Source of the DNA: Pseudomonadota bacterium
GTDB lineage: Bacteria; Pseudomonadota; Gammaproteobacteria; Burkholderiales; Thiobacillaceae
Length of the DNA: 64,000 bases
Assembly (NCBI GenBank): GCA_021802555.1
Contig: JAJZRU010000007.1
Location: forward strand, 1 to 64,000
Direction: 5' to 3'
Shown: positions 1 through 64,000 of the stretch, piece after piece
Numbering within the stretch: the first letter of the stretch is position 1
Layout of the letters: every line of letters begins with the position of its first letter
Position numbers and translations under genes: made by a program
The notes under the pieces: generated by a model
What the model was told of the DNA's origin: nothing
Database searches by the model: none
Seen by the model: only the letters and a program-made list of their open reading frames with translations

Positions 1-162
1 AGGTCAAAGTCACCATGAGAAAATCCTACGGCTTCCGAACCTTCCGCGTCACAGAACTCGCCTTGTATCATGCACTTGGCAAACTTCCCGAGCCACAACT
101 CGCCCACAGATTTTACTGACGAGGCAATATTTTTTCATGGGAGCGTTCCGTGAAATGGGGCC
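1..162 (+). mobile_element. Right end of a probable insertion sequence (partial)
   Basis: The left edge of the window carries the end of a transposase-like reading frame (bases 3-119). It is followed by an A+T-rich stretch and a segment at about 139-162 that, read inward from its outer end, begins GGCCCCATTTCACGG. That would fit a terminal inverted repeat, but the left end is outside the window, so the repeat cannot be paired and no target duplication can be tested. The element lies about 100 bases beyond the last copper-resistance gene. ISL3 family is a guess from memory of transposase C-termini. Confidence 0.35.
3..119 (+). CDS. Transposase C-terminus (partial, 5' end outside window)
   Basis: This frame is open from the first bases of the window to a TGA at 117-119 and gives 38 residues ending LPEPQLAHRFY. 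Inside it, RKSYGFRTFR followed by ALYHALGKLPEP resembles the C-terminal tail of DDE transposases, probably of the ISL3 type. This is family recall, not a search. None of the catalytic acidic residues lie in the visible part. There is no coding sequence between its stop and the cusF-like gene that ends at 266. Confidence 0.5.
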   Translation, partial: VKVTMRKSYGFRTFRVTELALYHALGKLPEPQLAHRFY

Positions 163-265
163 GGCGGCAGGGCCGCCGCGTTTAAAGTCCGGTTCGAGAT
201 CGTGGCGTCGCAGGCGGCCCGCGGCGGCGCGGATCCGGTTTGCCGTGCCGCGCGCGACGGCTGGA

Positions 266-613
266 TCACTTGGCCGCCGTGATCTGCGTGATCTTGTAGT
301 TGGCGCCCATCTTCCGAAGCTCGAAATCCACCTTCATGCCCGGCCGGATGTCCTTGAGCAGGGATTTGTCCGCGACCATGAAGCTCATGGTCATGGCGGG
401 CCAGCGCAGGCTTTGGATGGGCTCGTGGCTGATGGTTATCCGGCCTGCTTCCATGGCCACCTTCTTGACCGTGCCATGGCCCGCGTGCATCTGGTCTTCC
501 GCGCCCTGGGCCATGGGCATGCCCGCCATCGGCATCTGGTTGTGCTCCGCAGCGACCGCGGGGGGCGCGGCGGTGAGCAGCAGAACGGCAACAATCGAAA
601 ATGTGCGTTTCAT
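266..613 (-). CDS. CusF-like periplasmic copper-binding protein
   Basis: A 115-residue exported protein with a signal peptide (MKRTFSIVAVLLLTAAPPAVAA) followed by a Met/His-rich segment and a CusF-type domain. The domain shows the expected copper ligands in order: His in ISHEP, then Trp, Met and Met in LRWPAMTMSF. CusF proteins carry Cu(I)/Ag(I) in the periplasm and hand it to RND efflux pumps, but no cusCBA genes are visible here. It is the last gene of the minus-strand copper operon, 90 bases after copB, with its own ribosome-binding site (AAAGGA, 8 bases from ATG). It probably buffers or shuttles periplasmic copper alongside CopA and CopB. Confidence 0.85.
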   Translation of the reverse strand: MKRTFSIVAVLLLTAAPPAVAAEHNQMPMAGMPMAQGAEDQMHAGHGTVKKVAMEAGRITISHEPIQSLRWPAMTMSFMVADKSLLKDIRPGMKVDFELRKMGANYKITQITAAK

Positions 614-702
614 GATTTACATCCTTTCAGGGGTTGAGAAAATCGATCAAATTGCTTGAATCGGTTCCCGCGGCGTCGCATTGAATGGCAGGGAATTCTT
701 GG

Positions 703-1605
703 TCAGAACCAGAAGCGCACTCCGGCGACCAGGCGGGCTTCGCTGGTCCGCGCCCCCGAGGCCCGGGCAAGATCCGCGGTGCCGGAAAACTTGCCGCTCC
801 ATTCCACGCCGATATAGGGAGCGAACTCCCGGCGAATTTCGTAACGCAGGCGCAGGCCCGCATTGAGATTGGACAGGCCGGCGCCCAGGCCCCGCGCCGG
901 ATCGCCTTTGCCATAGGCATTGAGCTCGATGCGGGGCTGCAGGATCAGCTTCTGGGTGAAGAGCAGCTCGTACTCCGCAGCGAGCCGCAATGCAGTGCGC
1001 CCTTGATCGCCGGCGTAGGCAGTGGCATCCATGTGGAACCAATAGGGCGCGAGCCCCTGGATGCCGAAAGCGAGCCATTTGCGATCCGGCCCCACCCCGC
1101 TGTCGTAGCGCACGCCCAGTTGCGTGTCCCAAAAGGCGGCCACCGCGTGCCCCCAGAGCAGCTCGGTGCGCGCGTCCTGGAGCTTGCCACCGGCGTAATC
1201 GCCCTCGGCCTTCAGCACCGCGCGGTCGTAAGTGCGGCCGTACCAGCCCAGCAGGTCGTATGCCGTGAACGAATTACCGCGCGCATACCCCCTTTCGAGC
1301 CGATCCACGAGCAGGGAGCCGAAGTTGTGCTCGTCGCCGAGCTTGAGCGGTCCACGCACGTAGCCGTCCGCGTAGGCGTTGGGATCGCGTGCACCGGGAG
1401 GCGGCGAGCCGCCCTGCATGGACATGGAGCCCATGTCCATGGCGCCATCTTGGGCGGTGCCGGACTTGCCGCCCTGATTCATTCCCGGCATAGCCCCCAT
1501 CTCTCCCGGCGACATTGCCGGGGCTGCCGGCTCCTGCGCCCGGACGGAGGATACGCCGAGCGCCAGCAGGACGGCAGTGGCCAAACTGACTCGCATGTTC
1601 ATCAT
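703..1605 (-). CDS. copB: Copper resistance outer-membrane protein CopB
   Basis: A 300-residue protein with a signal peptide ending near SVRAQ. A Met-rich copper-binding stretch follows (repeated MSPGEMGAMPGM and MDMGSMSMQGG motifs), then the CopB beta-barrel domain, which ends in an aromatic C-terminus (RFWF) typical of outer-membrane proteins. The family sequesters or moves copper across the outer membrane together with CopA. Start choice: an upstream ATG at 1620 lacks a ribosome-binding site, whereas ATG at 1605 has GGAG nine bases upstream. ATGs at 1602 and 1596 are also possible. The gene lies shortly downstream of copA in the same operon. Confidence 0.9.
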   Translation of the reverse strand: MMNMRVSLATAVLLALGVSSVRAQEPAAPAMSPGEMGAMPGMNQGGKSGTAQDGAMDMGSMSMQGGSPPPGARDPNAYADGYVRGPLKLGDEHNFGSLLVDRLERGYARGNSFTAYDLLGWYGRTYDRAVLKAEGDYAGGKLQDARTELLWGHAVAAFWDTQLGVRYDSGVGPDRKWLAFGIQGLAPYWFHMDATAYAGDQGRTALRLAAEYELLFTQKLILQPRIELNAYGKGDPARGLGAGLSNLNAGLRLRYEIRREFAPYIGVEWSGKFSGTADLARASGARTSEARLVAGVRFWF

Positions 1606-1661
1606 CTTTGCTTTCTCCATTGTTCGATAGCGCCACACTGGCCCGAGGCAAGTTGAAGGGC

Positions 1662-3350
1662 TCAGGCCACCGCCACTTCGCGGAACATGCCCATGTCCAT
1701 GTGCAGGAACAGGTGGCAGTGCCACGCCCAGCGCCCGAGGGCGTCGGCGGTGACGAGGAAGCTCACGCGCTGCGCCGGCTGCACGGCGATGGTGTGCTTG
1801 CGCACCTGAAACTTCCCGTCGGGGCTTTCGAGTTCGTTCCACATGCCGTGCATGTGCATCGGGTGGGTCATCATGGTGTCGTTGACGAACACCACGCGCA
1901 GCCGCTCGTTGTCGCGGAAATGCACCGGCGTGGAGCGGCCGAATTCGACCCCGTCGATCGACCAGGTGTAGCGCTCCATATTGCCGGTGAGGTGCAGCTC
2001 GATCTCCCGCCCCGGCTCCCGTTTGTCGAGCGGCCCGCCGACGGTGTGCAGGTCGGCATAGGTGAGCACGCGGCGGCCGTTGTCGCGCAGGCCGATGCCG
2101 GGGTCGTCGAGGTTGGTGCGCGGCGTGTCCACCCGCATGTCCGTGCTGGGGCCATATTCTGTGCGGGCATGATGCACGGGCACGACGCCGGTCATGTCGC
2201 CCATCATGTCCTCCATGGCGAGCGGCACGGGTTTATCGAGCGCGGGGACCCGGGCCTCCATGCCCGAGCGCGGCGCAAGCGTGCCGCGCGCGTAGCCGGT
2301 GCGGTCCATGGACTGGGCGAAGATCGTGTAGGCCTCGTATTTCGGGCTTACGACCACGTCGACGGTCTCGCCCGGCCCGATGCGGAACTCGTCCACCGAA
2401 ACCGGCTCGACGTCCTGCCCGTCCACCTGGACCACCGTCAGCTTGAGCCCAGGGATGCGCACGTCGAAGAACGTCATGGCGCCGGAACCGATGAAGCGCA
2501 GCCGCACCTTCTCCCCCGGCTTGAACAGCCCGGTCCAGTTGCCGGCCGGCGCAGTGCCGTTCATGAGATAGGTGTAGGTGTAGCCGGAGACGTCGGCCAG
2601 ATCGGTCGGGCTCATGCGCATCTGCTGCCACATCTTGCGTTCGTCGAGGGCGGCCGCGAGCCCCTCATTGGCTGCGTCACGAAAGAAATCCACGGCCGTC
2701 GGCTGGTTGAAGTTGTAGTAATCGCCCTGCATCTTGAGCTTGGCGAGCACCCGCATGGGGTCTTCGTCGGTCCAATCGGACAACTGCACCACGTAGTCGC
2801 GCTCGGTGCGGATCGGATCGCCGCCGGCCGGATCGATGACGATGGCGCCGTACATCCCGGTCTGCTCCTGCATGCCGGAATGGGAGTGGTACCAGTAGGT
2901 GCCGGTCTGCCGCACCTTGAAGCGGTAGACGAAGGTCTCCCCCGGCGCGATGCCCTTGAAGCTGATGCCCGGCACGCCATCCAACTGGAACGGCAGGAGG
3001 ATGCCGTGCCAATGGATGGAAGTGTCTTCGCGCAGGCGATTGTGGACCCGCAGCGTCACCGTATCCCCTTCACGCCAGCGCAGGATGGGCGCGGGGATCG
3101 AGCCGTTGATCGTGGTGGCCATGCGCGGGCGGCCGGTGAAATTCACCGGCGTTTCCGCGATCGTGAGGTCAAATTCGGTGCCGCTCAGCACCGGAGCCAT
3201 GCCTGTGACCGTTGTGCCGGCCGCACCCGCCCAGGCCGGCCTGAACCAGGGCGACAGCCCCAGCAGGGCGCCGCCGGCGGCGAGGCCTTGAAGAAATTGC
3301 CGGCGGGGCTGACTCGCCAAGGCAATGGAAAGTTTGGAAATGCGCTTCAT
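1662..3350 (-). CDS. copA: Multicopper oxidase CopA (copper resistance)
   Basis: A 562-residue periplasmic multicopper oxidase. A Tat signal (RRQFLQG, residues 16-22) precedes three cupredoxin domains. All four copper-ligand motifs are visible: HWHG, WYHSHS, HPMHMHG and the HCHLFLHMDMGM segment near the C-terminus, where the final Met is the type-1 axial ligand. CopA-type enzymes bind and oxidise Cu(I) in the periplasm. Met-rich insertions (MEDMMGDMTG) agree with the copper role. GAGG lies 8 bases before ATG. It is the central gene of the operon, followed 56 bases later by copB. No CopRS regulators are present in the window. Confidence 0.95.
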   Translation of the reverse strand: MKRISKLSIALASQPRRQFLQGLAAGGALLGLSPWFRPAWAGAAGTTVTGMAPVLSGTEFDLTIAETPVNFTGRPRMATTINGSIPAPILRWREGDTVTLRVHNRLREDTSIHWHGILLPFQLDGVPGISFKGIAPGETFVYRFKVRQTGTYWYHSHSGMQEQTGMYGAIVIDPAGGDPIRTERDYVVQLSDWTDEDPMRVLAKLKMQGDYYNFNQPTAVDFFRDAANEGLAAALDERKMWQQMRMSPTDLADVSGYTYTYLMNGTAPAGNWTGLFKPGEKVRLRFIGSGAMTFFDVRIPGLKLTVVQVDGQDVEPVSVDEFRIGPGETVDVVVSPKYEAYTIFAQSMDRTGYARGTLAPRSGMEARVPALDKPVPLAMEDMMGDMTGVVPVHHARTEYGPSTDMRVDTPRTNLDDPGIGLRDNGRRVLTYADLHTVGGPLDKREPGREIELHLTGNMERYTWSIDGVEFGRSTPVHFRDNERLRVVFVNDTMMTHPMHMHGMWNELESPDGKFQVRKHTIAVQPAQRVSFLVTADALGRWAWHCHLFLHMDMGMFREVAVA

Positions 3351-3366
3351 CTCGATGGCCTCAATT

Positions 3367-3609
3367 TCAGTGGCGGTGGTTGCTCATACCCATGCTCGGC
3401 ATAGGCGGCGTGGGGCTGGCCGGCCGTGTTTTCGCTCCCGGCCAGGTGGCGGGTTCGAGCCGATCGGTTGGCGTCGGGAGGGGCGTACAGGGGTGCTGCG
3501 GCACCGGGGCGAACGGGGCCTGCCGGCGGTTTAGGTCGGGCGGTAAGATGCCGGCTGCGGAAGGTCGGCCCAAGACCGGGCCGGCAGCCGGGAATAAGTC
3601 AATGCGCAT
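3367..3609 (-). CDS. Small hypothetical ORF in the copper operon
   Basis: An 80-codon frame between the exported Cys/His-rich protein and copA, on the operon strand, preceded by GAGG five bases from ATG. The product is Pro-rich without a clear signal peptide and ends in a Met/His tail (PSMGMSNHRH), which could bind copper. I do not recognise a family. Against it: composition is unusual for a globular protein, and an ORF of this size is expected by chance in such G+C-rich DNA. If it is not real, this 320-base stretch is a long leader for copA. Confidence 0.35.
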   Translation of the reverse strand: MRIDLFPAAGPVLGRPSAAGILPPDLNRRQAPFAPVPQHPCTPLPTPTDRLEPATWPGAKTRPASPTPPMPSMGMSNHRH

Positions 3610-3672
3610 GGCATCCTCGCAAACATGATCGAAAGCCGCAGGTGCGGCGGGTGGGGCCTGGGCCCCGAGAGA

Positions 3673-4071
3673 TCAGGCGGCGAGGGCGGGGCGCGGGGGA
3701 CGTTCCAGACGCGCCGTGGGGGCTTCGGGGATTGGAGCGGGTTGCCAGGCGGCGAGCATGAGCCCGGCGGTAAACGCGGCGACCGGCCGAGCCTGCGGAG
3801 GCGTCATGGACGGAGCCAAGCAGCAGGCATGGCAGGTGCCGGAACAGGGAGTACCAGGCAGCGGGCCGTCGTGCTGGGAAGAGTCCTGGCCGGCAAGCAT
3901 GGCTGCGTGGTCGTGGGCGGCCATGCCGGCGTCAGGCGCAGCCTGCGATGGCACACTGACGAAGGCGTCGGGCGCCTGCGGCGCGCTTTGGCAACCGGTA
4001 TGGGCGAGCGCGGCCCATCCCTGCACGGGCAGGGTGAAGATCAGCAGCCAAAGGAGCAAGATTCTGTGCAT
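3673..4071 (-). CDS. Exported Cys/His-rich protein heading the copper operon
   Basis: A 132-residue protein with an N-terminal signal (MHRILLLWLLIFTLPVQGWAA), a His/Met-containing middle (AAHDHAAMLAGQDSSQHDG) and a cysteine cluster, CSGTCHACC. A second hydrophobic segment (AAFTAGLMLAAW) could anchor it. Small proteins of this layout are common, poorly characterised partners of copA/copB operons; the Cys/His/Met content suggests metal binding in the periplasm, but that is inference. It is the first gene after the operon promoter (4093-4122), with a short leader. Confidence 0.7.
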   Translation of the reverse strand: MHRILLLWLLIFTLPVQGWAALAHTGCQSAPQAPDAFVSVPSQAAPDAGMAAHDHAAMLAGQDSSQHDGPLPGTPCSGTCHACCLAPSMTPPQARPVAAFTAGLMLAAWQPAPIPEAPTARLERPPRPALAA

Positions 4072-4092
4072 GGCGGACGAATGTGGCGACTC

Positions 4093-4122
4093 AGTGTAGC
4101 CAGCACCGGCTCATCGCGTCAA
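4093..4122 (-). promoter_or_regulatory. Sigma-70-type promoter of the copper operon
   Basis: On the minus strand TTGACG (4117-4122) is followed by an 18-base spacer and TACACT (4093-4098). That gives a start point near 4086 and a leader of about 15 bases before the first cop gene. The spacer is slightly long, as in promoters opened by MerR-type regulators such as CueR, but I see no convincing CueR palindrome. This is read from consensus only. Confidence 0.55.
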
Positions 4123-4140
4123 GCACAATTAAGCAAAATT

Positions 4141-5124
4141 TCAGCCGCCGGTCATGGACATGAAGCGGATGAGTTTTTCCGGCTGCTCGCGGAATTCGTG
4201 GCGCTCGGGCTTGCGTTCGATGGCCAGGCGCAGGGCGGCGACGATGTCGTCATCGCTGGCGCCGCCGCGCAGCAGCGGACGGAACTCGAACTTCTCCTCC
4301 TGGCCCAGGCACAGATACATGGTGCCGTCCACGGCCAGGCGCACACGGTTGCAGGTGGCGCAGAAGTGCTGCGACAGCGGGGTGATGAAGCCCACGGTGA
4401 AGCGTCCGTCCGGCGCAGCGAGATAGCGCGCCGGGCCGCCTCCCGGCAGGACGGCGTCGACCAGGCCGAACTGCTGCCGCAAACGCGCCTTGATGGGCTG
4501 AAGATCGAGAAAGCCCGCCCGACGCCCGGTGTCGCCCATGGGCATGGCTTCGATCAGGCGCAGCACATAGCCCCGCTCCAGGCAGAAGGCCACCAAGTCG
4601 TCGATCTCGTCGTCGTTCCCCCCGGCCATGGCCACGGTGTTGATCTTGATCGGCGCGAAGCCCGCCGCTTGGGCAACCGCCAGGCCTTCCAATATTTGCG
4701 CGAGCACGTCGCGTCCGTTGATGGTCGCCACGCGTTCGGGGCGCAGGGAATCCAGGCTGACGTTCAAGCGCCGCACGCCCGCGTCGAACAAGGCCCGGGC
4801 ATGCTTGGCCAGCTGCGTGCCGTTGGTCGAAAGCGACACGTCTTCGATGCCGGGCAGGCGGGCGATCCGCGCGGCCAGTTCCGCGAGGTTGCGGCGCAGC
4901 AGCGGCTCGCCCCCCGTAAGGCGGATGCGGTGCGTCCCCAGGCGCGCCAGGATGCCCAAGAGCCGTTCCCATTCGGCGAAATTGAGCCAGTGCTCCGGCT
5001 CTTCATAGCCCGTGAAGCCTTTGGGCAGGCAATAGCTGCAGCGCAGGTCGCAACGGTCCGTGACCGAGACGCGGACGTATTCGATGGTGCGACCGTAGCG
5101 GTCGACGAGGGGAGCGGGCTGCAT
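4141..5124 (-). CDS. moaA: GTP 3',8-cyclase MoaA
   Basis: A 327-residue radical-SAM enzyme that catalyses the first step of molybdopterin synthesis from GTP together with MoaC. The N-terminal cluster CxxxCxxC is Cys25, Cys29 and Cys32 (DRCDLRCSYC). The C-terminal cluster is FCATCNRVR followed by a third Cys in MYLCLGQ, and the protein ends in the conserved Gly-Gly. Length is normal for the family. It is transcribed away from mobB across a 62-base A+T-rich region holding a ModE-like repeat. MoaC is not in the window. The stop lies 70 bases from the start of the copper operon, which reads in the same direction from its own promoter. Confidence 0.96.
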   Translation of the reverse strand: MQPAPLVDRYGRTIEYVRVSVTDRCDLRCSYCLPKGFTGYEEPEHWLNFAEWERLLGILARLGTHRIRLTGGEPLLRRNLAELAARIARLPGIEDVSLSTNGTQLAKHARALFDAGVRRLNVSLDSLRPERVATINGRDVLAQILEGLAVAQAAGFAPIKINTVAMAGGNDDEIDDLVAFCLERGYVLRLIEAMPMGDTGRRAGFLDLQPIKARLRQQFGLVDAVLPGGGPARYLAAPDGRFTVGFITPLSQHFCATCNRVRLAVDGTMYLCLGQEEKFEFRPLLRGGASDDDIVAALRLAIERKPERHEFREQPEKLIRFMSMTGG

Positions 5125-5134
5125 GGGCGCAAAG

Positions 5135-5160
5135 CGTTATATATGCAAAAATATAGCACG
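5135..5160. promoter_or_regulatory. ModE-like inverted repeat between moaA and mobB
   Basis: CGTTATATA (5135-5143), an 8-base spacer and TATAGCACG (5152-5160) form an inverted repeat matching 7 of 9 positions. It stands out as an A+T-rich island in G+C-rich DNA. Known ModE operators have the form CGNTATATA, a short spacer, then TATATAACG; E. coli ModE binds upstream of moaA and modA. The spacer here is longer than the six bases of the E. coli modA operator, and the same bases may also hold the -10 regions of the two divergent promoters. Confidence 0.45.
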
Positions 5161-5186
5161 TGTTGCCCAGGGGGAGAGCGCGGTTC

Positions 5187-5690
5187 ATGAGAGTTTTTGG
5201 CATTGCGGGTTACAGCGGCAGCGGCAAGACCATGCTTATAGAGCGGGTATTGCCTGTGCTGCGCTCGCGCGGGCTGGCGGTTTCGGTAATCAAGCATACG
5301 CACCATGATTTCGAACTCGATCAGCCCGGCAAGGACTCCTGGCGCCAGCGCGAAGCCGGCGCGCACGAAGTGCTGCTGAGCGGCGGGCGGCGCTGGGCCT
5401 TGCTGCACGAGGTCCGCGCCGATGAAGCGCCGCCCGGCCTGGAACAGCTTTTGGGGCGCCTGGCGCCGTGCGACCTGGTGCTCGTGGAGGGCTACAAGCG
5501 CGAGCCCATCCCCAAGCTGGAAGTGCATCGCGCCGCCGTGGGCCGGGAGTGGCTCTACCCGCAGGATTGCCATATCCTTGCCGTGGCCGCGGACGTGCCG
5601 CCGCCCGCAGGTTTCCCCGGATTCGACCTTGACGATGTGCAACGGCTTGCGATTTTTATTGTTGAAAATGCCAAGGAGTGGCCTTGCTGA
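5187..5690 (+). CDS. mobB: Molybdopterin-guanine dinucleotide biosynthesis adapter MobB
   Basis: A 167-residue GTP-binding protein with a P-loop GYSGSGKT close to the N-terminus, the KHTHHDFELDQPGKDS segment typical of MobB, and VEGYKREPIPKLEV in the second half. MobB assists MobA in making the guanine dinucleotide form of the molybdenum cofactor. Start: ATG at 5187 has GGGGGAGAG upstream; an in-frame ATG further upstream has no such site. It opens the mobB-moeA-moaD-moaE operon and its end overlaps moeA. Confidence 0.93.
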   Translation: MRVFGIAGYSGSGKTMLIERVLPVLRSRGLAVSVIKHTHHDFELDQPGKDSWRQREAGAHEVLLSGGRRWALLHEVRADEAPPGLEQLLGRLAPCDLVLVEGYKREPIPKLEVHRAAVGREWLYPQDCHILAVAADVPPPAGFPGFDLDDVQRLAIFIVENAKEWPC

Positions 5691-6889
5691 GCGCCGCTGA
5701 ACTATTGCAGGAACTGCTCGCGCGGGCGCGCCCGCTCATCGACAGCGAGATGATCCCCATCGAGCGAGCGCGCGGCAGGATCGCGTCCCGCGGCGTGGCG
5801 AGCCGCGTGACCGTGCCCCCCTTGGACAATTCGGCCATGGACGGCTACGCCGTGCGCACGGCGGATTGCACCGCTCCCGGAATCACCCTCAAGGTGGCGC
5901 AGCGCATCGCCGCCGGGCGGGTCGGCCGGCCGCTGCCGCCGGGCACGGCGGCGCGCATTTTCACCGGGGCACCCATCCCGCCCGGCGCCGATGCCGTGGT
6001 CATGCAGGAGGATACGGAAGCCGCGGGCGACGGCGTGCTGCTGCGCTGCGTCCCCGCGCCGGGCCAGCATATCCGGCGCGCCGGCGAGGATATGCGCGCG
6101 CAGGAGGAAATCCTGGCCCCCGGCACACGGCTGGGGGCGGCCGAACTGGGCCTGGCCGCCGCTGCCGGCGCGACCGCGGTGGAGGTGACGCGGCTATTGC
6201 GCGTGGCGCTCCTGAGCACCGGCGACGAGTTGGCCGAGCCGGGCCAGCCGCTCGCACCCGGCCAGATCTACAACTCCAACCGTGTTTCGCTCAAGGCGCT
6301 GCTGGCCGGCCTGCCGGTGGAAATCCTGGATATGGGGATCCTCGCGGACGATCTGGCGGGCACAAGGACGGCGCTGGAAAAAGCGGCCGCCGCCGTCGAC
6401 GTGATCCTCAGCACCGGCGGCGTGTCGGTGGGCGAGGAGGATCACGTCAAAGCCGCGGTGCAAAGCCTGGGCCGCCTGGATTTGTGGAAGGTCGCCATGA
6501 AGCCGGGCAAGCCGCTCGCCTTCGGCACCATCGGCGACGCGGACTTTCTGGGCCTGCCCGGCAATCCGGTGTCCGCCTTCGCCACGTTTTGCCTGTTCGC
6601 GCGGCCTTTCCTGCTCAAGCGCACGGGAGCGTCGCGCGTGCTGTACCGCGCGTTTCCTGTCAGGGCCGCGCACGCTTGGCCGCCGACCGGTTTCCGGCGC
6701 GAATTCCTGCGCGCCCTGCTGGTGTCAGGCAGCGACGGCCAGGGCGAAGTGCGGCTTTTCCCCAACCAGGGCTCCGGGGTGCTGACCTCGGTGGCCTGGG
6801 CCGACGGTCTGGTCGACCTGCCCGCCGGCACGGCCGTGGAACGCGGCGACTGGCTGCGCTATATCCCTTTTTCCGAGGTGCTGGGATGA
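5684..6889 (+). CDS. moeA: Molybdopterin molybdenumtransferase MoeA
   Basis: About 401 residues. MoeA inserts molybdate into adenylylated molybdopterin. Family motifs are present in order: DNSAMDGYA, FTGAPIP, LSTGDELAEPG, STGGVSVGEEDHVK and GLPGNPVSAFATF. Start choice: AAGGAG at 5672-5677 abuts a GTG at 5678 but sits six bases before a TTG at 5684, so the TTG is the likelier start; GTG would add two residues. Either start lies inside the last codons of mobB, and the stop overlaps the moaD start (ATGA), indicating translational coupling. Confidence 0.93.
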   Translation: MLSAAELLQELLARARPLIDSEMIPIERARGRIASRGVASRVTVPPLDNSAMDGYAVRTADCTAPGITLKVAQRIAAGRVGRPLPPGTAARIFTGAPIPPGADAVVMQEDTEAAGDGVLLRCVPAPGQHIRRAGEDMRAQEEILAPGTRLGAAELGLAAAAGATAVEVTRLLRVALLSTGDELAEPGQPLAPGQIYNSNRVSLKALLAGLPVEILDMGILADDLAGTRTALEKAAAAVDVILSTGGVSVGEEDHVKAAVQSLGRLDLWKVAMKPGKPLAFGTIGDADFLGLPGNPVSAFATFCLFARPFLLKRTGASRVLYRAFPVRAAHAWPPTGFRREFLRALLVSGSDGQGEVRLFPNQGSGVLTSVAWADGLVDLPAGTAVERGDWLRYIPFSEVLG

Positions 6890-7143
6890 AAGTGAAGCTG
6901 CTTTATTTCGCGGTCCTGCGCGAGCGCTTCGGCACGGCCGAGGAAACCCTGGAACTGCCCGGCGAGCAAGCCCGCGTGGCGGCCCTGATCGATCAGCTGC
7001 GCCGACGCGGCGACCCCTGGACGGAATTCCTGGCCACAGATTATCCCTATCGGGTGGCGGTCAACCAGCAGTTGGCGGGGCTGGTCTCGCCCTTGAAGGA
7101 TGGCGACGAAGTGGCCATCTTTCCGCCTGTGACGGGGGGATGA
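6886..7143 (+). CDS. moaD: Molybdopterin synthase small subunit MoaD
   Basis: An 85-residue ubiquitin-like sulfur carrier ending in the required Gly-Gly (FPPVTGG), whose C-terminal thiocarboxylate donates sulfur during conversion of precursor Z to molybdopterin. The sequence begins MKVKLLYFAVLRE and has NQQLAGLVSPLKDGDEVA before the tail, as in the family. Its ATG overlaps the moeA stop and its stop overlaps the moaE ATG, so the subunits of the synthase are translationally coupled. Confidence 0.93.
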   Translation: MKVKLLYFAVLRERFGTAEETLELPGEQARVAALIDQLRRRGDPWTEFLATDYPYRVAVNQQLAGLVSPLKDGDEVAIFPPVTGG

Positions 7144-7598
7144 ATGCCATGAAGATTCAGGTTCAGGAGCAGGACTTTGATGTTGGCGGCGAACTTGCGG
7201 CCCTGGCCGCCGGCGCCCCGGACGCGGGGGGAATCGCCAGTTTTTTGGGTCTGGTGAGGGAAACCAGCGACGGCAGCGCGGTGGCCGGCATGACGCTCGA
7301 ACACTATCCCGCCATGACCCGCAAGGCCCTGGAGGACATCGTTGCGCAGGCCGCCGCGCGCTGGATGCTGCGCGACGTCGTGGTCATCCACCGCGTCGGC
7401 GCGCTCCAGCCGGGCGATCGCATCGTCCTGGTGGCGGTCGCCAGCGCCCATCGCGGCGAAGCCTTCGCTGCCTGCGAATTCATCATGGACATGCTCAAGA
7501 CCCAGGCGCCCTTCTGGAAAAAAGAGCGCACGCCCGCCGGCGAGCGCTGGGTGGAGGCGCGGGCGAGCGACGACGCGGCGGCACGGCGTTGGCGTTGA
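7140..7598 (+). CDS. moaE: Molybdopterin synthase catalytic subunit MoaE
   Basis: A 152-residue catalytic subunit that pairs with MoaD. Conserved features: FLGLVRETSDG near the N-terminus, HRVGALQPGD in the middle and the catalytic region LKTQAPFWKKE near the C-terminus with the active-site lysines. It starts at ATG 7140, overlapping the moaD stop; an internal ATG three codons later is an alternative. It is the last gene of the Mo-cofactor operon. The next gene, ycgR, starts 40 bases later on the same strand but belongs functionally to the flagellar locus. Confidence 0.94.
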   Translation: MNAMKIQVQEQDFDVGGELAALAAGAPDAGGIASFLGLVRETSDGSAVAGMTLEHYPAMTRKALEDIVAQAAARWMLRDVVVIHRVGALQPGDRIVLVAVASAHRGEAFAACEFIMDMLKTQAPFWKKERTPAGERWVEARASDDAAARRWR

Positions 7599-7637
7599 GC
7601 GGGCGGGAAGGTTTTTTGCACTGAGCAGCGGCTGCGC

Positions 7638-8369
7638 ATGAGCGAGATTACCCCCAGGCATTTCAAAGAAGAATTCCGCCTCAATTCCGATGCCCATGCG
7701 GACCTGGTGCTGCAGCGCATGCAGCGCGATCGCGAGACGCTGGTGGTGATCCCCGGCGGACATGGCGAGGAGTACCGCTCGCTGGTGCTGGAGGTGAACC
7801 GCAGGGAAGGCTGGCTGATCATCGACGAATTGCAGCCCGACCTGGGCAACCGGCGCCTGGAAGAGGGCTTGCCCTTTTTCGCCATCGGCCGGGCCGAGAA
7901 GATCCATGCCGGCTTCCAGGGCGAACTGCTGGAACGCCTGTCCTGGCAAGGCTACGGCGCCTTGCGCATCGCGTTTCCGCGGGCGGTGTTTTATTTGCAG
8001 CGGCGCGAGTTTTTCCGCGTTCCGGTGTCGCTGGGCGACGTCGGTGCGGTGGAACTGGTGCGCCGCGGCGCCGCACCCCTGCCGGCGAGCTGTCTGGACA
8101 TCAGCGCCAGCGGCATGCGCGTGACCCTGCCGCTGGAGGAGAGTAGCGCCCTGCACGTCGAGGAAAGGCTGCAGGCGGTGCGTTTCACCCTGCAGGAGAT
8201 GTATATGGAACTGGCGGCCGAGGTGCGCTATGTCGAGGCGCCGGGCCGGCTGCCCCAGCGCCGCCTGCGCCAGGTCGGGCTGCGCTTCCTGGAAGTGCCC
8301 CCCAGGCTGGGCGAGCGCATCCTGCAATATGTGCAGCGCCGCGACCGCGAGCTGCTGCGGAAACACTGA
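7638..8369 (+). CDS. ycgR: Flagellar brake protein YcgR (PilZ domain)
   Basis: A 243-residue protein with an N-terminal YcgR domain and a C-terminal PilZ domain. The c-di-GMP-binding signature is intact: QRREFFRV (RxxxR) at about residues 120-127 and DISASG (D/NxSxxG) about 35 residues later. In enterobacteria YcgR bound to c-di-GMP acts on the flagellar motor and slows rotation. It sits between the Mo-cofactor genes and the flgMN-csrA-fliW operon and is followed by an inverted-repeat element. No good ribosome-binding site is seen before ATG. Confidence 0.88.
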   Translation: MSEITPRHFKEEFRLNSDAHADLVLQRMQRDRETLVVIPGGHGEEYRSLVLEVNRREGWLIIDELQPDLGNRRLEEGLPFFAIGRAEKIHAGFQGELLERLSWQGYGALRIAFPRAVFYLQRREFFRVPVSLGDVGAVELVRRGAAPLPASCLDISASGMRVTLPLEESSALHVEERLQAVRFTLQEMYMELAAEVRYVEAPGRLPQRRLRQVGLRFLEVPPRLGERILQYVQRRDRELLRKH

Positions 8370-8374
8370 AGCCA

Positions 8375-8518
8375 AAAACCGCATTTGAACCACAGAGGCA
8401 CAGAGACATAGAGGAAAAAACAAAGACTTGCGTCGCAACTGCCGGCCACCCATCGGGTGGGCGGTCAAGTGCTGGCAACCTGTCTTTTTTTGTACTTCTC
8501 TGTGCCTCTGTGGTGAGG
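8375..8518. repeat. Dispersed inverted-repeat element, copy 1
   Basis: An element bounded by an 18-base perfect inverted repeat, ACCACAGAGGCACAGAGA at the left (from 8389) and its complement at the right (ending 8514). The core contains GACTTGCGTCGCA and CGGTCAAGTGCTG. The second copy at 35388-35541 shares both ends, these core words and several flanking bases (AAAACCG at the left, GAGG at the right). It encodes nothing and lies between the convergent ends of ycgR and fliW. Size and structure fit a MITE or a REP-like palindromic unit. An 18-base G+C palindrome at 8536-8553 follows it. Confidence 0.8.
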
Positions 8519-8566
8519 AACGTGGGATAAATCGCCGCGCGGCGCGCCGCGCGCATTGCCCCAGCG

Positions 8567-9088
8567 CTAAGCGGCCACAGACGCCGAGGGGCTGGACGCC
8601 GGGCTGGCATCACCGGCTTCGGGCCAGTGCACCAGCCGCGGCAGCAGGGCGGAGGCCAGGCCCAGATCGCCGGTTTGCGGGCGGAAGCCGGTGCTCACCG
8701 AAACGCGGCCCGGCTCCAGCACCCATTGCACGAATTCGCCGCGGCCCGCATCGAAGCACAGCGGCCCGAGGTGGTGCGGGCGCAACGGCTCGTCCTTGTT
8801 CTCGGGGATGGTCACCATGACCAGGAATTGGCAGGCCGCGCCGGCCAGGCCGGATACCTCGGCGTCGGCCGGCTGCGGATATCGCAGGCCGAAATGGCGC
8901 GGTTCCGCGAGCAGGAAGGCGATGGGCTGCAGCTCCAGCGATTGCAGCCAGGCGAAGGGACTCTGTCCGGCCACTTGTATGAGCGCGAAGTCGCGCAGTT
9001 CCTCGAAGCCGGCGAGCGGCTGCCGGCATGTCCAGAGGCCGTGGGCGGGGATTTCGACAGCGCCGAAACGGCTGGCATAAATGGTCAT
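8567..9088 (-). CDS. fliW: Flagellar assembly factor FliW
   Basis: A 173-residue FliW-family protein. FliW binds flagellin and, when free, antagonises CsrA, so that flagellin translation follows export. Typical features seen: SRFGAVEIPAHGLWT at the N-terminus, an FALIQV-like strand, and VMVTIPENKDE near the middle. It carries a C-terminal extension rich in Ala/Ser. Its ATG (9088) overlaps the csrA stop in an ATGA junction. The csrA-fliW pair strongly supports a CsrA/FliW/flagellin partner switch acting on fliC at 37562. Confidence 0.9.
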   Translation of the reverse strand: MTIYASRFGAVEIPAHGLWTCRQPLAGFEELRDFALIQVAGQSPFAWLQSLELQPIAFLLAEPRHFGLRYPQPADAEVSGLAGAACQFLVMVTIPENKDEPLRPHHLGPLCFDAGRGEFVQWVLEPGRVSVSTGFRPQTGDLGLASALLPRLVHWPEAGDASPASSPSASVAA

Positions 9089-9321
9089 GGCGTTTCCTTC
9101 TTTCCTTCGGTCAGCCAATGCTCCAGCGCCAGGTCGGCGGGAGCGTTGGCCTGCTGGTTGCCTTCGCGTATGAGGGTGTAGAGCTCTTCCCTGAGGATGG
9201 GCAATTCGCGCGGCCCCTCGATGCCGATGCGTATCTTGCCGGCCTCGGCCTGCACCACCACGATGCGGATCTTGTCGCCGATGCGGATGGCCTCTCCGGT
9301 GCGGCGCGTGAGGATCAGCAT
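9085..9321 (-). CDS. csrA: Carbon storage / translational regulator CsrA
   Basis: A 78-residue CsrA with the canonical start MLILTRRTGEAIRIGD and the RNA-binding strand RIGIEGPRELPILREE. CsrA dimers bind GGA motifs, usually in hairpin loops over the ribosome-binding site, and repress translation. A textbook target is seen in the fliC leader (37521-37534 plus the Shine-Dalgarno GGA). The C-terminal tail (from NQQANAPADLALEHW) is longer than in E. coli CsrA (61 residues), as is common in bacteria with FliW. The gene follows flgN directly and overlaps fliW. Confidence 0.95.
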   Translation of the reverse strand: MLILTRRTGEAIRIGDKIRIVVVQAEAGKIRIGIEGPRELPILREELYTLIREGNQQANAPADLALEHWLTEGKKETP

Positions 9322-9323
9322 GC

Positions 9324-9740
9324 TCAGGCGCTGGCCAGCGGGCGCGAGCCCGGACTTTTGGCCTGATTGCCGGCGGGTCCGTAGATGGGTTCCTCGGCGC
9401 CGGTGAAAATGCGCAACGCGCCTTCCACATGGCGCGTCAGGGCGGCCAGGATGACGCCATTTTCCAGATTGGCGCGCGCCGCGCGCGCGCCCAGTTCGCG
9501 CAGTTCCTGCCAGGCGGGGGAATTTTTTCGGTCGGGGGTGCCGAGGGCGCGGCGCGCGGTTTCGGTGCGGGCCAGGGCCGCGGCGAGGTGCGTTTTTTCC
9601 TCCGCCAGGGCGGGCAGGGCCGCAGTTTCGCCCGCCAGGAGCAGCTCGTGCTCCCGCGCCAGGAGATCCAGGAAGCGCCGCAACAGGCTCAATTCTTCTT
9701 CGAGGGTCTGTGCCAGGGAAGGGGTGCCGGAAACGGTCAT
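9324..9740 (-). CDS. flgN: FlgN-family export chaperone
   Basis: A 138-residue, mostly helical protein with the heptad-like LEEELSLLRRFLDLLAREHELL at the N-terminus and a C-terminal EEPIYGPAG segment, as in FlgN. FlgN keeps hook-filament junction proteins FlgK and FlgL soluble and delivers them to the export gate. It follows flgM and precedes csrA with two bases between genes, so flgM, flgN, csrA and fliW form one operon. A second FlgN-like gene lies next to flgK at 24409-24780. Confidence 0.82.
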   Translation of the reverse strand: MTVSGTPSLAQTLEEELSLLRRFLDLLAREHELLLAGETAALPALAEEKTHLAAALARTETARRALGTPDRKNSPAWQELRELGARAARANLENGVILAALTRHVEGALRIFTGAEEPIYGPAGNQAKSPGSRPLASA

Positions 9741-9748
9741 GACGGCTC

Positions 9749-10069
9749 TCAGGCGTCGGGGGGCGGAGCGGCTGCCAGAAGATCCAGATTATCCCGGATC
9801 AGGGAGCGGGCGATGAGTTTCTGGTTGACGGCATAAGTGCCCGCGGCGATGCTTTTCTTGAGCGCCGCCAGGCGCTCCGCGCTCGCCGCAGGCGCGGCAG
9901 CGCCGCTCGCCAGCAGGCGGGCCGCCTGGGACAGGGTGACGCTGTCGCGCGCCGGCGCCGCGCCCGCCGCCTTGGCGGGAGAGGGCGCTGCCGCGCCGGC
10001 GGCCCGGCCGCGGTTTTCCGCAACGGGGTCGGACGGCGCCACAGGAGAGCTGCTTTTCAGAGGGTCCAT
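9749..10069 (-). CDS. flgM: Anti-sigma-28 factor FlgM
   Basis: A 106-residue protein with a disordered Ala/Pro-rich N-terminal half and a C-terminal sigma-28-binding region (DSVTLSQAARLL, then ERLAALKKSIAAGTYAVNQKLIARSLI). FlgM holds sigma-28 (FliA) inactive until it is exported through the finished hook. FliA itself is not in the window, and I find no convincing sigma-28 or sigma-54 promoter in front of flgM. Confidence 0.88.
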   Translation of the reverse strand: MDPLKSSSPVAPSDPVAENRGRAAGAAAPSPAKAAGAAPARDSVTLSQAARLLASGAAAPAASAERLAALKKSIAAGTYAVNQKLIARSLIRDNLDLLAAAPPPDA

Positions 10070-10203
10070 TGCTCGGGATAGGGGGCTGCAACTGCAGTAA
10101 CGTCACAAGCAGCCGAAATTGTAGGCCTGTTGCCCATTTTTTGCGCCCCTGGCGCGCGGTCGGCGGCGCGGCGCCGGCCGGCCCGGCAAGCATGTCCGGC
10201 CGC

Positions 10204-10230
10204 TCAAGTTTTGCCGCCGCGCGCCGTATA
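10204..10230 (+). promoter_or_regulatory. Candidate sigma-28 promoter of the cheY operon
   Basis: TCAAGTTT (10204-10211), an exact 11-base spacer and GCCGTATA (10223-10230) resemble the sigma-28 consensus TAAAGTTT-N11-GCCGATAA, with one mismatch at -35 but only the GCCG half of the -10 well conserved. It lies about 75 bases before cheY in the flgM-cheY divergent region. The 237 bases between those genes hold no other clear feature. Confidence 0.4.
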
Positions 10231-10306
10231 GATTCTCGGCGAGACCAACAACAATTCCGGCCTCCCGCCACACCGAAAGCCACTGCAGCGAACAAGCGAG
10301 GATATT

Positions 10307-10699
10307 TTGAAATTTCTGGTAGTCGATGATTTCCCCACCATGCGGCGCATCGTGCGCGGCCTGCTGATGCAGACCGGCTACGTCACCGGCAACATCGACG
10401 AGGCGGAGGATGGCGAGGAGGCTTTGCGCCGCATCCAGGCCGGCGGCATAGAGTTCGTGGTGACCGACTGGAACATGCCGCAGATGCAGGGCATCGATCT
10501 GCTGCGCCATATCCGCGCCTCCGACAATCCGGCCATCCGCAGCCTGCCGGTCTTGCTCATTACCGCGGAAGCCAAGAAGGAAAACATCCTGGCGGCCGCG
10601 CAGGCGGGCGTCAACGGCTATATCGTCAAGCCGTTCAACGCGCAGACGCTCAAAGAAAAACTCGACGCCATCATGGAAAGATTGGGGCATAACAAATGA
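10307..10699 (+). CDS. cheY: Chemotaxis response regulator CheY
   Basis: A 130-residue single-domain receiver. Key residues are present: acidic pair Asp7-Asp8, phospho-acceptor Asp54 (VVTDWNMP), Thr86 (LLITAEA) and Lys108 (VKPF). Phospho-CheY binds FliM and reverses or alters motor rotation; the FliM at 55159 has the matching N-terminal LSQEEVDALF peptide. The start is TTG at 10307 with GCGAGG upstream; no ATG is available before the first strand. Its stop overlaps the cheZ start. Confidence 0.95.
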
Positions 10700-11196
10700 C
10701 GCTCTCTTGCACTCAGGAGGATGCCCTGCGCCAGCTGCAAGAGGCCGATGCCATGCTGCGGGAAGGGGTGCGGCGCATCATGTCCGCGTCGTCCGATCTC
10801 CCCACCGCCAGCCACCCGCTGGAAGAGGCCCTCCGGCTCACCGAGAAACAGGCCATGGCCACGCTGGAAGCGGTGGAAGGCGCCTTCGTCGAGCTGGAAG
10901 CGATCCGCGCCATGCGCGGCGGCTTCATAGACGGTCATCTCGATGCCCTGGAAAGCCAGCTGCACACGATCTTGGCGAGCCAGCAAGGCCAGGATCTGGC
11001 AGGCCAGCGGCTCAAGAAAGCCATCAGCCTGCTGCAGGCGGTGGAGGACCGCATCGGCGGCGCGCTCGGCGAACTGGGCATCGACGACATCGAGCCCTTG
11101 CACGCAGCAGGCAAGCAGATGGCGGCGATCGAGGACGATGGCGGGCCGATCGGCCAGGACGACGTGGATGCCTTGCTGAAGGAGCTGGGAATCTGA
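10696..11196 (+). CDS. cheZ: Protein phosphatase CheZ
   Basis: A 166-residue helical protein that dephosphorylates CheY. The catalytic segment is GQDLAGQ, matching DLTGQ of E. coli CheZ, with Asp100 and the catalytic Gln104 conserved. The C-terminal [14 protein letters not shown] is the CheY-docking helix. It is shorter than the roughly 210 residues of E. coli CheZ. It overlaps both cheY (ATGA) and cheA (TGATG), so the three are translated together. Confidence 0.92.
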
Positions 11197-13064
11197 TGGA
11201 TAACGACATACTCCAGGAGTTTCTTGCCGAATCCCGCGAAATGCTGAGCCAGGCCCAGGCCGATTTGCTGGGGCTGGAAAACGACCCGGGGAACGCTGAA
11301 ATCCTCGGCTCCATATTCCGCGCCTTCCATACCCTCAAGGGCGGCGCAGGCTTTCTCGATGCCCAGAGCCTGGTGGATTGGTGCCACGGCCTGGAGGATT
11401 TGCTGGACAAGGCGCGCCACGGCGAGGTCCCCGTGACCAGCCGCATGGTGGACGTCATTCTGCGCGGCACCGACGTCATCGGGTCCATGCTCGATGTCAT
11501 GGCCATGGGCGAATACCCCGAGCCCGGCCCCGCCGACCTCAAGGCCGTGATCCATGCACTTGCCGACGGCGAAGAAGGCGAGGACGCGGCGCCGCCCGCG
11601 CCGGAACCTCCGGCCGGCCGCCCGGAGGACTCGCTGTGGGTGTCGCGGCGCCCGACGGCGCAGGGCGCCGAGGGCGTCTACGTCGAACAGCGCGGCGCGG
11701 CGGCGGCACCGGGCCCGGCAGGCGAGGAAATCTCGCAGGACGAATTCGAGCGCTATCTGGATCAGTTGTACGGCGCCGGCGGCGCGCCCGGAGTGAACGG
11801 TGCCGCGCCGCCCACCGCATCGGCCGCGCATGCCGAGCCTACGGCGGCGCCCAAGGCGGCGCGCCCGGCCGCTGCACCGGCCCCGGCCATGAGCAGCGAG
11901 AGCCGCGAGGAAAGCACCATACGCGTGGATTCCAGCCGCCTGGACGCGGTGATGAACCAGGTGGGGGAGTTGGTCCTGCTGCGCAACCGCCTCAATGCCG
12001 CGCTGGCCAATCTGACCCAGGAAGACGAGAACCTCACGCGCATCGCGCGCGAGGCGGATTTGGCGGTGAACGATCTGCAGGCCACCGTCATGCGCCTGCG
12101 CATGCAGCCCTGCAAGCGCCTGTTCCAGGCGCTGCCGCGCGTGGTGCGCGACACTTCGCGCAGCCTGGGCAAGAACGTGCAGCTGGAGCTGGAAGGCGAA
12201 GACGTGGAAATCGACAAGACGGTGGTCGACGCCCTGTCGCCCCCGCTCATCCACCTCGTGCGCAATGCCCTGGATCACGGCATAGAGGATCCGGCCGAGC
12301 GGCAGAAATTCGGCAAGGCGGAAAAAGCCGTGCTGCGGGTGGCCGCCGTGCATCTGGGCGACAAGGTGCAGATCCAAGTGTCCGACGACGGGCGCGGCAT
12401 GAACCCGCAGGCCATCCTCAAGTCCGCGGTCGCCAAGGGGGTGGTGAGCGCCGAGGAGGGCGCGCGCCTGTCCGAGCGCGAGATGCTGGACCTGATCTTC
12501 CTGCCGGGCTTTTCCACCAAGGAGGCGGTCACCGACATGTCCGGCCGCGGTGTGGGCATGGACGTCGTGCGCGAGACGGTGCGCAGCCTGCGCGGCCGCA
12601 TCGACGTACAGACCCGCCTCAATCAGGGCACTACCATCGTGCTCGAGCTGCCCTTGACCCTGGCGGTGCTGCCCGTGCTTTATTTCCGCCTGCGGCGCGA
12701 AACCTATGCGCTGCCGGTGGCCGCGATCGAGAATCTCATCGAAATCGATCCGCCCTGCCTGCATACCATTTCCGGCAAGCCCATGTATCAGGTAGGGCGC
12801 GACCGCGTGGTGCCTTATCTCGATCTGGGCCACATGCTGCAGTCCTCTCCCATCAGCACTGCGCACGAGGCGAGCGAGGGCATATTGACCGAGCACGGCC
12901 TGCTGGTGGTGTCCGAGGCGCTGGGCACGGAGGATTCCGTGGTCAAGCCGCTGGACATCGGCATGGAAAAGACCTGGTATCAGGGCGCCACCATTTCCGG
13001 CGGCGGGGATGTCGTGCTGATACTCGATGGCACGTCGGTCAGCAAAGTGCAGCGCAGGATCTGA
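11196..13064 (+). CDS. cheA: Chemotaxis histidine kinase CheA
   Basis: A 622-residue CheA. Hpt domain at residues 1-105 with phospho-acceptor His45 (AFHTLKGG). Then an acidic Pro/Ala-rich linker of about 130 residues, in which I see no recognisable P2 CheY-binding domain. Dimerisation region from about 240 (DAVMNQVGELVLLRNRL). Kinase domain with N box HLVRNALDHG, SDDGRGM and GRGVGMDVV. CheW-like domain at the C-terminus. ATG 11196 follows the overlapping cheZ stop. It is the only complete kinase in the window, so it probably serves the soluble receptor encoded at 14491. Confidence 0.96.
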   Translation: MDNDILQEFLAESREMLSQAQADLLGLENDPGNAEILGSIFRAFHTLKGGAGFLDAQSLVDWCHGLEDLLDKARHGEVPVTSRMVDVILRGTDVIGSMLDVMAMGEYPEPGPADLKAVIHALADGEEGEDAAPPAPEPPAGRPEDSLWVSRRPTAQGAEGVYVEQRGAAAAPGPAGEEISQDEFERYLDQLYGAGGAPGVNGAAPPTASAAHAEPTAAPKAARPAAAPAPAMSSESREESTIRVDSSRLDAVMNQVGELVLLRNRLNAALANLTQEDENLTRIAREADLAVNDLQATVMRLRMQPCKRLFQALPRVVRDTSRSLGKNVQLELEGEDVEIDKTVVDALSPPLIHLVRNALDHGIEDPAERQKFGKAEKAVLRVAAVHLGDKVQIQVSDDGRGMNPQAILKSAVAKGVVSAEEGARLSEREMLDLIFLPGFSTKEAVTDMSGRGVGMDVVRETVRSLRGRIDVQTRLNQGTTIVLELPLTLAVLPVLYFRLRRETYALPVAAIENLIEIDPPCLHTISGKPMYQVGRDRVVPYLDLGHMLQSSPISTAHEASEGILTEHGLLVVSEALGTEDSVVKPLDIGMEKTWYQGATISGGGDVVLILDGTSVSKVQRRI

Positions 13065-13067
13065 ATC

Positions 13068-13694
13068 ATGACGACGGAAAAAGAAAGGCAGTTGCGCCGC
13101 GACTTCATCGACATGGCGGACGCCACCAGCAGATTCCAGCTCGAGATCAAGCGCCGCCTGCGCGAAATCGACCGCAAGGCGCTCAATGCCCAGGTGCTGG
13201 TCAAGCGCCATGGCAAGGATCTGTCGGGCTACGGCGTGGTGGCGCAGTCTTTTCGCGAAGGCGCCGGCGCCATGCAGGAGGCGGTGGATACGGTGCAGGA
13301 AATCATCACGCCGCTCATGTCGGGGCGCCTGGATGACCTGCGCGCCGCATTGGAGCTGGAAACCCTCGAACGCACGCAGGACGGCATGCAGGGAGGCACT
13401 GCGGGGCGCTGCGGCGGACTGGAGTCGTACCACAACCGCCTGGAGGAGAGGCGCGACGTCAACGAGCACGAATTCCGGGAGATCGGCAACAGCCTGCTGA
13501 AAGCCCTGGAGCGTTTTGAAGAGGTCGTCACCGAGCTCGATTACGTAGTGGTCAACGGGCGCATCGAGGCGGCCCTGAAAAGCGGCTCGGCGGCGCCGCT
13601 GGCGCAGGTGTCCATGGATATGTACCGCGCGGTTTCCAGCGTGCGCGAGGTTTTGCGCGGCTATCGCGAGCAGATCGAGAGGGGGCTCAGATGA
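13068..13694 (+). CDS. Unrecognised chemotaxis-operon protein with two MCP-tip-like segments
   Basis: A 208-residue soluble, largely helical protein. I know no family name for it. Residues 38-66 (ALNAQVLVKRHG ... GYGVVAQSFREGA) align without gaps to the tip of the receptor encoded at 14491 ([12 protein letters not shown] ... [13 protein letters not shown]), with 12 identities in 29. A second tip-like segment lies at residues 160-190 (VVNGRIEAAL). Both are degenerate. There is no membrane segment or sensor domain. It starts 3 bases after cheA and its stop overlaps the ODP-like gene (ATGA). It may bridge or modulate the CheA/CheW/receptor lattice; that is inference. Confidence 0.75.
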   Translation: MTTEKERQLRRDFIDMADATSRFQLEIKRRLREIDRKALNAQVLVKRHGKDLSGYGVVAQSFREGAGAMQEAVDTVQEIITPLMSGRLDDLRAALELETLERTQDGMQGGTAGRCGGLESYHNRLEERRDVNEHEFREIGNSLLKALERFEEVVTELDYVVVNGRIEAALKSGSAAPLAQVSMDMYRAVSSVREVLRGYREQIERGLR

Positions 13695-14455
13695 AGGGGC
13701 AGCGCTTCTACAGCCAGGGTGACCACCACTGGTTCGTGCTTTTCGATCAGGGTGAGCAGCGCGTCGTCGACGCCAACGTCTATGCGCTTGCCGTGGGAGG
13801 GCAGACCATGCTCATGGATCCGGGTGGCGTGGAGATTTTCGATCGGGTGTTCACTGCCCTCTTGAGCGTGCTGCCGCCCAGTTCGGTGAAGGCGGCCCTG
13901 GTGAGCCATCAGGACCCCGATGTCGCCTCCAGCCTGCCGCTTTGGAGCGCTTGCGGTCCAGACATCCTCTGGCACGTACCCAAGCTGTGGGCAGGGTTCA
14001 TACGCCACTATGGCGCGCTGGAGGCGAATTTCCATGAAGTCCCCGACGAAGGCGGCGACATCGACTTCAACGGCAAGCGTATGGTGCTGGTGCCGGCGCA
14101 CTATCTGCATTCGCCCGCCAATTTCCACCTTTACGATCCCGCCGCCAGGATTTACTTCTCCGGGGACGTCGGCGCCGCGCTGCTGCCCCCCGGCCACGAC
14201 GCTTTCATCGATCGGCGCGAAGACGACAGCGCGCGCGCTTTCGATGCCCATATTCAGCACGCGGAATATTTCCATCGGCGCTGGATGTGTTCCATGGAAG
14301 CCAAGCGCGACTGGTGCGAGCGGGTGTCGAAGCTGGACATCGATTTTCTATGCCCCCAGCACGGGGCCATCTACACGGGCAAGAACGTCGGGCGGTTCCT
14401 CGACTGGTTTGCGGACCTGCCCGTGGGATACGGCAACTGGCAGCAGGGGCACTAA
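13691..14455 (+). CDS. ODP-like diiron oxygen/iron sensor for chemotaxis
   Basis: A 254-residue metallo-beta-lactamase-fold protein related to the diiron domain of flavodiiron proteins, without a flavodoxin domain. Probable ligands: His73, Asp75 and Asp77 (SHQDPD), His137 (VPAHYLH), Asp159 (FSGDVG) and His224 (CPQHGA). Compared with HxExDH of flavodiiron enzymes, Glu is Asp and the last His is Val78. This matches the oxygen-binding diiron proteins (ODP) shown in Treponema denticola to bind O2 and act on CheA through sensor-less cytoplasmic receptors. Here such a receptor is the next gene. The assignment rests on fold motifs and context. Confidence 0.78.
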
Positions 14456-14490
14456 TTATGGCTGGGAGACAGCGTAAGACGGAGGTGGTG

Positions 14491-15477
14491 ATGAGTGCTG
14501 AGTTGGCGGTGGAAGATAAGGCGGCGATGCAGGATGCGGCGCGCGAACGCGACGCCAAGGACAATCGCGGCGGACTGGTGGAGAAATTGCGCGAGGAGCG
14601 CGAAAAGCTGCTCAGCGCGGTGCTGGCGACAATCTCCGAAGGCGACGATCAGGCTTTGCGCGAGCTGGAGCCGGCCTGGGCCGACCGGCTCATGGCCGCG
14701 CGTGCGGCGCTCGCGGCGCAGCCTGGCGAGCCGGCGCCGGCTTTGGATGCCGATGCGCTGGCACAGGCCGGCGGCGACCTGCAGGCCCTGGTGGCGCGCA
14801 TGAGCGAAGGTGCAGCGGGCGTGGGGCAGACCATAACGCGCATACGCGGCATCGAGTCGCAGTTGCATCAGCTCGATGAAAATCTGGGCGAGACGCAGTC
14901 GTCGGTCCAGGCGGGCAACGAGGCGATGTCCACCGTGCTGGGCGAAGTTTCCGAAGTCATGGGCTTCATCCAGGGCACGGAAGAAAAGCTCGTGGGGTTC
15001 GTCGATTCGGTGCGCTCCGTGGAGCGGCTGACGGCGGGCATACGCGAGATCGCCCAGCAGACCAATCTGCTGGCCCTCAATGCCGCCATAGAGGCGGCGC
15101 GCGCGGGCGAGCACGGGCGCGGCTTCGCCGTGGTCGCCGACGAAGTGCGCAATCTGGCGCGCCGCACCGCCACGATCACCCAGGAGATCGAGAATCTCAC
15201 GCACAGCATACGCGGCGGCTCCCAGCAGGTGGGCGAGGAAATGCAGCGCGCCATAGAGCATATCGGGCGTGTGGACAATCTGGTCGGCGAAGCCTGCGAG
15301 TTCCTCGGCGTGACCAGCGGCACTTTGCAGAAGGTTCGCGACATCGCCGAGGCGCAGCTGCAGGGCGCCGCCGGAGCCTTGGAAGCGGTGCAGCCGGTGG
15401 GGCAGGAAATGAGCGAAGCGACGGCCGTGCTGCCGGAGATCGCCCAGCGCCTGCAGGCGCTTCAGCAGGCGGCATAA
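14491..15477 (+). CDS. Cytoplasmic methyl-accepting chemotaxis protein without sensor domain
   Basis: A 328-residue receptor with no membrane segment and no ligand domain. Residues 1-100 are a charged and Ala-rich helical region; the signalling hairpin follows, with the conserved tip at 185-225 ([18 protein letters not shown] ... [14 protein letters not shown]). Start: ATG 14491 has GGAGG at 14481-14485; an upstream ATG at 14458, three bases after the ODP-like stop, lacks such a site. The family is known to couple to ODP proteins that sense oxygen or iron for it. It is the last gene of the cheY operon; cheW, cheR and cheB are not in this operon. Confidence 0.9.
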
Positions 15478-15480
15478 GCG

Positions 15481-15537
15481 GCAGCGCCCGCGTCGGCGCT
15501 GCGCGCCGCCTTCTCCCCGCTGCCGGCCGGAGCGGGG
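15481..15537. terminator. Hairpins between convergent receptor and EAL-HDOD genes
   Basis: GCAGCGCC and GGCGCTGC (15481-15502) form an 8-base perfect stem with a 6-base loop. CCCCGCT and AGCGGGG (15515-15537) form a second 7-base stem. They occupy the short gap between two convergent genes, where a bidirectional terminator is expected. No T-tract follows either stem, so termination here would not be of the classic intrinsic type. Confidence 0.35.
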
Positions 15538-15556
15538 GCTGCCGCAGCGCAGGGAT

Positions 15557-16843
15557 TCAGAGGCCCAGGCTTTCGGTCCAGGCCAGCGCTTGCAGGTGGG
15601 CCGAGGACACCTTGGCCGCATCCAGATTGAGCAGCATGGCTTCCAGTTCTATGTCGGCAAAAGCGCCTTTTTCCGAGGCCTCGACGATTTTCAGGAAAGG
15701 CCCATACGCGCCCTGATGATGAAGCAGGGCATCGCTTACGGCCTCCGGCAGCGTGATGCTGGAGAGTGCGGTGGCCATGGATACGCCCAGCATGGTGTCC
15801 AGCAGGGAGAAGACTCCGGCGATGAAGGCGTTGTCGCATTCGTCCTGCGACATGAGATTGCCGGCCAGCAGCTCCATCATGCGCCCGCGCGTGACGGCGG
15901 TGCGTATCACCGCCGGCGGCGTCCCGGATTTGTCCAGGGTGGCGAGCAGCAGGGTGAGCCAGCGGAACAGCTTGCGATAGCCCAGCAGGGTGACGGCGTG
16001 GCGGAAGGAAGTCACTTCCGACATGAGGCCGAAGCCGGACGAATTGATGTAGCGCAGCAGCTTGAAGGATAAGGCCGGATCGCGCTTGATGACCTCGTCG
16101 ATTTCGCGCAATTCGGCCTCCTTGCTCACGAGGTTTATGAGCCGCAGGACGTTGGAAAAGGCCGGGTTGACCACTCGGGCGGCGACCGTCTGGGGCTTGG
16201 CGAAGTAATAGCCTTGAAAGTAGTGGTAGCCCAGCTCGAGATGGATTTTGAACTGTTCCAGGGTCTCGACTTTCTCGGCCACCAGCCGAAACTGGTTTTG
16301 CGCCTGCGCTTTTTTGGCGAGAAATTGCGCCAGGGCAGGGTTGCCCGATTGCACGTCGAACTTGATGAAGCTGAGGTGCGGCAGCCAGGGCGCATAGGGG
16401 CCGGCGGCGGCGAACGCGCCGGCGGCAATGCGGAAGCCGCGCACGCGCAGGTTTTCCATCTTGGCGGCGACGTCGGCGATGACGCCCGGGTCTTCTCCCG
16501 GCACGCGGGGAATTTCCAGGACCAGGCGTTCGGGGAACACGATTTCCAGGTGCTCGCCGCTGAGATCCTCCAGTATGCAGTTGATGAAGGCGAGCTTGTC
16601 GCCAAAAAGCTGTTCGGTGGCGAAGTTTGACAACGCATTGAACAGAAACGTGGTGTCGGATGCCAGTGTATGGATTGCGGGTGCGGTCTGGCTGGTGGCG
16701 TCGGCGCGCGCCAGCAGCTCATAGCCGAAGATGTCGTGCTTGCGATCCAGGATGGGCTGGCGTGCGATGAAGACGGCTTGGTCGGGGGCGCTGTTGGTCG
16801 TTTCCGGGTTCTGGGCGGGGTTGGTGGGTTGGGTGGGCTGCAT
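15557..16843 (-). CDS. EAL-HDOD (YuxH-type) signalling protein, EAL probably inactive
   Basis: A 428-residue protein: a short Pro/Gln/Asn-rich start, an EAL domain at about residues 22-230, and a HDOD domain to the C-terminus (from NVLRLINLVSKE). The EAL motif is YELLAR, and the catalytic DDFG motif is replaced by AAGAF, so c-di-GMP hydrolysis is unlikely. EAL-HDOD proteins of this type act in motility and surface-behaviour signalling in several bacteria, probably as protein-binding or nucleotide-sensing modules. Start ATG 16843 has AAGG eight bases upstream. It follows the glycosyltransferase gene on the same strand. Confidence 0.85.
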   Translation of the reverse strand: MQPTQPTNPAQNPETTNSAPDQAVFIARQPILDRKHDIFGYELLARADATSQTAPAIHTLASDTTFLFNALSNFATEQLFGDKLAFINCILEDLSGEHLEIVFPERLVLEIPRVPGEDPGVIADVAAKMENLRVRGFRIAAGAFAAAGPYAPWLPHLSFIKFDVQSGNPALAQFLAKKAQAQNQFRLVAEKVETLEQFKIHLELGYHYFQGYYFAKPQTVAARVVNPAFSNVLRLINLVSKEAELREIDEVIKRDPALSFKLLRYINSSGFGLMSEVTSFRHAVTLLGYRKLFRWLTLLLATLDKSGTPPAVIRTAVTRGRMMELLAGNLMSQDECDNAFIAGVFSLLDTMLGVSMATALSSITLPEAVSDALLHHQGAYGPFLKIVEASEKGAFADIELEAMLLNLDAAKVSSAHLQALAWTESLGL

Positions 16844-16862
16844 GCGGTAAACCTTGGATGCC

Positions 16863-16891
16863 AAAAAGCCGGGCACCCGCAGGATTGCGGG
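16863..16891 (-). terminator. Weak terminator candidate after the flg operon
   Basis: Read on the minus strand, CCCGCA-ATCC-TGCGGG (16876-16891) is a 6-base stem with a 4-base loop, followed nine bases later by five T (16863-16867). It lies just after the glycosyltransferase stop and before the EAL-HDOD gene, so it could close the long flgB-flgL transcript. The distance between stem and T-tract makes it doubtful. Confidence 0.3.
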
Positions 16892-16911
16892 GCCTCGTTC
16901 CTGTTTACGGC

Positions 16912-19900
16912 TCAGGGCAGCCAGGCCTTGAGCCAGACATCCAGATGGTCTTCCAGCATCCAATGCCGGCGGATGTGTTGGCGCAGTTCGTCGCCCCGCG
17001 CCGCCAGGGCTGCGCGGTCGCTCACGGCCTCGCGTATGGCTTTCATCCAGGCGGCGTATTTGTTGGCAACGCGCCAGACGGGGAAATCGCCTTGATAAGG
17101 CACCAGGTCGGAGCACACCACCGGGTAGCCCAGGATGCCGTACTCCAGCAGGCGCAGGTGGCTCTTGGCCTCGTTGAAGGGATTGTCCTCCAGCGGCGCG
17201 ACGGCCAGATCCAAGTCGAGACCGGCGAGCTTGGGAGCGTATTGATCGAGCGGCACGCCAGGATAGAATTCTTTGACATAAGGCCGCAGGCCCTCCGGGC
17301 ACATGCCGAAAAACACCCAATCGACTTCTTCCGCCAGATCGCGCACCACATCGGCAATCATTTCAAGATCTCCTTGGTGGCCGATGCCGCCTGCCCAGCC
17401 CACGCGCGGCCTGGCGCCGCCGCGGCGCTGGGGGTGCAAACTATCCCAGCGGTGCGCTTCGAGATAATTGGGCACCACGACGACCTCGTCGTTCAGGTCG
17501 CGGTAGGCTTGCGCCAGCGGTTGGGTGGCCACCACCAGGCGCTGGCACAGCCCGGCCGAGCGGCGGAAGCGCTTGTAAATGTCCTTGTGGATGCTGGAGC
17601 GGTGCGTGCTCTTGAGCGGCAGATTGGTGATGAGATCGTCGATCTCGAACACGCGAAAGGCCTGGCTGTATTTCTTGTGGCGCTCCAGCGCCTCGATCTG
17701 CGGCCATTCCATCTGGCGCTGCACCACCAGGCTGTCCGGGTTCATGCGCTCCATTTCCGCCGGCTCGAAGATGCGCATGGATTCCCAGCCCTGCGTGCGC
17801 CCGACGCGATTGAGAGCGCGCATGGGCGCGATGATGCGATACTCGCCGCAGCCTTCGCGGTCGGCGGCATGCACCAGGATGCGCGGGCGCGGGCGCCAGT
17901 CTGGATCCCAGGCCAGCGCCACCTGATCGTCAAGCAGGAAGTCGGTAGTGGCCAGGCTCAGGTGGCGGTTGTAGGCTGGGTCGTAGGCCATCTTGGGCAG
18001 CCAGCGTGCGTACATGGCGTCCTTCTCGGCGGCGAAGCGCTTGAGCTTGGCCTCGTCCGGCCTGGCCTCCACCTGCCCCTTCTGGCTGGCGGACCCTTCG
18101 TGCATGAGGATGGCGTAAGGCGTCCAGACGATGCGTTTTCCCGTCGCGCCGACTTTCAGGCACAAGTCGATGTCGTTGTAGGAAACCGCGAAGGCCTGTT
18201 CGTCCAAGCCGCCGACTTCTTCATACAGCGATTTGCGGATCAGCAAACAGGCACCCGTCACGGCGGAGTAATTCTGTGCGAGCTGCAGGCGCCCGAAATA
18301 GCCGCGATCCTCCGGCGGGCGCGTGATGAAGGGATGCTCGGCCGGGCCCTTCATGCCCAGGATGACGCCTGCATGCTGGATACGGCCATCGGGATAGAGC
18401 AGCTTGGCGCCGACGATGCCTACCTCCGGGCGCAGGGCATGGGACATCATCTCGTCGAGCCAGTCGTCGTGCAGCGCGGCAGTGTCGTTGTTGAGCAGGA
18501 GCAGGAATTCGCCCCGCGCCGCGCGCGCGGCGGCATTGTTCATGGCGGAGAAATTGAACGGCCCGGGCTGGCGCAGCACGCGCAGGCGGCCCTCGAGTTC
18601 GGCTTCCTTGGCTTCCATCGCGGCGAGATAGCTGCGCGCCTCCTCGCTTTGGCTGTCGTTGTCGATGACGAGGATTTCGTAGGCCGGATATTTCGTCTTC
18701 TCGATGATCGATTCCACGCAGCGCTGCAGCATGGGCAGTTGGTCGCGCGTGGGGACGAGGATGGATACCAGCGGCTGCGATGTTTGCTGATAGCGCACCC
18801 GGAATGAGGGCGGGAAGGGGCCGGGCTGCACTTCCGCGTCGATGCCGCAGCGCCGCAGATGCGCCTCCAGCGCCGCCTGGCCGGCGGCGAGGATTTCCGG
18901 CACCGACTTGCGGCTATGGCCGGAGCCCTGCAGGCGGTGGTACAGCACTTCCGGCACGTGGCCGATGGCGGCGTCGCCAACTTGCTCCCAGGCGCGCAGT
19001 ACCAGGTCGTAATCCTCGGCGCCCTCGCGCTTGGGGTCGAAGCCGCCCAGATCAGCGAACAGATCGCGCCGGATGAGCAGTAGCCCGCCCGTGTAGGGCA
19101 GGCTCCTCAAGTAGTCGGGATTGAAATCTGGCTTGCAGTGCGGATTGACATGCTGGCCGTCGGCGGTGAGGCTGTCCTCGTCGGTGTAGACGACCTGCCA
19201 TTCGGGGTGCTGGCGGATGGCCAGGGCGACGCGGAACAGGGCGTCGGGGGCGAGTTGGTCGCCGGCGTCCATTATGGCAACCCAGTCTGTGGTGGATGCC
19301 AGCAGCGCGTTGTTGATCTTGCCGAGCAGCTCGCCTTCCTGGGCAGTTTCGATTTCCCTGGTCTCGCAGGCCAGCCATTGGCCCTGGACGCTGCCGAGAG
19401 TGGGGTGCAGCGGCAGGTTCTGCGGGGACGGGGCGATGGCGATGCGGAAGCGCGGGGACTGTGGCCACTTGGCCAGCGTCTCTTCCGCCCAGGATTTTTC
19501 TCCCGGCGACCAGCGGTGCTCGGGCAGCCAGGGGAGCAAGGGGCGCGGCGGTGCGCCGAGAATGTTGCCGGCGGTGTCTGCCACCTGCAACCCCGCTTTT
19601 TCCGTACTGAGAGCGAACAATCGCTCCACGGCGTGGGCCAGCGTGCCATCGGTCTGGCCGGACTCGTGCTCGAAATCGGTGATGGCAAGATCAAGCGCAA
19701 GCAAAGGGATGAGCGCTTGGGGGCGGCACCAGAACATCGATCCCGCGAAATAGCCTTGCCGCGTTGCATCCGGCACGATGCCCATGCGCAGCGCCCATTG
19801 CCTCAGTCGAGTGGTGTTGGGGTCGCCTTGCAAACCAAGCCAGAATCCTTGGGGGCCGATCAAGCCGAGCTTTGGTTGCTGCGCAAACAAATCGAAAATG

Positions 19901-21117
19901 TGCTGCGGTTGCTGAGTCAGGGTCGTAAGCAATTCCTGTCGCCAATGATCGCCATCGCAGTGTTTCAGGAATGGGATATGTATGGACTCAACATCGCGCA
20001 GATGAGGGGACTTTTTGCTGTGGAGCAAGAGCAGTTGCGCATAGTTGTGCGTGCAGGCCATACGCAGCAGCGCCAGGCGCGGCGCGATGTCCCTGCCGCG
20101 ATTGGGATGGCGGATCACCACTGCGTCCGGCCGGGCGCGGACGATGTCGGCCAGGGCTTCGTCGCGGCCTTCGCTGAGCGACACATACAGATCGCAGGGT
20201 GCAGGAATCCGTGTCAGCGCTTGGGCGAATTCCGGCCAGAGATCAGGGTAGTACAGATGCAGCAGAACGGCCGTCCCTTTGCCTCGCGGGCGCCCGGCAT
20301 GGATTATTTTCGGCTGGGCGGTTTCGCCGGCAGCCGGCGACGCGGCGCGTGTGGGAATGAATACCTGATTGGGGGGCGGTTCCGCAGCGAGTCTGGCGCG
20401 GTAAAAAATTTGTAGACTGGTCAACTGCTGGTAGGTGTCGGCGCTTACGTTCTTCAAGACCAGATTTTCGGTCTCGATGTTTGCCGGGAAAGCGTGAGGC
20501 CGCGGTGCCTGAAAAAACCGGCTATCCGGCCCATAGGCCACTGCTTCGACGGAATAACCCGTTTGTTCCAGCATGTGCTGGCCTTCGTCGCGGGTGAAGA
20601 ACCGCAAATGGGTGATGTCCAGGATCCCTGCTGACTCGTAAGTCCACTTGCCGTCGGCGAGTTGATTGATGAGCCAGAGGTTGCGCGCATTGGGCAGGCT
20701 GACGAGCACCTGCGCATCCGGGGTGAGCCAACAGCGCAGTTCGGCCAGCGTCCGCCAGGGATTGGGCGTGTGTTCGAGCACATCCGCCAGAACGAGGGTA
20801 TCGACGCTGCCGGGTTGGAGACCCTGCGCCGCAAGATCGGCGTCCTGCAATTGGCTTGTCAATACGCGGTGATAGCGCTCCCGCGCCAGCGCGGCGACCT
20901 TTGCATTGGCTTCGATGCCCCAGAGCTCAACTGCGGGGTACATCTGCTTGAGCCACGCGCCCGTCGCGCCCGAAGCGCAGCCAACATCGAGGACGCGGCG
21001 CGGCGGCGCGCTCAGCAAGCTCAGCAGATCGTCCCGCGGGTTGCTGTGGTAGGCGCCTATTTCTACGTTTTCGTCGTGGTCCAGGGATAGCCAGAGGGGA
21101 GCGCGGGCGTCGGGCAT
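16912..21117 (-). CDS. Giant multidomain glycosyltransferase (probable flagellar glycosylation)
   Basis: About 1401 residues with at least five parts. (1) SAM-dependent methyltransferase, residues 1-230 (VLDVGCASGATG). (2) A rhamnan-synthesis-F-like region, about 270-530 (HPNRGRDIAPRL, LLLHSKKSPH). (3) A GT2-like region with VVYTDEDSL and EDYDLVLRAWE. (4) A second GT2 domain, about 780-1050 (VSILVPTRDQLPML, LLLNNDTA). (5) A C-terminal GT-B-like domain (RPRVGWAGGIGHQGDLEM, RLLEYGILGYPVVCSD). The start overlaps or abuts the flgL stop: TTG 21123 or ATG 21117, the latter chosen. Its place at the end of the flagellar operon suggests it builds a glycan on flagellin or hook-associated proteins; the sugar cannot be deduced. 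Confidence 0.85.
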   Translation of the reverse strand: MPDARAPLWLSLDHDENVEIGAYHSNPRDDLLSLLSAPPRRVLDVGCASGATGAWLKQMYPAVELWGIEANAKVAALARERYHRVLTSQLQDADLAAQGLQPGSVDTLVLADVLEHTPNPWRTLAELRCWLTPDAQVLVSLPNARNLWLINQLADGKWTYESAGILDITHLRFFTRDEGQHMLEQTGYSVEAVAYGPDSRFFQAPRPHAFPANIETENLVLKNVSADTYQQLTSLQIFYRARLAAEPPPNQVFIPTRAASPAAGETAQPKIIHAGRPRGKGTAVLLHLYYPDLWPEFAQALTRIPAPCDLYVSLSEGRDEALADIVRARPDAVVIRHPNRGRDIAPRLALLRMACTHNYAQLLLLHSKKSPHLRDVESIHIPFLKHCDGDHWRQELLTTLTQQPQHIFDLFAQQPKLGLIGPQGFWLGLQGDPNTTRLRQWALRMGIVPDATRQGYFAGSMFWCRPQALIPLLALDLAITDFEHESGQTDGTLAHAVERLFALSTEKAGLQVADTAGNILGAPPRPLLPWLPEHRWSPGEKSWAEETLAKWPQSPRFRIAIAPSPQNLPLHPTLGSVQGQWLACETREIETAQEGELLGKINNALLASTTDWVAIMDAGDQLAPDALFRVALAIRQHPEWQVVYTDEDSLTADGQHVNPHCKPDFNPDYLRSLPYTGGLLLIRRDLFADLGGFDPKREGAEDYDLVLRAWEQVGDAAIGHVPEVLYHRLQGSGHSRKSVPEILAAGQAALEAHLRRCGIDAEVQPGPFPPSFRVRYQQTSQPLVSILVPTRDQLPMLQRCVESIIEKTKYPAYEILVIDNDSQSEEARSYLAAMEAKEAELEGRLRVLRQPGPFNFSAMNNAAARAARGEFLLLLNNDTAALHDDWLDEMMSHALRPEVGIVGAKLLYPDGRIQHAGVILGMKGPAEHPFITRPPEDRGYFGRLQLAQNYSAVTGACLLIRKSLYEEVGGLDEQAFAVSYNDIDLCLKVGATGKRIVWTPYAILMHEGSASQKGQVEARPDEAKLKRFAAEKDAMYARWLPKMAYDPAYNRHLSLATTDFLLDDQVALAWDPDWRPRPRILVHAADREGCGEYRIIAPMRALNRVGRTQGWESMRIFEPAEMERMNPDSLVVQRQMEWPQIEALERHKKYSQAFRVFEIDDLITNLPLKSTHRSSIHKDIYKRFRRSAGLCQRLVVATQPLAQAYRDLNDEVVVVPNYLEAHRWDSLHPQRRGGARPRVGWAGGIGHQGDLEMIADVVRDLAEEVDWVFFGMCPEGLRPYVKEFYPGVPLDQYAPKLAGLDLDLAVAPLEDNPFNEAKSHLRLLEYGILGYPVVCSDLVPYQGDFPVWRVANKYAAWMKAIREAVSDRAALAARGDELRQHIRRHWMLEDHLDVWLKAWLP

Positions 21118-21119
21118 CT

Positions 21120-22388
21120 TCAAATATATTGGAACAAGCTCAGCCCCTGCACCTTAGCATAAGCCGCCTCTGAAGCCTGCAAGGCCGTGAGGCTCTGCTG
21201 GTAGGCGGCGATGACCTGCGGATAGTTGATGTTGGTGAGCTTGGATTGCTGGGTCTGCAGTTGCAGGGTGAGGTTGGAATTCATGTTCTGCACCGCCTGC
21301 ACCTGCTGCAGGCGCGTGCCTATGACGGCCTGGGTGTTCAACAGCGTCGTCTGCGACTGATCCAGCCCGGAGATGGCGTTGGCGATGGCCTGGGCGCGCT
21401 GCGCGTTGGTGCCGGGCGCGGAGGCGTTCATGGAAAAGGCCTGCTGCAGATTCTGGAAGATCGTGAACAGGCTTTGCTTGCCGGCGGCGGCGACGGTGAA
21501 GGTGTCGCCCGCGGCGGGGGTGCCCTGCACCGGCACGTTCAGCACGGCGGTGCCGCCGCTGGAGGGGACGGTGATGCTCATCCCCGGCGTAAAGGTGCCG
21601 GAGGCGACGACGCCCGAGGCGCTCATGGCGCCGCCCGTGCCGCTGATGACCGTGTAGGTCTGCGTCCCCCCGCTGGCGGCGCTGCCGCTGAAGCTGATCT
21701 GGTACTGGGTTTGATCGACCACGAGCACCTGCTGCGCCAGTGAGGCATTGGCGACGCTGCCTGGGCCGGCCACCGCGCCGCCGGTGTTGGCGCCCGAGGC
21801 AGCGACGGTGTAGCTGCCGTTGCCGGCCGGGATGTCCATGAAGACCGCGTTGCCCGGGTCGCTTACCGCCGTCTGCAGCGAAGACCCGATCGTCACCTGG
21901 TTCTGGGCGCCGTCGCCGGAGTATTGCACCTGCCCATTGGGCAGCAGGGAGAAAGGCTGGGTCTGGTTCTTGCTGCCGGCGAACAGGTAGTTGCCCTGGC
22001 CGTCCTGGGTGTTGGCGTATTGCAGCAATTGCTGCAGATAGCCGCCCATGGCGCTGGCGGCGTTGTTGAGGTCCTGGCTGCTCACGGTGGCGTTGTTCAT
22101 TTGCAGAGCCAGGCTGCGCACCTGGTTGAGCAGGGTGCCGGCGCTTTGCAGCGTGGAGGATTCCAGTTGCAGCGCGTTCTGGGCGTTCTGGCCGTTTTGC
22201 TGATAGCTCGCCAGACGGTTGAGCTGGCCGGCAAGGCCGACCACTTGGGCGGAATCCACCGGATAGTCGGCCGGATTGGTGAGGCGGTTGCCGGTGGCGA
22301 GCTGCTGGCTCAGATTGCCGATGGTGGCCTGTTGGTTGAGCATGCCGGCGAGGCTGGCGGTGTAGAACTGCGACGTGCTGATGCGCAT
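21120..22388 (-). CDS. flgL: Hook-filament junction protein FlgL
   Basis: A 422-residue protein with the flagellin-like N-terminal helix (MRISTSQFYTASLAGML ... TGNRLTNPADYPVDSAQ) and C-terminal helix (NYPQVIAAYQQSLTALQAS). Between them a Gly/Ser/Thr-rich insertion (roughly residues 150-310) makes it longer than the 317-residue Salmonella FlgL. FlgL sits between FlgK and the filament. Ten bases separate it from flgK; the glycosyltransferase follows with overlap. Confidence 0.94.
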   Translation of the reverse strand: MRISTSQFYTASLAGMLNQQATIGNLSQQLATGNRLTNPADYPVDSAQVVGLAGQLNRLASYQQNGQNAQNALQLESSTLQSAGTLLNQVRSLALQMNNATVSSQDLNNAASAMGGYLQQLLQYANTQDGQGNYLFAGSKNQTQPFSLLPNGQVQYSGDGAQNQVTIGSSLQTAVSDPGNAVFMDIPAGNGSYTVAASGANTGGAVAGPGSVANASLAQQVLVVDQTQYQISFSGSAASGGTQTYTVISGTGGAMSASGVVASGTFTPGMSITVPSSGGTAVLNVPVQGTPAAGDTFTVAAAGKQSLFTIFQNLQQAFSMNASAPGTNAQRAQAIANAISGLDQSQTTLLNTQAVIGTRLQQVQAVQNMNSNLTLQLQTQQSKLTNINYPQVIAAYQQSLTALQASEAAYAKVQGLSLFQYI

Positions 22389-22397
22389 GGTGTTTCC

Positions 22398-24407
22398 TTA
22401 CAAGGCTTGCAGCAGCGACTGGAAGAGGCTCGCGCCGACCGAAATCGCCTTGGCGGCAGCCTGGTAGGCCTGCTGGTATTGCACCAGGTTGGCCGCTTCC
22501 TGATCGAGGTTGACCCCGGACACCGATTGCTGGGCCGCGCTCGCCTGCTGCGCCACGGCCTGGTTGGCGGCCAGCGATGTTTGCGACTGGTTGGCTGCGG
22601 TGGCGACCTGGCCTACCAACTGGGCGTAGCTGTCCTGGAAGGAGGCCGTGCCGTTGCCGAGGAATTTGCCCGTCTGCAGCGCGCTCATGGCCTGGCCGTT
22701 GGCGTTGTTGCCGGGGCCCGCGGCGGTGAGCGCGTAGGCGTCGCCGGACGCGGCCAGGCTGCCGCTCAAGGTGGCTTCCCAATACCCTCCGGGCGGATTG
22801 TTGGCATAAGGAATGGCCAGCGTCGTGCCGCTGCTGCCCAGGGTTACCGTGCCGCTCGCCAGCACGGTGGCGGAGCCGGGAGCGGTGATCTGGAAGCCGA
22901 CCGTCTGGCCGCTGCTGCCGCCGCTGGTGAGGGTGATTTGCAGCGGGGTGTTGACCGCGACGCCGGACACCAGGGTGGCCCCGCCGCTGGCGGCGCTCCA
23001 GGCGCCGGCGGAAAGCGTCAGATTGCCCAGGTTGGTGTTGACGATGCTGCCGTTGCTCTGCAGCACGCCGGCGCTGGACGCATAAGGTGCGGCCGCGGCG
23101 ATGCCGCGCGGATCGCTGAGCACGGATTGAAAGGCAGAGGCGCCGAGGCGCGTGGGTTCGACCAGGAAGCTGTCGCCGCTGGCGGCGCCGCTCACGTTGA
23201 CCTGCACGCCGTCGAAGGCGAGCGTGGTGACGCTGCCTGAGGTGGACACGCTCAAGGCACTGCCCGACAAGGCTTGGCCGGTGGACAGATTGGTGACCGA
23301 CCAGGTGCCGCCGTTGTTCTGCAGCTGGTAGTCGGCCGTGGTCAGTTGGGTGACGTCGGTGATACTGCCGCTGATGGTGCCGCTGCCGGTGTTGTACTGG
23401 CTCGCCAGCACCTGCACGGGGCCACCCTGGAACAGCGGCTGGCCGAAATTGCCGTTGAGGTCGATGCCCTTGGATTGCTGCAGGTTGAATTCCGCCGCCA
23501 TGCCGTCGGCGATCCGGCCCAGCGCGTTCTGCGCCGGCGCCAGGGAAGTGGCGCGGAATTGCAGCAGGCCGCCCAGCGTGCCGCCGCTCAGGCCCTGGGA
23601 GATGATGGCGCCGTTGGCGGCATAGGCCACTTCCAGTTGGCTGGGGTCGTAGGCGCCGGGGGCGGTTTTCAGGGCATAGGCCTGGGTGCCGGCGACCAGT
23701 ACCTGGCCGTTGCCGGTGAACACGTTCACCTGGCCGTTGGACTGCGGCAGCACCGAGACGCCGACTTGGGCATTGAGCTGGGTGATGAGTTGGTCGCGCT
23801 GGTCCAGCAGATCGTTGGGGTTGCCGTTGCCGGCGCCGCTCAGGGCGTTGATCTGGCGGTTGAGGTCGGCGATCTGCTGGGTCAGCGCGTTGATGCCGGC
23901 GACGCTCTGGCCGATCTGCTGGTTGACTCCATCGGACAGCGTCTGCAACTGTCCGCCCAGGCTCTGGAAGGTCTGCGCCAAACTCTGCGCCTGGGAGATC
24001 ATGCTCTGGCGCGAGGGCAGGTCGGCCGGATTGGCCGCCACCTGGGCCACGCCGGAGAAGAACTGGTTGAGCTGCGAGGTGAGCCCGCCCTGCGGGCTGG
24101 CGATGAGATTGGAGATCTGCTGCAACTGGGTGTTAAGAGCGCTGGAGGCACTGGTGGCCGCCGTGCTGCTCCAGACCTGGTTCTGCAGATAGCTGTCGTA
24201 GGCGCGCGTGATGGTCTGGATTTGTGCGCCGTTGCCCAAGTACTGGCCGCCGATGTAGCTGGGCGGCAGGGTGGTGGGCACTGCCGTCTGCCGGCTGTAG
24301 CCGGGCGTGTTGACGTTGGCGATGTTGTTGCCGGTGGTCTGCAGCGCCACCTGGCTGACCTGCAGGCCGCTCAGGGCATTGTTGATGAGGCCGCTGATGC
24401 CGGACAT
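22398..24407 (-). CDS. flgK: Hook-associated protein FlgK
   Basis: A 669-residue hook-associated protein with the conserved start MSGISGLINNALSGLQVSQ and N-terminal NTPGYSRQ. Helices follow (FFSGVAQVAANPADLPSRQ), then a long variable Gly/Ser/Ala region, and the C-terminal EEAANLVQYQQAYQAAAKAIS-like helix typical of the axial family. FlgK is the first hook-filament junction protein. It starts two bases after the small FlgN-like gene, and its C-terminal helix is the expected chaperone-binding site. Confidence 0.95.
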   Translation of the reverse strand: MSGISGLINNALSGLQVSQVALQTTGNNIANVNTPGYSRQTAVPTTLPPSYIGGQYLGNGAQIQTITRAYDSYLQNQVWSSTAATSASSALNTQLQQISNLIASPQGGLTSQLNQFFSGVAQVAANPADLPSRQSMISQAQSLAQTFQSLGGQLQTLSDGVNQQIGQSVAGINALTQQIADLNRQINALSGAGNGNPNDLLDQRDQLITQLNAQVGVSVLPQSNGQVNVFTGNGQVLVAGTQAYALKTAPGAYDPSQLEVAYAANGAIISQGLSGGTLGGLLQFRATSLAPAQNALGRIADGMAAEFNLQQSKGIDLNGNFGQPLFQGGPVQVLASQYNTGSGTISGSITDVTQLTTADYQLQNNGGTWSVTNLSTGQALSGSALSVSTSGSVTTLAFDGVQVNVSGAASGDSFLVEPTRLGASAFQSVLSDPRGIAAAAPYASSAGVLQSNGSIVNTNLGNLTLSAGAWSAASGGATLVSGVAVNTPLQITLTSGGSSGQTVGFQITAPGSATVLASGTVTLGSSGTTLAIPYANNPPGGYWEATLSGSLAASGDAYALTAAGPGNNANGQAMSALQTGKFLGNGTASFQDSYAQLVGQVATAANQSQTSLAANQAVAQQASAAQQSVSGVNLDQEAANLVQYQQAYQAAAKAISVGASLFQSLLQAL

Positions 24408-24408
24408 G

Positions 24409-24780
24409 TCAGGCTTTCCCCAAAGTCCGGCTCGCCGATCTCGATGGGCCGTAGGTCAGCGTGGCCTTGTTTTCACCCAGGCGGGCGAGGGCTTGTCTCA
24501 ACGCGGCGCTCCATACCATCAGCCCATGCTGCAACTCCTGATACTCCTGCTGCAAGCCGAGGACCGATTCGGTCAGCTCGGCCGAGTTGCCCTGACTGTT
24601 TGGCTGGCTCCGGCGCTGTGCCGCATACAGGCGCAAATCCTCCAGCAGGGCTTGCCATTCTGCCGGGCTTTCGGTGCGCGGCTGCCCGCCTTGGCCCAGG
24701 CGCTCCTTTTCCTCGCGCAGCAGCCGCGCCAGGGCCGCTACGACTTGCTTTTCGTCTTGCAGCGGAGCGGTTCGGGGCAT
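24409..24780 (-). CDS. Small helical protein, probable second FlgN-like chaperone
   Basis: A 123-residue charged, helical protein (QVVAALARLLREEKERL ... LGLQQEYQELQHGLMVW) ending LTYGPSRSASRTLGKA. The Tyr-Gly-Pro near the end recalls the FlgN at 9324 (IYGPAG), and size and helix content fit FlgN. It lies between flgJ and flgK with its TGA one base before the flgK ATG, which suits a chaperone co-made with FlgK. Sequence identity to FlgN is weak by eye; a structural role or another substrate is possible. Confidence 0.6.
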   Translation of the reverse strand: MPRTAPLQDEKQVVAALARLLREEKERLGQGGQPRTESPAEWQALLEDLRLYAAQRRSQPNSQGNSAELTESVLGLQQEYQELQHGLMVWSAALRQALARLGENKATLTYGPSRSASRTLGKA

Positions 24781-24847
24781 GGCGTGCGGCCTTTGCGGGT
24801 GGGGGGTGCCGGCCGTGTTCGGGCCGCGGGAGGCTGATTACAAAACG

Positions 24848-25825
24848 TCACGTCTGCGGAAAACTTGAGTTGCTGCCGGCCAGGGCGGCGCGCATCTCGG
24901 GGCTGTAGGCCACGGCGACCAGCTTGCTGGCGTATTGCGGATCGGTGGCGTAGCCGGCGCGCTGCAGGGCCTGGGCGAAGGCGGGGATGTCGTTGCCCAG
25001 CCCGCGCACGCCGCGGTAGCGGCCGTCGCCCAGGAGCAGATTGGCGTAGTCATGCACGCTGGCGCTCACGCGGTCGTAGGCGCGAAACACCGCCGTTTCC
25101 GCGCGGGCGACGCCGTGGCGGAATTCCTGGGTCAGGGCGGTGAAGCTGTCCCGCGCCGCAGTCTGGGCCTTGATGCCGAACAGGTTGTTGCCCGGCATGT
25201 GGCGCCCCCAACCGGTTTCCAGGGCGGCCTGGGCCAGGAGCGCGCGCGGGGCGACGCCCAGGCGCGCCGCGGCGGCGCGGATGCTGGGCAGGATGGCTTG
25301 GACGAAGTGGCGTGCTTGTTCCAGCGGGGCGGCGAGCCCCGAGTTGGGGTTGGTGGCGGCATGCCCCGTCTCGGGGATGGTGGTAAGCCCCATGCTTGGT
25401 ACTGCGGCGGACAGGGCGCGGGGTGCGGCTGTGCTAGCGGCCGCCGGAGCGGGGGCAGCCGATGGGGGAGAGGTGTCCGGTGCGGCGGGTCTGGGCGCTT
25501 GCAGCCCGTAGCGCCCGGAAAGTTCGCGCGCCAGAAAGCTCGCCAGACCGATGCCCCGGCCCTGGCTGACGGTGGTGGCGATCTGCTGATTGAACAGCGA
25601 GCGATACAGTGCCCCGGAATTCTGGCCCATGAGGTCGGACCCGAAAGAGGTGGCATCCATCACCGAGAGCATCTGCTGCAACAGCATGGCCTCGAACTGG
25701 CGCGCCACCGCCATGACGGCCTTGGGGTCGTGGGCCTGGGCGGCGGCCTTGAGCTGGGCCAGCCCCTGGAAGCTCAGGCTGTCTGCCGCGGCGGCAGAGG
25801 CGGCTGCGGCGGAGGGCGCGTTCAT
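24848..25825 (-). CDS. flgJ: Flagellar rod cap / peptidoglycan hydrolase FlgJ
   Basis: A 325-residue bifunctional protein. The N-terminal rod-assembly domain has the Rod-binding motif ARQFEAMLLQQMLSVM (about residues 40-56) and NSGALYRSLFNQQIA. A Pro/Ala-rich linker follows, then a glucosaminidase domain with LLAQAALETGWGRH, where Glu is the expected catalytic acid, and NNLFGIKA. FlgJ caps the growing rod and opens the peptidoglycan for it. Its ATG overlaps the flgI stop. Confidence 0.94.
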   Translation of the reverse strand: MNAPSAAAASAAAADSLSFQGLAQLKAAAQAHDPKAVMAVARQFEAMLLQQMLSVMDATSFGSDLMGQNSGALYRSLFNQQIATTVSQGRGIGLASFLARELSGRYGLQAPRPAAPDTSPPSAAPAPAAASTAAPRALSAAVPSMGLTTIPETGHAATNPNSGLAAPLEQARHFVQAILPSIRAAAARLGVAPRALLAQAALETGWGRHMPGNNLFGIKAQTAARDSFTALTQEFRHGVARAETAVFRAYDRVSASVHDYANLLLGDGRYRGVRGLGNDIPAFAQALQRAGYATDPQYASKLVAVAYSPEMRAALAGSNSSFPQT

Positions 25826-26967
25826 ATCACTTCCATCTGCGCGTGCAGGGCGCCGGCGGCCTTCATGGCCTGCAGGATGGCGATGAGATCGTTGGGGGTG
25901 GCGCCGACGGCGTTGAGCGCGCGCACCACGGCTTCGAGCGTGACCCCGGGCTGGAACATCAGCAGGTTGGCCTTCTGCTGCGCCGCCTGCACGTCGGTTT
26001 GCGGTACCACGGCGGTCTGCCCGGCGCCCAGGGGGTTGGGCTGGCTCACCAGGTACTTGGTGCTGATGGTCACCGAAAGATTGCCGTGCGCCACCGCGCA
26101 GGGCCCCAGGGTGACGTTCTGGCCCAGCACCACGGTGCCGCTGCGGGCGTCGATCACCACCTTGGCGACGGGCGTTTGCGGCGTCACGTCCAGACTTTCC
26201 ACGTCGCCCAGGAAGGCGGTGCGCGCGCCCGGATTGGCCGGGGCCTGCACCTGCACCACCCCGGCGTTGAGTGCCACTGCCGTGCCGGTGCCGAAATGGC
26301 GGTTGATTTGCTCCGCCACGCGGCTGGCTGTGCTGAAGCTGGGGGTATTCAGCGCCAGCAGCAGCGGGCCGCCGTTGTCGAAATTGCTCGCCACCGCGCG
26401 CTCCACGCTGGCGCCGTTGGCGATGGTGCCGGCGGTGAGGAAATTGGTCTGCGTGCTGCTGCCGCCCGCGCTGGCGCCGTAGCCGCTCACCACGATGTTG
26501 CCCTGCGCCACCGCATAAGTCTGGCCGTCGGCGCCCTTGAGCGGAGTCATCAGCAGGGTGCCCCCCGCCAGGCTGGAAGCATTGCCGACGGCGGAAACGG
26601 TGACGTTGATGGTCTGGCCGGACTGGGCGAAGGCCGGCAGCTGGGCGGTCACCATGACGGCGGCGACGTCCTTGGGCTGCAGGTTGGTGGCAACGCTGGG
26701 CGGCAGATTGATGCCCAGGCGCTGGAACATGTTGATGAGCGATTGGGTGGTGAATGGCACCTGGGTGGCCTGGTCGCCGGTGCCGTTCAGGCCCACCACC
26801 AAACCGTAGCCTACCAACTGGTTGCTGCGCACACCCTGCACCGTGGTGAGATCGCGCACCGCGGCGGCGTGTGCCGGCAGCGCCAGGGCGCACAGCGCGA
26901 GCAGCAGGGCGAGGACAGCGTAACGCAAGCGGGCTGGGCGGGGGAGATGACGCAGGGAGGTAATCAT
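25822..26967 (-). CDS. flgI: Flagellar P-ring protein FlgI
   Basis: A 381-residue exported protein with a signal peptide (LRYAVLALLLALCALALPAHA) and conserved FlgI signatures: DLTTVQGVRSNQLVGYGLVVGL, GTGDQ, NVTVSAVGNASSL and GGTLLMTPLKG. It forms the periplasmic P ring around the rod in Gram-negative bacteria. Fourteen bases follow flgH and it overlaps flgJ. Confidence 0.96.
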   Translation of the reverse strand: MITSLRHLPRPARLRYAVLALLLALCALALPAHAAAVRDLTTVQGVRSNQLVGYGLVVGLNGTGDQATQVPFTTQSLINMFQRLGINLPPSVATNLQPKDVAAVMVTAQLPAFAQSGQTINVTVSAVGNASSLAGGTLLMTPLKGADGQTYAVAQGNIVVSGYGASAGGSSTQTNFLTAGTIANGASVERAVASNFDNGGPLLLALNTPSFSTASRVAEQINRHFGTGTAVALNAGVVQVQAPANPGARTAFLGDVESLDVTPQTPVAKVVIDARSGTVVLGQNVTLGPCAVAHGNLSVTISTKYLVSQPNPLGAGQTAVVPQTDVQAAQQKANLLMFQPGVTLEAVVRALNAVGATPNDLIAILQAMKAAGALHAQMEVI

Positions 26968-26980
26968 GGCGAGCCGCGAG

Positions 26981-27703
26981 TCAGAATGGCCACAGGGAAA
27001 GGAAGAAGCGCGTCAGCCAGGGCACGCGCGCCGCTGCGTAGACGCTGCCGTTGCCGCTGTATTCGACGCGCGCATCGGCGATCTGGGTGGACGACACGGT
27101 GTTCTGCGGGCTGACGTCCGCTGCGCGCACCACCCCGGCGACGCGGATGTATTCGTGGCCGCCGTTGAGCATCACTTCCTTCTGCCCGGAGATTTCCAGG
27201 TTGCCGTTGCTCATCACGCGCACCACCGTGGCCTGCAGGGTGGTGGTGAAGGTGTTGCTCTGCGCGGTGGCGCCGTTGCCGCCGAATTTCTGCGCCGAGC
27301 TGGCGTCCAGGCTGGGGCTGAAGGGCGTGCCGTTGTGGAGGCCGAAGGTCGGCGCGATGCCGAACAGGCTGGTGATGCCGGCGTTGATGGAGTCGGATTT
27401 GTTGATGGTGGTGTTGGTGGATTTCGTCGCGTTGGCGTTTTCCTGGATCAGGATGGTGATGAGATCGCCCACGCGGTGGGCGCGGCTGTCCTCGAACAGG
27501 GCGACGTTGGTGTCCGGCTGCCAGATGGCGCCGTTGGCGGCGTGGGCGTTCACGTTGGCCGGTTCGGCCGGGATGGGCAGCGTGGCGAGCGGGCCCTTGG
27601 GCGGCGCGCTGCCGGCGCAAGCGGCCAGCAGCAACGCCGGGAACAGGGCGAGCACCAGGCGCAGCCCACGCCAAGTGATCCGATCGATTGCCTTGACGCT
27701 CAT
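26981..27703 (-). CDS. flgH: Flagellar L-ring lipoprotein FlgH
   Basis: A 240-residue lipoprotein with a signal peptide and lipobox (LLLAACAGS); Cys is the lipidation site. Family motifs follow: LFEDSRAHRVGDLITILIQENANATKST and SGQKEVMLNGGHEYIRVAGVVR. It forms the L ring in the outer membrane. Start: ATG 27703 gives a normal lipoprotein signal; a GTG at 27724 would add seven residues and overlap the flgG stop. Confidence 0.94.
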   Translation of the reverse strand: MSVKAIDRITWRGLRLVLALFPALLLAACAGSAPPKGPLATLPIPAEPANVNAHAANGAIWQPDTNVALFEDSRAHRVGDLITILIQENANATKSTNTTINKSDSINAGITSLFGIAPTFGLHNGTPFSPSLDASSAQKFGGNGATAQSNTFTTTLQATVVRVMSNGNLEISGQKEVMLNGGHEYIRVAGVVRAADVSPQNTVSSTQIADARVEYSGNGSVYAAARVPWLTRFFLSLWPF

Positions 27704-27720
27704 GCAGCCCGCCGCGACGC

Positions 27721-28506
27721 TCACAGATTGTTGTTGACGTATTGCAGCATCTGGTCGGAGGTCTGCACGGCCTTGCTGTTGATTTCGTAGGCGCGCTGGG
27801 TGGAGATCATGTTGACCAGTTCCGCCACGACGTTGACGTTGGAGGTTTCCAGATAGCCCTGCTGCAGCGAGCCCAGGCCGTTGAAGGTGGGCTGCCCGGT
27901 GGTGGGGGCGCCGGAGGACGCGGTCTGCAGATAGAGGTTGTCGCCTATGCTTTGCAAACCCGTGGGGTTGAGGAAGTTGGCGAGCTGGATGCTGCCCACC
28001 TGCTGCGGGGCGGATTGCCCGGCCAGAGTGACGGACACGGTGCCGTCGCTGCCTATGGTGATGCTCTGCGCGCCCGGCGGAATGGTGACGGGGGGCTGCA
28101 GCACATAGCCGCTGGAAGTCACCAGCTGGCCCTGGTTGTTGAGCTGGAAGGTGCCGTCGCGCGTGTAGGCGATGGTGCCGTCGGGTTTCAGGATCTGGAA
28201 GAAGCCCTGGCCGTTGATGGCGACGTCCAGCGAGTTGCCGGTCTGGGTCAGGTTGCCCTGGGTCATGATGCGCTCGGTTGCCACCGGGCGCACCCCGGTG
28301 CCCAACTGCAATCCGGAGGGGTATTGGGTGTTCTGCGACGACTGCGCGCCCGGCTGGCGCAGGTTCTGGTAGAGCAGATCCTGGAACACGGCGCGGGATT
28401 TCTTGAAGCCCGTGGTGTTGACGTTGGCCAGGTTGTTGGCGATGACGTCCATTTGCGTCTGCTGCGCTTCCAGACCGGTCTGCGCGATGTACAGGGAGCG
28501 GATCAT
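27721..28506 (-). CDS. flgG: Distal rod protein FlgG
   Basis: A 261-residue axial protein of normal length with [16 protein letters not shown] and the rod signature [16 protein letters not shown] at the N-terminus. The C-terminal helix is [18 protein letters not shown], a hallmark of FlgG. It builds the distal rod. It lies between flgF and flgH on the minus strand. Confidence 0.96.
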
Positions 28507-28552
28507 GCGTAACTCCGTTGGATGGGTTTAATGGGTGGGCGGCGCCTATGCG

Positions 28553-29290
28553 TCAGCTCACGTTGAGCAGCTGGCTGGCGGCCTGCTGGTTCTGGCTGAC
28601 CGTCTGCACGAGCTTGGTCTGCATTTCGAACATGCGCGAGTCCTCCAGCATGCGGATCATGGCCGACACGGGATTGACGTTGCTGCCTTCCAGCGCGCCG
28701 CTCGCCAGCCGGACGTTGCCGTCCGGCGCCGGGGTGCCCGCGGTGCTGCGGAACAGGCCGTCCGCTCCGCGCCGCAAATCCTGGGGCGGCGGGTTGACCA
28801 GCATGATGCGGTTGACGGCCACCAGCGCGTTGGGCAGGCTGCCGGCCGGCACGCCGGAAATGGTGCCGTCGGCGCCTATCATCACGGATTCGAGCTGGGG
28901 CAGGGAGATGGGCGTGCCGCCGCTGCCCAGCACGGGATGGCCGTCGGCCGTGGTGAGTATGCCCGCGCCGTTGACCACCAGATCGCCGTTGCGCGTATAA
29001 GCGGGCTTGCCGTCGGCGCCTTGCACGGCGATCCAGCCCGGGCCCTGGATGGCGACGTCCAGGCTGCGTCCGGTATGGACGATGGGGCCTTCGCGCAGGT
29101 CGGCCGAGTCGCCCTGGCCGATCGTGTAGACGTTGCTGGGCAGGGGCTCGCCGTATACCGGCAGGGCGCGGAAATTGGCCTCCTCCGCACGGTAGCCGGT
29201 GGTGTTGACGTTGGCAAGGTTGTTGGCCGTGACCGCCTGGCGGTGAAGGATGGCGCGGGCGCCGGTGGCCGCAATCCATAAGGTGTCCAT
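28553..29290 (-). CDS. flgF: Proximal rod protein FlgF
   Basis: A 245-residue rod protein with the axial N-terminal motif [18 protein letters not shown], the LDVAIQGPGWIAVQ strand and the C-terminal SAMIRMLEDSRMFEMQTKL helix. It is a component of the proximal rod. Ten bases follow flgE and 46 precede flgG. Confidence 0.95.
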   Translation of the reverse strand: MDTLWIAATGARAILHRQAVTANNLANVNTTGYRAEEANFRALPVYGEPLPSNVYTIGQGDSADLREGPIVHTGRSLDVAIQGPGWIAVQGADGKPAYTRNGDLVVNGAGILTTADGHPVLGSGGTPISLPQLESVMIGADGTISGVPAGSLPNALVAVNRIMLVNPPPQDLRRGADGLFRSTAGTPAPDGNVRLASGALEGSNVNPVSAMIRMLEDSRMFEMQTKLVQTVSQNQQAASQLLNVS

Positions 29291-29299
29291 GCCGCTGCC

Positions 29300-30538
29300 T
29301 TACAGGGTGAGCAGGGTCTGCACGACCTGGTTCTGGGTCTTGATGGTCTGCGCGTTGGCCTGGTAGGCCTGCTGCGCGACGATCAGATTGACCAGCTGCG
29401 AGGACAGGTCGACGTTGGATTGCTCGACGGCGCCGGATTGCAGTACGCCCAGGTTGGAGCTGCCCGGCGAGCCCGTGAGGGCGGGGCCCGACTTATAGGT
29501 CTCGACGAAATAGTTGTTGCCGATGCGCTGCAGGCCCTGATTGTCCGGGAAGCTGGTGAGCGTGATCTGGCCCAGGATCTGCGACTGGCCGTTGCTGTAG
29601 CGCCCGAAGATGATGCCGCTGGGGTCGATGGACAGATTGCTCAGCTGGCCGGGGCCGTAGCCGTTGTTGTTTGCGCTGGTCACGGCCGAGGGTGCGTCGT
29701 AGTTGGTGGATCCGGCGTAATTGACGTTGATGGTGCTGGCCGCGGCGCCGTCGGCCCACACCAGGCTGGAGGTGGCGCCTGCGGCGGAGCCGCTGATGGT
29801 GCCGGTCGACGTGAAATTGAGGGTGACCAGGCTGCCGGAAGTGATGCCGCCCGAACCCGTGGTGCCGTTGGCGGAAAAATAGACGTTCCAGGTTTCCGGA
29901 CTGCCGGGCGCGCCGCTGGCGAGCTGGTAGTAAGTGGTCAGCAGGTGGGGCGAGCCCAGGCTGTCGTAGACGGTGGTGCTGGTGGAATAGTTGTAGGAGG
30001 TGGCGTTGTTGATGTTGAACGCACCGCTGATGGGCGTGCTGGCGGAGGACAGATTCAGGCTCAGGCCGAGGCCGGAAGTGGCCTGGGGCGGCAGGCTGGC
30101 CTGGCTGATCTGCAGCGGTCCCTGGGCGCCGGTCAGCACGCCGTTGGAAGCGAGCGTGCCCTGCACCTGCCCGCCGGCGCCGTCCACCACATAGCCGTTG
30201 GCGTCGATGTTGAACTGGCCGTTGCGGCTATAGACCATGGAGCCGTTGTAGTCGAGCTTGTAGAAGCCGTTGCCGTTGATGGCGACATCCAAGGGGTTGC
30301 TGGTGGTCTGGATATTGCCCTGGGTGAACTGCTGGGCGATCTGCTGCACCTGCGTGCCGATGCCGATCTGGCCGGTGGTCGTCGCGGTATTGGCCAGCGC
30401 CGAAGCATAGGCGTCGGCGAACTGGGCGTTCGAGCTCTTGAAGCCCACGGTATTGGCGTTGGAGATGTTGTTGCCCAGCACCTGGAGGCTGGTGGAAGCG
30501 GCTTGCAGGCCGCTCAGGGCGGTGTCGAAAGTAGCCAT
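29300..30538 (-). CDS. flgE: Flagellar hook protein FlgE
   Basis: A 412-residue hook protein with MATFDTALSGLQAASTSLQ and NNISNANTVGFKSSNAQF at the N-terminus, LDVAINGNGFYKL in D1 and SQLVNLIVAQQAYQANAQTIKTQ at the C-terminus. The variable middle is Ser/Thr/Gly-rich. It polymerises into the hook under the FlgD cap. Its length control is by FliK (53379). Confidence 0.96.
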   Translation of the reverse strand: MATFDTALSGLQAASTSLQVLGNNISNANTVGFKSSNAQFADAYASALANTATTTGQIGIGTQVQQIAQQFTQGNIQTTSNPLDVAINGNGFYKLDYNGSMVYSRNGQFNIDANGYVVDGAGGQVQGTLASNGVLTGAQGPLQISQASLPPQATSGLGLSLNLSSASTPISGAFNINNATSYNYSTSTTVYDSLGSPHLLTTYYQLASGAPGSPETWNVYFSANGTTGSGGITSGSLVTLNFTSTGTISGSAAGATSSLVWADGAAASTINVNYAGSTNYDAPSAVTSANNNGYGPGQLSNLSIDPSGIIFGRYSNGQSQILGQITLTSFPDNQGLQRIGNNYFVETYKSGPALTGSPGSSNLGVLQSGAVEQSNVDLSSQLVNLIVAQQAYQANAQTIKTQNQVVQTLLTL

Positions 30539-30548
30539 GGTTTCCTCG

Positions 30549-31238
30549 TTAGATCAGGGCTTGAACGGCGCTCAGCGGCACGCTGGCAGGATTGCCTTGA
30601 ATTTGCAGGCTGGGGCCGCCGCTGCCCAGATTGACGGCGCTTACCTGGCCGATACTGAAAGGAATGGCAGCGACCGGCTGGCCGCTGCCATCGACGGCCT
30701 GCACGGAAAACTGATATGTGCCCGGCGGCAGCGTCTGGCCCTGCACATCCCGGCCGTTCCAGGAAAAGGTCTGCGTGCCGGCATTCATGGACCCGAGATC
30801 CATGCTCGCCACGGCCTGGCCCGAGCCGTCCTGCACCAGCACCTGCACATCCTGCGCAGGCGCCGCGAGCGTGAAGCCGCCGCTTGCCGCGCCGTTGTTG
30901 AGGGTGAGCTGGTGGCCGGCGAGGGCGACGCTCTTGCCCACCAGCGAGGCGGCTTGCAGCCCCTGGGTCTGTGCCAGTTGCTGCAGCATGGAACTCATGG
31001 AGGACTGCATCTGCTGCACGCCCGAGGCGATGCTGAACTGCGCCATCTGCGCGGACAGATCCTGGTTGCTCAGGGGGTTGAGCGGGTCCTGGTTGGTCAA
31101 CTGGGTCACCAGCAGCTTGTAGAAAGTGTCCACGCTGCCGATGCCGGCCAGGCCGCTGGCCCCCGAACTGCTCGACGAAGCGGTGCTGCCTTGCAGGGAG
31201 GCCAGGAAGGCATTGGCGGAAACAGGCGATGTGCTCAT
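30549..31238 (-). CDS. flgD: Hook cap / assembly protein FlgD
   Basis: A 229-residue protein with the FlgD N-terminal signature [18 protein letters not shown] and [13 protein letters not shown] Tudor/FnIII-like domain follows, with [22 protein letters not shown]. It caps the growing hook and is exported early. The N-terminal 40 residues are Ser/Ala-rich and variable. Confidence 0.94.
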
Positions 31239-31253
31239 GTGATATTCCTCGGC

Positions 31254-31670
31254 TTATTGACCCAGGGTAAGGGTCTTGAGCAGCAGGTTCTTGGTGGTGT
31301 TCATGACGTTGACGTTGGCCTGATAGGCGCGCGAAGCGGAGATCATGTTCACCATTTCATCCACCGGATTGACGTTGGGCATCGTCACGTAACCTTCCTT
31401 GTCGGCCAGCGGATTGCCCGGCTCGTAGACTTTTTTGGCGGGCGCATCGCTTTGCACCACCGCGGCCACGCGCACGCCGTTGACGCCCACCGGCGCCCCG
31501 GGGCCTTGCAGGGGCTGCGCGGCAAAGACCACTTCACGCGCCTGATAGGGCTGGCCGTCGGAGCCGACGGCGGAATTGGCGTTGGCCAGATTGCTGGCGA
31601 CCACGTTGAGCCGGTAGCTTTGCGCGTTGAGCGCCGAACCGGCTACGTCCAGAGCGGAGAAGAGGGACAT
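31254..31670 (-). CDS. flgC: Proximal rod protein FlgC
   Basis: A 138-residue rod protein with [22 protein letters not shown] and NLANANS at the N-terminus, and [22 protein letters not shown] at the C-terminus. Start ATG 31670 has AGGAG seven bases upstream; the six codons before it in frame belong to the flgB-flgC gap. It lies between flgB and flgD. Confidence 0.95.
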
Positions 31671-31684
31671 CGCGTACTCCTGTT

Positions 31685-32092
31685 TCAATTACCGGTGATG
31701 GCCGACAGCATGGTCTTGATCTTGCCGGTGAGAAAGGCCAGGTCCGCTTCGTAGTGCACGCTGTTCTTGAGGAAGGCGGATTGCTCCCGGTCCATGTTCA
31801 CATTGTTGCCGTTCAGCCCCACCTGATTGCCGGCCTGATAGGCCACATAGGCGGCCAGCCCTGTGGCGCTGCCCGCGGCGGCCAGTTGGCGCGGGTCGTT
31901 GCGGACCAGCGTCGGTTTTCCGGCGGCGCCATCCAGGGCTGCTTTATAGGCTTGGGCGAAATCGAGATCGACGGCGTGATAGTTGGGCGTGTCGGCATTG
32001 GCGATGTTGGCGGCCAGGAGCTGCTGGCGATAGGCATGCAGATCCATGGCGCGCTGCAGGGGCGCAAGGTAGCTGTCCAGGGCATTGGCCAT
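31685..32092 (-). CDS. flgB: Proximal rod protein FlgB
   Basis: A 135-residue rod protein, first gene of the flgB-flgL operon. The N-terminus has [20 protein letters not shown], and the C-terminal half has [31 protein letters not shown], both diagnostic for FlgB. ATG 32092 is preceded by GGAGG at six bases, and by a sigma-54-type promoter at 32125-32140. An in-frame upstream extension of about 130 codons is not supported. Confidence 0.95.
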
Positions 32093-32124
32093 TCCGACCT
32101 CCGGTTTATGTCTGCCCAACTCGA

Positions 32125-32140
32125 AGCAGAAGCTGTGCCA
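32125..32140 (-). promoter_or_regulatory. Sigma-54 promoter of the flgB operon
   Basis: On the minus strand TGGCACA-GCTT-CTGCT matches the sigma-54 consensus TGGCACG-N4-TTGCW, with the invariant GG and GC ten bases apart. The start point would be near 32113, leaving a leader of about 20 bases to flgB. It would need an activator such as the FleR or FleQ-like protein encoded at 43982-47670. Confidence 0.7.
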
Positions 32141-32293
32141 GATGTCGACGGCGCCCGAAGTGCAGTCTTGATGCGGGCAGCCCTGCCGAATGCGCAAAGC
32201 CGTCGCCCGCGCGGGCGGCAACGTCTTGCCGCCTGCGGCAAGCGCGCGCGGGCTGCGTGCGGCGTCGGCGCGCCAATGTGCCGGTCCGACACA

Positions 32294-32309
32294 AGGCACG
32301 TCTATTGCA
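32294..32309 (+). promoter_or_regulatory. Sigma-54 promoter of flgA
   Basis: AGGCACG-TCTA-TTGCA matches TGGCACG-N4-TTGCW at all but the first base, with correct GG-N10-GC spacing. It lies 34 bases before the flgA ATG and diverges from the flgB promoter about 155 bases away. The 250-base region between flgB and flgA thus holds two back-to-back sigma-54 promoters. Confidence 0.75.
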
Positions 32310-32342
32310 TGCAGCGCCCGCAGCATCCAGACAGGAGTATTC

Positions 32343-33089
32343 ATGGCAGCAAGGAAATCTGGCGCAGAGCCCCAACCGCGGCGCAGGCTGGCGGCTGCGC
32401 TGGGCTGGTTCGGGATGGCGGCGCTGCTTGGGCCGCCGGCCTGGGCCGGCCCGCAGCTCTGGGAATCACCCGCGCGCATACGCGCAGTGGCCGAGGCTTA
32501 CATCCGCGTGCACGAGCCGCTGGCAGCACAAGCGGCACGCATCGAGGTGCAGGCCCCGGCGGAGGAAATTCGTTTCCCGCGCTGCGCCGATATGCGGCCG
32601 GGGTTTTTCGGCGAGGCCAATCCATTCGGCAGCATGACGATTATGGTGCGCTGCGCCGCGCCGCAGGCCTGGACCGTGTATCTGCCGGCGCGGGTGATCA
32701 TGGAACAGCGCGTGGTGGTGGCCGCGCGTGCGTTGGAGGCCGGCCGGACGCTGACGGCCGCCGACCTCGCATCGATCCGGCGCAACACCGCGCAGTTGGC
32801 CGCGAATGCGGTGCCGTCCGCCGAGAGCATCGTCGGCAAAGTATTGCGCTACAACGTCGCCGCCGGCCAACCCATCCTGGAAAACATGCTGCTGCAGCCG
32901 GAAGTCATCCGTTACGGCCAAGCCGTGACCCTGGTGGCCGAGGGCCAGGGCGTGCGCCTAACGGCCCTGGGCTCCGCCATGGAAAACGGCCGCACGGGAC
33001 AAGACATCCTGGTGCGCAACGTCCAGTCGGGCAAGGTGGTGCGCGGCTTGGTGGACGCTGCCGGCGAAGTCGTCGTCCCGTTCAATTGA
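32343..33089 (+). CDS. flgA: Flagellar P-ring assembly chaperone FlgA
   Basis: A 248-residue periplasmic protein with a signal peptide (RRRLAAALGWFGMAALLGPPAWA). A SAF-type domain follows in the C-terminal half (VVVAARALEAGRTLTAADL, RYNVAAGQPIL, VTLVAEGQGVRLT). FlgA helps FlgI assemble into the P ring. Start ATG 32343 has AGGAG six bases upstream and leads straight into the signal peptide; an upstream in-frame ATG would add 51 residues with no support. It is divergent from flgB. Confidence 0.92.
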   Translation: MAARKSGAEPQPRRRLAAALGWFGMAALLGPPAWAGPQLWESPARIRAVAEAYIRVHEPLAAQAARIEVQAPAEEIRFPRCADMRPGFFGEANPFGSMTIMVRCAAPQAWTVYLPARVIMEQRVVVAARALEAGRTLTAADLASIRRNTAQLAANAVPSAESIVGKVLRYNVAAGQPILENMLLQPEVIRYGQAVTLVAEGQGVRLTALGSAMENGRTGQDILVRNVQSGKVVRGLVDAAGEVVVPFN

Positions 33090-33212
33090 TGAGGAGGCTG
33101 CATGAGCCAAAATATTGACGCTTCTCGGCCGACGGCAGGCCCGTCCTCGCGATTGCCGCAGGAGAATCATTCAATGTATTGATAAATAAATAATATTTTT
33201 GAAGCTTGCGAC

Positions 33213-33228
33213 TGGCATCAGCTTTGCT
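33213..33228 (+). promoter_or_regulatory. Sigma-54 promoter of the diguanylate cyclase gene
   Basis: TGGCATC-AGCT-TTGCT fits TGGCACG-N4-TTGCW with the -12 box perfect and GG-N10-GC spacing exact. It is 38 bases before the cyclase ATG. The 30 bases upstream (33170-33205) are unusually A+T-rich for this genome and could hold an activator site. Confidence 0.7.
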
Positions 33229-33265
33229 TGGGGATTGGCCAGTGACTTTTTTCGAGGAGACCGGC

Positions 33266-34231
33266 ATGTCGATGGCAATAGTGCTGCCGCTGGCCGAGAA
33301 GCCGAAAGGCGCCAGGGCAACCCGACCGGCGGAGGGTCAAACCGTGCGCCGAGCGGACTCGTCCCGTCCCGCGGCAGGAGATACCTTGCGCCGCGCGCGC
33401 ATTGCGTTCGAGGACTGGCTGCGCAACGCGCTGCGCCTGGCGAGCGAGGGAGCCAGGGGCGCCGAGGGCTTGAGTTTCCCGCGCGTGGCCATCGAGGCCG
33501 AATTGGCCGGCAGCCGCTTCGGCGCCGTCGATATCGAATCGCGTCCGCCGTATGGCGAACTCGCCTATCAACTTGCGCGCCTGGATGCCTTGGCCGGCAA
33601 CGGGCGCTGGTCGGGGGCGGCGCCCGGGGAGTTGCGCGCCCGCCTGCTGGATGCGTCCCTGGAGATCCTCTCGCTCTTCAGCGCCTTGGAAGCGGAGCGT
33701 GCGGCGCTCATGGCCGCGTTGGATCCCCTCACGGGCCTGGGCGGGCGGCGCGCGCTGGACGACTGCCTGCAGCAGGAATGGTCGCGCATGCAGCGCGAAG
33801 GCCGCCCCTGCGCGGTGGCCTTGCTGGACATCGATCGCTTCAAGGACATCAACGATCGTCATGGCCACATGAGCGGCGACCAGGTGCTGGCGCGCTTTGC
33901 CGTGCTGCTGCGCGCGAATCTGCGTTCTTATGACGGTATTTTCCGCTACGGTGGCGAGGAGTTCGTACTGTGCCTGCCGGGCGTGCAGGCGGCCGCGGCC
34001 CAGCGCCTGGTCGACCGCATACGGGAGGCGGCCGGCCGCGCCGCCTTCGCGACGGCTGCGGGCAAGCCGCTGCGCATAAGCTTCTCCGCCGGAGTCGCCG
34101 AACTGACCGCCGCGGCGGCGCCCACGCAAACCTTGGAGTTCGCCGACGGCGCGCTTTATCGGGCCAAGGCGGAGGGGCGCAACCGCGTCTATCTTGCCGC
34201 CGCTGCCCCACGGTCCGAACGGCCGGCCTGA
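33266..34231 (+). CDS. Diguanylate cyclase (GGDEF), flagellar-regulon member
   Basis: A 321-residue soluble protein. The N-terminal 160 residues are helical and unrecognised; the GGDEF domain begins at DPLTGLGGRRALDDCL. The active site is RYGGEEFVLCLPG, so catalytic activity is expected. The inhibitory site RSYD lies five residues before GGEEF and is intact, predicting product inhibition. It makes c-di-GMP from GTP. Start ATG 33266 has GAGGAG upstream. A sigma-54 promoter and position between flgA and the chemotaxis-like module place its synthesis under flagellar control. Confidence 0.9.
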   Translation: MSMAIVLPLAEKPKGARATRPAEGQTVRRADSSRPAAGDTLRRARIAFEDWLRNALRLASEGARGAEGLSFPRVAIEAELAGSRFGAVDIESRPPYGELAYQLARLDALAGNGRWSGAAPGELRARLLDASLEILSLFSALEAERAALMAALDPLTGLGGRRALDDCLQQEWSRMQREGRPCAVALLDIDRFKDINDRHGHMSGDQVLARFAVLLRANLRSYDGIFRYGGEEFVLCLPGVQAAAAQRLVDRIREAAGRAAFATAAGKPLRISFSAGVAELTAAAAPTQTLEFADGALYRAKAEGRNRVYLAAAAPRSERPA

Positions 34232-34303
34232 CAGGCAAATGATGGGCCGCCGCCGGCGTTTGTTTCTTGTCCAGCGCGGAACACCTTCCCGCGCGCATCG
34301 GGC

Positions 34304-35383
34304 ATGACTCGGCTTTCCGGCAATCGCTCCCTGCTGCAGGCATTTCTGGCCGACGCGCAGCGCTATCTGGAAGAATATCGGCAAGCGCTCGCGTCCCCGG
34401 CTGCCGCGTCTGCGGATGCCGCTCTGGAGGCCGTGCGCGGCATCCGCATAGGCGCCGAATTCCTGGAAATCCTTCCTCTGGCCGGGCTTTGTCGGCAGCA
34501 GGAGAGCCGCTTGGCCAGGGCCGGCGGCGCGTTGCCGGAAGCCGTATTGGAGAGCTTGTCGCTCGCTGCCGGGGAGATCGACCTGCATCTGGCGGCGCTG
34601 GACGCACCAGAGGTGGGGGCGGCCGCGCCCGCTGCGGCGGCGCAAGTCGGGGTCGGCGGCACGAGCGGCGAGAGCGTTGCTCCGGCTGCCGCCGAGAATG
34701 AGGCGCAGGCGCCGGAGCCGCCGCCGGAACAGCCCATGCCTGACTTCGCCCCGAGGGAGCCGTCGGCCGCGGCGGCGCCGGCCGCCGAAATGTTTCAGGA
34801 ATGGATGCGCGAATGGCGTGCCTTCCGCGAACAGATCGAGCGCATATATCTCGCGGCCGGCCCCGCGCCGCCCGCAGCGCCATCCGAGCTTCGGATCGCA
34901 GAGGCGCTACCGGCGGAGCGTGCACCCGAGCCTGCGGCGCCTGTCGCCGGGCCGGCGCCGCAGGCCGCGCCCGCGGCGCAGACGATGGCCGTGCTCAAAC
35001 TCGGCATAGGGCCTGCCCTGGTCGGGCTGCCGGCGGCCAACGTTCTCGGCTTCGTCGAACCCACGCGCGACGTCAGGCGGCTGTCGGCCGACGGCGCCTT
35101 GGCGGCCGTCAATGGTTCGGCGCTGGCGGTATTGGACGTGCGCGGACGTTGGGGGCTGGGCGAACGCCCGGCAGATGCCCGCATTGTGCTGGTGGAAAGC
35201 GGGCGGGGCCGTATCGGGCTCTGGGCCGACAGGGTCTACGGCACGGAAAGCCTCAGCATCCAGCCATTGCTCCCCGCCGCCCTCCACCCGGCCGAATTGG
35301 GCGGTGCGGCGGTGAGCGCGCAAGGCGAGGTGGTGCTGATGTTGCGGCCGGAAGCCATCGCCGCGCCGGAGAATGTAGCGTGA
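34304..35383 (+). CDS. Kinase-less CheA-like protein: decayed Hpt plus CheW domain
   Basis: A 359-residue protein. Residues 1-85 resemble a CheA Hpt domain: AVRGIRIGAEF lines up with AFHTLKGGAGF of the CheA at 11196, but the phospho-accepting His is Arg45. An Ala/Pro-rich linker follows, with a short helical segment MFQEWMREWRAFREQIERIY. A CheW domain completes it (VLKLGIGPALVGLPAANVLGFVEP ... AVLDVRGRWGLG). There is no dimerisation or ATPase domain. It could link receptors in an array without signalling, or compete with CheA or CheW. It is followed by a repeat element and a cheW-like gene. Confidence 0.78.
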   Translation: MTRLSGNRSLLQAFLADAQRYLEEYRQALASPAAASADAALEAVRGIRIGAEFLEILPLAGLCRQQESRLARAGGALPEAVLESLSLAAGEIDLHLAALDAPEVGAAAPAAAAQVGVGGTSGESVAPAAAENEAQAPEPPPEQPMPDFAPREPSAAAAPAAEMFQEWMREWRAFREQIERIYLAAGPAPPAAPSELRIAEALPAERAPEPAAPVAGPAPQAAPAAQTMAVLKLGIGPALVGLPAANVLGFVEPTRDVRRLSADGALAAVNGSALAVLDVRGRWGLGERPADARIVLVESGRGRIGLWADRVYGTESLSIQPLLPAALHPAELGGAAVSAQGEVVLMLRPEAIAAPENVA

Positions 35384-35387
35384 GCCC

Positions 35388-35541
35388 GAAAACCGTTTTT
35401 GGACCACAGAGCCACAGAGACACGGAGGAAAAGACAAAGACTTGCGTCGCAGCGGCCGGTCACCCGTCGGGCGAACGGTCAAGTGCTGACATGCTGTTGA
35501 TGTCTTGCATTTCTCTGCGCTTCTGTGTCTCTGTGGTGAGG
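35388..35541. repeat. Dispersed inverted-repeat element, copy 2
   Basis: Second copy of the element at 8375-8518. Terminal inverted repeats are ACCACAGAG ... (from 35403) and ... CTCTGTGGT (to 35537), pairing over about 25 bases with several mismatches. The core keeps GACTTGCGTCGCA and CGGTCAAGTGCTGA. It fills the gap between the kinase-less CheA-like gene and the cheW-like gene. Its right end supplies GAGG at 35538-35541, eight bases before the ATG at 35550, so the element has probably provided the ribosome-binding site of that gene. Confidence 0.8.
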
Positions 35542-35549
35542 ATTTTAAG

Positions 35550-35996
35550 ATGAACTCGGCCGCGACGGACTGGTTGGCGTTCCTCCTGGGGGAGCAGCGC
35601 TGGGTCTTGGCCGCGGGCGCCGTACGTCAGGTGATGCGCCTGCCGCCGCTGGCCCCGGTGCCTGGCGCCCGCCCGCCCTGCATGGGCATGATCGCCTGGC
35701 AGGGGCGTCCGGTCACGGTGCTGGATGCGGCGCTCTGGCTGGCGCAGGGCGGCGCGCGCGAGGCCCGGCAGGAGCGCCTGGTGATCTGGGCGCAGGGTGG
35801 CGATGCACTGGGCTTGCGCGTGGACGCTGTGCTGAGCCTGCGGCGCTTGCCGCCTTCTGCGGTGCTGCCTTTGCAGGCCGCGCTGCCGCCGCCATGGAAT
35901 GCCGTCGCCGGGCTGCTGCGTCAAGGCGACGACGTCGATCCCATCCTGGAACCCGCCGCGCTGCTGGCTGCGGCGCAAAGAGCGTCGGAGGGCTGA
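35550..35996 (+). CDS. CheW-like coupling protein
   Basis: A 148-residue protein made of a single CheW domain: WLAFLLGEQRWVLAAGAVRQVMRLPPLAPVPGARP, then GMIAWQGRPVTVLDAALWL and LGLRVDAVLSLRRL. CheW proteins couple receptors to CheA. It lies in a module without a kinase, so it may instead serve the CheA at 11196, for which no other cheW is visible in the window, or work with the degenerate receptor that follows. Start ATG 35550 is preceded by GAGG from the repeat element. Confidence 0.82.
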   Translation: MNSAATDWLAFLLGEQRWVLAAGAVRQVMRLPPLAPVPGARPPCMGMIAWQGRPVTVLDAALWLAQGGAREARQERLVIWAQGGDALGLRVDAVLSLRRLPPSAVLPLQAALPPPWNAVAGLLRQGDDVDPILEPAALLAAAQRASEG

Positions 35997-36001
35997 ACAT
36001 C

Positions 36002-37468
36002 GTGAAACCAACCCCCGGTCTCGCGTTGCTGATCCTGGCGCTGATCGCCGCCGCCTTGCTGGCCGGCGGGGCGGTTTGGGCCTACGGGCAGTTGCAGGGC
36101 ATGGGTGTGAGCTTGGACGCGCGCGCCCGCCTGAGCCAGATGACCCTGCAATTGCAGGTGGTGCAGAACGAGGTCGCCGCGGCGCGCCAGCTGGCGCGCC
36201 AGGCCGCATCCGGGACGGACGGCAGCACGGCGGCCGTTGCCGGCAGCCGCATGCAGTTTGCCGACGGCGTCCTGCAAGGCCTCTACAGTCAGGCGGCGGT
36301 GCCGCCTTTTACGGCGGCCGACCGGCAAGCGCTGGCTGCGCTGCTGGGTTTGAGCCGCCCGTTGGCCGGCGGTGCAGCGCTCGCCGCCGCATCGACGCCG
36401 CAGTTGGCGCGCCTGCAGCGGGCCCTGGGCCGCTACGCCGCCCGCCTGGGGCGGCAGGGGTTGGCGCAAGCCGGGCGCAGCGCGCGGCTGCAGGCAACCG
36501 TGGAGCGCAATCTGGCGCTGTTCACCCTGGGCGGGGTCGCGCTGCTGGGGCTGGCGGCCGGCTATCTGGCCTGGGGCTGGCGGCGCCAGCTGGCCGCCCT
36601 GCGCGCTCGGGTAAGGGCCGTGGCGACCGGCGCGGCGCCGGCCTTGCCTACCGGGCGCGGCTGGCGCGCGCTGGCGGGCGATCTGGACGAACTGGAGCGC
36701 CGCAGCACCGGCGTGCGCGCAGCCGCCTTGCGCAAATTGGCGGAGGCGGAACAAGCGGCCGCAGAGCTGGAGGCGCTGGCCGGGCAATTGGCCGAGGCGT
36801 GCGCCGCGGCGCCGACCAATTCGCAGCCTGAGGGGGCCGCGCATCTAGACAAATTGTTGCGCGGCCTGCAGGGGCTCGCCGCCGGCCTGCAGGCGGGCAG
36901 CGACCGGGTGCGGGAAATCCAGGATGCCCTGGAAGGGGAGCTGCCCGAACGCAGGCACGGCCATGCGCAGGCGGAAGACCTGGCCCCGGCGCTGCAAGCG
37001 GCGGGGGAAAAAGTCGAGCAACTGCTGCTGCTGTGCCTGAACCTGCGCCTAGCCCTGCTGCACGGCCAAGCCGAACCCGCCCAGCTCGCCGTTCTGGGCG
37101 AACAGCTCGATCCCCTGTGCGCCGAGGGCATAGATCTGGCGCGCGACATCGCGCAAGCCGGCCTGGCGCTGCCGGCCGCGCCGCCTGCGGTCGACGGAGA
37201 GCCGGCGCCGCCGCCGCGGGCGCATGCGCGGCCGGCCCTGGCGAGCCTGCGCGAGGGCCTGGCGCGCCAGGCCCAGGCCGCCCAGACCATGGCGGCGTTC
37301 TGCGGCCGGCTTTGTCCCCAGGGCGGAGCGGAGACCCAGGCGCCCGCGGCCGTTGCCCGGCGTGCCGACGAACTCGTTGCGGAAATCGGCGGGCTGCGTC
37401 AGCGCTTGCTGGCTTTGCACAAGGAGGCCGCAGCGACGCGCAGCGCCGCTGCCGAACGCGCGCGCTAA
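36002..37468 (+). CDS. Membrane receptor-like protein with decayed MCP tip
   Basis: A 488-residue protein with two membrane segments (residues 5-28 and about 170-192) flanking a helical periplasmic domain, and a long cytoplasmic coiled coil. At about residues 340-376 the sequence QLLLLCLNLRLALLHG ... LAVLGEQLDPL lines up with the MCP tip ([15 protein letters not shown] ... [11 protein letters not shown]), but nearly all conserved contact residues are lost. It starts at GTG 36002 with GGAGG ten bases upstream. PilJ-type receptors are an alternative. Its TAA is part of the fliC sigma-28 promoter. Confidence 0.72.
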   Translation: MKPTPGLALLILALIAAALLAGGAVWAYGQLQGMGVSLDARARLSQMTLQLQVVQNEVAAARQLARQAASGTDGSTAAVAGSRMQFADGVLQGLYSQAAVPPFTAADRQALAALLGLSRPLAGGAALAAASTPQLARLQRALGRYAARLGRQGLAQAGRSARLQATVERNLALFTLGGVALLGLAAGYLAWGWRRQLAALRARVRAVATGAAPALPTGRGWRALAGDLDELERRSTGVRAAALRKLAEAEQAAAELEALAGQLAEACAAAPTNSQPEGAAHLDKLLRGLQGLAAGLQAGSDRVREIQDALEGELPERRHGHAQAEDLAPALQAAGEKVEQLLLLCLNLRLALLHGQAEPAQLAVLGEQLDPLCAEGIDLARDIAQAGLALPAAPPAVDGEPAPPPRAHARPALASLREGLARQAQAAQTMAAFCGRLCPQGGAETQAPAAVARRADELVAEIGGLRQRLLALHKEAAATRSAAAERAR

Positions 37469-37492
37469 AGTTTTCAGGGAGCGTGACGATAA
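37466..37492 (+). promoter_or_regulatory. Sigma-28 promoter of fliC
   Basis: TAAAGTTT (37466-37473), 11 bases, then GACGATAA (37485-37492), differing from the consensus TAAAGTTT-N11-GCCGATAA at one base. The TAA of the preceding receptor-like gene is the first part of the -35 box. Transcription would begin near 37500, about 60 bases before fliC. Confidence 0.9.
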
Positions 37493-37520
37493 GCCAGTTG
37501 CAGGCCTAAGGCCGGCAAGA

Positions 37521-37534
37521 CGGCAAGGATGCCG
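37521..37534 (+). promoter_or_regulatory. CsrA-binding hairpin in the fliC leader
   Basis: CGGCA-AGGA-TGCCG is a perfect 5-base stem with AGGA as the loop, and CAAGGATG matches the core CARGGAUG of the CsrA consensus. A second GGA lies in the ribosome-binding site (37551-37553), about 24 bases downstream, which is good spacing for one CsrA dimer. Together with csrA-fliW at 8567-9321 this predicts CsrA repression of flagellin translation. Confidence 0.7.
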
Positions 37535-37561
37535 AATCAGGCTTATGAAAGGAGCTTTACC

Positions 37562-39037
37562 ATGGCAATTACAGGGATCATCAACACCAACATCAACTCC
37601 CTGAGCACGCTCAACGCGCTCAACAATACTTCCAACAATCTTTCCACCTACATCCAGCAGCTTTCCACGGGCAAGGCGATCAACAGCCCGGCGGACAACC
37701 CGGCCGGCTATGCCATTGCCCAGCGCTTCACCACGCAGATCAATGGCCTGAATCAAGCCGTATCCAACGGCAACCAGGCGGTATCCCTGGTGCAGACCGC
37801 CACGGGCGCGCTGCAGAACGAAACCAACCTGCTGCAGCAGATTCGCACCATCGCCGTGCAGGCGGCCAACGGCTCCAACACCTCGGCCGACCGCGCTTCT
37901 TTGCAGGGCGTGGTGTCGCAGTTGCTGGCGCAGGTGCAGACCATCGCCACCCAGACCCAGTTCAACGGCCAGAACATCCTGGACGGCACTTTCTCCGGCC
38001 AGCAGTTCCAGGTCGGCGCCAACGCCAACCAGGTGATCAACGTCTCCGTCTCCAACGCGCAGGGCAACGCCATCGGCGTCAACACCGTCGCGACCAGCGG
38101 CAGTGTCTACGCCGCCGGCAGCGGTTCGGTCACCGCCAACGGCTACGGCTCGGCCTACACCATCAGCAGCGGCGCGGGCAATTTCACGGCCGGCACGGTG
38201 AACGTATCCGGCTCCGCCGGCGCCAGCGGCGTGGCGGTGACGGCGAGCGAGTCGGCGGCCAACGTCGCTGCGTCGTTCAACGCCATCACGCAGCAGACCG
38301 GGGTAAGCGCGACGGCCAACACCAGCGTCGCGTTTGCCGTGACGAGCGGCTCGTTCTCCTTCTCCATCTCCAACGGCACCTCGGGCAGCCCGACCAACAC
38401 GGTCAACATCTCGGCCAACGTCACCAGCGTCGATCCCACCGGGTTGAGCGGATTGGTCGCGGCGATCAACAACAGCACGGCGCAGACCGGCGTGGCGGCC
38501 AGCGTCAATTCCAGCAACCAGCTGGTGCTGACGCAGAATCAGGGCCACAACATCCTGATCTCCGGCTTCGGCGGCAGCGGGACGTTGCAGGCCGGCACTG
38601 CCGCGGCGATCACCAGCGCGGCGGGCACGGCGCTGGTGCAAGGCTTCGTCCAGCTGCAATCGACGCAGGGCTACTCTCTGAGCGGCGGCACCAACATCGG
38701 GCTGGCCAACATCAGCTCGCTCAATGCCGCGTCGACGGTCAACGTGTCCACGGTGCAGGGCGCCAATCAGGCCATCGCGATCATCGACAATGCCATCAAC
38801 GCGCTGAACCAGCAGGGAGGTGCCTTGGGCGCGATCCAGAACCGGGTGCAGGCGTCGGTGCAGAATCTGCAGACCACGGCGACCAACTTGCAGTCCGCGC
38901 GCTCTGTGGTGCAGGACGCGAACATCGCCCAGGCGACCTCGCAGCTGACCAAGTACCAGATTCTGCAGCAGGCCGGCATCTCCACCTTGGCGCAAGCCAA
39001 CGCCCTGCAGCAGAGCTACCTCAAGCTGCTGCCGTAA
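37562..39037 (+). CDS. fliC: Flagellin FliC
   Basis: A 491-residue flagellin with the conserved N-terminal domain (MAITGIINTNINSLSTLNAL ... LSTGKAINSPADNPAGYAIA) and C-terminal domain (NLQSARSVVQDANIAQATS, ILQQAGISTLAQANALQQ). The middle, about residues 170-390, is Ser/Thr/Gly/Ala-rich and a plausible surface for O-glycosylation by the enzyme at 16912. AAGGAG precedes ATG 37562. It is the only flagellin gene in the window. Export uses FliS (41434); translation is probably controlled by CsrA/FliW. Confidence 0.97.
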   Translation: MAITGIINTNINSLSTLNALNNTSNNLSTYIQQLSTGKAINSPADNPAGYAIAQRFTTQINGLNQAVSNGNQAVSLVQTATGALQNETNLLQQIRTIAVQAANGSNTSADRASLQGVVSQLLAQVQTIATQTQFNGQNILDGTFSGQQFQVGANANQVINVSVSNAQGNAIGVNTVATSGSVYAAGSGSVTANGYGSAYTISSGAGNFTAGTVNVSGSAGASGVAVTASESAANVAASFNAITQQTGVSATANTSVAFAVTSGSFSFSISNGTSGSPTNTVNISANVTSVDPTGLSGLVAAINNSTAQTGVAASVNSSNQLVLTQNQGHNILISGFGGSGTLQAGTAAAITSAAGTALVQGFVQLQSTQGYSLSGGTNIGLANISSLNAASTVNVSTVQGANQAIAIIDNAINALNQQGGALGAIQNRVQASVQNLQTTATNLQSARSVVQDANIAQATSQLTKYQILQQAGISTLAQANALQQSYLKLLP

Positions 39038-39048
39038 TCCGAGGGCAG

Positions 39049-39072
39049 GCCTCCCGGAGCGGTCCGGGGGGC
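39049..39072 (+). terminator. Hairpin after fliC
   Basis: GCCTCCCGGA and TCCGGGGGGC (39049-39072) pair over ten bases with one G-T wobble and a 4-base loop, 11 bases after the fliC stop. There is no T-tract, so it may act as an mRNA 3' stabiliser or partial terminator that lets fliC outproduce flaG-fliD-fliS. Confidence 0.4.
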
Positions 39073-39089
39073 GCCAGAGGGGGTGAACC

Positions 39090-39464
39090 ATGGAAATCAA
39101 TCCCGCTGTCGCCTCGATGGCCCAGCAGGCTGCCCCACAAGGGCAGCCGCAGCCTGGGGCCAATGCGCCAACGTCTGCCCGCTCGGCGGCGCAGGCTCAG
39201 GGCGCCGCCGGCGCACAGCCCCTGGATCTGGCGCGAGCGCTCAAGCATTTGCAGGATCAGGTGGCGCAAAACTCGTCTTCCATCACCCTGCGTGCCGGGT
39301 TGAATCCCAACGGCGACCACCCGGGCCAAGTCTTGGTGGAGTTGATGGACAAGGACACGCAGCAAGTGTTCTATCAATATTACATTCCTGCCGATCAGGC
39401 TTTGCAGGCAGCCAAAAATGCTGAAGGGCTCACGCCCGGCAGCCTGTTGAGCGGCAAGGCTTAG
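39090..39464 (+). CDS. flaG: FlaG family protein
   Basis: A 124-residue protein: a Gln/Pro/Ala-rich N-terminal half, then the FlaG domain (LDLARALKHLQDQVA ... LVELMDKDTQQVFYQYYIP). FlaG influences filament length in several genera, by an unsettled mechanism. It lies between fliC and fliD as in Pseudomonas and Vibrio. Confidence 0.85.
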   Translation: MEINPAVASMAQQAAPQGQPQPGANAPTSARSAAQAQGAAGAQPLDLARALKHLQDQVAQNSSSITLRAGLNPNGDHPGQVLVELMDKDTQQVFYQYYIPADQALQAAKNAEGLTPGSLLSGKA

Positions 39465-39487
39465 TTTCGCAGGATTACGGGGGCGCG

Positions 39488-41425
39488 ATGTCGGTATCAT
39501 TGTCAGGGCTGGTGAGCGGGGTCAACATCAATCAGTTGATCTCGACCATCAGCGCCGCCTATCAGCAGCCCATTACTTTATTGCAGTCCCAGGGGCAGTC
39601 CTACCAGACCACCTTGAGCGCCTGGGGCCAGCTGCAAGGCAGCCTGTCCAGCCTGCAGTCGGCGCTCGCCGGCCTGCAGAACATCGGCAGCCTGAACAAC
39701 CGCTCCGTCACACTCAGCAATTCCAGCGCCGCGTCCGCTACCGTGCAGGCCAATGCGCCGCTGGGCACTTACAGCCTCAGCAACATCGTGCTGGCGCAGG
39801 CGCAGAGCGTTTATTCGCAGGATTTCAGCTCGGCCGGGAATACGGCGGTCGGCACCGGCACCTTGCAGATCCAGGTCGGCAGCGGGGCGGTGGCCAACGT
39901 CACCATAGACAGCAGCAACAATACCCTGAACGGCATTGCCGCCGCGATCAACAGCGCCAATGCGGGCGTCAATGCCGCGGTCATCTATGACGGCGCGGGC
40001 TATCGCTTGACGGTCACGGGAAACAACACCGGCTCGGGCAGCGCCTTCACCGTCAGCGCCAGCGGCGCCACCGGATCGCTGTCCAGTCTGAGCTACAGCA
40101 GCGGCGCCAGCGGCGGCATGACGCTGGCGCAGGCGGCGCAAAACGCCTCTTTCACGGTCAACGGCCTCAACATCAGCAGCGCCACCAACAGCGTGAGCGG
40201 GGCGATACCGGGCGTGAGCCTGAACCTGCTTGCCGCCTCGGGCTCGACGACGCTGACCGTGGGCACCGACAGCAGCGCTTTCGTGACCGCCGTGCAAGGT
40301 TTCGTGAGCGCTTTCAACAGCGCCATGGGCACCATGAACCAGCTGAGCGCCTATGGCGGGCCCTCCGGGCAGAGCGGGCCGCTCATCGGCAACGCCGCGC
40401 TGACGTCGCTGCGCACCCAGCTGCTCAATTTGATCAGCGGCCAGGGCATAGGCACGGTGCCGAACAGCCCCTATGCCTCGCTGGGCGGCGTGGGCGTCAA
40501 TCTCAATAAGGACGGCACGCTGGTGCTCGACACCGGCACGCTCAACCAGGCCCTGTCGAGCAATTACAACGCGGTGGCTGGCCTGTTCGGCCAGGTGGGC
40601 ACGACCACCAACAGCAACGTGCAATATGTGGCGGCCGGCAGCGCCACCCAGGCGGGCACTTATGCCGTCAACGTCACCAGCGCCTCGACCCAGGCCAGCG
40701 TCACAGCCTCCAATCCCGTCGCCAGCGGCGGAATTACCAGCAACGAGACGCTGACCATCACCTCGGGCAGCACCAGCGTGGCCGTCAATCTGACTTCCGG
40801 CAGCACCCTCAGCGCCATCGTCTCGACCATCAACAGCGCTTTGGTACAGCAGGGTTTGAGCGGCATTTCGGCGCTCGATAGCAGCGGCAGCCTGGAATTG
40901 CAGACCAGCGGCTACGGCAGCGCGCAGAGCTTCAGCGTGGTCTCCAACGTGGCGGCCGGCAGCGGCAGCACGGGCATAGGCACGACCGCGCTGACGGGCA
41001 CGGGCACCGACGTGGTCGGCACGGTCAACGGCCAGGCCACCAGCGGCTCCGGCCAGCAGATGACCGTCACCGGGCCGGGCAATGCCCTGGGCCTGCAGTT
41101 GACGATCACCGGGCAGACCACCGGCAATCTGGGGGCGGTGACGGTCAGCCAGGGGCTGTACCAGCAGATGACCGGCATCCTGTCCTCCGCCCTCAACAGC
41201 CAGACCGGCTTCATCGCCGCGGCGGCGGACGGCCTGAACCAGACCATCAACGGCATCAATAGCCAGATCACCCAGTTGCAGCAGTCGGCGCAGGCCCAGA
41301 CGGCCCTGCTGACGCAGCAGTTCCAGGCCATGCAGGCGCAGCTCGCGCAGCTGCAATCCGTGGGCAATTACCTCAACGCCTTCTTCGCCACCACCTCGTC
41401 GAATTCGCCGACCACTTCGGGTTAG
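39488..41425 (+). CDS. fliD: Filament cap protein FliD
   Basis: A 645-residue hook-associated protein 2. N-terminal VSLSGLVSGVNINQLISTI and C-terminal coiled coil (INGINSQITQLQQSAQAQTALLTQQFQAMQAQLAQLQ) are typical, with FVSAFNSAMGTMNQL in the D1 region. A large Ser/Thr/Gly-rich middle makes it longer than the 467-residue Salmonella FliD. It caps the filament and folds flagellin subunits. It is followed by fliS after 8 bases. Confidence 0.94.
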   Translation: MSVSLSGLVSGVNINQLISTISAAYQQPITLLQSQGQSYQTTLSAWGQLQGSLSSLQSALAGLQNIGSLNNRSVTLSNSSAASATVQANAPLGTYSLSNIVLAQAQSVYSQDFSSAGNTAVGTGTLQIQVGSGAVANVTIDSSNNTLNGIAAAINSANAGVNAAVIYDGAGYRLTVTGNNTGSGSAFTVSASGATGSLSSLSYSSGASGGMTLAQAAQNASFTVNGLNISSATNSVSGAIPGVSLNLLAASGSTTLTVGTDSSAFVTAVQGFVSAFNSAMGTMNQLSAYGGPSGQSGPLIGNAALTSLRTQLLNLISGQGIGTVPNSPYASLGGVGVNLNKDGTLVLDTGTLNQALSSNYNAVAGLFGQVGTTTNSNVQYVAAGSATQAGTYAVNVTSASTQASVTASNPVASGGITSNETLTITSGSTSVAVNLTSGSTLSAIVSTINSALVQQGLSGISALDSSGSLELQTSGYGSAQSFSVVSNVAAGSGSTGIGTTALTGTGTDVVGTVNGQATSGSGQQMTVTGPGNALGLQLTITGQTTGNLGAVTVSQGLYQQMTGILSSALNSQTGFIAAAADGLNQTINGINSQITQLQQSAQAQTALLTQQFQAMQAQLAQLQSVGNYLNAFFATTSSNSPTTSG

Positions 41426-41433
41426 GACCGTCC

Positions 41434-41814
41434 ATGTACACCGCTCAGCAAGCATTGCGCGCTTATCGCCAAGTCGAACACCAGGGCGTGTCGGGGGAGC
41501 AGCTCTACCTGCAGGGGCTGGAGGGCATCCTCGAATATCTGCGGCGCGCGGAAGGAGCCATCCAGGTCGGCGACAATGCCAAGAAGGTGGCTCCGCTGGA
41601 CAGCGCCTATCGCATCGTCGAGCATTTGCTGGCCATCCTCCCCGCCGACGCCGCAAGCCGGGCCGGCAGCCTGAGCGCCAAGCTGGAGCAGGTGTACGCC
41701 GCGCTGCTCGCGCAACTGGCACAGGCCAACATCTTCAACGATCTCGACGCCTTGGCGCAGTGCCGCGCAGCGGTGAGCGGCCTGAAAAGCGCCTGGCTGG
41801 CCGCCGGCGAGTAG
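41434..41814 (+). CDS. fliS: Flagellin export chaperone FliS
   Basis: A 126-residue helical protein starting MYTAQQALRAYRQVEHQGVSGEQLYL, with YDGAI-like region replaced by ILEYLRRAEGAIQVGDNAKK and a conserved ANIFNDLDALAQCRAAVSGLKSAW at the end. FliS binds the C-terminus of flagellin in the cytoplasm. No fliT-like gene follows directly. Confidence 0.9.
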   Translation: MYTAQQALRAYRQVEHQGVSGEQLYLQGLEGILEYLRRAEGAIQVGDNAKKVAPLDSAYRIVEHLLAILPADAASRAGSLSAKLEQVYAALLAQLAQANIFNDLDALAQCRAAVSGLKSAWLAAGE

Positions 41815-41918
41815 CGGCGCGGCCCAAGGGAGAGCCGATTTCCGCGGACGGGGCGGCGCTCCTCGGGAAATTGAACTCCCAAATCCTTCGGCGCAATTCC
41901 TATATTATTGGGGCTAAA

Positions 41919-41937
41919 GCGCGGCTCCGAGCCGCGC
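41919..41937 (+). other. G+C hairpin in the leader of the PilZ gene
   Basis: GCGCGGCT-CCG-AGCCGCGC is a perfect 8-base stem with a 3-base loop, 23 bases before the ATG at 41961. It follows an A+T-rich TATATTATTGG stretch at 41901-41911 that could hold a -10 box. It has no T-tract, so a leader structure is as likely as a terminator. The 146 bases between fliS and the PilZ gene hold nothing else that I can see. Confidence 0.45.
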
Positions 41938-41960
41938 CCAGTTGGAGATGGGGAGCCCGA

Positions 41961-42527
41961 ATGATCGCTTACCAGGAACTAAATGATCTGGCCGGCGGCG
42001 ACGCCGTCAGGCTGGAAGGCCAGTTGCCCCTGGCCTGGGGGTCTCCTCCGGAAGATCCTGCGGCGCTCGCCGATGTCATGGCCGACAATCAGGTGCTGCT
42101 GCGCGCCCTGCTGGCCATGGACGAGGCGGCCGGCGCCGCCGAAACGGAGCACGCGCGGGACAGCGGCATCCAGTCGCTGGAGCGCCGGGTCGATTTGCTG
42201 CTGCTCATGGCCAGCACCGCGCTGCGCGGGATGGGCAAGGTGCCGCCGCCGTTTCCCTGCATACTCACCGCCCGTGCGCTGCGCTGGGTCAGCGGCGAGG
42301 CGCTGGGTGTGGGAGGCCATTTCTGGATGCGCGTTTATCTGCGCCAGCGCGTGGTCATGCCGCTCATCTTGCCGGGCGTCGTGGCGGAAGAGCACGCGCT
42401 GCAGAATCGCAGCTATTGCCGCACCCTCGAATTCAGGGGTCTGGAACCGGCGGTGCAACGTGATCTGGAGCGGCTCATTTTCCGCCACCACCGCCGCGGC
42501 GTGGCGCGCCAGCGCGCCAACCCTTAA
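41961..42527 (+). CDS. Atypical PilZ-domain protein (tPilZ type)
   Basis: A 188-residue protein. A helical segment (LERRVDLLLLMASTALRGM) is followed by a PilZ-like barrel (PCILTARALRWVSGEALGVGGHFWMRVYLR ... MPLILPGVV), ending in EPAVQRDLERLIFRHHRRGVARQR. This fits the atypical PilZ proteins of the Xanthomonas XC6012 type, which lack the RxxxR motif and form helix-mediated oligomers. The classic c-di-GMP motifs are indeed absent, so nucleotide binding is uncertain. Such genes are often found next to fliD-fliS, as here. Start ATG 41961. Confidence 0.75.
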   Translation: MIAYQELNDLAGGDAVRLEGQLPLAWGSPPEDPAALADVMADNQVLLRALLAMDEAAGAAETEHARDSGIQSLERRVDLLLLMASTALRGMGKVPPPFPCILTARALRWVSGEALGVGGHFWMRVYLRQRVVMPLILPGVVAEEHALQNRSYCRTLEFRGLEPAVQRDLERLIFRHHRRGVARQRANP

Positions 42528-42550
42528 ATTCCCGGCGCGCCTGCCGTTAA
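42524..42550 (+). promoter_or_regulatory. Candidate sigma-28 promoter of the stator gene
   Basis: TTAAATTC (42524-42531), exactly 11 bases, then GCCGTTAA (42543-42550). The -10 matches GCCGATAA at 7 of 8 bases; the -35 matches TAAAGTTT at 5 of 8. As for fliC, the stop codon of the preceding gene lies within the -35 box. Start point would be about 45 bases before the MotB-like ATG. Confidence 0.5.
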
Positions 42551-42601
42551 TGGGTAAAGGGGGGCTCCCCCGCCAACCCGAACGGACAACAAGTTATTGC
42601 A

Positions 42602-43438
42602 ATGGCGCGCAAACCCGTCCACGAAGAGCACGAAAACCATGAGCGCTGGCTGGTTTCCTATGCCGACTTCATCACTCTGCTGTTTGCCTTTTTCGTGGTG
42701 ATGTATTCGATTTCCTCGATCAACGAAGGCAAATACAAAGTCCTTTCCGATACCCTGTTCGCCGCCTTCACCGGCCAGCCCAAGATGCCGGCGCCCGTCC
42801 AGCAGGGCGAGCCGTTCAACAGCGTCGCCTCGGCAGTGCGGCTCCCTCCGCTGCCGCAGCCTACCTCGCTGCAGCCCGTGCCCCATGTGAGCATCGTGCA
42901 GCGCCGCACGCCCGAGCCCAAGGATGCGTCGCAGGCGCTGGAAAAGATCGCCCAGCAGATCAAGACGCTGCTCAAGCCCCTGATCGACAAGGGCGACGTC
43001 AACATCAATCTCACGCCCCTGGGCGTGGTGATCGAAATCAACGCCAAAGTGCTTTTCGCCTCCGGACAGGCCAGCCTCGCGCTCGGTGCGGACGGCGTGC
43101 TGACCCGTGTGGCGCAAGTCATACGCAAGATTCCTTACCAGATCCAAGTCAACGGTTTTACCGACAACGTTCCCATCCACACGGCGCAATTCCAGTCCAA
43201 CTGGGCGCTCTCCGCGCTGCGTGCCGTCACCGTGGTGGAAATATTCATAGACCAGGGCGTCGCCCCGGATCAGCTCGTGGCGGCCGGATATGGCCAGTAC
43301 CATCCCATCGCCTCCAATGACAGTTCGCAAGGGCAGGCGAAGAACCGGCGCGTGGCCATCGTGGTGGTTGCGCCGCAGCATCCTACGCACCTGGGCAACA
43401 CGCCCTTGATGTCTGGCAGCCCGCAGGAGCGCGGCTGA
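42602..43438 (+). CDS. MotB/MotD-type stator protein
   Basis: A 278-residue protein with a short basic N-terminus, one membrane helix carrying the proton-binding Asp (SYADFITLLFAFFVVMYS), a plug/linker region, and an OmpA-type peptidoglycan-binding domain (VNGFTDNVPIHTAQFQSNW ... NRRVAIVVV). It anchors the ion channel of the motor. MotA/MotC, its obligate partner, is not adjacent and not in the window. MotD is the closer analogue because of the short linker and the absence of motA upstream, but the distinction from MotB is not certain. Confidence 0.9.
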   Translation: MARKPVHEEHENHERWLVSYADFITLLFAFFVVMYSISSINEGKYKVLSDTLFAAFTGQPKMPAPVQQGEPFNSVASAVRLPPLPQPTSLQPVPHVSIVQRRTPEPKDASQALEKIAQQIKTLLKPLIDKGDVNINLTPLGVVIEINAKVLFASGQASLALGADGVLTRVAQVIRKIPYQIQVNGFTDNVPIHTAQFQSNWALSALRAVTVVEIFIDQGVAPDQLVAAGYGQYHPIASNDSSQGQAKNRRVAIVVVAPQHPTHLGNTPLMSGSPQERG

Positions 43439-43440
43439 TC

Positions 43441-43980
43441 ATGCCGGGCGTGCGCGCGGCCGAACGCCTGGAGCGGCGCGTCGACGCCATCAATTTCTCG
43501 ATCATGGCGTGCCTGGCGGTGGCGTCGGGTCTGGCGGCTTCCGCGCTTTCGGCGGCCCCGCAGCCTGATCCGGCCGCGGCATCCGCCGGCCGGCTGCCGG
43601 CTCGCCCGCCCGTGGCTGCGGTTGTGCCCCGGCCGGCAGCTCACCCGTCCGCCATCCCGGCCGCGCCTGCCGTTGTTCCGGCGATGAGCGCGGCCGCGCC
43701 TGAGGCCTCTGCCGAGCCGGTCGTGCCGCCGCAGGCGCACACCTGTCCGGCCGCCGGCTGGTACGTCCAATTGGGCGCACTGCGCGGCACGGCGCATGTC
43801 CGCGATCTCGTGGCACAGGGGCGGGAGCATAGCTTCCCGACCTGCACCGTCGATGCGCACGGGCTCACGCTGGTGCTGGCGGGGCCTTACCGCGATGGGC
43901 ACGAAGCGGCGCGCGCGCGCGATCGGATCGAGCAGGCGCTGGGTGTCCGGGGGTTTCTGCGCAGGAATGGAGGCCGTTGA
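43441..43980 (+). CDS. SPOR-domain membrane protein
   Basis: A 179-residue protein: short cytoplasmic N-terminus, one membrane segment (FSIMACLAVASGLAASALSA), a Pro/Ala-rich periplasmic spacer and a C-terminal SPOR domain (GWYVQLGALRGTAHVRDLV ... LTLVLAGPYRDGHEAARARDRI). SPOR domains bind peptidoglycan lacking stem peptides. Two bases separate it from the stator gene, so it may help localise the stator or motor in the cell wall; this is inferred from context. Confidence 0.82.
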   Translation: MPGVRAAERLERRVDAINFSIMACLAVASGLAASALSAAPQPDPAAASAGRLPARPPVAAVVPRPAAHPSAIPAAPAVVPAMSAAAPEASAEPVVPPQAHTCPAAGWYVQLGALRGTAHVRDLVAQGREHSFPTCTVDAHGLTLVLAGPYRDGHEAARARDRIEQALGVRGFLRRNGGR

Positions 43981-43981
43981 C

Positions 43982-45110
<1,129 letters not shown>

Positions 45111-45121
<11 letters not shown>

Positions 45122-46355
45122 AGCCGATGGCGCCGAGGCCGCGCGCCTGGCGCAGGCCTTCGCCGTCTTCAACGAAACTTCCCGCACGCTCTCCGAGGCT
45201 TACGCCACCCTGCAGGTGGAGGTCGCATGCCTCAACGACGAACTGGCCCGCGCCAACGCCAAGCTGCGCGACGAACTGCTGGAAAAGGAGCGCCTGCACC
45301 GGCGCCTGGCCCTGCTGTTGCAGGCCCTGCCCGGCGCAGTGGTGAGCCTGGATCCGCAGGGGGTGATCCAGGACATGAACCCGGAAGCCGCGCGTCTGTT
45401 CGGATCCGAGGCTGTAGGCAGATCCTGGGCCGCGGTGGCGGAGGAATCGCTCTCCGGCGCCGGCAGCGACTGGCGCCTGCGGCGCGGCGCGGGCGCCGAG
45501 CTGCGCCTCACGCTGTCGGTCAACCCGCTGCCAGACGGGCAGGGGCGGTTGCTGCTGATGCAGGACGTCACCGAGGCGCGCCAGCGCGAGGAGGCCTTCC
45601 AGCGCCGCGAGCGCCTGGCGGCCCTGGGCGAGACCATGGCCGGGCTGGCCCATCAGTTGCGCACTCCGCTGGCCACGGCGCTTTTGTCCATCTCCCAGCT
45701 CACGCCCCAGACGGAACCCGCGCGCTTCGGCCGCCTGCGCGATCGTGGCATCGAACGGCTGCGCAGCCTGGAGCGCTCCATCAATGAAATGCTGCGCTTT
45801 CTGCGTGGCGAGGGCGGCGCGGGCACGGTGCCGCTGGACAAAGTATTATGGGATTTGCGTCAGGAATTTGATGATTTGCTGCGTCAAAAAAACGTCGCCC
45901 TGCGCATAGAAGAGCTCCCGCCCGGAGTCATCCTGCCCGGCGGCGGTCCTGCCTGGATCAGCGTGATCGGCAACATTTTGCACAACGCGCTGCACTACAG
46001 CCCGGCCGGGAGCGCCATCGGCGTGTCGGCGCACGGCGACGGCCAGATGGTGCTCCTGCGCATAAGCGATGCTGGCCCCGGAATTGCTCTCCAGGATTGC
46101 GAGCGGGTGTTCACGCCGTTTTACAGCACGCGCAGCGGGGGCACGGGCCTGGGCCTGGCCATCGTGCGTGATTTCGTGAACAGCATGGGCGGGCGCTGCT
46201 GGGCCGAGCCCGCGCAGGGTTCCGGCGCCTGCATTGCCCTGAGCGTGCCCCTGTGGCAGGGCGCCCAGGCGCTGGATAGCGGGCCTTTGAGGAGCCCGGA
46301 CGGACGGGAAAAAGGAGAAGATCGTGACGGATGCCGCGCGAATACTGCTGGTTGA
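45111..46355 (+). CDS. fleS: Flagellar sensor histidine kinase FleS/FlrB
   Basis: A 414-residue soluble kinase: N-terminal coiled coil (to about residue 65), a PAS domain (LLQALPGAVVSLDPQGVIQDMNPEA), then HisKA with the phospho-accepting His in LAHQLRTPLATAL, and an ATPase domain with NILHNALHYSP, SDAGPGIA and GGTGLGLAIV. It phosphorylates FleR. No membrane segment is present, as in FleS. It overlaps the FleQ-like gene at its start and fleR by 32 bases at its end. Confidence 0.93.
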
Positions 46356-47670
46356 GGATGACGAGGCGCTGGCCGAGGCGCTCCAGGACGCGCTGGATCT
46401 GGCCGATTACGTGACCGTGCGCGCGCGCGACGGCGCAGAGGCGCTGCAGCTGCTGGCGGGGGAAGCTTTCCACCTCATGGTGAGCGATGTGAAGATGGCG
46501 CCCATGGACGGCTACACGCTGCTGCGCCGGGCGCGCCAGGGATATCCCGAGTTGCCCATCCTGCTGATGACGGCCTGGGGCACCATCCAGGACGCCGTGG
46601 CCGCGCTGCAGCTGGGCGCGGTGGATTATCTGGTCAAGCCTTTCGACGCCGCCCTGCTGCTGGACAAGGTCAAACGCCATTTGCGCGTCCCGCGGCGCCA
46701 GGGCGAAGAGGGCCTGGTGGCGCGCGCCCCGGCCATGGCGGCGGCGCTGCAAGTGGCGCGGCGCGCGGCGCAGACCGATGTGGGCATCATGCTGCTGGGG
46801 GAAAGCGGCGTGGGCAAGGAGGTCATGGCGCGCTACATCCATTCCAAATCGCCGCGCGCCCAGGGGCCCTTCGTGGCGGTGAATTGCGCGGCCATCCCCG
46901 AGACGCTCCTGGAAACGACCCTGTTCGGCCACGAGAAGGGCGCGTTTACCGGGGCGAGCCAAGCCAGTCCGGGAAAATTCGAGCAGGCGCAGGGCGGCAC
47001 CCTGCTGCTGGACGAGGTCACGGAAATGGCGCCCGGCTTGCAGGCCAAGCTCCTGCGCGTGCTGCAGGAGCGCGAAGTCGAGCGCGTGGGCGGCCGGCGC
47101 CGCGTGGCGTTGGATTTGCGCGTGATCGCCACCAGCAACCGCGACCTGCGCCAGGCGGTGGCGCAAGGCGTGCTGCGCGAGGATTTGTACTATCGCCTGA
47201 ACGTCTTTCCCATCCGCATCCCCGCCCTGCGCGAGCGCAAGGAAGACATCCTGCCGCTGACCGAACTGTTCCTCGAACGCTATGCCGCCGCTCACGGGTC
47301 GCGGCGCGTGCCGCAACTGGACGCGCGCGCGCGCCGCGCCATGCTGGAGTGGCGCTGGCCGGGCAACGTCCGGGAACTGGAGAACGTCGTGCAGCGCATG
47401 GTGATCCTGTGCGACGGCCGGGACATAGGTATCGATGACCTGATGCTGGAAGACGGCGCCCGGCTGGAGTTGCCGCCCGGCGAGCCCGAAGGCGACAGCG
47501 GCCTGGAGGGCGCCCAGGCGGAAAACGAGCGGCGCCTGATCGCCGATGCCCTCAAGGACAGCCAGGGTTCCAAGAAACAGGCTGCCGAACGCCTGGGCAT
47601 CAGCCCGCGCACGCTGCGTCACAAGTTGCAGCGCCTGCGCGAGGCCGGGCTGGAAATCCAGTGGGCATGA
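46324..47670 (+). CDS. fleR: Flagellar sigma-54 response regulator FleR/FlrC
   Basis: A 448-residue activator: receiver domain (residues 1-120; VEDDE, phospho-acceptor Asp in MVSDVKMAP, Lys in VKPFD), AAA+ domain with GESGVGKE, EKGAFTGAS and LLDEVTEM, and a Fis-type helix-turn-helix (KQAAERLGISPRTLRHKLQRL). Phospho-FleR activates sigma-54 promoters of basal body and hook genes. Start GTG 46324 has AAAAAGGAG upstream. A sigma-54 promoter for fliE lies directly after its stop. Confidence 0.94.
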   Translation: MTDAARILLVEDDEALAEALQDALDLADYVTVRARDGAEALQLLAGEAFHLMVSDVKMAPMDGYTLLRRARQGYPELPILLMTAWGTIQDAVAALQLGAVDYLVKPFDAALLLDKVKRHLRVPRRQGEEGLVARAPAMAAALQVARRAAQTDVGIMLLGESGVGKEVMARYIHSKSPRAQGPFVAVNCAAIPETLLETTLFGHEKGAFTGASQASPGKFEQAQGGTLLLDEVTEMAPGLQAKLLRVLQEREVERVGGRRRVALDLRVIATSNRDLRQAVAQGVLREDLYYRLNVFPIRIPALRERKEDILPLTELFLERYAAAHGSRRVPQLDARARRAMLEWRWPGNVRELENVVQRMVILCDGRDIGIDDLMLEDGARLELPPGEPEGDSGLEGAQAENERRLIADALKDSQGSKKQAAERLGISPRTLRHKLQRLREAGLEIQWA

Positions 47671-47672
47671 AT

Positions 47673-47688
47673 TGGCATGGCTATTGCT
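47673..47688 (+). promoter_or_regulatory. Sigma-54 promoter of the fliE operon
   Basis: TGGCATG-GCTA-TTGCT differs from the sigma-54 consensus TGGCACG-N4-TTGCW at one base, with perfect GG-N10-GC spacing. It lies 39 bases before fliE and just past the fleR stop, so FleR probably drives the fliEFGHIJ block next to its own gene. Confidence 0.82.
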
Positions 47689-47726
47689 CTGGCTAGTCCG
47701 AGCGCACAGCAAGGAGTGGATAGGTG

Positions 47727-48047
47727 ATGAAAGTCGACGCAATGGAAGCCCTCATCGGGCAGATGCGCGCCCTGGCCGCGGAGGCCGGCAGCAAGCCCCC
47801 GGCGCCGGGGGGCGGCGGGCCGGCGCCGGATTTCGCCAGCGCGCTCAAGGCTGCCATCGACGGCGTGAACCAGAGCCAGCACCAGGCCTCGGCCATGGAG
47901 CAGCAATTCGCCGCCGGCACCGGCAACATGAGCCTGAGTGACGTCATGCTGGCGGCGCAAAAAGCCAACTTGTCCTTTCAAACCATGCTGCAGGTGCGCA
48001 ACAAGCTGGTCAGCGCCTACCAGGACATCATGAACCTGCAGGTCTGA
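47727..48047 (+). CDS. fliE: Hook-basal body protein FliE
   Basis: A 106-residue protein with a variable N-terminal half and the conserved C-terminus (NMSLSDVMLAAQKANLSFQTMLQVRNKLVSAYQDIMN). FliE joins the MS ring to the rod. Either ATG 47727 or GTG 47724 could start; AAGGAG is upstream of both. The 104 bases between fliE and fliF hold no feature I can support. Confidence 0.94.
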   Translation: MKVDAMEALIGQMRALAAEAGSKPPAPGGGGPAPDFASALKAAIDGVNQSQHQASAMEQQFAAGTGNMSLSDVMLAAQKANLSFQTMLQVRNKLVSAYQDIMNLQV

Positions 48048-48151
48048 GATGGCGGGGGCGAGGGGGCATGATGTTGCCGCAGGCAGGATGCTCTTGCCGC
48101 TGCGCCCGTTCGTCCGCTTCCGCCTGACGCCCGCCCGCAGCAGATAAAGCC

Positions 48152-49810
48152 ATGGCCGCCAATCCCGCAGCGATGTTGTCCGACCCCGTGGGCGCGTTCC
48201 GCAGCCTCGGCCCCAACCAGCGCTTGGGACTGGTGCTGGGCGTGGCGGGGCTCATCACCCTGGCCCTCGTCACGCTCATGTGGCTGCGTCAGCCCAACTA
48301 CCAGGTGCTCTACACCAATCTGTCCGAGCGTGACGGTGGCCTGGTCATCGCGCAACTGCAAAAACTCAACGTGCCTTATCGCATCACCGACGGCGGCGCG
48401 GTGATCCAGGTGCCCGGCAACCAGGTCTACGACACGCGCATGAAGCTCGCCGCCAACGGCTTGCCCAAGGGCGCCGGGGTGGGTTTCGAATTGCTGGACC
48501 ACGAACCCTTGGGCACCAGCCAGTTCGTCGAGCGCGTGAATTACCAGCGCGCGCTGGAAGGATCGCTGGCGCACACGGTGGAATCGCTCTCGGCGGTGGA
48601 ATCGGCCACCGTTCACTTGGCCATCCCCAAGCCGTCGGTGTTCGTGAGCGAGGCGGAAAAACCCTCGGCGTCGGTGCTGCTCAAGCTCTATCCGGGGCGC
48701 GTGCTGAGCGCGGCGCAGGTGGCGGGCATCGTCCATCTGGTGGCTTCTAGCATTCCGGGCTTGAATGAAAAAGACGTGACCATCGTCGATCAGGATGGCA
48801 ACCTGCTGACCGGGGCGCAATCCCAGCCGTCCAACAGCGAGCCCTCCCAGCTCGCTTACCGCAACGCGGTGGAGCAGCAATACCGGCACCAGATCGAAAC
48901 CATCCTGGCGCCGCTGGTCGGCGCCGAAGGCGTGCGCGTGGCCGTCTCGGCCGACATCGATTTCGCCAAGACCGAGTCCAGCTCGGTGCAGTACGGCAAC
49001 AACCATATGTTGAGCCAGCAGTCCAACAGCAGCACCAGCCAAGGCAACGCCGGCGCCGCAGCGGGCGTGCCGGGGGCGCTCAGCAACCAGCCGCCGGGTG
49101 GCGTGTCCGCCCCCTACAACGTCTCTTCCGGCGCGGTGCCGCTGTCGGCGCCGCTCACGCCTGCACAGTTGACCAAGCTCGCGCCCACGCTCAAATCCCT
49201 GGCGCCGGCCAGCAGCAGCACGCAGCAGACCACCAATTACGATCTGGACAAGACGGTCAGCCACACCGTGCAGCCGGTCGGGGTGGTCAAGCGCCTGTCC
49301 GTCGCGGTGCTGGTGAACAACCAGGCGATTCCAGGCAAGAACGGCGCCGTGAAGATGCAGGCCCTCAATGCCCAGCAGCTCGCCCAGCTCACCCAGCTGA
49401 CCAAGGACGCCATCGGCTTCAACGCCCAGCGCGGCGACACCGTCACGGTGGTCAACATGCCGTTCACGGCTGCGGCGCAGAAGGCGGCTGCCGAAGCCAC
49501 GCCATGGTGGCGCGCCGAGTGGTTCTTCGACCTGCTGAGAAATACCGTGCCCTATGTCGTGGTGCTGATCCTCGGCTTCATGATCTACCGTGCGGTCAAG
49601 CGCAGCGGCGCCAAGCGCCCCGCCGCCGGCGTGCGCCAGGCGCCCGCTGCGGCAGCCGGTGCGCCGCGCGCGCCCCAGGCCGAGGCCGCGGCGCCCGCCG
49701 CCGGGGCGCGCACCTTGGACGAGGATGCCGCCGCCTCGCGCGAGCTGGTCAAGCAGGACCCGCGCCGCGCCGCCCAAGTGGTCAAGGAATGGTTGACCGA
49801 TGGCCAATGA
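48152..49810 (+). CDS. fliF: MS-ring protein FliF
   Basis: A 552-residue membrane protein with two membrane segments (LGLVLGVAGLITLALVTLMW near residue 35 and TVPYVVVLILGFMIYRAV near residue 460) and the ring-building motifs QLQKLNVPYRI and SVLLKLYPGR. A Ser/Gly-rich stretch lies in the middle. The cytoplasmic C-terminus (RELVKQDPRRAAQVVKEWL) binds FliG. It overlaps fliG. Confidence 0.96.
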   Translation: MAANPAAMLSDPVGAFRSLGPNQRLGLVLGVAGLITLALVTLMWLRQPNYQVLYTNLSERDGGLVIAQLQKLNVPYRITDGGAVIQVPGNQVYDTRMKLAANGLPKGAGVGFELLDHEPLGTSQFVERVNYQRALEGSLAHTVESLSAVESATVHLAIPKPSVFVSEAEKPSASVLLKLYPGRVLSAAQVAGIVHLVASSIPGLNEKDVTIVDQDGNLLTGAQSQPSNSEPSQLAYRNAVEQQYRHQIETILAPLVGAEGVRVAVSADIDFAKTESSSVQYGNNHMLSQQSNSSTSQGNAGAAAGVPGALSNQPPGGVSAPYNVSSGAVPLSAPLTPAQLTKLAPTLKSLAPASSSTQQTTNYDLDKTVSHTVQPVGVVKRLSVAVLVNNQAIPGKNGAVKMQALNAQQLAQLTQLTKDAIGFNAQRGDTVTVVNMPFTAAAQKAAAEATPWWRAEWFFDLLRNTVPYVVVLILGFMIYRAVKRSGAKRPAAGVRQAPAAAAGAPRAPQAEAAAPAAGARTLDEDAAASRELVKQDPRRAAQVVKEWLTDGQ

Positions 49811-50816
49811 AGACGACCTCGGCGGCCTGGAGCGCGGCGCCATCCTGCTCCTGAGCTTGGGGGAGGATCAGGCCGCTGCGGTGATGCAGCACCTTTCTCC
49901 CCGCGAAGTGCAGAAGCTGGGCGCCACCATGGCGCGCATGAGCCGGGTGAGCGCCGATCAGGCCCATACCGTGCTGAAGGATTTTCGCCAGCGCTTGGAA
50001 CACCAGACCGTGCTGGGATTGGGCGCGGATCAGTTCGTGCGCACTGCGCTGACCAAGGCGCTGGGCCAGGAGCGCGCCAACTCCCTCATCGAGCGCATCC
50101 TGCACGGGGGCGAGTCGAGCGGCCTGGAGAACCTGAAATGGATGGAACCGCGCGCCGTCGCGGACCTCATCAAGCTGGAGCATCCGCAGGTCATCGCCCT
50201 CATCCTGGCCTATATCGACGCCGAGCAGGCCAGCGAAGTGCTGCAATTCCTGCCCCAGCGCACGGCTTCGGAGGCGGTGCTGCGCCTGGCCAACCTGGAC
50301 AGCCTGCAGCCCTCCGCGCTCAAGGAACTCAACGAGATGCTGGAAGAGCAGCTGGCCGGCGATTCGCATAGCATCCAGGTATCCTCGGTGGGGGGGCCCA
50401 AGACGGCGGCCAACATCCTCAACCGCATGGAAACCGGCCAGGCCAATACCATCCTGGAGGATCTGCGCGGCCAGGACGAGGAAATCGCCGCCAAGATCCA
50501 GGATCAGATGTTCGTCTTCGAAGACCTCATCAACGTCGACGACCGCAGCATCCAGACGCTGCTGCGGGAGGTGTCCTCGGAGACCCTGCTGCTGGCTCTC
50601 AAAGGGGTCAATCCCAGCCTCAAGGAGAAATTCTTCAACAACATGTCCAAGCGCGCCGCCGAAATGCTGCGCGACGACCTGGAGGCCAAAGGCCCGGTCA
50701 AGCTCAGCGACGTCGAGGCGGCGCACAAGGAGATCCTGCAGATCGCCACCCGCCTGGAGGCGGCCGGGCAGATCCAGCTCGGCGGCGGCGGGGGTGCGGA
50801 GGCCCTGGTTGAATGA
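49800..50816 (+). CDS. fliG: Motor switch protein FliG
   Basis: A 338-residue protein with the FliG N domain (ERGAILLLSLGEDQAAAVMQHL), middle domain with EHPQVIALILAYIDAEQASEVL (EHPQ motif), and a C-terminal torque helix with charged residues (FFNNMSKRAAEMLRDDLEAKGPVKLSDVEAAHKEIL). FliG touches the stator and generates torque. It overlaps fliF and fliH. Confidence 0.96.
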   Translation: MANEDDLGGLERGAILLLSLGEDQAAAVMQHLSPREVQKLGATMARMSRVSADQAHTVLKDFRQRLEHQTVLGLGADQFVRTALTKALGQERANSLIERILHGGESSGLENLKWMEPRAVADLIKLEHPQVIALILAYIDAEQASEVLQFLPQRTASEAVLRLANLDSLQPSALKELNEMLEEQLAGDSHSIQVSSVGGPKTAANILNRMETGQANTILEDLRGQDEEIAAKIQDQMFVFEDLINVDDRSIQTLLREVSSETLLLALKGVNPSLKEKFFNNMSKRAAEMLRDDLEAKGPVKLSDVEAAHKEILQIATRLEAAGQIQLGGGGGAEALVE

Positions 50817-51487
50817 CCGTCATCCTGCGGCGTGAAGAGCTTTCCGAAGTAGCGCCCTGGCCCGCGCCCGCCGTGCAGGGCACGCCGGCGCGGGGGGCCG
50901 CACCGGCGCCGGAAGATGCCGGCCAGGCGCGTGTGCGCGCCGAGGCCGAAGGCCGGGCTCAGGGTTATCAGCAGGGCCATGCCGACGGTCTCGCGGCCGG
51001 GCGTGCGCAGGGCATGCGCGAGGCCGACGAGCTGCGCGCCCTGCTGGCGCCGCTGAGGGCCAGCCTGCACCGTCTGGAGCAGGCTACGGAAGAATCGCTC
51101 ACGGCGCTCGCGCTGGAAATCGCGCGCCAAGTGCTGCGCCACGAGGTCAGAACCCATCCCGAGCAGATTCTGGCGGCGCTGCGCCAGGCGCTGAGCGCCT
51201 TCCCGCTGCGCGGCGGCACGCCCTGGGTGCGCCTGCACGCCGAAGACGTCGCGCTGGTGCGGGCACTGGCGCCGGAGATCGAGGCGGCGGGCGTGACGCT
51301 GCTGGCCGACGACAGCCTGGAGCGGGGCGATCTGATCCTGGCCGCCGACAGCGAGGAAAAATGGGCCAAGCCGGACCGCCGCTGGCGCGGCCGCGGCCAG
51401 CCCGAGGGCGAGACGCGGCTGGATTTGCGCCTGGAGGAACGCTGGCGCCAGGTCATCGCCCAGCTGTTCGAGGCCTCGGACGCATGA
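50813..51487 (+). CDS. fliH: Flagellar export ATPase regulator FliH
   Basis: A 224-residue coiled-coil protein with glycine-repeat-like motifs ([30 protein letters not shown]). The C-terminal domain ([14 protein letters not shown] ... [16 protein letters not shown]) resembles the V/F-ATPase E/delta subunits. It holds FliI in check and recruits it to the export gate. Start overlaps fliG and stop overlaps fliI (ATGA). Confidence 0.92.
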
Positions 51488-52848
51488 GCGCAGCCGCACC
51501 GGACTGGGCGCGCCGCCTGGATGCGCTGAGACAGCGCCTGGACGGCGATGCCGTAAGCATGGCGCCCAGCGGCAGCCTGGTGCGCATGCGCGGCCTGATC
51601 CTGGAGGCGCGCGGCCTGGATGCCAGCATAGGTGCGCGCTGCCGCGTCAACATGCCGAACCAGAGGGGCATCGAAGCGGAGGTGGTGGGGTTTCACGGCG
51701 ATCTGCTGCAGCTCATGGCGGCAGGCGACATCCAGGGCCTGGCGCCGGGCGCGCGCGTTACGCCGCTGCCGGCGGACATACGGGTGCCGGCCGGCGACAA
51801 CCTGCTGGGGCGCGTGTTGGGCGGCAGCGGCAAGCCGCTGGACGGCCTGGGGCCCCTCATGCCCAGCAGCTATGTGTCGCTCGCCACCCATCCCATCAAC
51901 CCGCTGCAGCGGGCCCTCATACGCCAGCCGCTCGACGTCGGCGTGCGCACCATCAACGCCTTGTTCACCGTGGGGCGCGGCGCGCGCATGGGCCTGTTCG
52001 CCGGCAGCGGCGTGGGCAAGAGCGTGCTGCTGGGCATGATGGCGCGTAACACTGAAGCGGACGTGATCGTGGTCGGGCTGATCGGCGAGCGCGGCCGCGA
52101 AGTGCGCGAATTCATCGAAGACATCCTGGGCGCGGAAGGGCTGCGCCGCGCCGTGGTGGTGGCGGCGCCGGCCGATGCCTCGGCGCTGACGCGCATCCGC
52201 GGCGCCCAGACGGCGACTGCGATCGCCGAGCATTTCCGCGATCAGGGGCGGCATGTCCTGCTGCTCATGGACTCGCTCACGCGCTACGCCCTGGCCCTGC
52301 GTGAAGTGGCGCTGGCGGTGGGCGAGCCGCCGGCGGCGCGCGGCTTTCCGCCCTCGGTGTTCGCCAAGCTGCCCGCGCTGGTGGAGCGCGCCGGCAACGG
52401 CCGCGACGGTGCCGGCAGCATTACGGCTTTCTACACCATCCTCATGGAAGGCGACGACCAGCAGGACCCCATCGCCGACAACACGCGCGCCATACTCGAC
52501 GGCCACATCGTGTTGAGCCGCCGCCTCGCCGAGCAAGGACACTATCCGGCCATCGATCTGGAAGCCTCGGTGAGCCGCGTCATGCAGAACCTGGTGACCC
52601 CGGCGCATCTGCGATGCATGCATAAACTCAAGGAGCTGGAAGGCCGTTACAGCAGCCATCAGGATTTGATCGCGGTGGGGGCATACAACCCCGGCGCCGA
52701 CCCCAATCTGGATCTGGCCGTGCAGGCCCATCCCGCCATTCGCGTCTTCCTGCGCCAGGACATGCGCGAAATCGTGAATCTGGCCGACAGCGAAAGGCTG
52801 CTGGCCGAGCTGATCGACCCTTATATCGCGGAGGGCAAGTCGGGCTGA
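51484..52848 (+). CDS. fliI: Flagellum-specific export ATPase FliI
   Basis: A 454-residue ATPase with Walker [16 protein letters not shown], Walker [12 protein letters not shown], and [13 protein letters not shown], typical of the type III ATPase family. It is homologous to the F1 beta subunit. It energises substrate docking in flagellar export. Start ATG 51484 overlaps the fliH stop. Confidence 0.96.
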
Positions 52849-52905
52849 GCCGGCAAGGGCGCGTGCGCACATGCGCAAAGTGGAGACTGATAAGGACTTG
52901 AAAAC

Positions 52906-53358
52906 ATGAAGAATCGCTTGACGGTCATCAAGGAACTGCAACGCCGGGCCGGCGAGGAGGGCCAGGTGCTGGCGCAGGCGCTGGCGCGCCTCAAGTGCCA
53001 GCTGGCCGAGGCGGAAGGCAAGCTGGGCATGCTGCGCGATTATGCCGCCCAGTACCGCGCGCAATTGCAGCGCGCCGAAAGCGGCGGCGCGGAATGGAGC
53101 CGGGTGCTCGCCTTGCGCGCCTTCATTGCGCGCATCGACGAAACCGTTGCGGTGCAGGAAAACCAGCTCAACAACCTGCAATGCAGCGGCAACGGCCTGA
53201 TGGCGCAATGGCAGCACGCCCACCGGCGGGAAAAAGCGCTCGGCCTGCTCGCCGGCCGGCACGAAATGGAAGCGCGCCTGCGGGCGGCGCACCGCCTGCA
53301 GAAGGAAATCGAGGATTGGACGCTGCGTGCGCAAGCGGCGGCATCGAGCCTGGCTTGA
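52906..53358 (+). CDS. fliJ: Flagellar export chaperone FliJ
   Basis: A 150-residue helical coiled-coil protein (LTVIKELQRRAGEEGQVLAQALARLKCQLAEAE ... HRLQKEIEDWTLRAQA). FliJ is the central stalk linking FliI to FlhA, and an escort chaperone. It lies 57 bases after fliI. Confidence 0.88.
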   Translation: MKNRLTVIKELQRRAGEEGQVLAQALARLKCQLAEAEGKLGMLRDYAAQYRAQLQRAESGGAEWSRVLALRAFIARIDETVAVQENQLNNLQCSGNGLMAQWQHAHRREKALGLLAGRHEMEARLRAAHRLQKEIEDWTLRAQAAASSLA

Positions 53359-53378
53359 GTCTTGCTTGAAGAGAGGCC

Positions 53379-54596
53379 GTGACCTTTACCGCGATGAGAT
53401 CTGCCATGTCTGTCATCTCTGTGCCATCCGCTGCAAGCGAGGCCTTGCCGGGGGCCTCTTCCGGCGCGCCGCCGGAAGAGGCCGGCGCTGCGCCGTTCGC
53501 CCAAGTGCTCGCCAAGGCCGCTGCCGCAGGGCCGGGCGATCGCGCCGCCAACGCCAAGCCACAAGCAGCCGCCGCGGCCAAGCCGGCAGCCGGCCAGGGG
53601 CAGGACGCTGCGCCGCTGGCGGCGGTGCTGGCCGCCATGCTGCCCGAGCCCGCAGGCGCGCCGCCAGGCCAGGCCGAGGCGCCGCGCCGCGAATCCGCGC
53701 CCGAGAAAGACAGGGCGCCGCCGATGGGGCAGGGCGGCAATGGTTTGCCGCCCCTTGCCGTTCCTCTGATGCTTGCGTCTCCGCTGCAAAAACCGGCCGC
53801 GCCCGGGGCAGGCGGGGCGCAGGCGACCTCCGCTCCCGTCGGCGATGGGCTGCCGCGCGCGCAGTCGCGGATCCCGGGGGAAGCGCTGTTGCCGGGGGCG
53901 GTGCATGTCGACGCCAAAACGGGCTACCCGGCGGTCGCGGCCGGCGTGCAGCAGCTGCCGGCCGCGCACGGCGCGGAGGCCGGGGCGCCCGCCCCCGTCG
54001 TTTCGACGTTGCGCCAGGCGCCGGAAGCCGGCGCGCCGGCACCGCTTGATGCGGCCCAGGCCGGGTATGCGGCCGCGGCGCCGTCGCGTGCGGAAGCCGC
54101 GCCCGGTGCGCTGCCGGCCGCGGGCGCGGCCCAGCTTCCCTGGATGCCGCCGACGGCCAATGCCCAGCCGGCGGCTCCGCAGGCGACGGTCGCGGCGCCA
54201 CTGGCTTCGCCGCACTGGGCCCAGGATCTCGGCGCGCAATTGCTCATCGGCATCCAGGGCAACGCCCAGACGCTCACGCTGCACGTCAACCCCCCACAGC
54301 TCGGGCCGCTGCAAGTCCACCTGCAAGTGAGCGACGGCCAGGCCAGCGCGCTGTTCGTCTCGCCGCATCTGGCGGTGCGCCAGGCGCTGGAAGGCGCCAT
54401 GCCGCAATTGAGGGACATTTTCGCCGGCGCCGGCATGGGGCTCCTGCAAGCCCAGGTGAGCGCCGACGGCGGCGGCGCGCGCCGCGACCCGCCCCGGCAG
54501 GGCGGCCGCGCACACGGGGCATTGCCGGTCGGGGAAGAGGAAAGCGCGTCCGGCTACGCCTACTGGCGGGCGGGATTCGTCAACACCTACGTTTGA
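53379..54596 (+). CDS. fliK: Hook-length control protein FliK
   Basis: About 405 residues, very rich in Ala, Pro and Gly in the first 270, with a conserved C-terminal domain (TLTLHVNPPQLGPLQVHLQVSDGQASALFVSPHLAVRQALEGAMPQLRDIF) that interacts with FlhB. FliK measures the hook and switches export from hook to filament. The start is uncertain: GTG 53379, ATG 53394 or ATG 53406; GAGAGG is closest to the first. Confidence 0.9.
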   Translation: MTFTAMRSAMSVISVPSAASEALPGASSGAPPEEAGAAPFAQVLAKAAAAGPGDRAANAKPQAAAAAKPAAGQGQDAAPLAAVLAAMLPEPAGAPPGQAEAPRRESAPEKDRAPPMGQGGNGLPPLAVPLMLASPLQKPAAPGAGGAQATSAPVGDGLPRAQSRIPGEALLPGAVHVDAKTGYPAVAAGVQQLPAAHGAEAGAPAPVVSTLRQAPEAGAPAPLDAAQAGYAAAAPSRAEAAPGALPAAGAAQLPWMPPTANAQPAAPQATVAAPLASPHWAQDLGAQLLIGIQGNAQTLTLHVNPPQLGPLQVHLQVSDGQASALFVSPHLAVRQALEGAMPQLRDIFAGAGMGLLQAQVSADGGGARRDPPRQGGRAHGALPVGEEESASGYAYWRAGFVNTYV

Positions 54597-54628
54597 GCGG
54601 GGCCTGAGCGGCACCTGCGGAGAGGCGC

Positions 54629-55159
54629 ATGGAAGAAGAAGTTCCGGTTGAGATCGAAGAAGAGGCCGCCGAGAGAAAAAAAGGCGGCGGCAAGAAAAAA
54701 TTCATCTTGCTGCTCGTTCTGTTTATGCTTGCCGGCGGCGGGGCTGCATGGTGGTTCCTGCTGCGCCCGCAGACGGCGCCCAGCCCGGAGGCCCTGGCGG
54801 CAGAGAAGGAAAAGCACATGCATTTCATCTCGCTGGAGCCGTTCGTCACGAATCTGGCGAGTCAGGACGGGAGCATGCATTATCTGCAGGTGAAGATCGA
54901 TCTGAAGACCTATGATTCCAAGGCCGACGAGCAGGTGACGACGATGATGCCCGAGATACGCAACGTCATCCTCAAGATACTGGCCGGCCAAGCGGCCAAT
55001 CAGGTGGGCACGGTGGCGGGCCGCGAGGCGCTGCGCGGACAGATCCTGGCCGCGGTGAACGAATTGCTGGCGACGCGCGGCGGCATCCTGCCCGCCCCCA
55101 AAGCTGCCAAGTCAGCGCCCATCGCGGGCGTTTATTTCACGGCGTTCGTGGTGCAGTAA
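54629..55159 (+). CDS. fliL: Stator-associated membrane protein FliL
   Basis: A 176-residue protein with an acidic N-terminus and Lys-rich segment (ERKKGGGKKK), one membrane helix (FILLLVLFMLAGGGAAWWFLL), and a periplasmic FliL domain (MHFISLEPFVTNLASQDGSMHYLQVKIDLKT). FliL surrounds the stator in several genera and boosts torque. It ends at the fliM start. Confidence 0.92.
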   Translation: MEEEVPVEIEEEAAERKKGGGKKKFILLLVLFMLAGGGAAWWFLLRPQTAPSPEALAAEKEKHMHFISLEPFVTNLASQDGSMHYLQVKIDLKTYDSKADEQVTTMMPEIRNVILKILAGQAANQVGTVAGREALRGQILAAVNELLATRGGILPAPKAAKSAPIAGVYFTAFVVQ

Positions 55160-56166
55160 TGGTCAAGGAAGTTTTATCCCAGGAAGAGGTCGATGCCCTG
55201 TTCCAGGGAATGCAGGGCGAGGACGAGCAGGCCGAGCGGGAGCCGCCGCAGGAAGGCGGGGTGCGCCCCTATGACCTGGCCAACCAGGACCGCATCGTGC
55301 GCGGGCGCATGCCGACCCTGGAGGTCATCAACGAGCGCTTCGCGCGGCTGTGGCGGGTGAGCCTGTTCAACTTCCTGCGCCGCGCCGCGGAGATTTCCGT
55401 GGCCGGCGTGCGTGTCATGAAATATGGCGAGTTCACGCGCAACCTGGTGGTGCCCAGCAACCTCAATCTGGTGCAGATCAAGCCGCTGCGCGGAACGTCG
55501 CTGTTCATCATCGACCCCCGCCTGGTGTTTACGGTCGTGGACAATTTCTTCGGCGGCGACGGGCGCTTCCACGCGCGCATCGAGGGGCGCGATTTCACGG
55601 CCCTGGAACAGCGCATCATCCGCCGCATGCTCGACATGGTGTTCCGCGACTACCGCACCGCGTGGAAGCCGGTGCTGGCGCTGGAGCCCGAATTGACCCG
55701 CTCGGAGGTCAATCCGCAGTTCGTCAACGTGGCCACGCCCACCGAAGTGGTGATCGTCTCGACCTTCAACGTCGAGATCGAGGGCGGCGGCGGCAGCTTC
55801 CATGTCTGCATCCCGTACAGCATGGTGGAGCCGATACGCGACCAGCTCACCACCGGCATGACCGCCGACCGCACCGAAGTCGATCAGCGCTGGATGCGCG
55901 CCTTGCAGGGCGAAATGCGGGAAGCCGAAATAGAGATCGAAGTCGAATTGCTGCAGTGCGAGGTCCTGGTCAAGGATCTGCTCGCCCTGCGCGTAGGGGA
56001 TGTCATACCCGTGGAGATGCCCGAGAACGTGGTGGCCCGGGTCGACCATATCCCCATCTTGGAGGCCGCCTATGGGGTGCGCGACGGACGCTATGCCCTG
56101 AAGGTCAAACAGCACCTCATGCTGGAGGGCGACGCGGCGCAATTGCAAAGGAAATTCTATGGCTGA
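55159..56166 (+). CDS. fliM: Motor switch protein FliM
   Basis: A 335-residue switch protein. The N-terminal CheY-binding peptide is VLSQEEVDALFQG, followed by RGRMPTLEVINERFARLWR and the conserved GGXG-like FFGGDGRFHARIEGRDFT. The C-terminal SpoA domain is MREAEIEIEVELLQCEVLVKDLLALRVGDVIPV. It forms the C ring with FliG and FliN. It overlaps fliN. Confidence 0.96.
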   Translation: MVKEVLSQEEVDALFQGMQGEDEQAEREPPQEGGVRPYDLANQDRIVRGRMPTLEVINERFARLWRVSLFNFLRRAAEISVAGVRVMKYGEFTRNLVVPSNLNLVQIKPLRGTSLFIIDPRLVFTVVDNFFGGDGRFHARIEGRDFTALEQRIIRRMLDMVFRDYRTAWKPVLALEPELTRSEVNPQFVNVATPTEVVIVSTFNVEIEGGGGSFHVCIPYSMVEPIRDQLTTGMTADRTEVDQRWMRALQGEMREAEIEIEVELLQCEVLVKDLLALRVGDVIPVEMPENVVARVDHIPILEAAYGVRDGRYALKVKQHLMLEGDAAQLQRKFYG

Positions 56167-56590
56167 GACAGAACAATCCGGCGCGCCGGCCGACGCCGGC
56201 TCCCCGGACCCGGCGGATGACTGGGCCGCCGCCCTGGCGGAGCAGGGGGCTCCGGCCACCGCCCCCGCCGAGGCGGCGCGCCCGGCTTCCTTCCAGGAAC
56301 TGAAAGCCGAAACACCGCTGGGGCCGGTGGAGGAGAAGCTGGAACTGGTGATGGACATCCCGGTGACCCTGTCGGTCGAACTGGGGCGCACCAAGATCCA
56401 GATACGCGAGCTGCTCCAGCTGGCCCAGGGGTCGGTGGTCGATCTCGACCGTTTGGCCGGCGAGCCCATGGACGTGCTGGTCAACGGTTTTCTCATCGCG
56501 CGCGGCGAAGTGGTATTGGTGAACGACAAGTTCGGCATACGCCTGACCGACATCATCAGCCCCACGGAGCGCGCCAAGCGCCTCGCCTGA
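56159..56590 (+). CDS. fliN: Motor switch protein FliN
   Basis: A 143-residue protein with an acidic, Pro/Ala-rich N-terminal half and a C-terminal SpoA domain (LELVMDIPVTLSVELGRTKIQIRELLQLAQGSVVDLDRL ... KFGIRLTDIISPTER), which ends the C ring. It overlaps fliM by 8 bases. A hairpin with a T-tract separates it from fliO. Confidence 0.95.
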   Translation: MAETEQSGAPADAGSPDPADDWAAALAEQGAPATAPAEAARPASFQELKAETPLGPVEEKLELVMDIPVTLSVELGRTKIQIRELLQLAQGSVVDLDRLAGEPMDVLVNGFLIARGEVVLVNDKFGIRLTDIISPTERAKRLA

Positions 56591-56634
56591 GGCGCGGCAC
56601 CCGCGGCGGCGCCTGCGCGGCGCCGTCCGCCGGC

Positions 56635-56665
56635 GCGGCGTAAAAAAACCGTCGCCGCTTTTTTT
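56635..56665 (+). terminator. Intrinsic terminator candidate between fliN and fliO
   Basis: GCGGCG (56635-56640) and CGCCGC (56653-56658) form a 6-base stem with a 12-base loop followed by seven T. Two related words (AAAAAAACCGTCGCC and AAAAAAACGTCGCC) lie in direct repeat at 56642-56656 and about 56675-56688. A terminator inside the fliE-flhF run would lower expression of the export-gate genes downstream, or require a promoter that I cannot see. Confidence 0.5.
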
Positions 56666-56692
56666 CCCCTCGTCAAAAAAACGTCGCCTGCC

Positions 56693-57049
56693 ATGGTTGC
56701 CTCCTCCGCTGCTGATCCTTTTTCCTGGCTCGAACTGCTCAAAGTATTGGCAGGGCTGCTCCTGGTCATCGTCCTCATGGTTGCAGCGCTTTGGCTGCTG
56801 CGCCGCGCCCAGCCTGGCACGGCGGCCGGCACGCAGCATCTGCGCGTGCTCGCCGTGCTGCCTCTGGGGCCGCGGGAACGCCTCTTGCTTATCCAGGTGG
56901 GCGGGCAGCAATTGTTGCTGGGCGCAGGCCCCCAGGGGCTGCGCACCCTGCACGTGCTGCCGGAGCCCCTGGCGTTTTCCGCGCCCGAGGCGGCCGGCTT
57001 CCCGGAATGGCTGCGCAAAGTGATGGAAAGGAGAGGTTCGAGTCCATGA
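56693..57049 (+). CDS. fliO: Flagellar biosynthetic protein FliO
   Basis: A 118-residue protein with one membrane helix ([22 protein letters not shown]) and a small cytoplasmic beta domain with [33 protein letters not shown], as in FliO. FliO stabilises FliP during assembly of the export gate. Its stop overlaps the fliP ATG. Confidence 0.9.
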
Positions 57050-57798
57050 GCAGAACGACGACGGCCGGCTGCATCGCCGGCCTGATACTGATGGCTCTGC
57101 CGGTGCTGGCCCCGGCGGCCGGCCTGCCGGCCTTCACCGCCACGCCCGCAGCGGGCGGCGGCACGCAATACAGCCTCAGTATCCAGACGCTGCTGTTCAT
57201 GACGGCCCTGGTGTTCCTGCCCGCCATGCTGCTCATGATGACGGCCTTCACGCGCATCGTCATCGTCCTTTCCCTGCTGCGCCAGGCGCTCGGAACATCG
57301 CAGATGCCGCCCAACCAGATACTCGTGGGCCTCTCGCTGTTCCTCACCTTCTTCGTCATGGCGCCGGTGTTCCAGAAAATCAACGACACCGCGCTGACGC
57401 CCCTGCTGGACAACCGGATGCCCCTCGTGCAGGCCGTGGAAACCGGCTCGGCGCCGCTCAAGCAGTTCATGCTGAGCCAGACGCGCAGCGACGACATCGC
57501 CCTGTTCGTCAAGCTTTCGGGGCGCAAGACCCTGGCGTCGCCGCAAGCCACGCCCATGACCCTGCTCATTCCGGCCTTCGTCACCTCCGAGCTGAAGACG
57601 GCGTTCCAGATCGGCTTCATCATTTTCATTCCCTTTCTCATCATCGACATGGTGGTGGCCGCCGTGCTCATGTCCATGGGCATGATGATGCTGTCGCCGG
57701 TGACGGTGTCCTTTCCCTTCAAGCTGATGCTCTTCGTCCTGGTCAATGGCTGGGATCTGGTCATCGGCTCCCTCGTGCAGAGCTTCGCCCACCCATGA
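57046..57798 (+). CDS. fliP: Flagellar export gate protein FliP
   Basis: A 250-residue protein with a cleaved signal-like N-terminus and four membrane helices. Family signatures: [55 protein letters not shown] and [23 protein letters not shown]. With FliQ and FliR it forms the helical export gate. Start ATG 57046 overlaps fliO; stop overlaps fliQ. Confidence 0.96.
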
Positions 57799-58067
57799 GC
57801 CCCGAACTCGTCACCTCCCTGGGACAGCAGGCCCTGTGGGTCATGCTGCTGGTTTCCCTGCCCCTGCTGGGCGTCGCCCTGGTGGTCGGCCTCATCATCA
57901 GCCTGCTGCAGGCTGCCACCCAGTTGAACGAAATGACCCTGAGCTTCGTGCCCAAGATGATCGCCATCGGCGTGGCGGCGGTGCTGGCCGGCCCCTGGAT
58001 GCTGCACCTGATGATGGATTTCACCATCCGCCTGTTCCAGGAAATCCCGGGGATGCTGAACGGATGA
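57795..58067 (+). CDS. fliQ: Flagellar export gate protein FliQ
   Basis: A 90-residue protein with two membrane helices ([33 protein letters not shown] ... [22 protein letters not shown]). It is part of the FliPQR gate. It overlaps fliP (ATGA) and fliR. Confidence 0.95.
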
Positions 58068-58849
58068 TCACGTTCACCAGCCAGCAGCTGGCGGCCTGGA
58101 TGGGGGCCTTTTTCTGGCCCTTCGTGCGCATCCTGGCGCTGTTGAGCACCGCTCCGGTGTTCGGTGCGCCCCAGGTGCCCATGCGCGTGCGCGCCGGCCT
58201 GGCGCTGGCCATCGCCGTGGCGCTCGCGCCCGCGCTGCCGGCCATGCCGACGCTGGATTTTCTCTCCGGCGCCGGGGTGGTACTGCTGCTGCAGCAAATC
58301 CTCATCGGCGCGGCCCTGGGCATGACCGTGCTGCTGGTGTTCACCACCGTGCAGTTCGCCGGCACGATCATGGGGCTGCAGATGGGCCTGGGGTTTTCCT
58401 CCCTCTTCGATCCGGTGCAGGGCGTACAGATCACTACGCTGGCGAGTTTCCTGAACCTCCTGGCCATCCTGCTTTTTTTGGGCTTCGACGGCCACATCCT
58501 GCTGCTGGGCGTGCTGGCGCGCAGTTTCGCACTGCTGCCGGTGAGCCCGGGCATGGGCTTGGCCAGCAGCGCTTGGCACACGCTGGTGCTGGAGGGCGGC
58601 GTGATTTTCAGCCTCGGCCTGGCGCTGGCGGCGCCGGTGGTGGGCGTCCTGCTGATCGCCAACATCGGCATGGGTGTGCTGAGCAAAATGGCACCCCAGC
58701 TCAACATCTTCGCCGTGGGTTTCCCTTTGTTCTTCCTGCTCGGCTTTGCCGCGCTCTACTTCCTCATGCCCTACCTGGCGCAGGTGGTGAGGCATCTGGT
58801 GGAAATGAGCGTGGAACTGGGCGGGGCCCTCCTGCGGCAACGGGCCTGA
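58064..58849 (+). CDS. fliR: Flagellar export gate protein FliR
   Basis: A 261-residue multi-span membrane protein (FFWPFVRILALLSTAPVFGAPQVPMRVRAGLALA ... GLQMGLGFSSLFDPVQG), the third gate component. Start ATG 58064 overlaps the fliQ stop; flhB follows after nine bases. Confidence 0.95.
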   Translation: MITFTSQQLAAWMGAFFWPFVRILALLSTAPVFGAPQVPMRVRAGLALAIAVALAPALPAMPTLDFLSGAGVVLLLQQILIGAALGMTVLLVFTTVQFAGTIMGLQMGLGFSSLFDPVQGVQITTLASFLNLLAILLFLGFDGHILLLGVLARSFALLPVSPGMGLASSAWHTLVLEGGVIFSLGLALAAPVVGVLLIANIGMGVLSKMAPQLNIFAVGFPLFFLLGFAALYFLMPYLAQVVRHLVEMSVELGGALLRQRA

Positions 58850-58858
58850 GGCGGCGCC

Positions 58859-59977
58859 ATGGCGGAAGAAACGGGCCAGGAAAGATCCTTACCGGCGACG
58901 CTCAAGCGCCGCGAGGAGGCACGCAAGAAAGGCCAGGTGGCGCGCTCGCGCGAGCTCATCACCAGCCTGCTGCTGCTGGGGGTGGCGGGGCTGCTCTACC
59001 TGGGCGGCGGCGCCATATACGACGCGGCGCAGCGGCTGCTGACCGGCGGCCTGGCGATCGACCGCAGCGCCGCCATGGATCCCCAGCACGCCCTCGCGCT
59101 GGCGGGCGGCCTCTTGGGCGAGGGCGCCATGCTGCTTGCGCCCGTGCTGCTGGTGGCCATGCTGGCGAGCGTCGCGGGCGGGCTGGCCCTGGGTGGCTGG
59201 CTGTTCAGCACCGAGGCGCTGATGCCGGATTTCGGCCGCGTCAATCCGCTCACGGGCCTGCAGCGCATGTTTTCCCTGACGGGGGCGCTGGAGCTCGTCA
59301 AGGCCCTGCTCAAGGCCCTGGTGGTGGGCGTCGCGGCCATGCTCATTTTATGGGCGCTGCGCGGCCATCTGCTGGGCCTGATCCAGACCGATCCGCGCAC
59401 CGCCCCGGTGGCGCTGGCCGAGCTGAGCGCGCGCACCTTTCTGTGGCTGGCGGCCGCCTCGCTGCTGGTGGCGGCCTTCGACGTGCCCTATCAAATCTTC
59501 TCGCTCAACCGCAAGCTCAAGATGTCGCGCCAGGAAGTCCAGGACGAGGCGCGGGAAACCGAAGGCAACCCGCAGCTCAAGGCGCGCATCCGCAGCCTGC
59601 AGAAGGAGCGCGCGCGCCAGCGCATGATGGCGGCGGTGCCCAAGGCCGACGTGGTGATCACCAACCCGACCCACTACGCCGTCGCCATCGCCTACCGGGA
59701 AGGCAGGCACGGCGCCCCGGTGGTGCTCGCAAAGGGCATGGACCTGATCGCGCAGAAAATCCGCGACACCGCGCGCGAGCACGGCGTGCCGGTGGTCGAA
59801 GCGCCGCCCCTGGCGCGCGCCCTGTACCGCCACGGCGAACTGGAGCGGGAGATTCCCGTGGCCCTGTATCGCGCGGTGGCCGAACTGCTCGCCTACGTCT
59901 ACCAGCTGCGTGTCGCGCCGGAGGCGCTGCCTCCCGAGGCGTGGCAGGTTCCTGAGGACATGGACATCAAGCAATGA
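58859..59977 (+). CDS. flhB: Flagellar export switch protein FlhB
   Basis: A 372-residue protein with four membrane helices and a cytoplasmic domain containing the autocleavage motif NPTH (ADVVITNPTHYAVAIAY), cleaved between Asn and Pro. FlhB changes substrate specificity from hook to filament in response to FliK. N-terminal TLKRREEARKKGQVARSREL is typical. It overlaps flhA (ATGA). Confidence 0.96.
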   Translation: MAEETGQERSLPATLKRREEARKKGQVARSRELITSLLLLGVAGLLYLGGGAIYDAAQRLLTGGLAIDRSAAMDPQHALALAGGLLGEGAMLLAPVLLVAMLASVAGGLALGGWLFSTEALMPDFGRVNPLTGLQRMFSLTGALELVKALLKALVVGVAAMLILWALRGHLLGLIQTDPRTAPVALAELSARTFLWLAAASLLVAAFDVPYQIFSLNRKLKMSRQEVQDEARETEGNPQLKARIRSLQKERARQRMMAAVPKADVVITNPTHYAVAIAYREGRHGAPVVLAKGMDLIAQKIRDTAREHGVPVVEAPPLARALYRHGELEREIPVALYRAVAELLAYVYQLRVAPEALPPEAWQVPEDMDIKQ

Positions 59978-62067
59978 ACGGCACGACTTCCGCTCCCGCC
60001 CAGGCCACGGCGCCCGTGCGCATGTGGCAGCGCCTGGACTGGCGCAACCTAGCCACGCCGCTGCTGGTCATCATGATCCTCATGATGCTGGTGGTGCCGC
60101 TGCCCACCTTCGTGCTGGACATCCTGTTCACGTTCAACATCACCCTGGCGCTGGTCATCCTGCTGGTCACGCTGTATCTGGCCAAGCCGCTGGATTTCGC
60201 CGCCTTTCCGACCGCGCTCTTGCTCACCACGCTGCTGCGCCTGTCGCTCAACGTCGCCGCGGCGCGCATCATCCTCATGTACGGCCAGAACGGCCACGGC
60301 GCGGCGGGGGAGGTGATCGAATCCTTCGGGCAATTCGTGGTGGGCGGCAATTACGCGGTCGGCATCATCATCTTCGCCATCCTGGTCATCATCAACTTCG
60401 TCGTCATCACCAAGGGCGCGGGGCGCATCGCCGAAGTCAGCGCCCGGTTCACCCTGGACGCCATGCCGGGCAAGCAGATGGCCATCGACGCCGACCTCAA
60501 CGCCGGCCTCATCGACCAGGAGGAGGCGCGCCGCCGGCGTGCGGAAATCGGCCAGGAGGCGGACTTCTTCGGCGCCATGGACGGCGCCAGCAAGTTCGTG
60601 CGCGGCGATGCCGTGGCGGCCATCCTCATCCTGCTCATCGACCTCATCGGCGGCCTCATCATCGGCGTCTGGCAGCATGGCCTGAGCGTGGGCGAGGCGG
60701 CGCAAAACTATACTCTGCTGAGCATCGGCGACGCTCTGGTGGCGCAGATCCCGGCCCTGGTGATCTCCATCGCCGCCGGCATCGTCATCAGCAATGTCAC
60801 CAGCGACCAGAACCTGGAAAGCCAGCTCAAGGGCCAGATTCTCTCCAATCCGCGCGCCCTGGGCCTGGCGGCGGCCATCCTGGGCGTCCTGGGGCTGGTG
60901 CCCGGCATGCCGCATCTGCCGTTCCTGGGCGCGGCCCTGCTGCTGGCGGGGCTGGTGCGCTACCGTGCCAAGCACGCCGCCGAGCAGGTGCCTGCGCCCG
61001 AGGCGGCCGCCGCGCCCGCGCCGGAAACGGAAGAGGTGAGCTGGGCCAGCGTCGAGCCCATCGACCCCCTGGCGCTGGAGGTGGGCTACCGGCTCATCCC
61101 CCTCGTCGATGCCGGGCAGCAGGGCGAGCTGCTGGCGCGCATCCGCGGCGTGCGACGGAAATTCGCCCAGGAGATGGGCTTCCTCGTGCCGGCCGTGCAC
61201 ATACGCGACAATCTGGAGCTGCGCCCCGGCGGCTACCGCATCACGGTCAAGGGTGTGGAAGTCGGCAGCGGCGAAATCTTCCCCGACCTCCTGATGGCCA
61301 TCAATCCCGGCCAGGTGCTGGGCGACCTCGCCGGCACGCCGACCACCGACCCCGCCTTCGGCCTGCCCGCGGTGTGGATCAACCGAGACAGCCGCGATCG
61401 CGCGCAAACCCTGGGCTACACGGTGGTGGATGCGGTGACGGTGGTCGCCACCCATTTGCACCAGATCCTGCAAAGCCGCGCCGCCGAGCTGCTCGGGCGC
61501 GAGGAGGCGGAGGGGTTGCTGGCGCATCTGGCCAGCCGTTCGCCCAAGCTGGTGGAAGACCTGGTGCCCAAGCTCATCACCGTGGACCGGCTGCGCAAGG
61601 TGCTGCAAAACCTTCTGGCCGAGGGCGTGCCCATCCGCGACATGCGCAGCATTGCCGAAGTGCTGGCGGAACATGCCGGCCAGGTGAGCGACAGCGACGA
61701 ACTCACCGCCCTGGTGCGCGCCGCCCTGGGCCCCTACATCGTGCAGGCCATTTCGCCCGGCAGCCAGGAGCTGTCGGTCGCGGTGCTGGACGGTCAGTTG
61801 GAAAACCTGCTGCAGAACAACCTGCGCGCGGGGGGCGACAAGGTTCCGCTCGAACCGGGGCTGGCCCAGCACCTCATGGAAAAAGCCACCGCCGTGATGC
61901 AGTCCATGGAATCAGGCGGGATGCAGCCCGTGCTGCTGACCGCGGCGCCGCTGCGCCAGTTCCTCGCCAAGCTGCTGGCGCGCCCCGCGCCGCGCCTGCG
62001 CGTGCTGTCCTATGCGGAAATTCCCGATCAAAAGCAAGTCCGAGTCATCGCCAGCCTGGGAGCGTAA
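59974..62067 (+). CDS. flhA: Flagellar export platform protein FlhA
   Basis: A 697-residue protein with eight membrane helices in the first half (conserved LRLSLNVAAARIIL, FVVGGNYAVGIIIFAILVIINFVVITKGAGRIAEVSARFTLDAMPGKQMAIDADL) and a large cytoplasmic domain forming the nonameric docking ring. It uses the proton motive force and receives chaperone-substrate complexes. It overlaps flhB; flhF starts three bases later. Confidence 0.97.
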   Translation: MNGTTSAPAQATAPVRMWQRLDWRNLATPLLVIMILMMLVVPLPTFVLDILFTFNITLALVILLVTLYLAKPLDFAAFPTALLLTTLLRLSLNVAAARIILMYGQNGHGAAGEVIESFGQFVVGGNYAVGIIIFAILVIINFVVITKGAGRIAEVSARFTLDAMPGKQMAIDADLNAGLIDQEEARRRRAEIGQEADFFGAMDGASKFVRGDAVAAILILLIDLIGGLIIGVWQHGLSVGEAAQNYTLLSIGDALVAQIPALVISIAAGIVISNVTSDQNLESQLKGQILSNPRALGLAAAILGVLGLVPGMPHLPFLGAALLLAGLVRYRAKHAAEQVPAPEAAAAPAPETEEVSWASVEPIDPLALEVGYRLIPLVDAGQQGELLARIRGVRRKFAQEMGFLVPAVHIRDNLELRPGGYRITVKGVEVGSGEIFPDLLMAINPGQVLGDLAGTPTTDPAFGLPAVWINRDSRDRAQTLGYTVVDAVTVVATHLHQILQSRAAELLGREEAEGLLAHLASRSPKLVEDLVPKLITVDRLRKVLQNLLAEGVPIRDMRSIAEVLAEHAGQVSDSDELTALVRAALGPYIVQAISPGSQELSVAVLDGQLENLLQNNLRAGGDKVPLEPGLAQHLMEKATAVMQSMESGGMQPVLLTAAPLRQFLAKLLARPAPRLRVLSYAEIPDQKQVRVIASLGA

Positions 62068-62070
62068 AGC

Positions 62071-63231
62071 GTGAAGATCAAGCGTTATACCGGCACCTCC
62101 AGCCGTGAAATCCTGCAGCGCATGCGGCGCGAACTGGGCGCCGACGCGGTCATCCTGTCCAACCGCGAAATCGTCGGCGGGGTGGAAATCGTCGCCGCCA
62201 TCGATTTCGAAGAAGTGAAAAGCGCGCTCGGGCGCACCCCGGCGGGGCCGCGTGCGGCGGCAGCTGCGGCACCCCGCGCGGCCGCCGCCCCCGCGCGGCC
62301 GGCCGCTTCGGCGCCCGCCCTGCCGCCCGCCGGCGGGGCTCCCTCGGTGCCGGCGGAAATGGCGCGCCTGTTCGCCGAAATGGCCGATCTGCGCCGGCTG
62401 CTGCAAAGCGGCGGGCCGGCGCCGGCGCTGCCGCCGCAACAGGCCAGCCTGATCGAGAGCGGATTCTCCCCCGCCTTCGTTCAGGCCTGCGCGCGCGAGT
62501 TTCCGGGGCCGGACGCGCTCAAGGCCTATCTGCGCGCGCATCTGCCGCTTGCGGCCGACCCCCTGGCCGGCGGCGGCGCGCACGCTTTCATCGGTCCGAC
62601 GGGGGTGGGCAAGACCACGACCATCGCCAAGCTCGCGGCGCGCCAAGTGCTGCGCCACGGCGCCGACGCCGTTGCCCTGATTACCCTGGATACCTACCGC
62701 ATCGGCGGTGTCGAACAACTGAAAATTTATGGGCGTATCCTGGGCGTGCCCGTGGCCGTGGCGCGCGGGGCGGATGAACTGGCCCGCCATCTGGCGGCAT
62801 TTTCCGGACGGCGCCACGTTTTCATCGACAGCATAGGCTTGAGCCCGCGCGATGAGCGCCTCAAGGAGCAATTGTCCTGGTTGCACGGTCTGGATGCGCA
62901 GGTCGGTAATGTGCTTGTCATGACCGGCGGCATGACCAAACCGTTTTATCAGGCGCTTAGTAAATCATATGAAGATCTGGACATGGCCGGTTGCGTCATC
63001 ACCAAGCTGGACGAGAGCGGCGCGCCGGGCGCGGCGCTGGAATGGCTCATGGAGCGTGCCCTGCCGCTGTGGTTCTGCACCGATGGCCAAGGCGTGCCGG
63101 AGGATATCCGCGCCGCCGACGCAGGCTATCTGGCGCGGCTGTTCCCCGCCGCTGGTGCGGAGGGCGCGGCAGCGCCTGTTTACCCCTTCAGTTCGCCCCG
63201 CGGAATGCCGTTGGCAATGCAGGGAACGTGA
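62071..63231 (+). CDS. flhF: Polar flagellum placement GTPase FlhF
   Basis: A 386-residue SRP-type GTPase. N-terminal B domain (KIKRYTGTSSREILQRMRRELGADAVILSNR), a Pro/Ala-rich linker, then the NG domain with P-loop IGPTGVGKTTTIAKLAA, DTYRIGGVEQLKIYG, DSIGLSPRDE and TKLDESGAPG. In the G3 motif the usual DTAG is DSIG. FlhF recruits the first flagellar parts to the pole. Start is GTG 62071, three bases after flhA. Confidence 0.95.
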   Translation: MKIKRYTGTSSREILQRMRRELGADAVILSNREIVGGVEIVAAIDFEEVKSALGRTPAGPRAAAAAAPRAAAAPARPAASAPALPPAGGAPSVPAEMARLFAEMADLRRLLQSGGPAPALPPQQASLIESGFSPAFVQACAREFPGPDALKAYLRAHLPLAADPLAGGGAHAFIGPTGVGKTTTIAKLAARQVLRHGADAVALITLDTYRIGGVEQLKIYGRILGVPVAVARGADELARHLAAFSGRRHVFIDSIGLSPRDERLKEQLSWLHGLDAQVGNVLVMTGGMTKPFYQALSKSYEDLDMAGCVITKLDESGAPGAALEWLMERALPLWFCTDGQGVPEDIRAADAGYLARLFPAAGAEGAAAPVYPFSSPRGMPLAMQGT

Positions 63232-63261
63232 GAAAACGCGCAGGAGCGAAACACAGGGCAA

Positions 63262-63351
63262 ATGAGCTACGAGATCCATCACCAAGACCAGTACTGCGCG
63301 GCCGCCGTGCCGCGATGCGCCTGCGCAGCGGTTGATTCAGTGTTTTCTTAA
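63262..63351 (+). CDS. Possible small ORF between flhF and flhG
   Basis: A 29-codon frame starting ATG 63262 (MSYEIHHQDQYC ...), containing three Cys, two adjacent His and ending at TAA 63349-63351. The stop overlaps the ribosome-binding site of flhG (TTAAGGA), so translation of this ORF could modulate flhG. There is no strong ribosome-binding site, and flhF and flhG are usually adjacent, so chance is quite possible. Without it, the 129-base gap is empty. Confidence 0.25.
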   Translation: MSYEIHHQDQYCAAAVPRCACAAVDSVFS

Positions 63352-63360
63352 GGAATGAGC

Positions 63361-64000
63361 ATGGACCAAGCCGAGGGCTTGCGCCGTATGCAGCGCCGCC
63401 CCGTCAAAGTGATCACGGTGGCCAGCGGCAAGGGCGGCGTGGGGAAAACCAACGTCGTGGGCAATCTCGCGGTGACGCTGGCCAAGGCGGGGCGTCAGGT
63501 GCTGGTCTTCGATGCCGACCTGGGGCTGGGCAATATCGATATCCTGTTCGGCCTGGCGCCCAAGCACAACATCTCCCATGTGCTGCAAGGGGAGAAAAGC
63601 ATGGACGAGATCCTCGTCCAGGGGCCGCATGGCATATGGATACTACCGGCCGCGAGCGGCGTCGCCGGGCTGGCGCAACTGGATGCCCATGCCCAGGCAC
63701 GGCTCATCGACGCCGTCAGCGCGCTGGACATGCCGCTGGATTACCTCCTGGTCGATTGCGCCGCCGGCATTTCCGGGGACGTGCTGACCTTCAGCCGCGC
63801 GGCCCAGGAACTCATCGTCGTGCTGGCCAACGAGCCGGCATCGGTGGCAGACGCCTACGCGCTCATCAAGGTCTTGAGCCGGCACTATGGCCAGCGGCGC
63901 TTTCATCTGCTGCCCAACATGGTGCGCGATGCGCGCGACGGCCAGGCGCTGTTCGCCAAGATTTCCGAGGTCGCCGACCGCTATCTCGACGTGGCGCTCG
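63361..64000 (+). CDS. flhG: Flagellar number regulator FlhG/FleN (partial, runs off right edge)
   Basis: The first 213 codons of a MinD/ParA-like ATPase. The deviant Walker A is SGKGGVGKTN (about residues 23-32), followed by VLVFDADLGLGNIDILFGL and YLLVDCAAGISGDVL. FlhG limits the number of polar flagella by restraining FlhF and the FleQ-type activator. Start: AAGGA at 63350-63354 is six bases before ATG 63361; an ATG at 63355 abuts it. In many relatives fliA follows, which would be outside the window. Confidence 0.95.
   Translation, partial: MDQAEGLRRMQRRPVKVITVASGKGGVGKTNVVGNLAVTLAKAGRQVLVFDADLGLGNIDILFGLAPKHNISHVLQGEKSMDEILVQGPHGIWILPAASGVAGLAQLDAHAQARLIDAVSALDMPLDYLLVDCAAGISGDVLTFSRAAQELIVVLANEPASVADAYALIKVLSRHYGQRRFHLLPNMVRDARDGQALFAKISEVADRYLDVAL

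Follow-up and report, generated by a model that had tools for sequence, protein, structure and literature searches.

What is the 208-aa protein encoded between cheA and the gene of an oxygen-binding diiron protein (ODP) in this stretch of 64,000 nucleotides (the window), and how might it act in chemotaxis? The initial annotation had noticed two segments in it that resemble the tip of a chemoreceptor (MCP). We refer to the protein as X. Its open reading frame (13068-13694, + strand) occupies the fourth place in the gene order cheY, cheZ, cheA, X, ODP, soluble MCP. X starts 3 nt past the stop codon of cheA, and its TGA overlaps the ATG of the ODP gene. The features of the locus are as follows:

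10307..10699, + strand: CheY-type response regulator (PF00072, E 2.2e-28)
10696..11196, + strand: CheZ (PF04344, E 1.5e-11)
11196..13064, + strand: CheA, with Hpt, dimerisation, HATPase and CheW-like domains
13068..13694, + strand: X, putative single-chain double-tip MCP-like protein, 208 aa, soluble (profiles, predicted fold, hydropathy)
13158..13265, + strand: tip 1 of X, residues 31-66 (probability 98.0%, E 2e-13)
13389..13400, + strand: predicted loop of X, residues 108-111, linking the two hairpins opposite the tip end (DSSP of the model)
13533..13625, + strand: tip 2 of X, residues 156-186 (probability 95.7%, E 8.7e-9)
13691..14455, + strand: ODP, oxygen-binding diiron protein with a metallo-beta-lactamase fold (PF19583, E 2.9e-61; PDB 6qrq, E 4.4e-52)
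14458..15477, + strand: soluble MCP with a canonical tip, 339 aa (PF00015, E 5.9e-32; maximum KD19 0.77)

We observed no hydrophobic segment in X (highest 19-residue KD mean 0.66), and hydropathy did not reveal a likely transmembrane segment in the soluble MCP at 14458-15477 (maximum KD19 0.77). Open reading frames that by eye resemble FlgN, FlgM and FlgL (9324-9740, 9749-10069 and 21120-22388 (-)) adjoin the che cluster, which suggests that this is a flagellar locus. The window also contains two CheW-domain genes, at 34304-35383 and 35505-35996. The first encodes a long N-terminal Ala/Pro-rich part, and we assume that it might be ParP-like.

We compared a superfamily profile of X (A3, 25 rows) with a profile of 60 MCP regions taken from the fetched loci. 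This profile-profile alignment, which had been proposed as the check for MCP similarity, matched both segments to the MCP profile (tip 1, probability 98.0%, E 2e-13; tip 2, probability 95.7%, E 8.7e-9). Both tips fell in one register, with the MCP N381 column on N40 in tip 1 and on N163 in tip 2. Every control scored lower, whether the columns had been reversed, shuffled freely (150 times) or shuffled within heptad classes (150 times), and the stretch from tip 1 to tip 2 reached a probability of 0.14%. Chance and coiled-coil composition were ruled out by these controls as the source of the tip similarity. The maxima of the heptad-class shuffles (35.2 and 24.6, with 67.6 and 44.4 observed) lay above those of the plain shuffles, so part of the tip signal is generic amphipathicity. 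When the superfamily profile was run against PDB sequences, the 13 best matches were all chemoreceptors (E 6e-14 to 4e-7), and the next was a designed coiled coil (E 5e-5). The likeness of tip 1 to tip 2 was only moderate (probability 38%).

The ungapped identity of 12 in 29 positions that had been reported between residues 38-66 and the tip of the adjoining receptor proved exact, and its BLOSUM score of 45 exceeded all 300 shuffles of the N half (maximum 37). The Pfam model MCPsignal (PF00015) matched residues 38-87 of the window protein (E 0.0052) at 17.1 bits, below its gathering score of 34.6 bits. At E<=1 this model matched 29 of 30 aligned relatives, with a best E of 9.9e-8, and one of eight distant relatives scanned passed the cut-off (L126, 35.0). 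MCP was the only function-related Pfam or NCBIfam model found in the scanned X proteins, below the cut-off except in L126.

Tip 2 did not rise above chance in the window protein alone, where 26 of 300 shuffles scored as high. In tests of single sequences against an MCP HMM, each half of 38 relatives was set against 200 of its own shuffles; 37 of the 38 N halves outscored all of these, whereas only 3 of the 38 C halves did. A first hhalign run with the 30-member alignment gave tip 2 a probability of only 0.8%, in the correct register. The family profile of tip 2, built from 38 members, scored 23.0, and none of 200 column shuffles scored as high. The proposal of two MCP-tip segments therefore holds at the level of family profiles for both, and for tip 2 it is insignificant in the window protein by itself. 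On the evidence of these profiles, both segments are real MCP tips. The tips were also the conserved part of X, with mean majority-residue fractions of 0.96 for tip 1 (alignment A1) and 0.85 for tip 2, compared to 0.53 for residues 96-145. Only three columns of A3 were invariant: N and A in tip 1, and E in tip 2, where residues 163-170 of X read NGRIEAAL.

A link between X and the ODP-like sensor had likewise been proposed, and the gene neighbourhoods agree with it. We counted duplicate loci once, which reduced 89 loci to 62 distinct X genes (L092 and L060 are one gene; the fragment L036 and the broken L132 are excluded). ODP lay within 41 nt downstream of X in 59 of 61 distinct genes, L034 being left out at a contig end. 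When the 12 X genes found through ODP were set aside, ODP still followed in 47 of 49 assessable genes, and the two exceptions were the paralogues L032 and L033. The two genes most often overlapped by 4 nt (29/59), where a script took the closest ATG as the start. No feature of the X family is more constant than its pairing with ODP.

We also approached the pair from the ODP side. PF19583 was matched in 135 of 274 class genomes at E<=0.001 (113 above the cut-off). Among 30 of the best ODP loci, X lay directly upstream in 12 of the 13 with the most window-like ODPs (phmmer E below 1e-57; L086 was without X) and in 0 of the 17 others (E above 1e-49). The window ODP matched the crystallised oxygen-binding diiron proteins 6qrq (E 4.4e-52) and 6qnm in the PDB, and retained the HQDPD, LHS, SGD and PQHG motifs in alignment. 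No fusion of ODP to X was found among seven loci chosen for long ODP frames. In L119, L120 and L121, ODP was followed in the same frame by what appears by eye to be a C-terminal GGDEF domain, which suggests that ODP outputs differ between branches.

A scan of genome contigs yielded 36 X loci, in which the named isolates were Thiomonas species and Tibeticola sediminis, and the others were metagenome bins. X is patchy within the sample of the window's own family: it was present in two of 61 genomes near the window's, the window genome itself (G000) and G001, which carries two copies. The match in a third genome, G027, was an MCP and was dropped from the count. With profile A1, which comprises 30 X members, we observed X in 6 of 399 genomes of the order, the window's included. 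In the class, 11 of 369 genomes were matched and four had a true X, again with the window's included; the other seven matches were six MCPs and one other protein, which we take to be an MlaD/MCE protein. The phylum search matched 329 of 398 genomes, with most listed matches in MCP-sized frames. The loci inspected, taken from 30, were L126-L130, L132 and L147. Five of these (L126-L130) were further X genes; each belongs to the window's class or order and has ODP downstream of it. L147 was rejected as an MCP-like ORF. L132, from a genome outside the window's class, has an X-like sequence broken by one TAG directly upstream of ODP. Of the relatives added by the searches of the order and the class, three were 35-37% and five 18-21% identical to window X. 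Most X-ODP pairs seen so far come from the window's class, which is probably Gammaproteobacteria as GTDB defines it, with the betaproteobacteria included.

Paralogues of X were seen in metagenome bins (L032:472-1077, L033:2147-2758 and the fragment L036) that also hold an ODP-linked copy (L013, L014). We did not see cheA near any of the three, and ODP was absent beside L032 and L033. Tip 2 of L032 and L033 is nearer the MCP consensus (NA.IEAALHG).

AlphaFold2 predicted a helical bundle for window X (pLDDT 86.8, pTM 0.80), with helices by DSSP at residues 4-107, 112-170 and 176-207. DSSP gave no helix break at tip 1, and confidence dipped near residue 50, the expected turn. The distant homologue L083 (pLDDT 94.3, pTM 0.86) was predicted as four separate helices at 9-48, 51-102, 106-163 and 166-203. 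Prediction of the protein alone, which had been suggested as a check on the fold, thus gave four separate helices in L083 and an unbroken helix through tip 1 in window X. The description of the helices as short was apt, as those of L083, our best model, span 38-58 residues.

The best structural (VIA) matches were single-chain four-helix maquettes, for the window X model (Z 16.0, 2.9 A over 181 residues) as well as the L083 model (Z 17.5, 2.5 A over 175 residues); helical bundles often reach Z values of this size, which show the arrangement only and are weak evidence of fold. Foldseek against the PDB returned nothing below E 0.001; the MCP structure 2ch7 came 48th (E 0.23). The 50 VIA rows name no MCP signalling domain, an absence that says nothing because a single chain and a two-chain bundle are not directly comparable.

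The up-down-up-down order of the helices, together with the end-to-end structural alignments, places both predicted tips at one end. By sequence there are two tips per chain, and by prediction a single-chain bundle, unlike the homodimeric MCP with one hairpin per chain. On these models, a single X chain would form the equivalent of one MCP dimer tip and would not bridge two rings. This predicted topology speaks against the earlier suggestion that X could cross-link two CheA/CheW rings. The receptor DosM of Vibrio cholerae is described, in the available part of PMC7534058, as a rod with a signalling domain at each end that joins two baseplates. X is like DosM, as described there, in having two signalling domains in one cytoplasmic receptor, and differs from it in that both tips lie at one end by predicted topology.

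In the available part of PMC8144572, neighbouring dimers of a receptor trimer are described as joined by E385-R388' ionic locks and F396 stacking. We counted the corresponding residues in 55 distinct X genes, that number being the 62 less L006, L007, L008, L021, L023, L028 and the partial L034. The E385-type Glu was present in tip 2 of 55/55 and in tip 1 of 0/55. An R388-type Arg or Lys was present in tip 1 of 55/55 (Arg 52, Lys 3) and in tip 2 of only 7/55 (6 Arg, 1 Lys). The N381-type Asn occurred in all 55 first tips and in 40 of the 55 second tips; at the F396-type position, tip 1 had Tyr or Phe in 55/55 and tip 2 had Phe in 3/55. In window X, N40, R47, G49, G54 and Y55 of tip 1 correspond to MCP N381, R388, G390, G395 and F396, with L44 in place of E385. 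In its tip 2, N163 and E167 correspond to N381 and E385, with L170 in place of R388. The MCP reference set of 60 was chosen by the canonical tip motif, and its uniformity in residue counts is by construction. Tip 2 had been called decayed; with its Glu invariant in 55/55, it looks specialised rather than decayed.

The subunits of a receptor dimer are placed unlike each other according to the accessible text of PMC4692393: one lies at the trimer axis, and its partner lies at the periphery, where it faces CheA/CheW. Judged from its residues, X appears to have this dimer asymmetry fixed in its sequence. With E385 missing from tip 1 and R388 mostly missing from tip 2, the normal trimer contacts may be lost in X.

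Tip homology, predicted fold, gene pairing, residue split and the presence of CheA in all X genomes tested are the computed results. We think it fairly probable that X is a soluble single-chain MCP-tip pseudo-dimer and the dedicated output partner of ODP in CheA/CheW arrays, and we infer X-ODP binding, array entry, orientation and signalling as follows. The two hairpins would pack as one four-helix bundle with the tips at the same end, and would mimic a single MCP dimer that lacks the sensor, membrane and methylation regions. ODP would bind X, probably at a non-tip part, and the oxygen or iron state of ODP would alter the bundle. Because conservation sits at the tip end, a conserved ODP site elsewhere on X is not visible. 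The tips would sit within the CheA/CheW array and would most likely share trimers with MCPs, for example the adjoining soluble one. X would take one receptor-dimer position, probably in a single orientation only, since the two tips retain different halves of the E385-R388' trimer contact; one tip would point toward the trimer axis and the other toward CheA/CheW.

The predicted helices of X (38-58 residues) would not be long enough to hold a methylation region. The window genome (99.99% complete) has CheA, CheZ and CheY, and we found no match to CheR or CheB in it. It has three MCP genes besides X (14458-15477; L043:1021-2268; L041:1396-3516). By hydropathy, a transmembrane segment is likely in just one of the three products, which by eye resembles PilJ; the other two are soluble, and one of these carries a CZB domain and matches PAS weakly. 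The genome has seven CheW-domain matches, two of them within CheA-type frames. L045 and L046 look like CheV, from a CheW-domain match and a receiver seen by eye. The lack of CheB and CheR matches, together with a likely transmembrane segment in one of three MCPs, suggests that the flagellar arrays of this genome may be wholly cytosolic and without methylation.

The same tips could serve to end an array. As a cap or decoy, X would bind CheA/CheW through its altered tips without forming trimers, array growth would be ended or inhibited, and ODP would release or recruit X. Such a role would suit the lack of the E385-type Glu in tip 1 (55/55) and of the basic R388 residue in tip 2 (48/55), as well as the absence of space for a methylation region and of CheR and CheB matches in the window genome. 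However, the remaining tip residues are invariant or nearly so, which suggests that a specific contact is retained, and a sensor partner points to signalling. We regard a cap or decoy as unlikely.

We observed cheA upstream of X in 33 of the 36 genome-contig loci. The gene was present in all 27 X genomes tested, which comprise every G-numbered genome with an intact X, and in 115 of 185 class genomes, some of those 27 among them; related genomes in these counts are not independent. MCP genes were close by in most close-family X loci. At the second X-ODP pair of G001 (L040, L076) there was no cheA within 13 kb, and an MCP follows. Several distant X-ODP pairs lay in che clusters (L072-L075, L115). 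We did not detect MCP or che relatives in the regions of the X-ODP pairs L107, L110 and L116. The locus in these cases does not name the target array, which counts against a role of X as the ODP partner in CheA/CheW arrays. The paralogues L032 and L033 and the fragment L036, with no cheA close to them, and the patchy distribution of X also weigh against that role. The neighbourhood listing favours the longest ORFs, and true genes may be hidden in the high-GC loci L108, L109 and L111.

The position of cheA, directly upstream in the window and ahead of X in most loci, would also be consistent with arrays or homotrimers of X alone, formed with CheA/CheW around ODP and independent of MCPs. The lock residues sit on different tips, and an X-X contact from tip 1 to tip 2 is conceivable. 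Yet only one subunit per dimer faces the axis in the account available from PMC4692393, so a symmetric X trimer would be without the lock. MCP genes near most close-family loci and several distant pairs without cheA nearby also argue against arrays of pure X, which we consider improbable. We likewise see little chance that X is a mere docking scaffold or stabiliser of ODP with relic tips and no array role, as the tip motifs are conserved and the rest is not (0.96 and 0.85 vs 0.53 for residues 96-145) and cheA is present in every X genome tested, even though the constant pairing, the overlapping genes and the L107, L110 and L116 pairs in surroundings without che genes would fit it.

The role that we favour for X, an MCP-like output partner of ODP, has partial precedents. 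X resembles the MCP (PF00015) dimer tip in its helix-turn-helix tips, in its N381, E385, R388, G390, G395 and F396-type positions and in its predicted four-helix bundle. It differs in that one chain gives both hairpins and the contact residues are divided between the tips. In the available part of PMC7666581, the ODP of Treponema denticola (TDE2498) is described as sensing oxygen and as genetically coupled to TDE2496, a homologue of MCPs that lacks membrane and sensing modules and is able to modulate CheA. The X gene adjoins that of ODP, and X has no membrane or sensing module, as in TDE2496-type receptors, so that on this description both systems couple an ODP gene to such a receptor. Unlike TDE2496, which is an MCP homologue by that description, X is a two-hairpin single chain below the Pfam cut-off.

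The statement that no family of this design had been described was too strong. The accessible text of PMC4692393 mentions soluble single-chain MCP signalling domains that occur naturally in Rhodospirillum centenum and others, with no function assigned to them. These resemble X in having two MCP signalling hairpins in one soluble chain; compared by description alone, X differs in its asymmetric tips and its ODP partner, which are absent from what that text says of them. The same text describes an engineered single-chain Tsr-Tsr, with two receptor subunits in one chain, as functional in chemotaxis (PMC4692393). In contrast to X, Tsr-Tsr as described is artificial, full-length and membrane-bound, and both of its subunits come from one receptor. 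Our literature search, which covered titles, abstract openings and few subscription papers, found no earlier account of X with ODP. Natural single-chain MCP domains are thus already known, and what is new in X is that it is short, asymmetric and ODP-coupled.

More tentatively, X-ODP could represent a widespread two-gene receptor class, with an asymmetric pre-assembled tip in which one hairpin serves the trimer axis and the other CheA/CheW, and with a cytosolic diiron protein that exerts control in trans. If this is true, X-ODP would be a natural asymmetric single-chain receptor that parts the two roles of one MCP sequence. In an MCP dimer the same residues serve the trimer axis and the CheA/CheW sides, so the roles are hard to separate; by the available text of PMC4692393, a single-chain Tsr was constructed as a potential means of separating the two subunit roles. 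X looks like a natural separation of these roles, with the Glu confined to tip 2 in 55/55. It suggests a way in which a soluble O2/iron sensor could couple to chemotaxis without receptor fusion, and X would give one ODP branch a defined protein partner.
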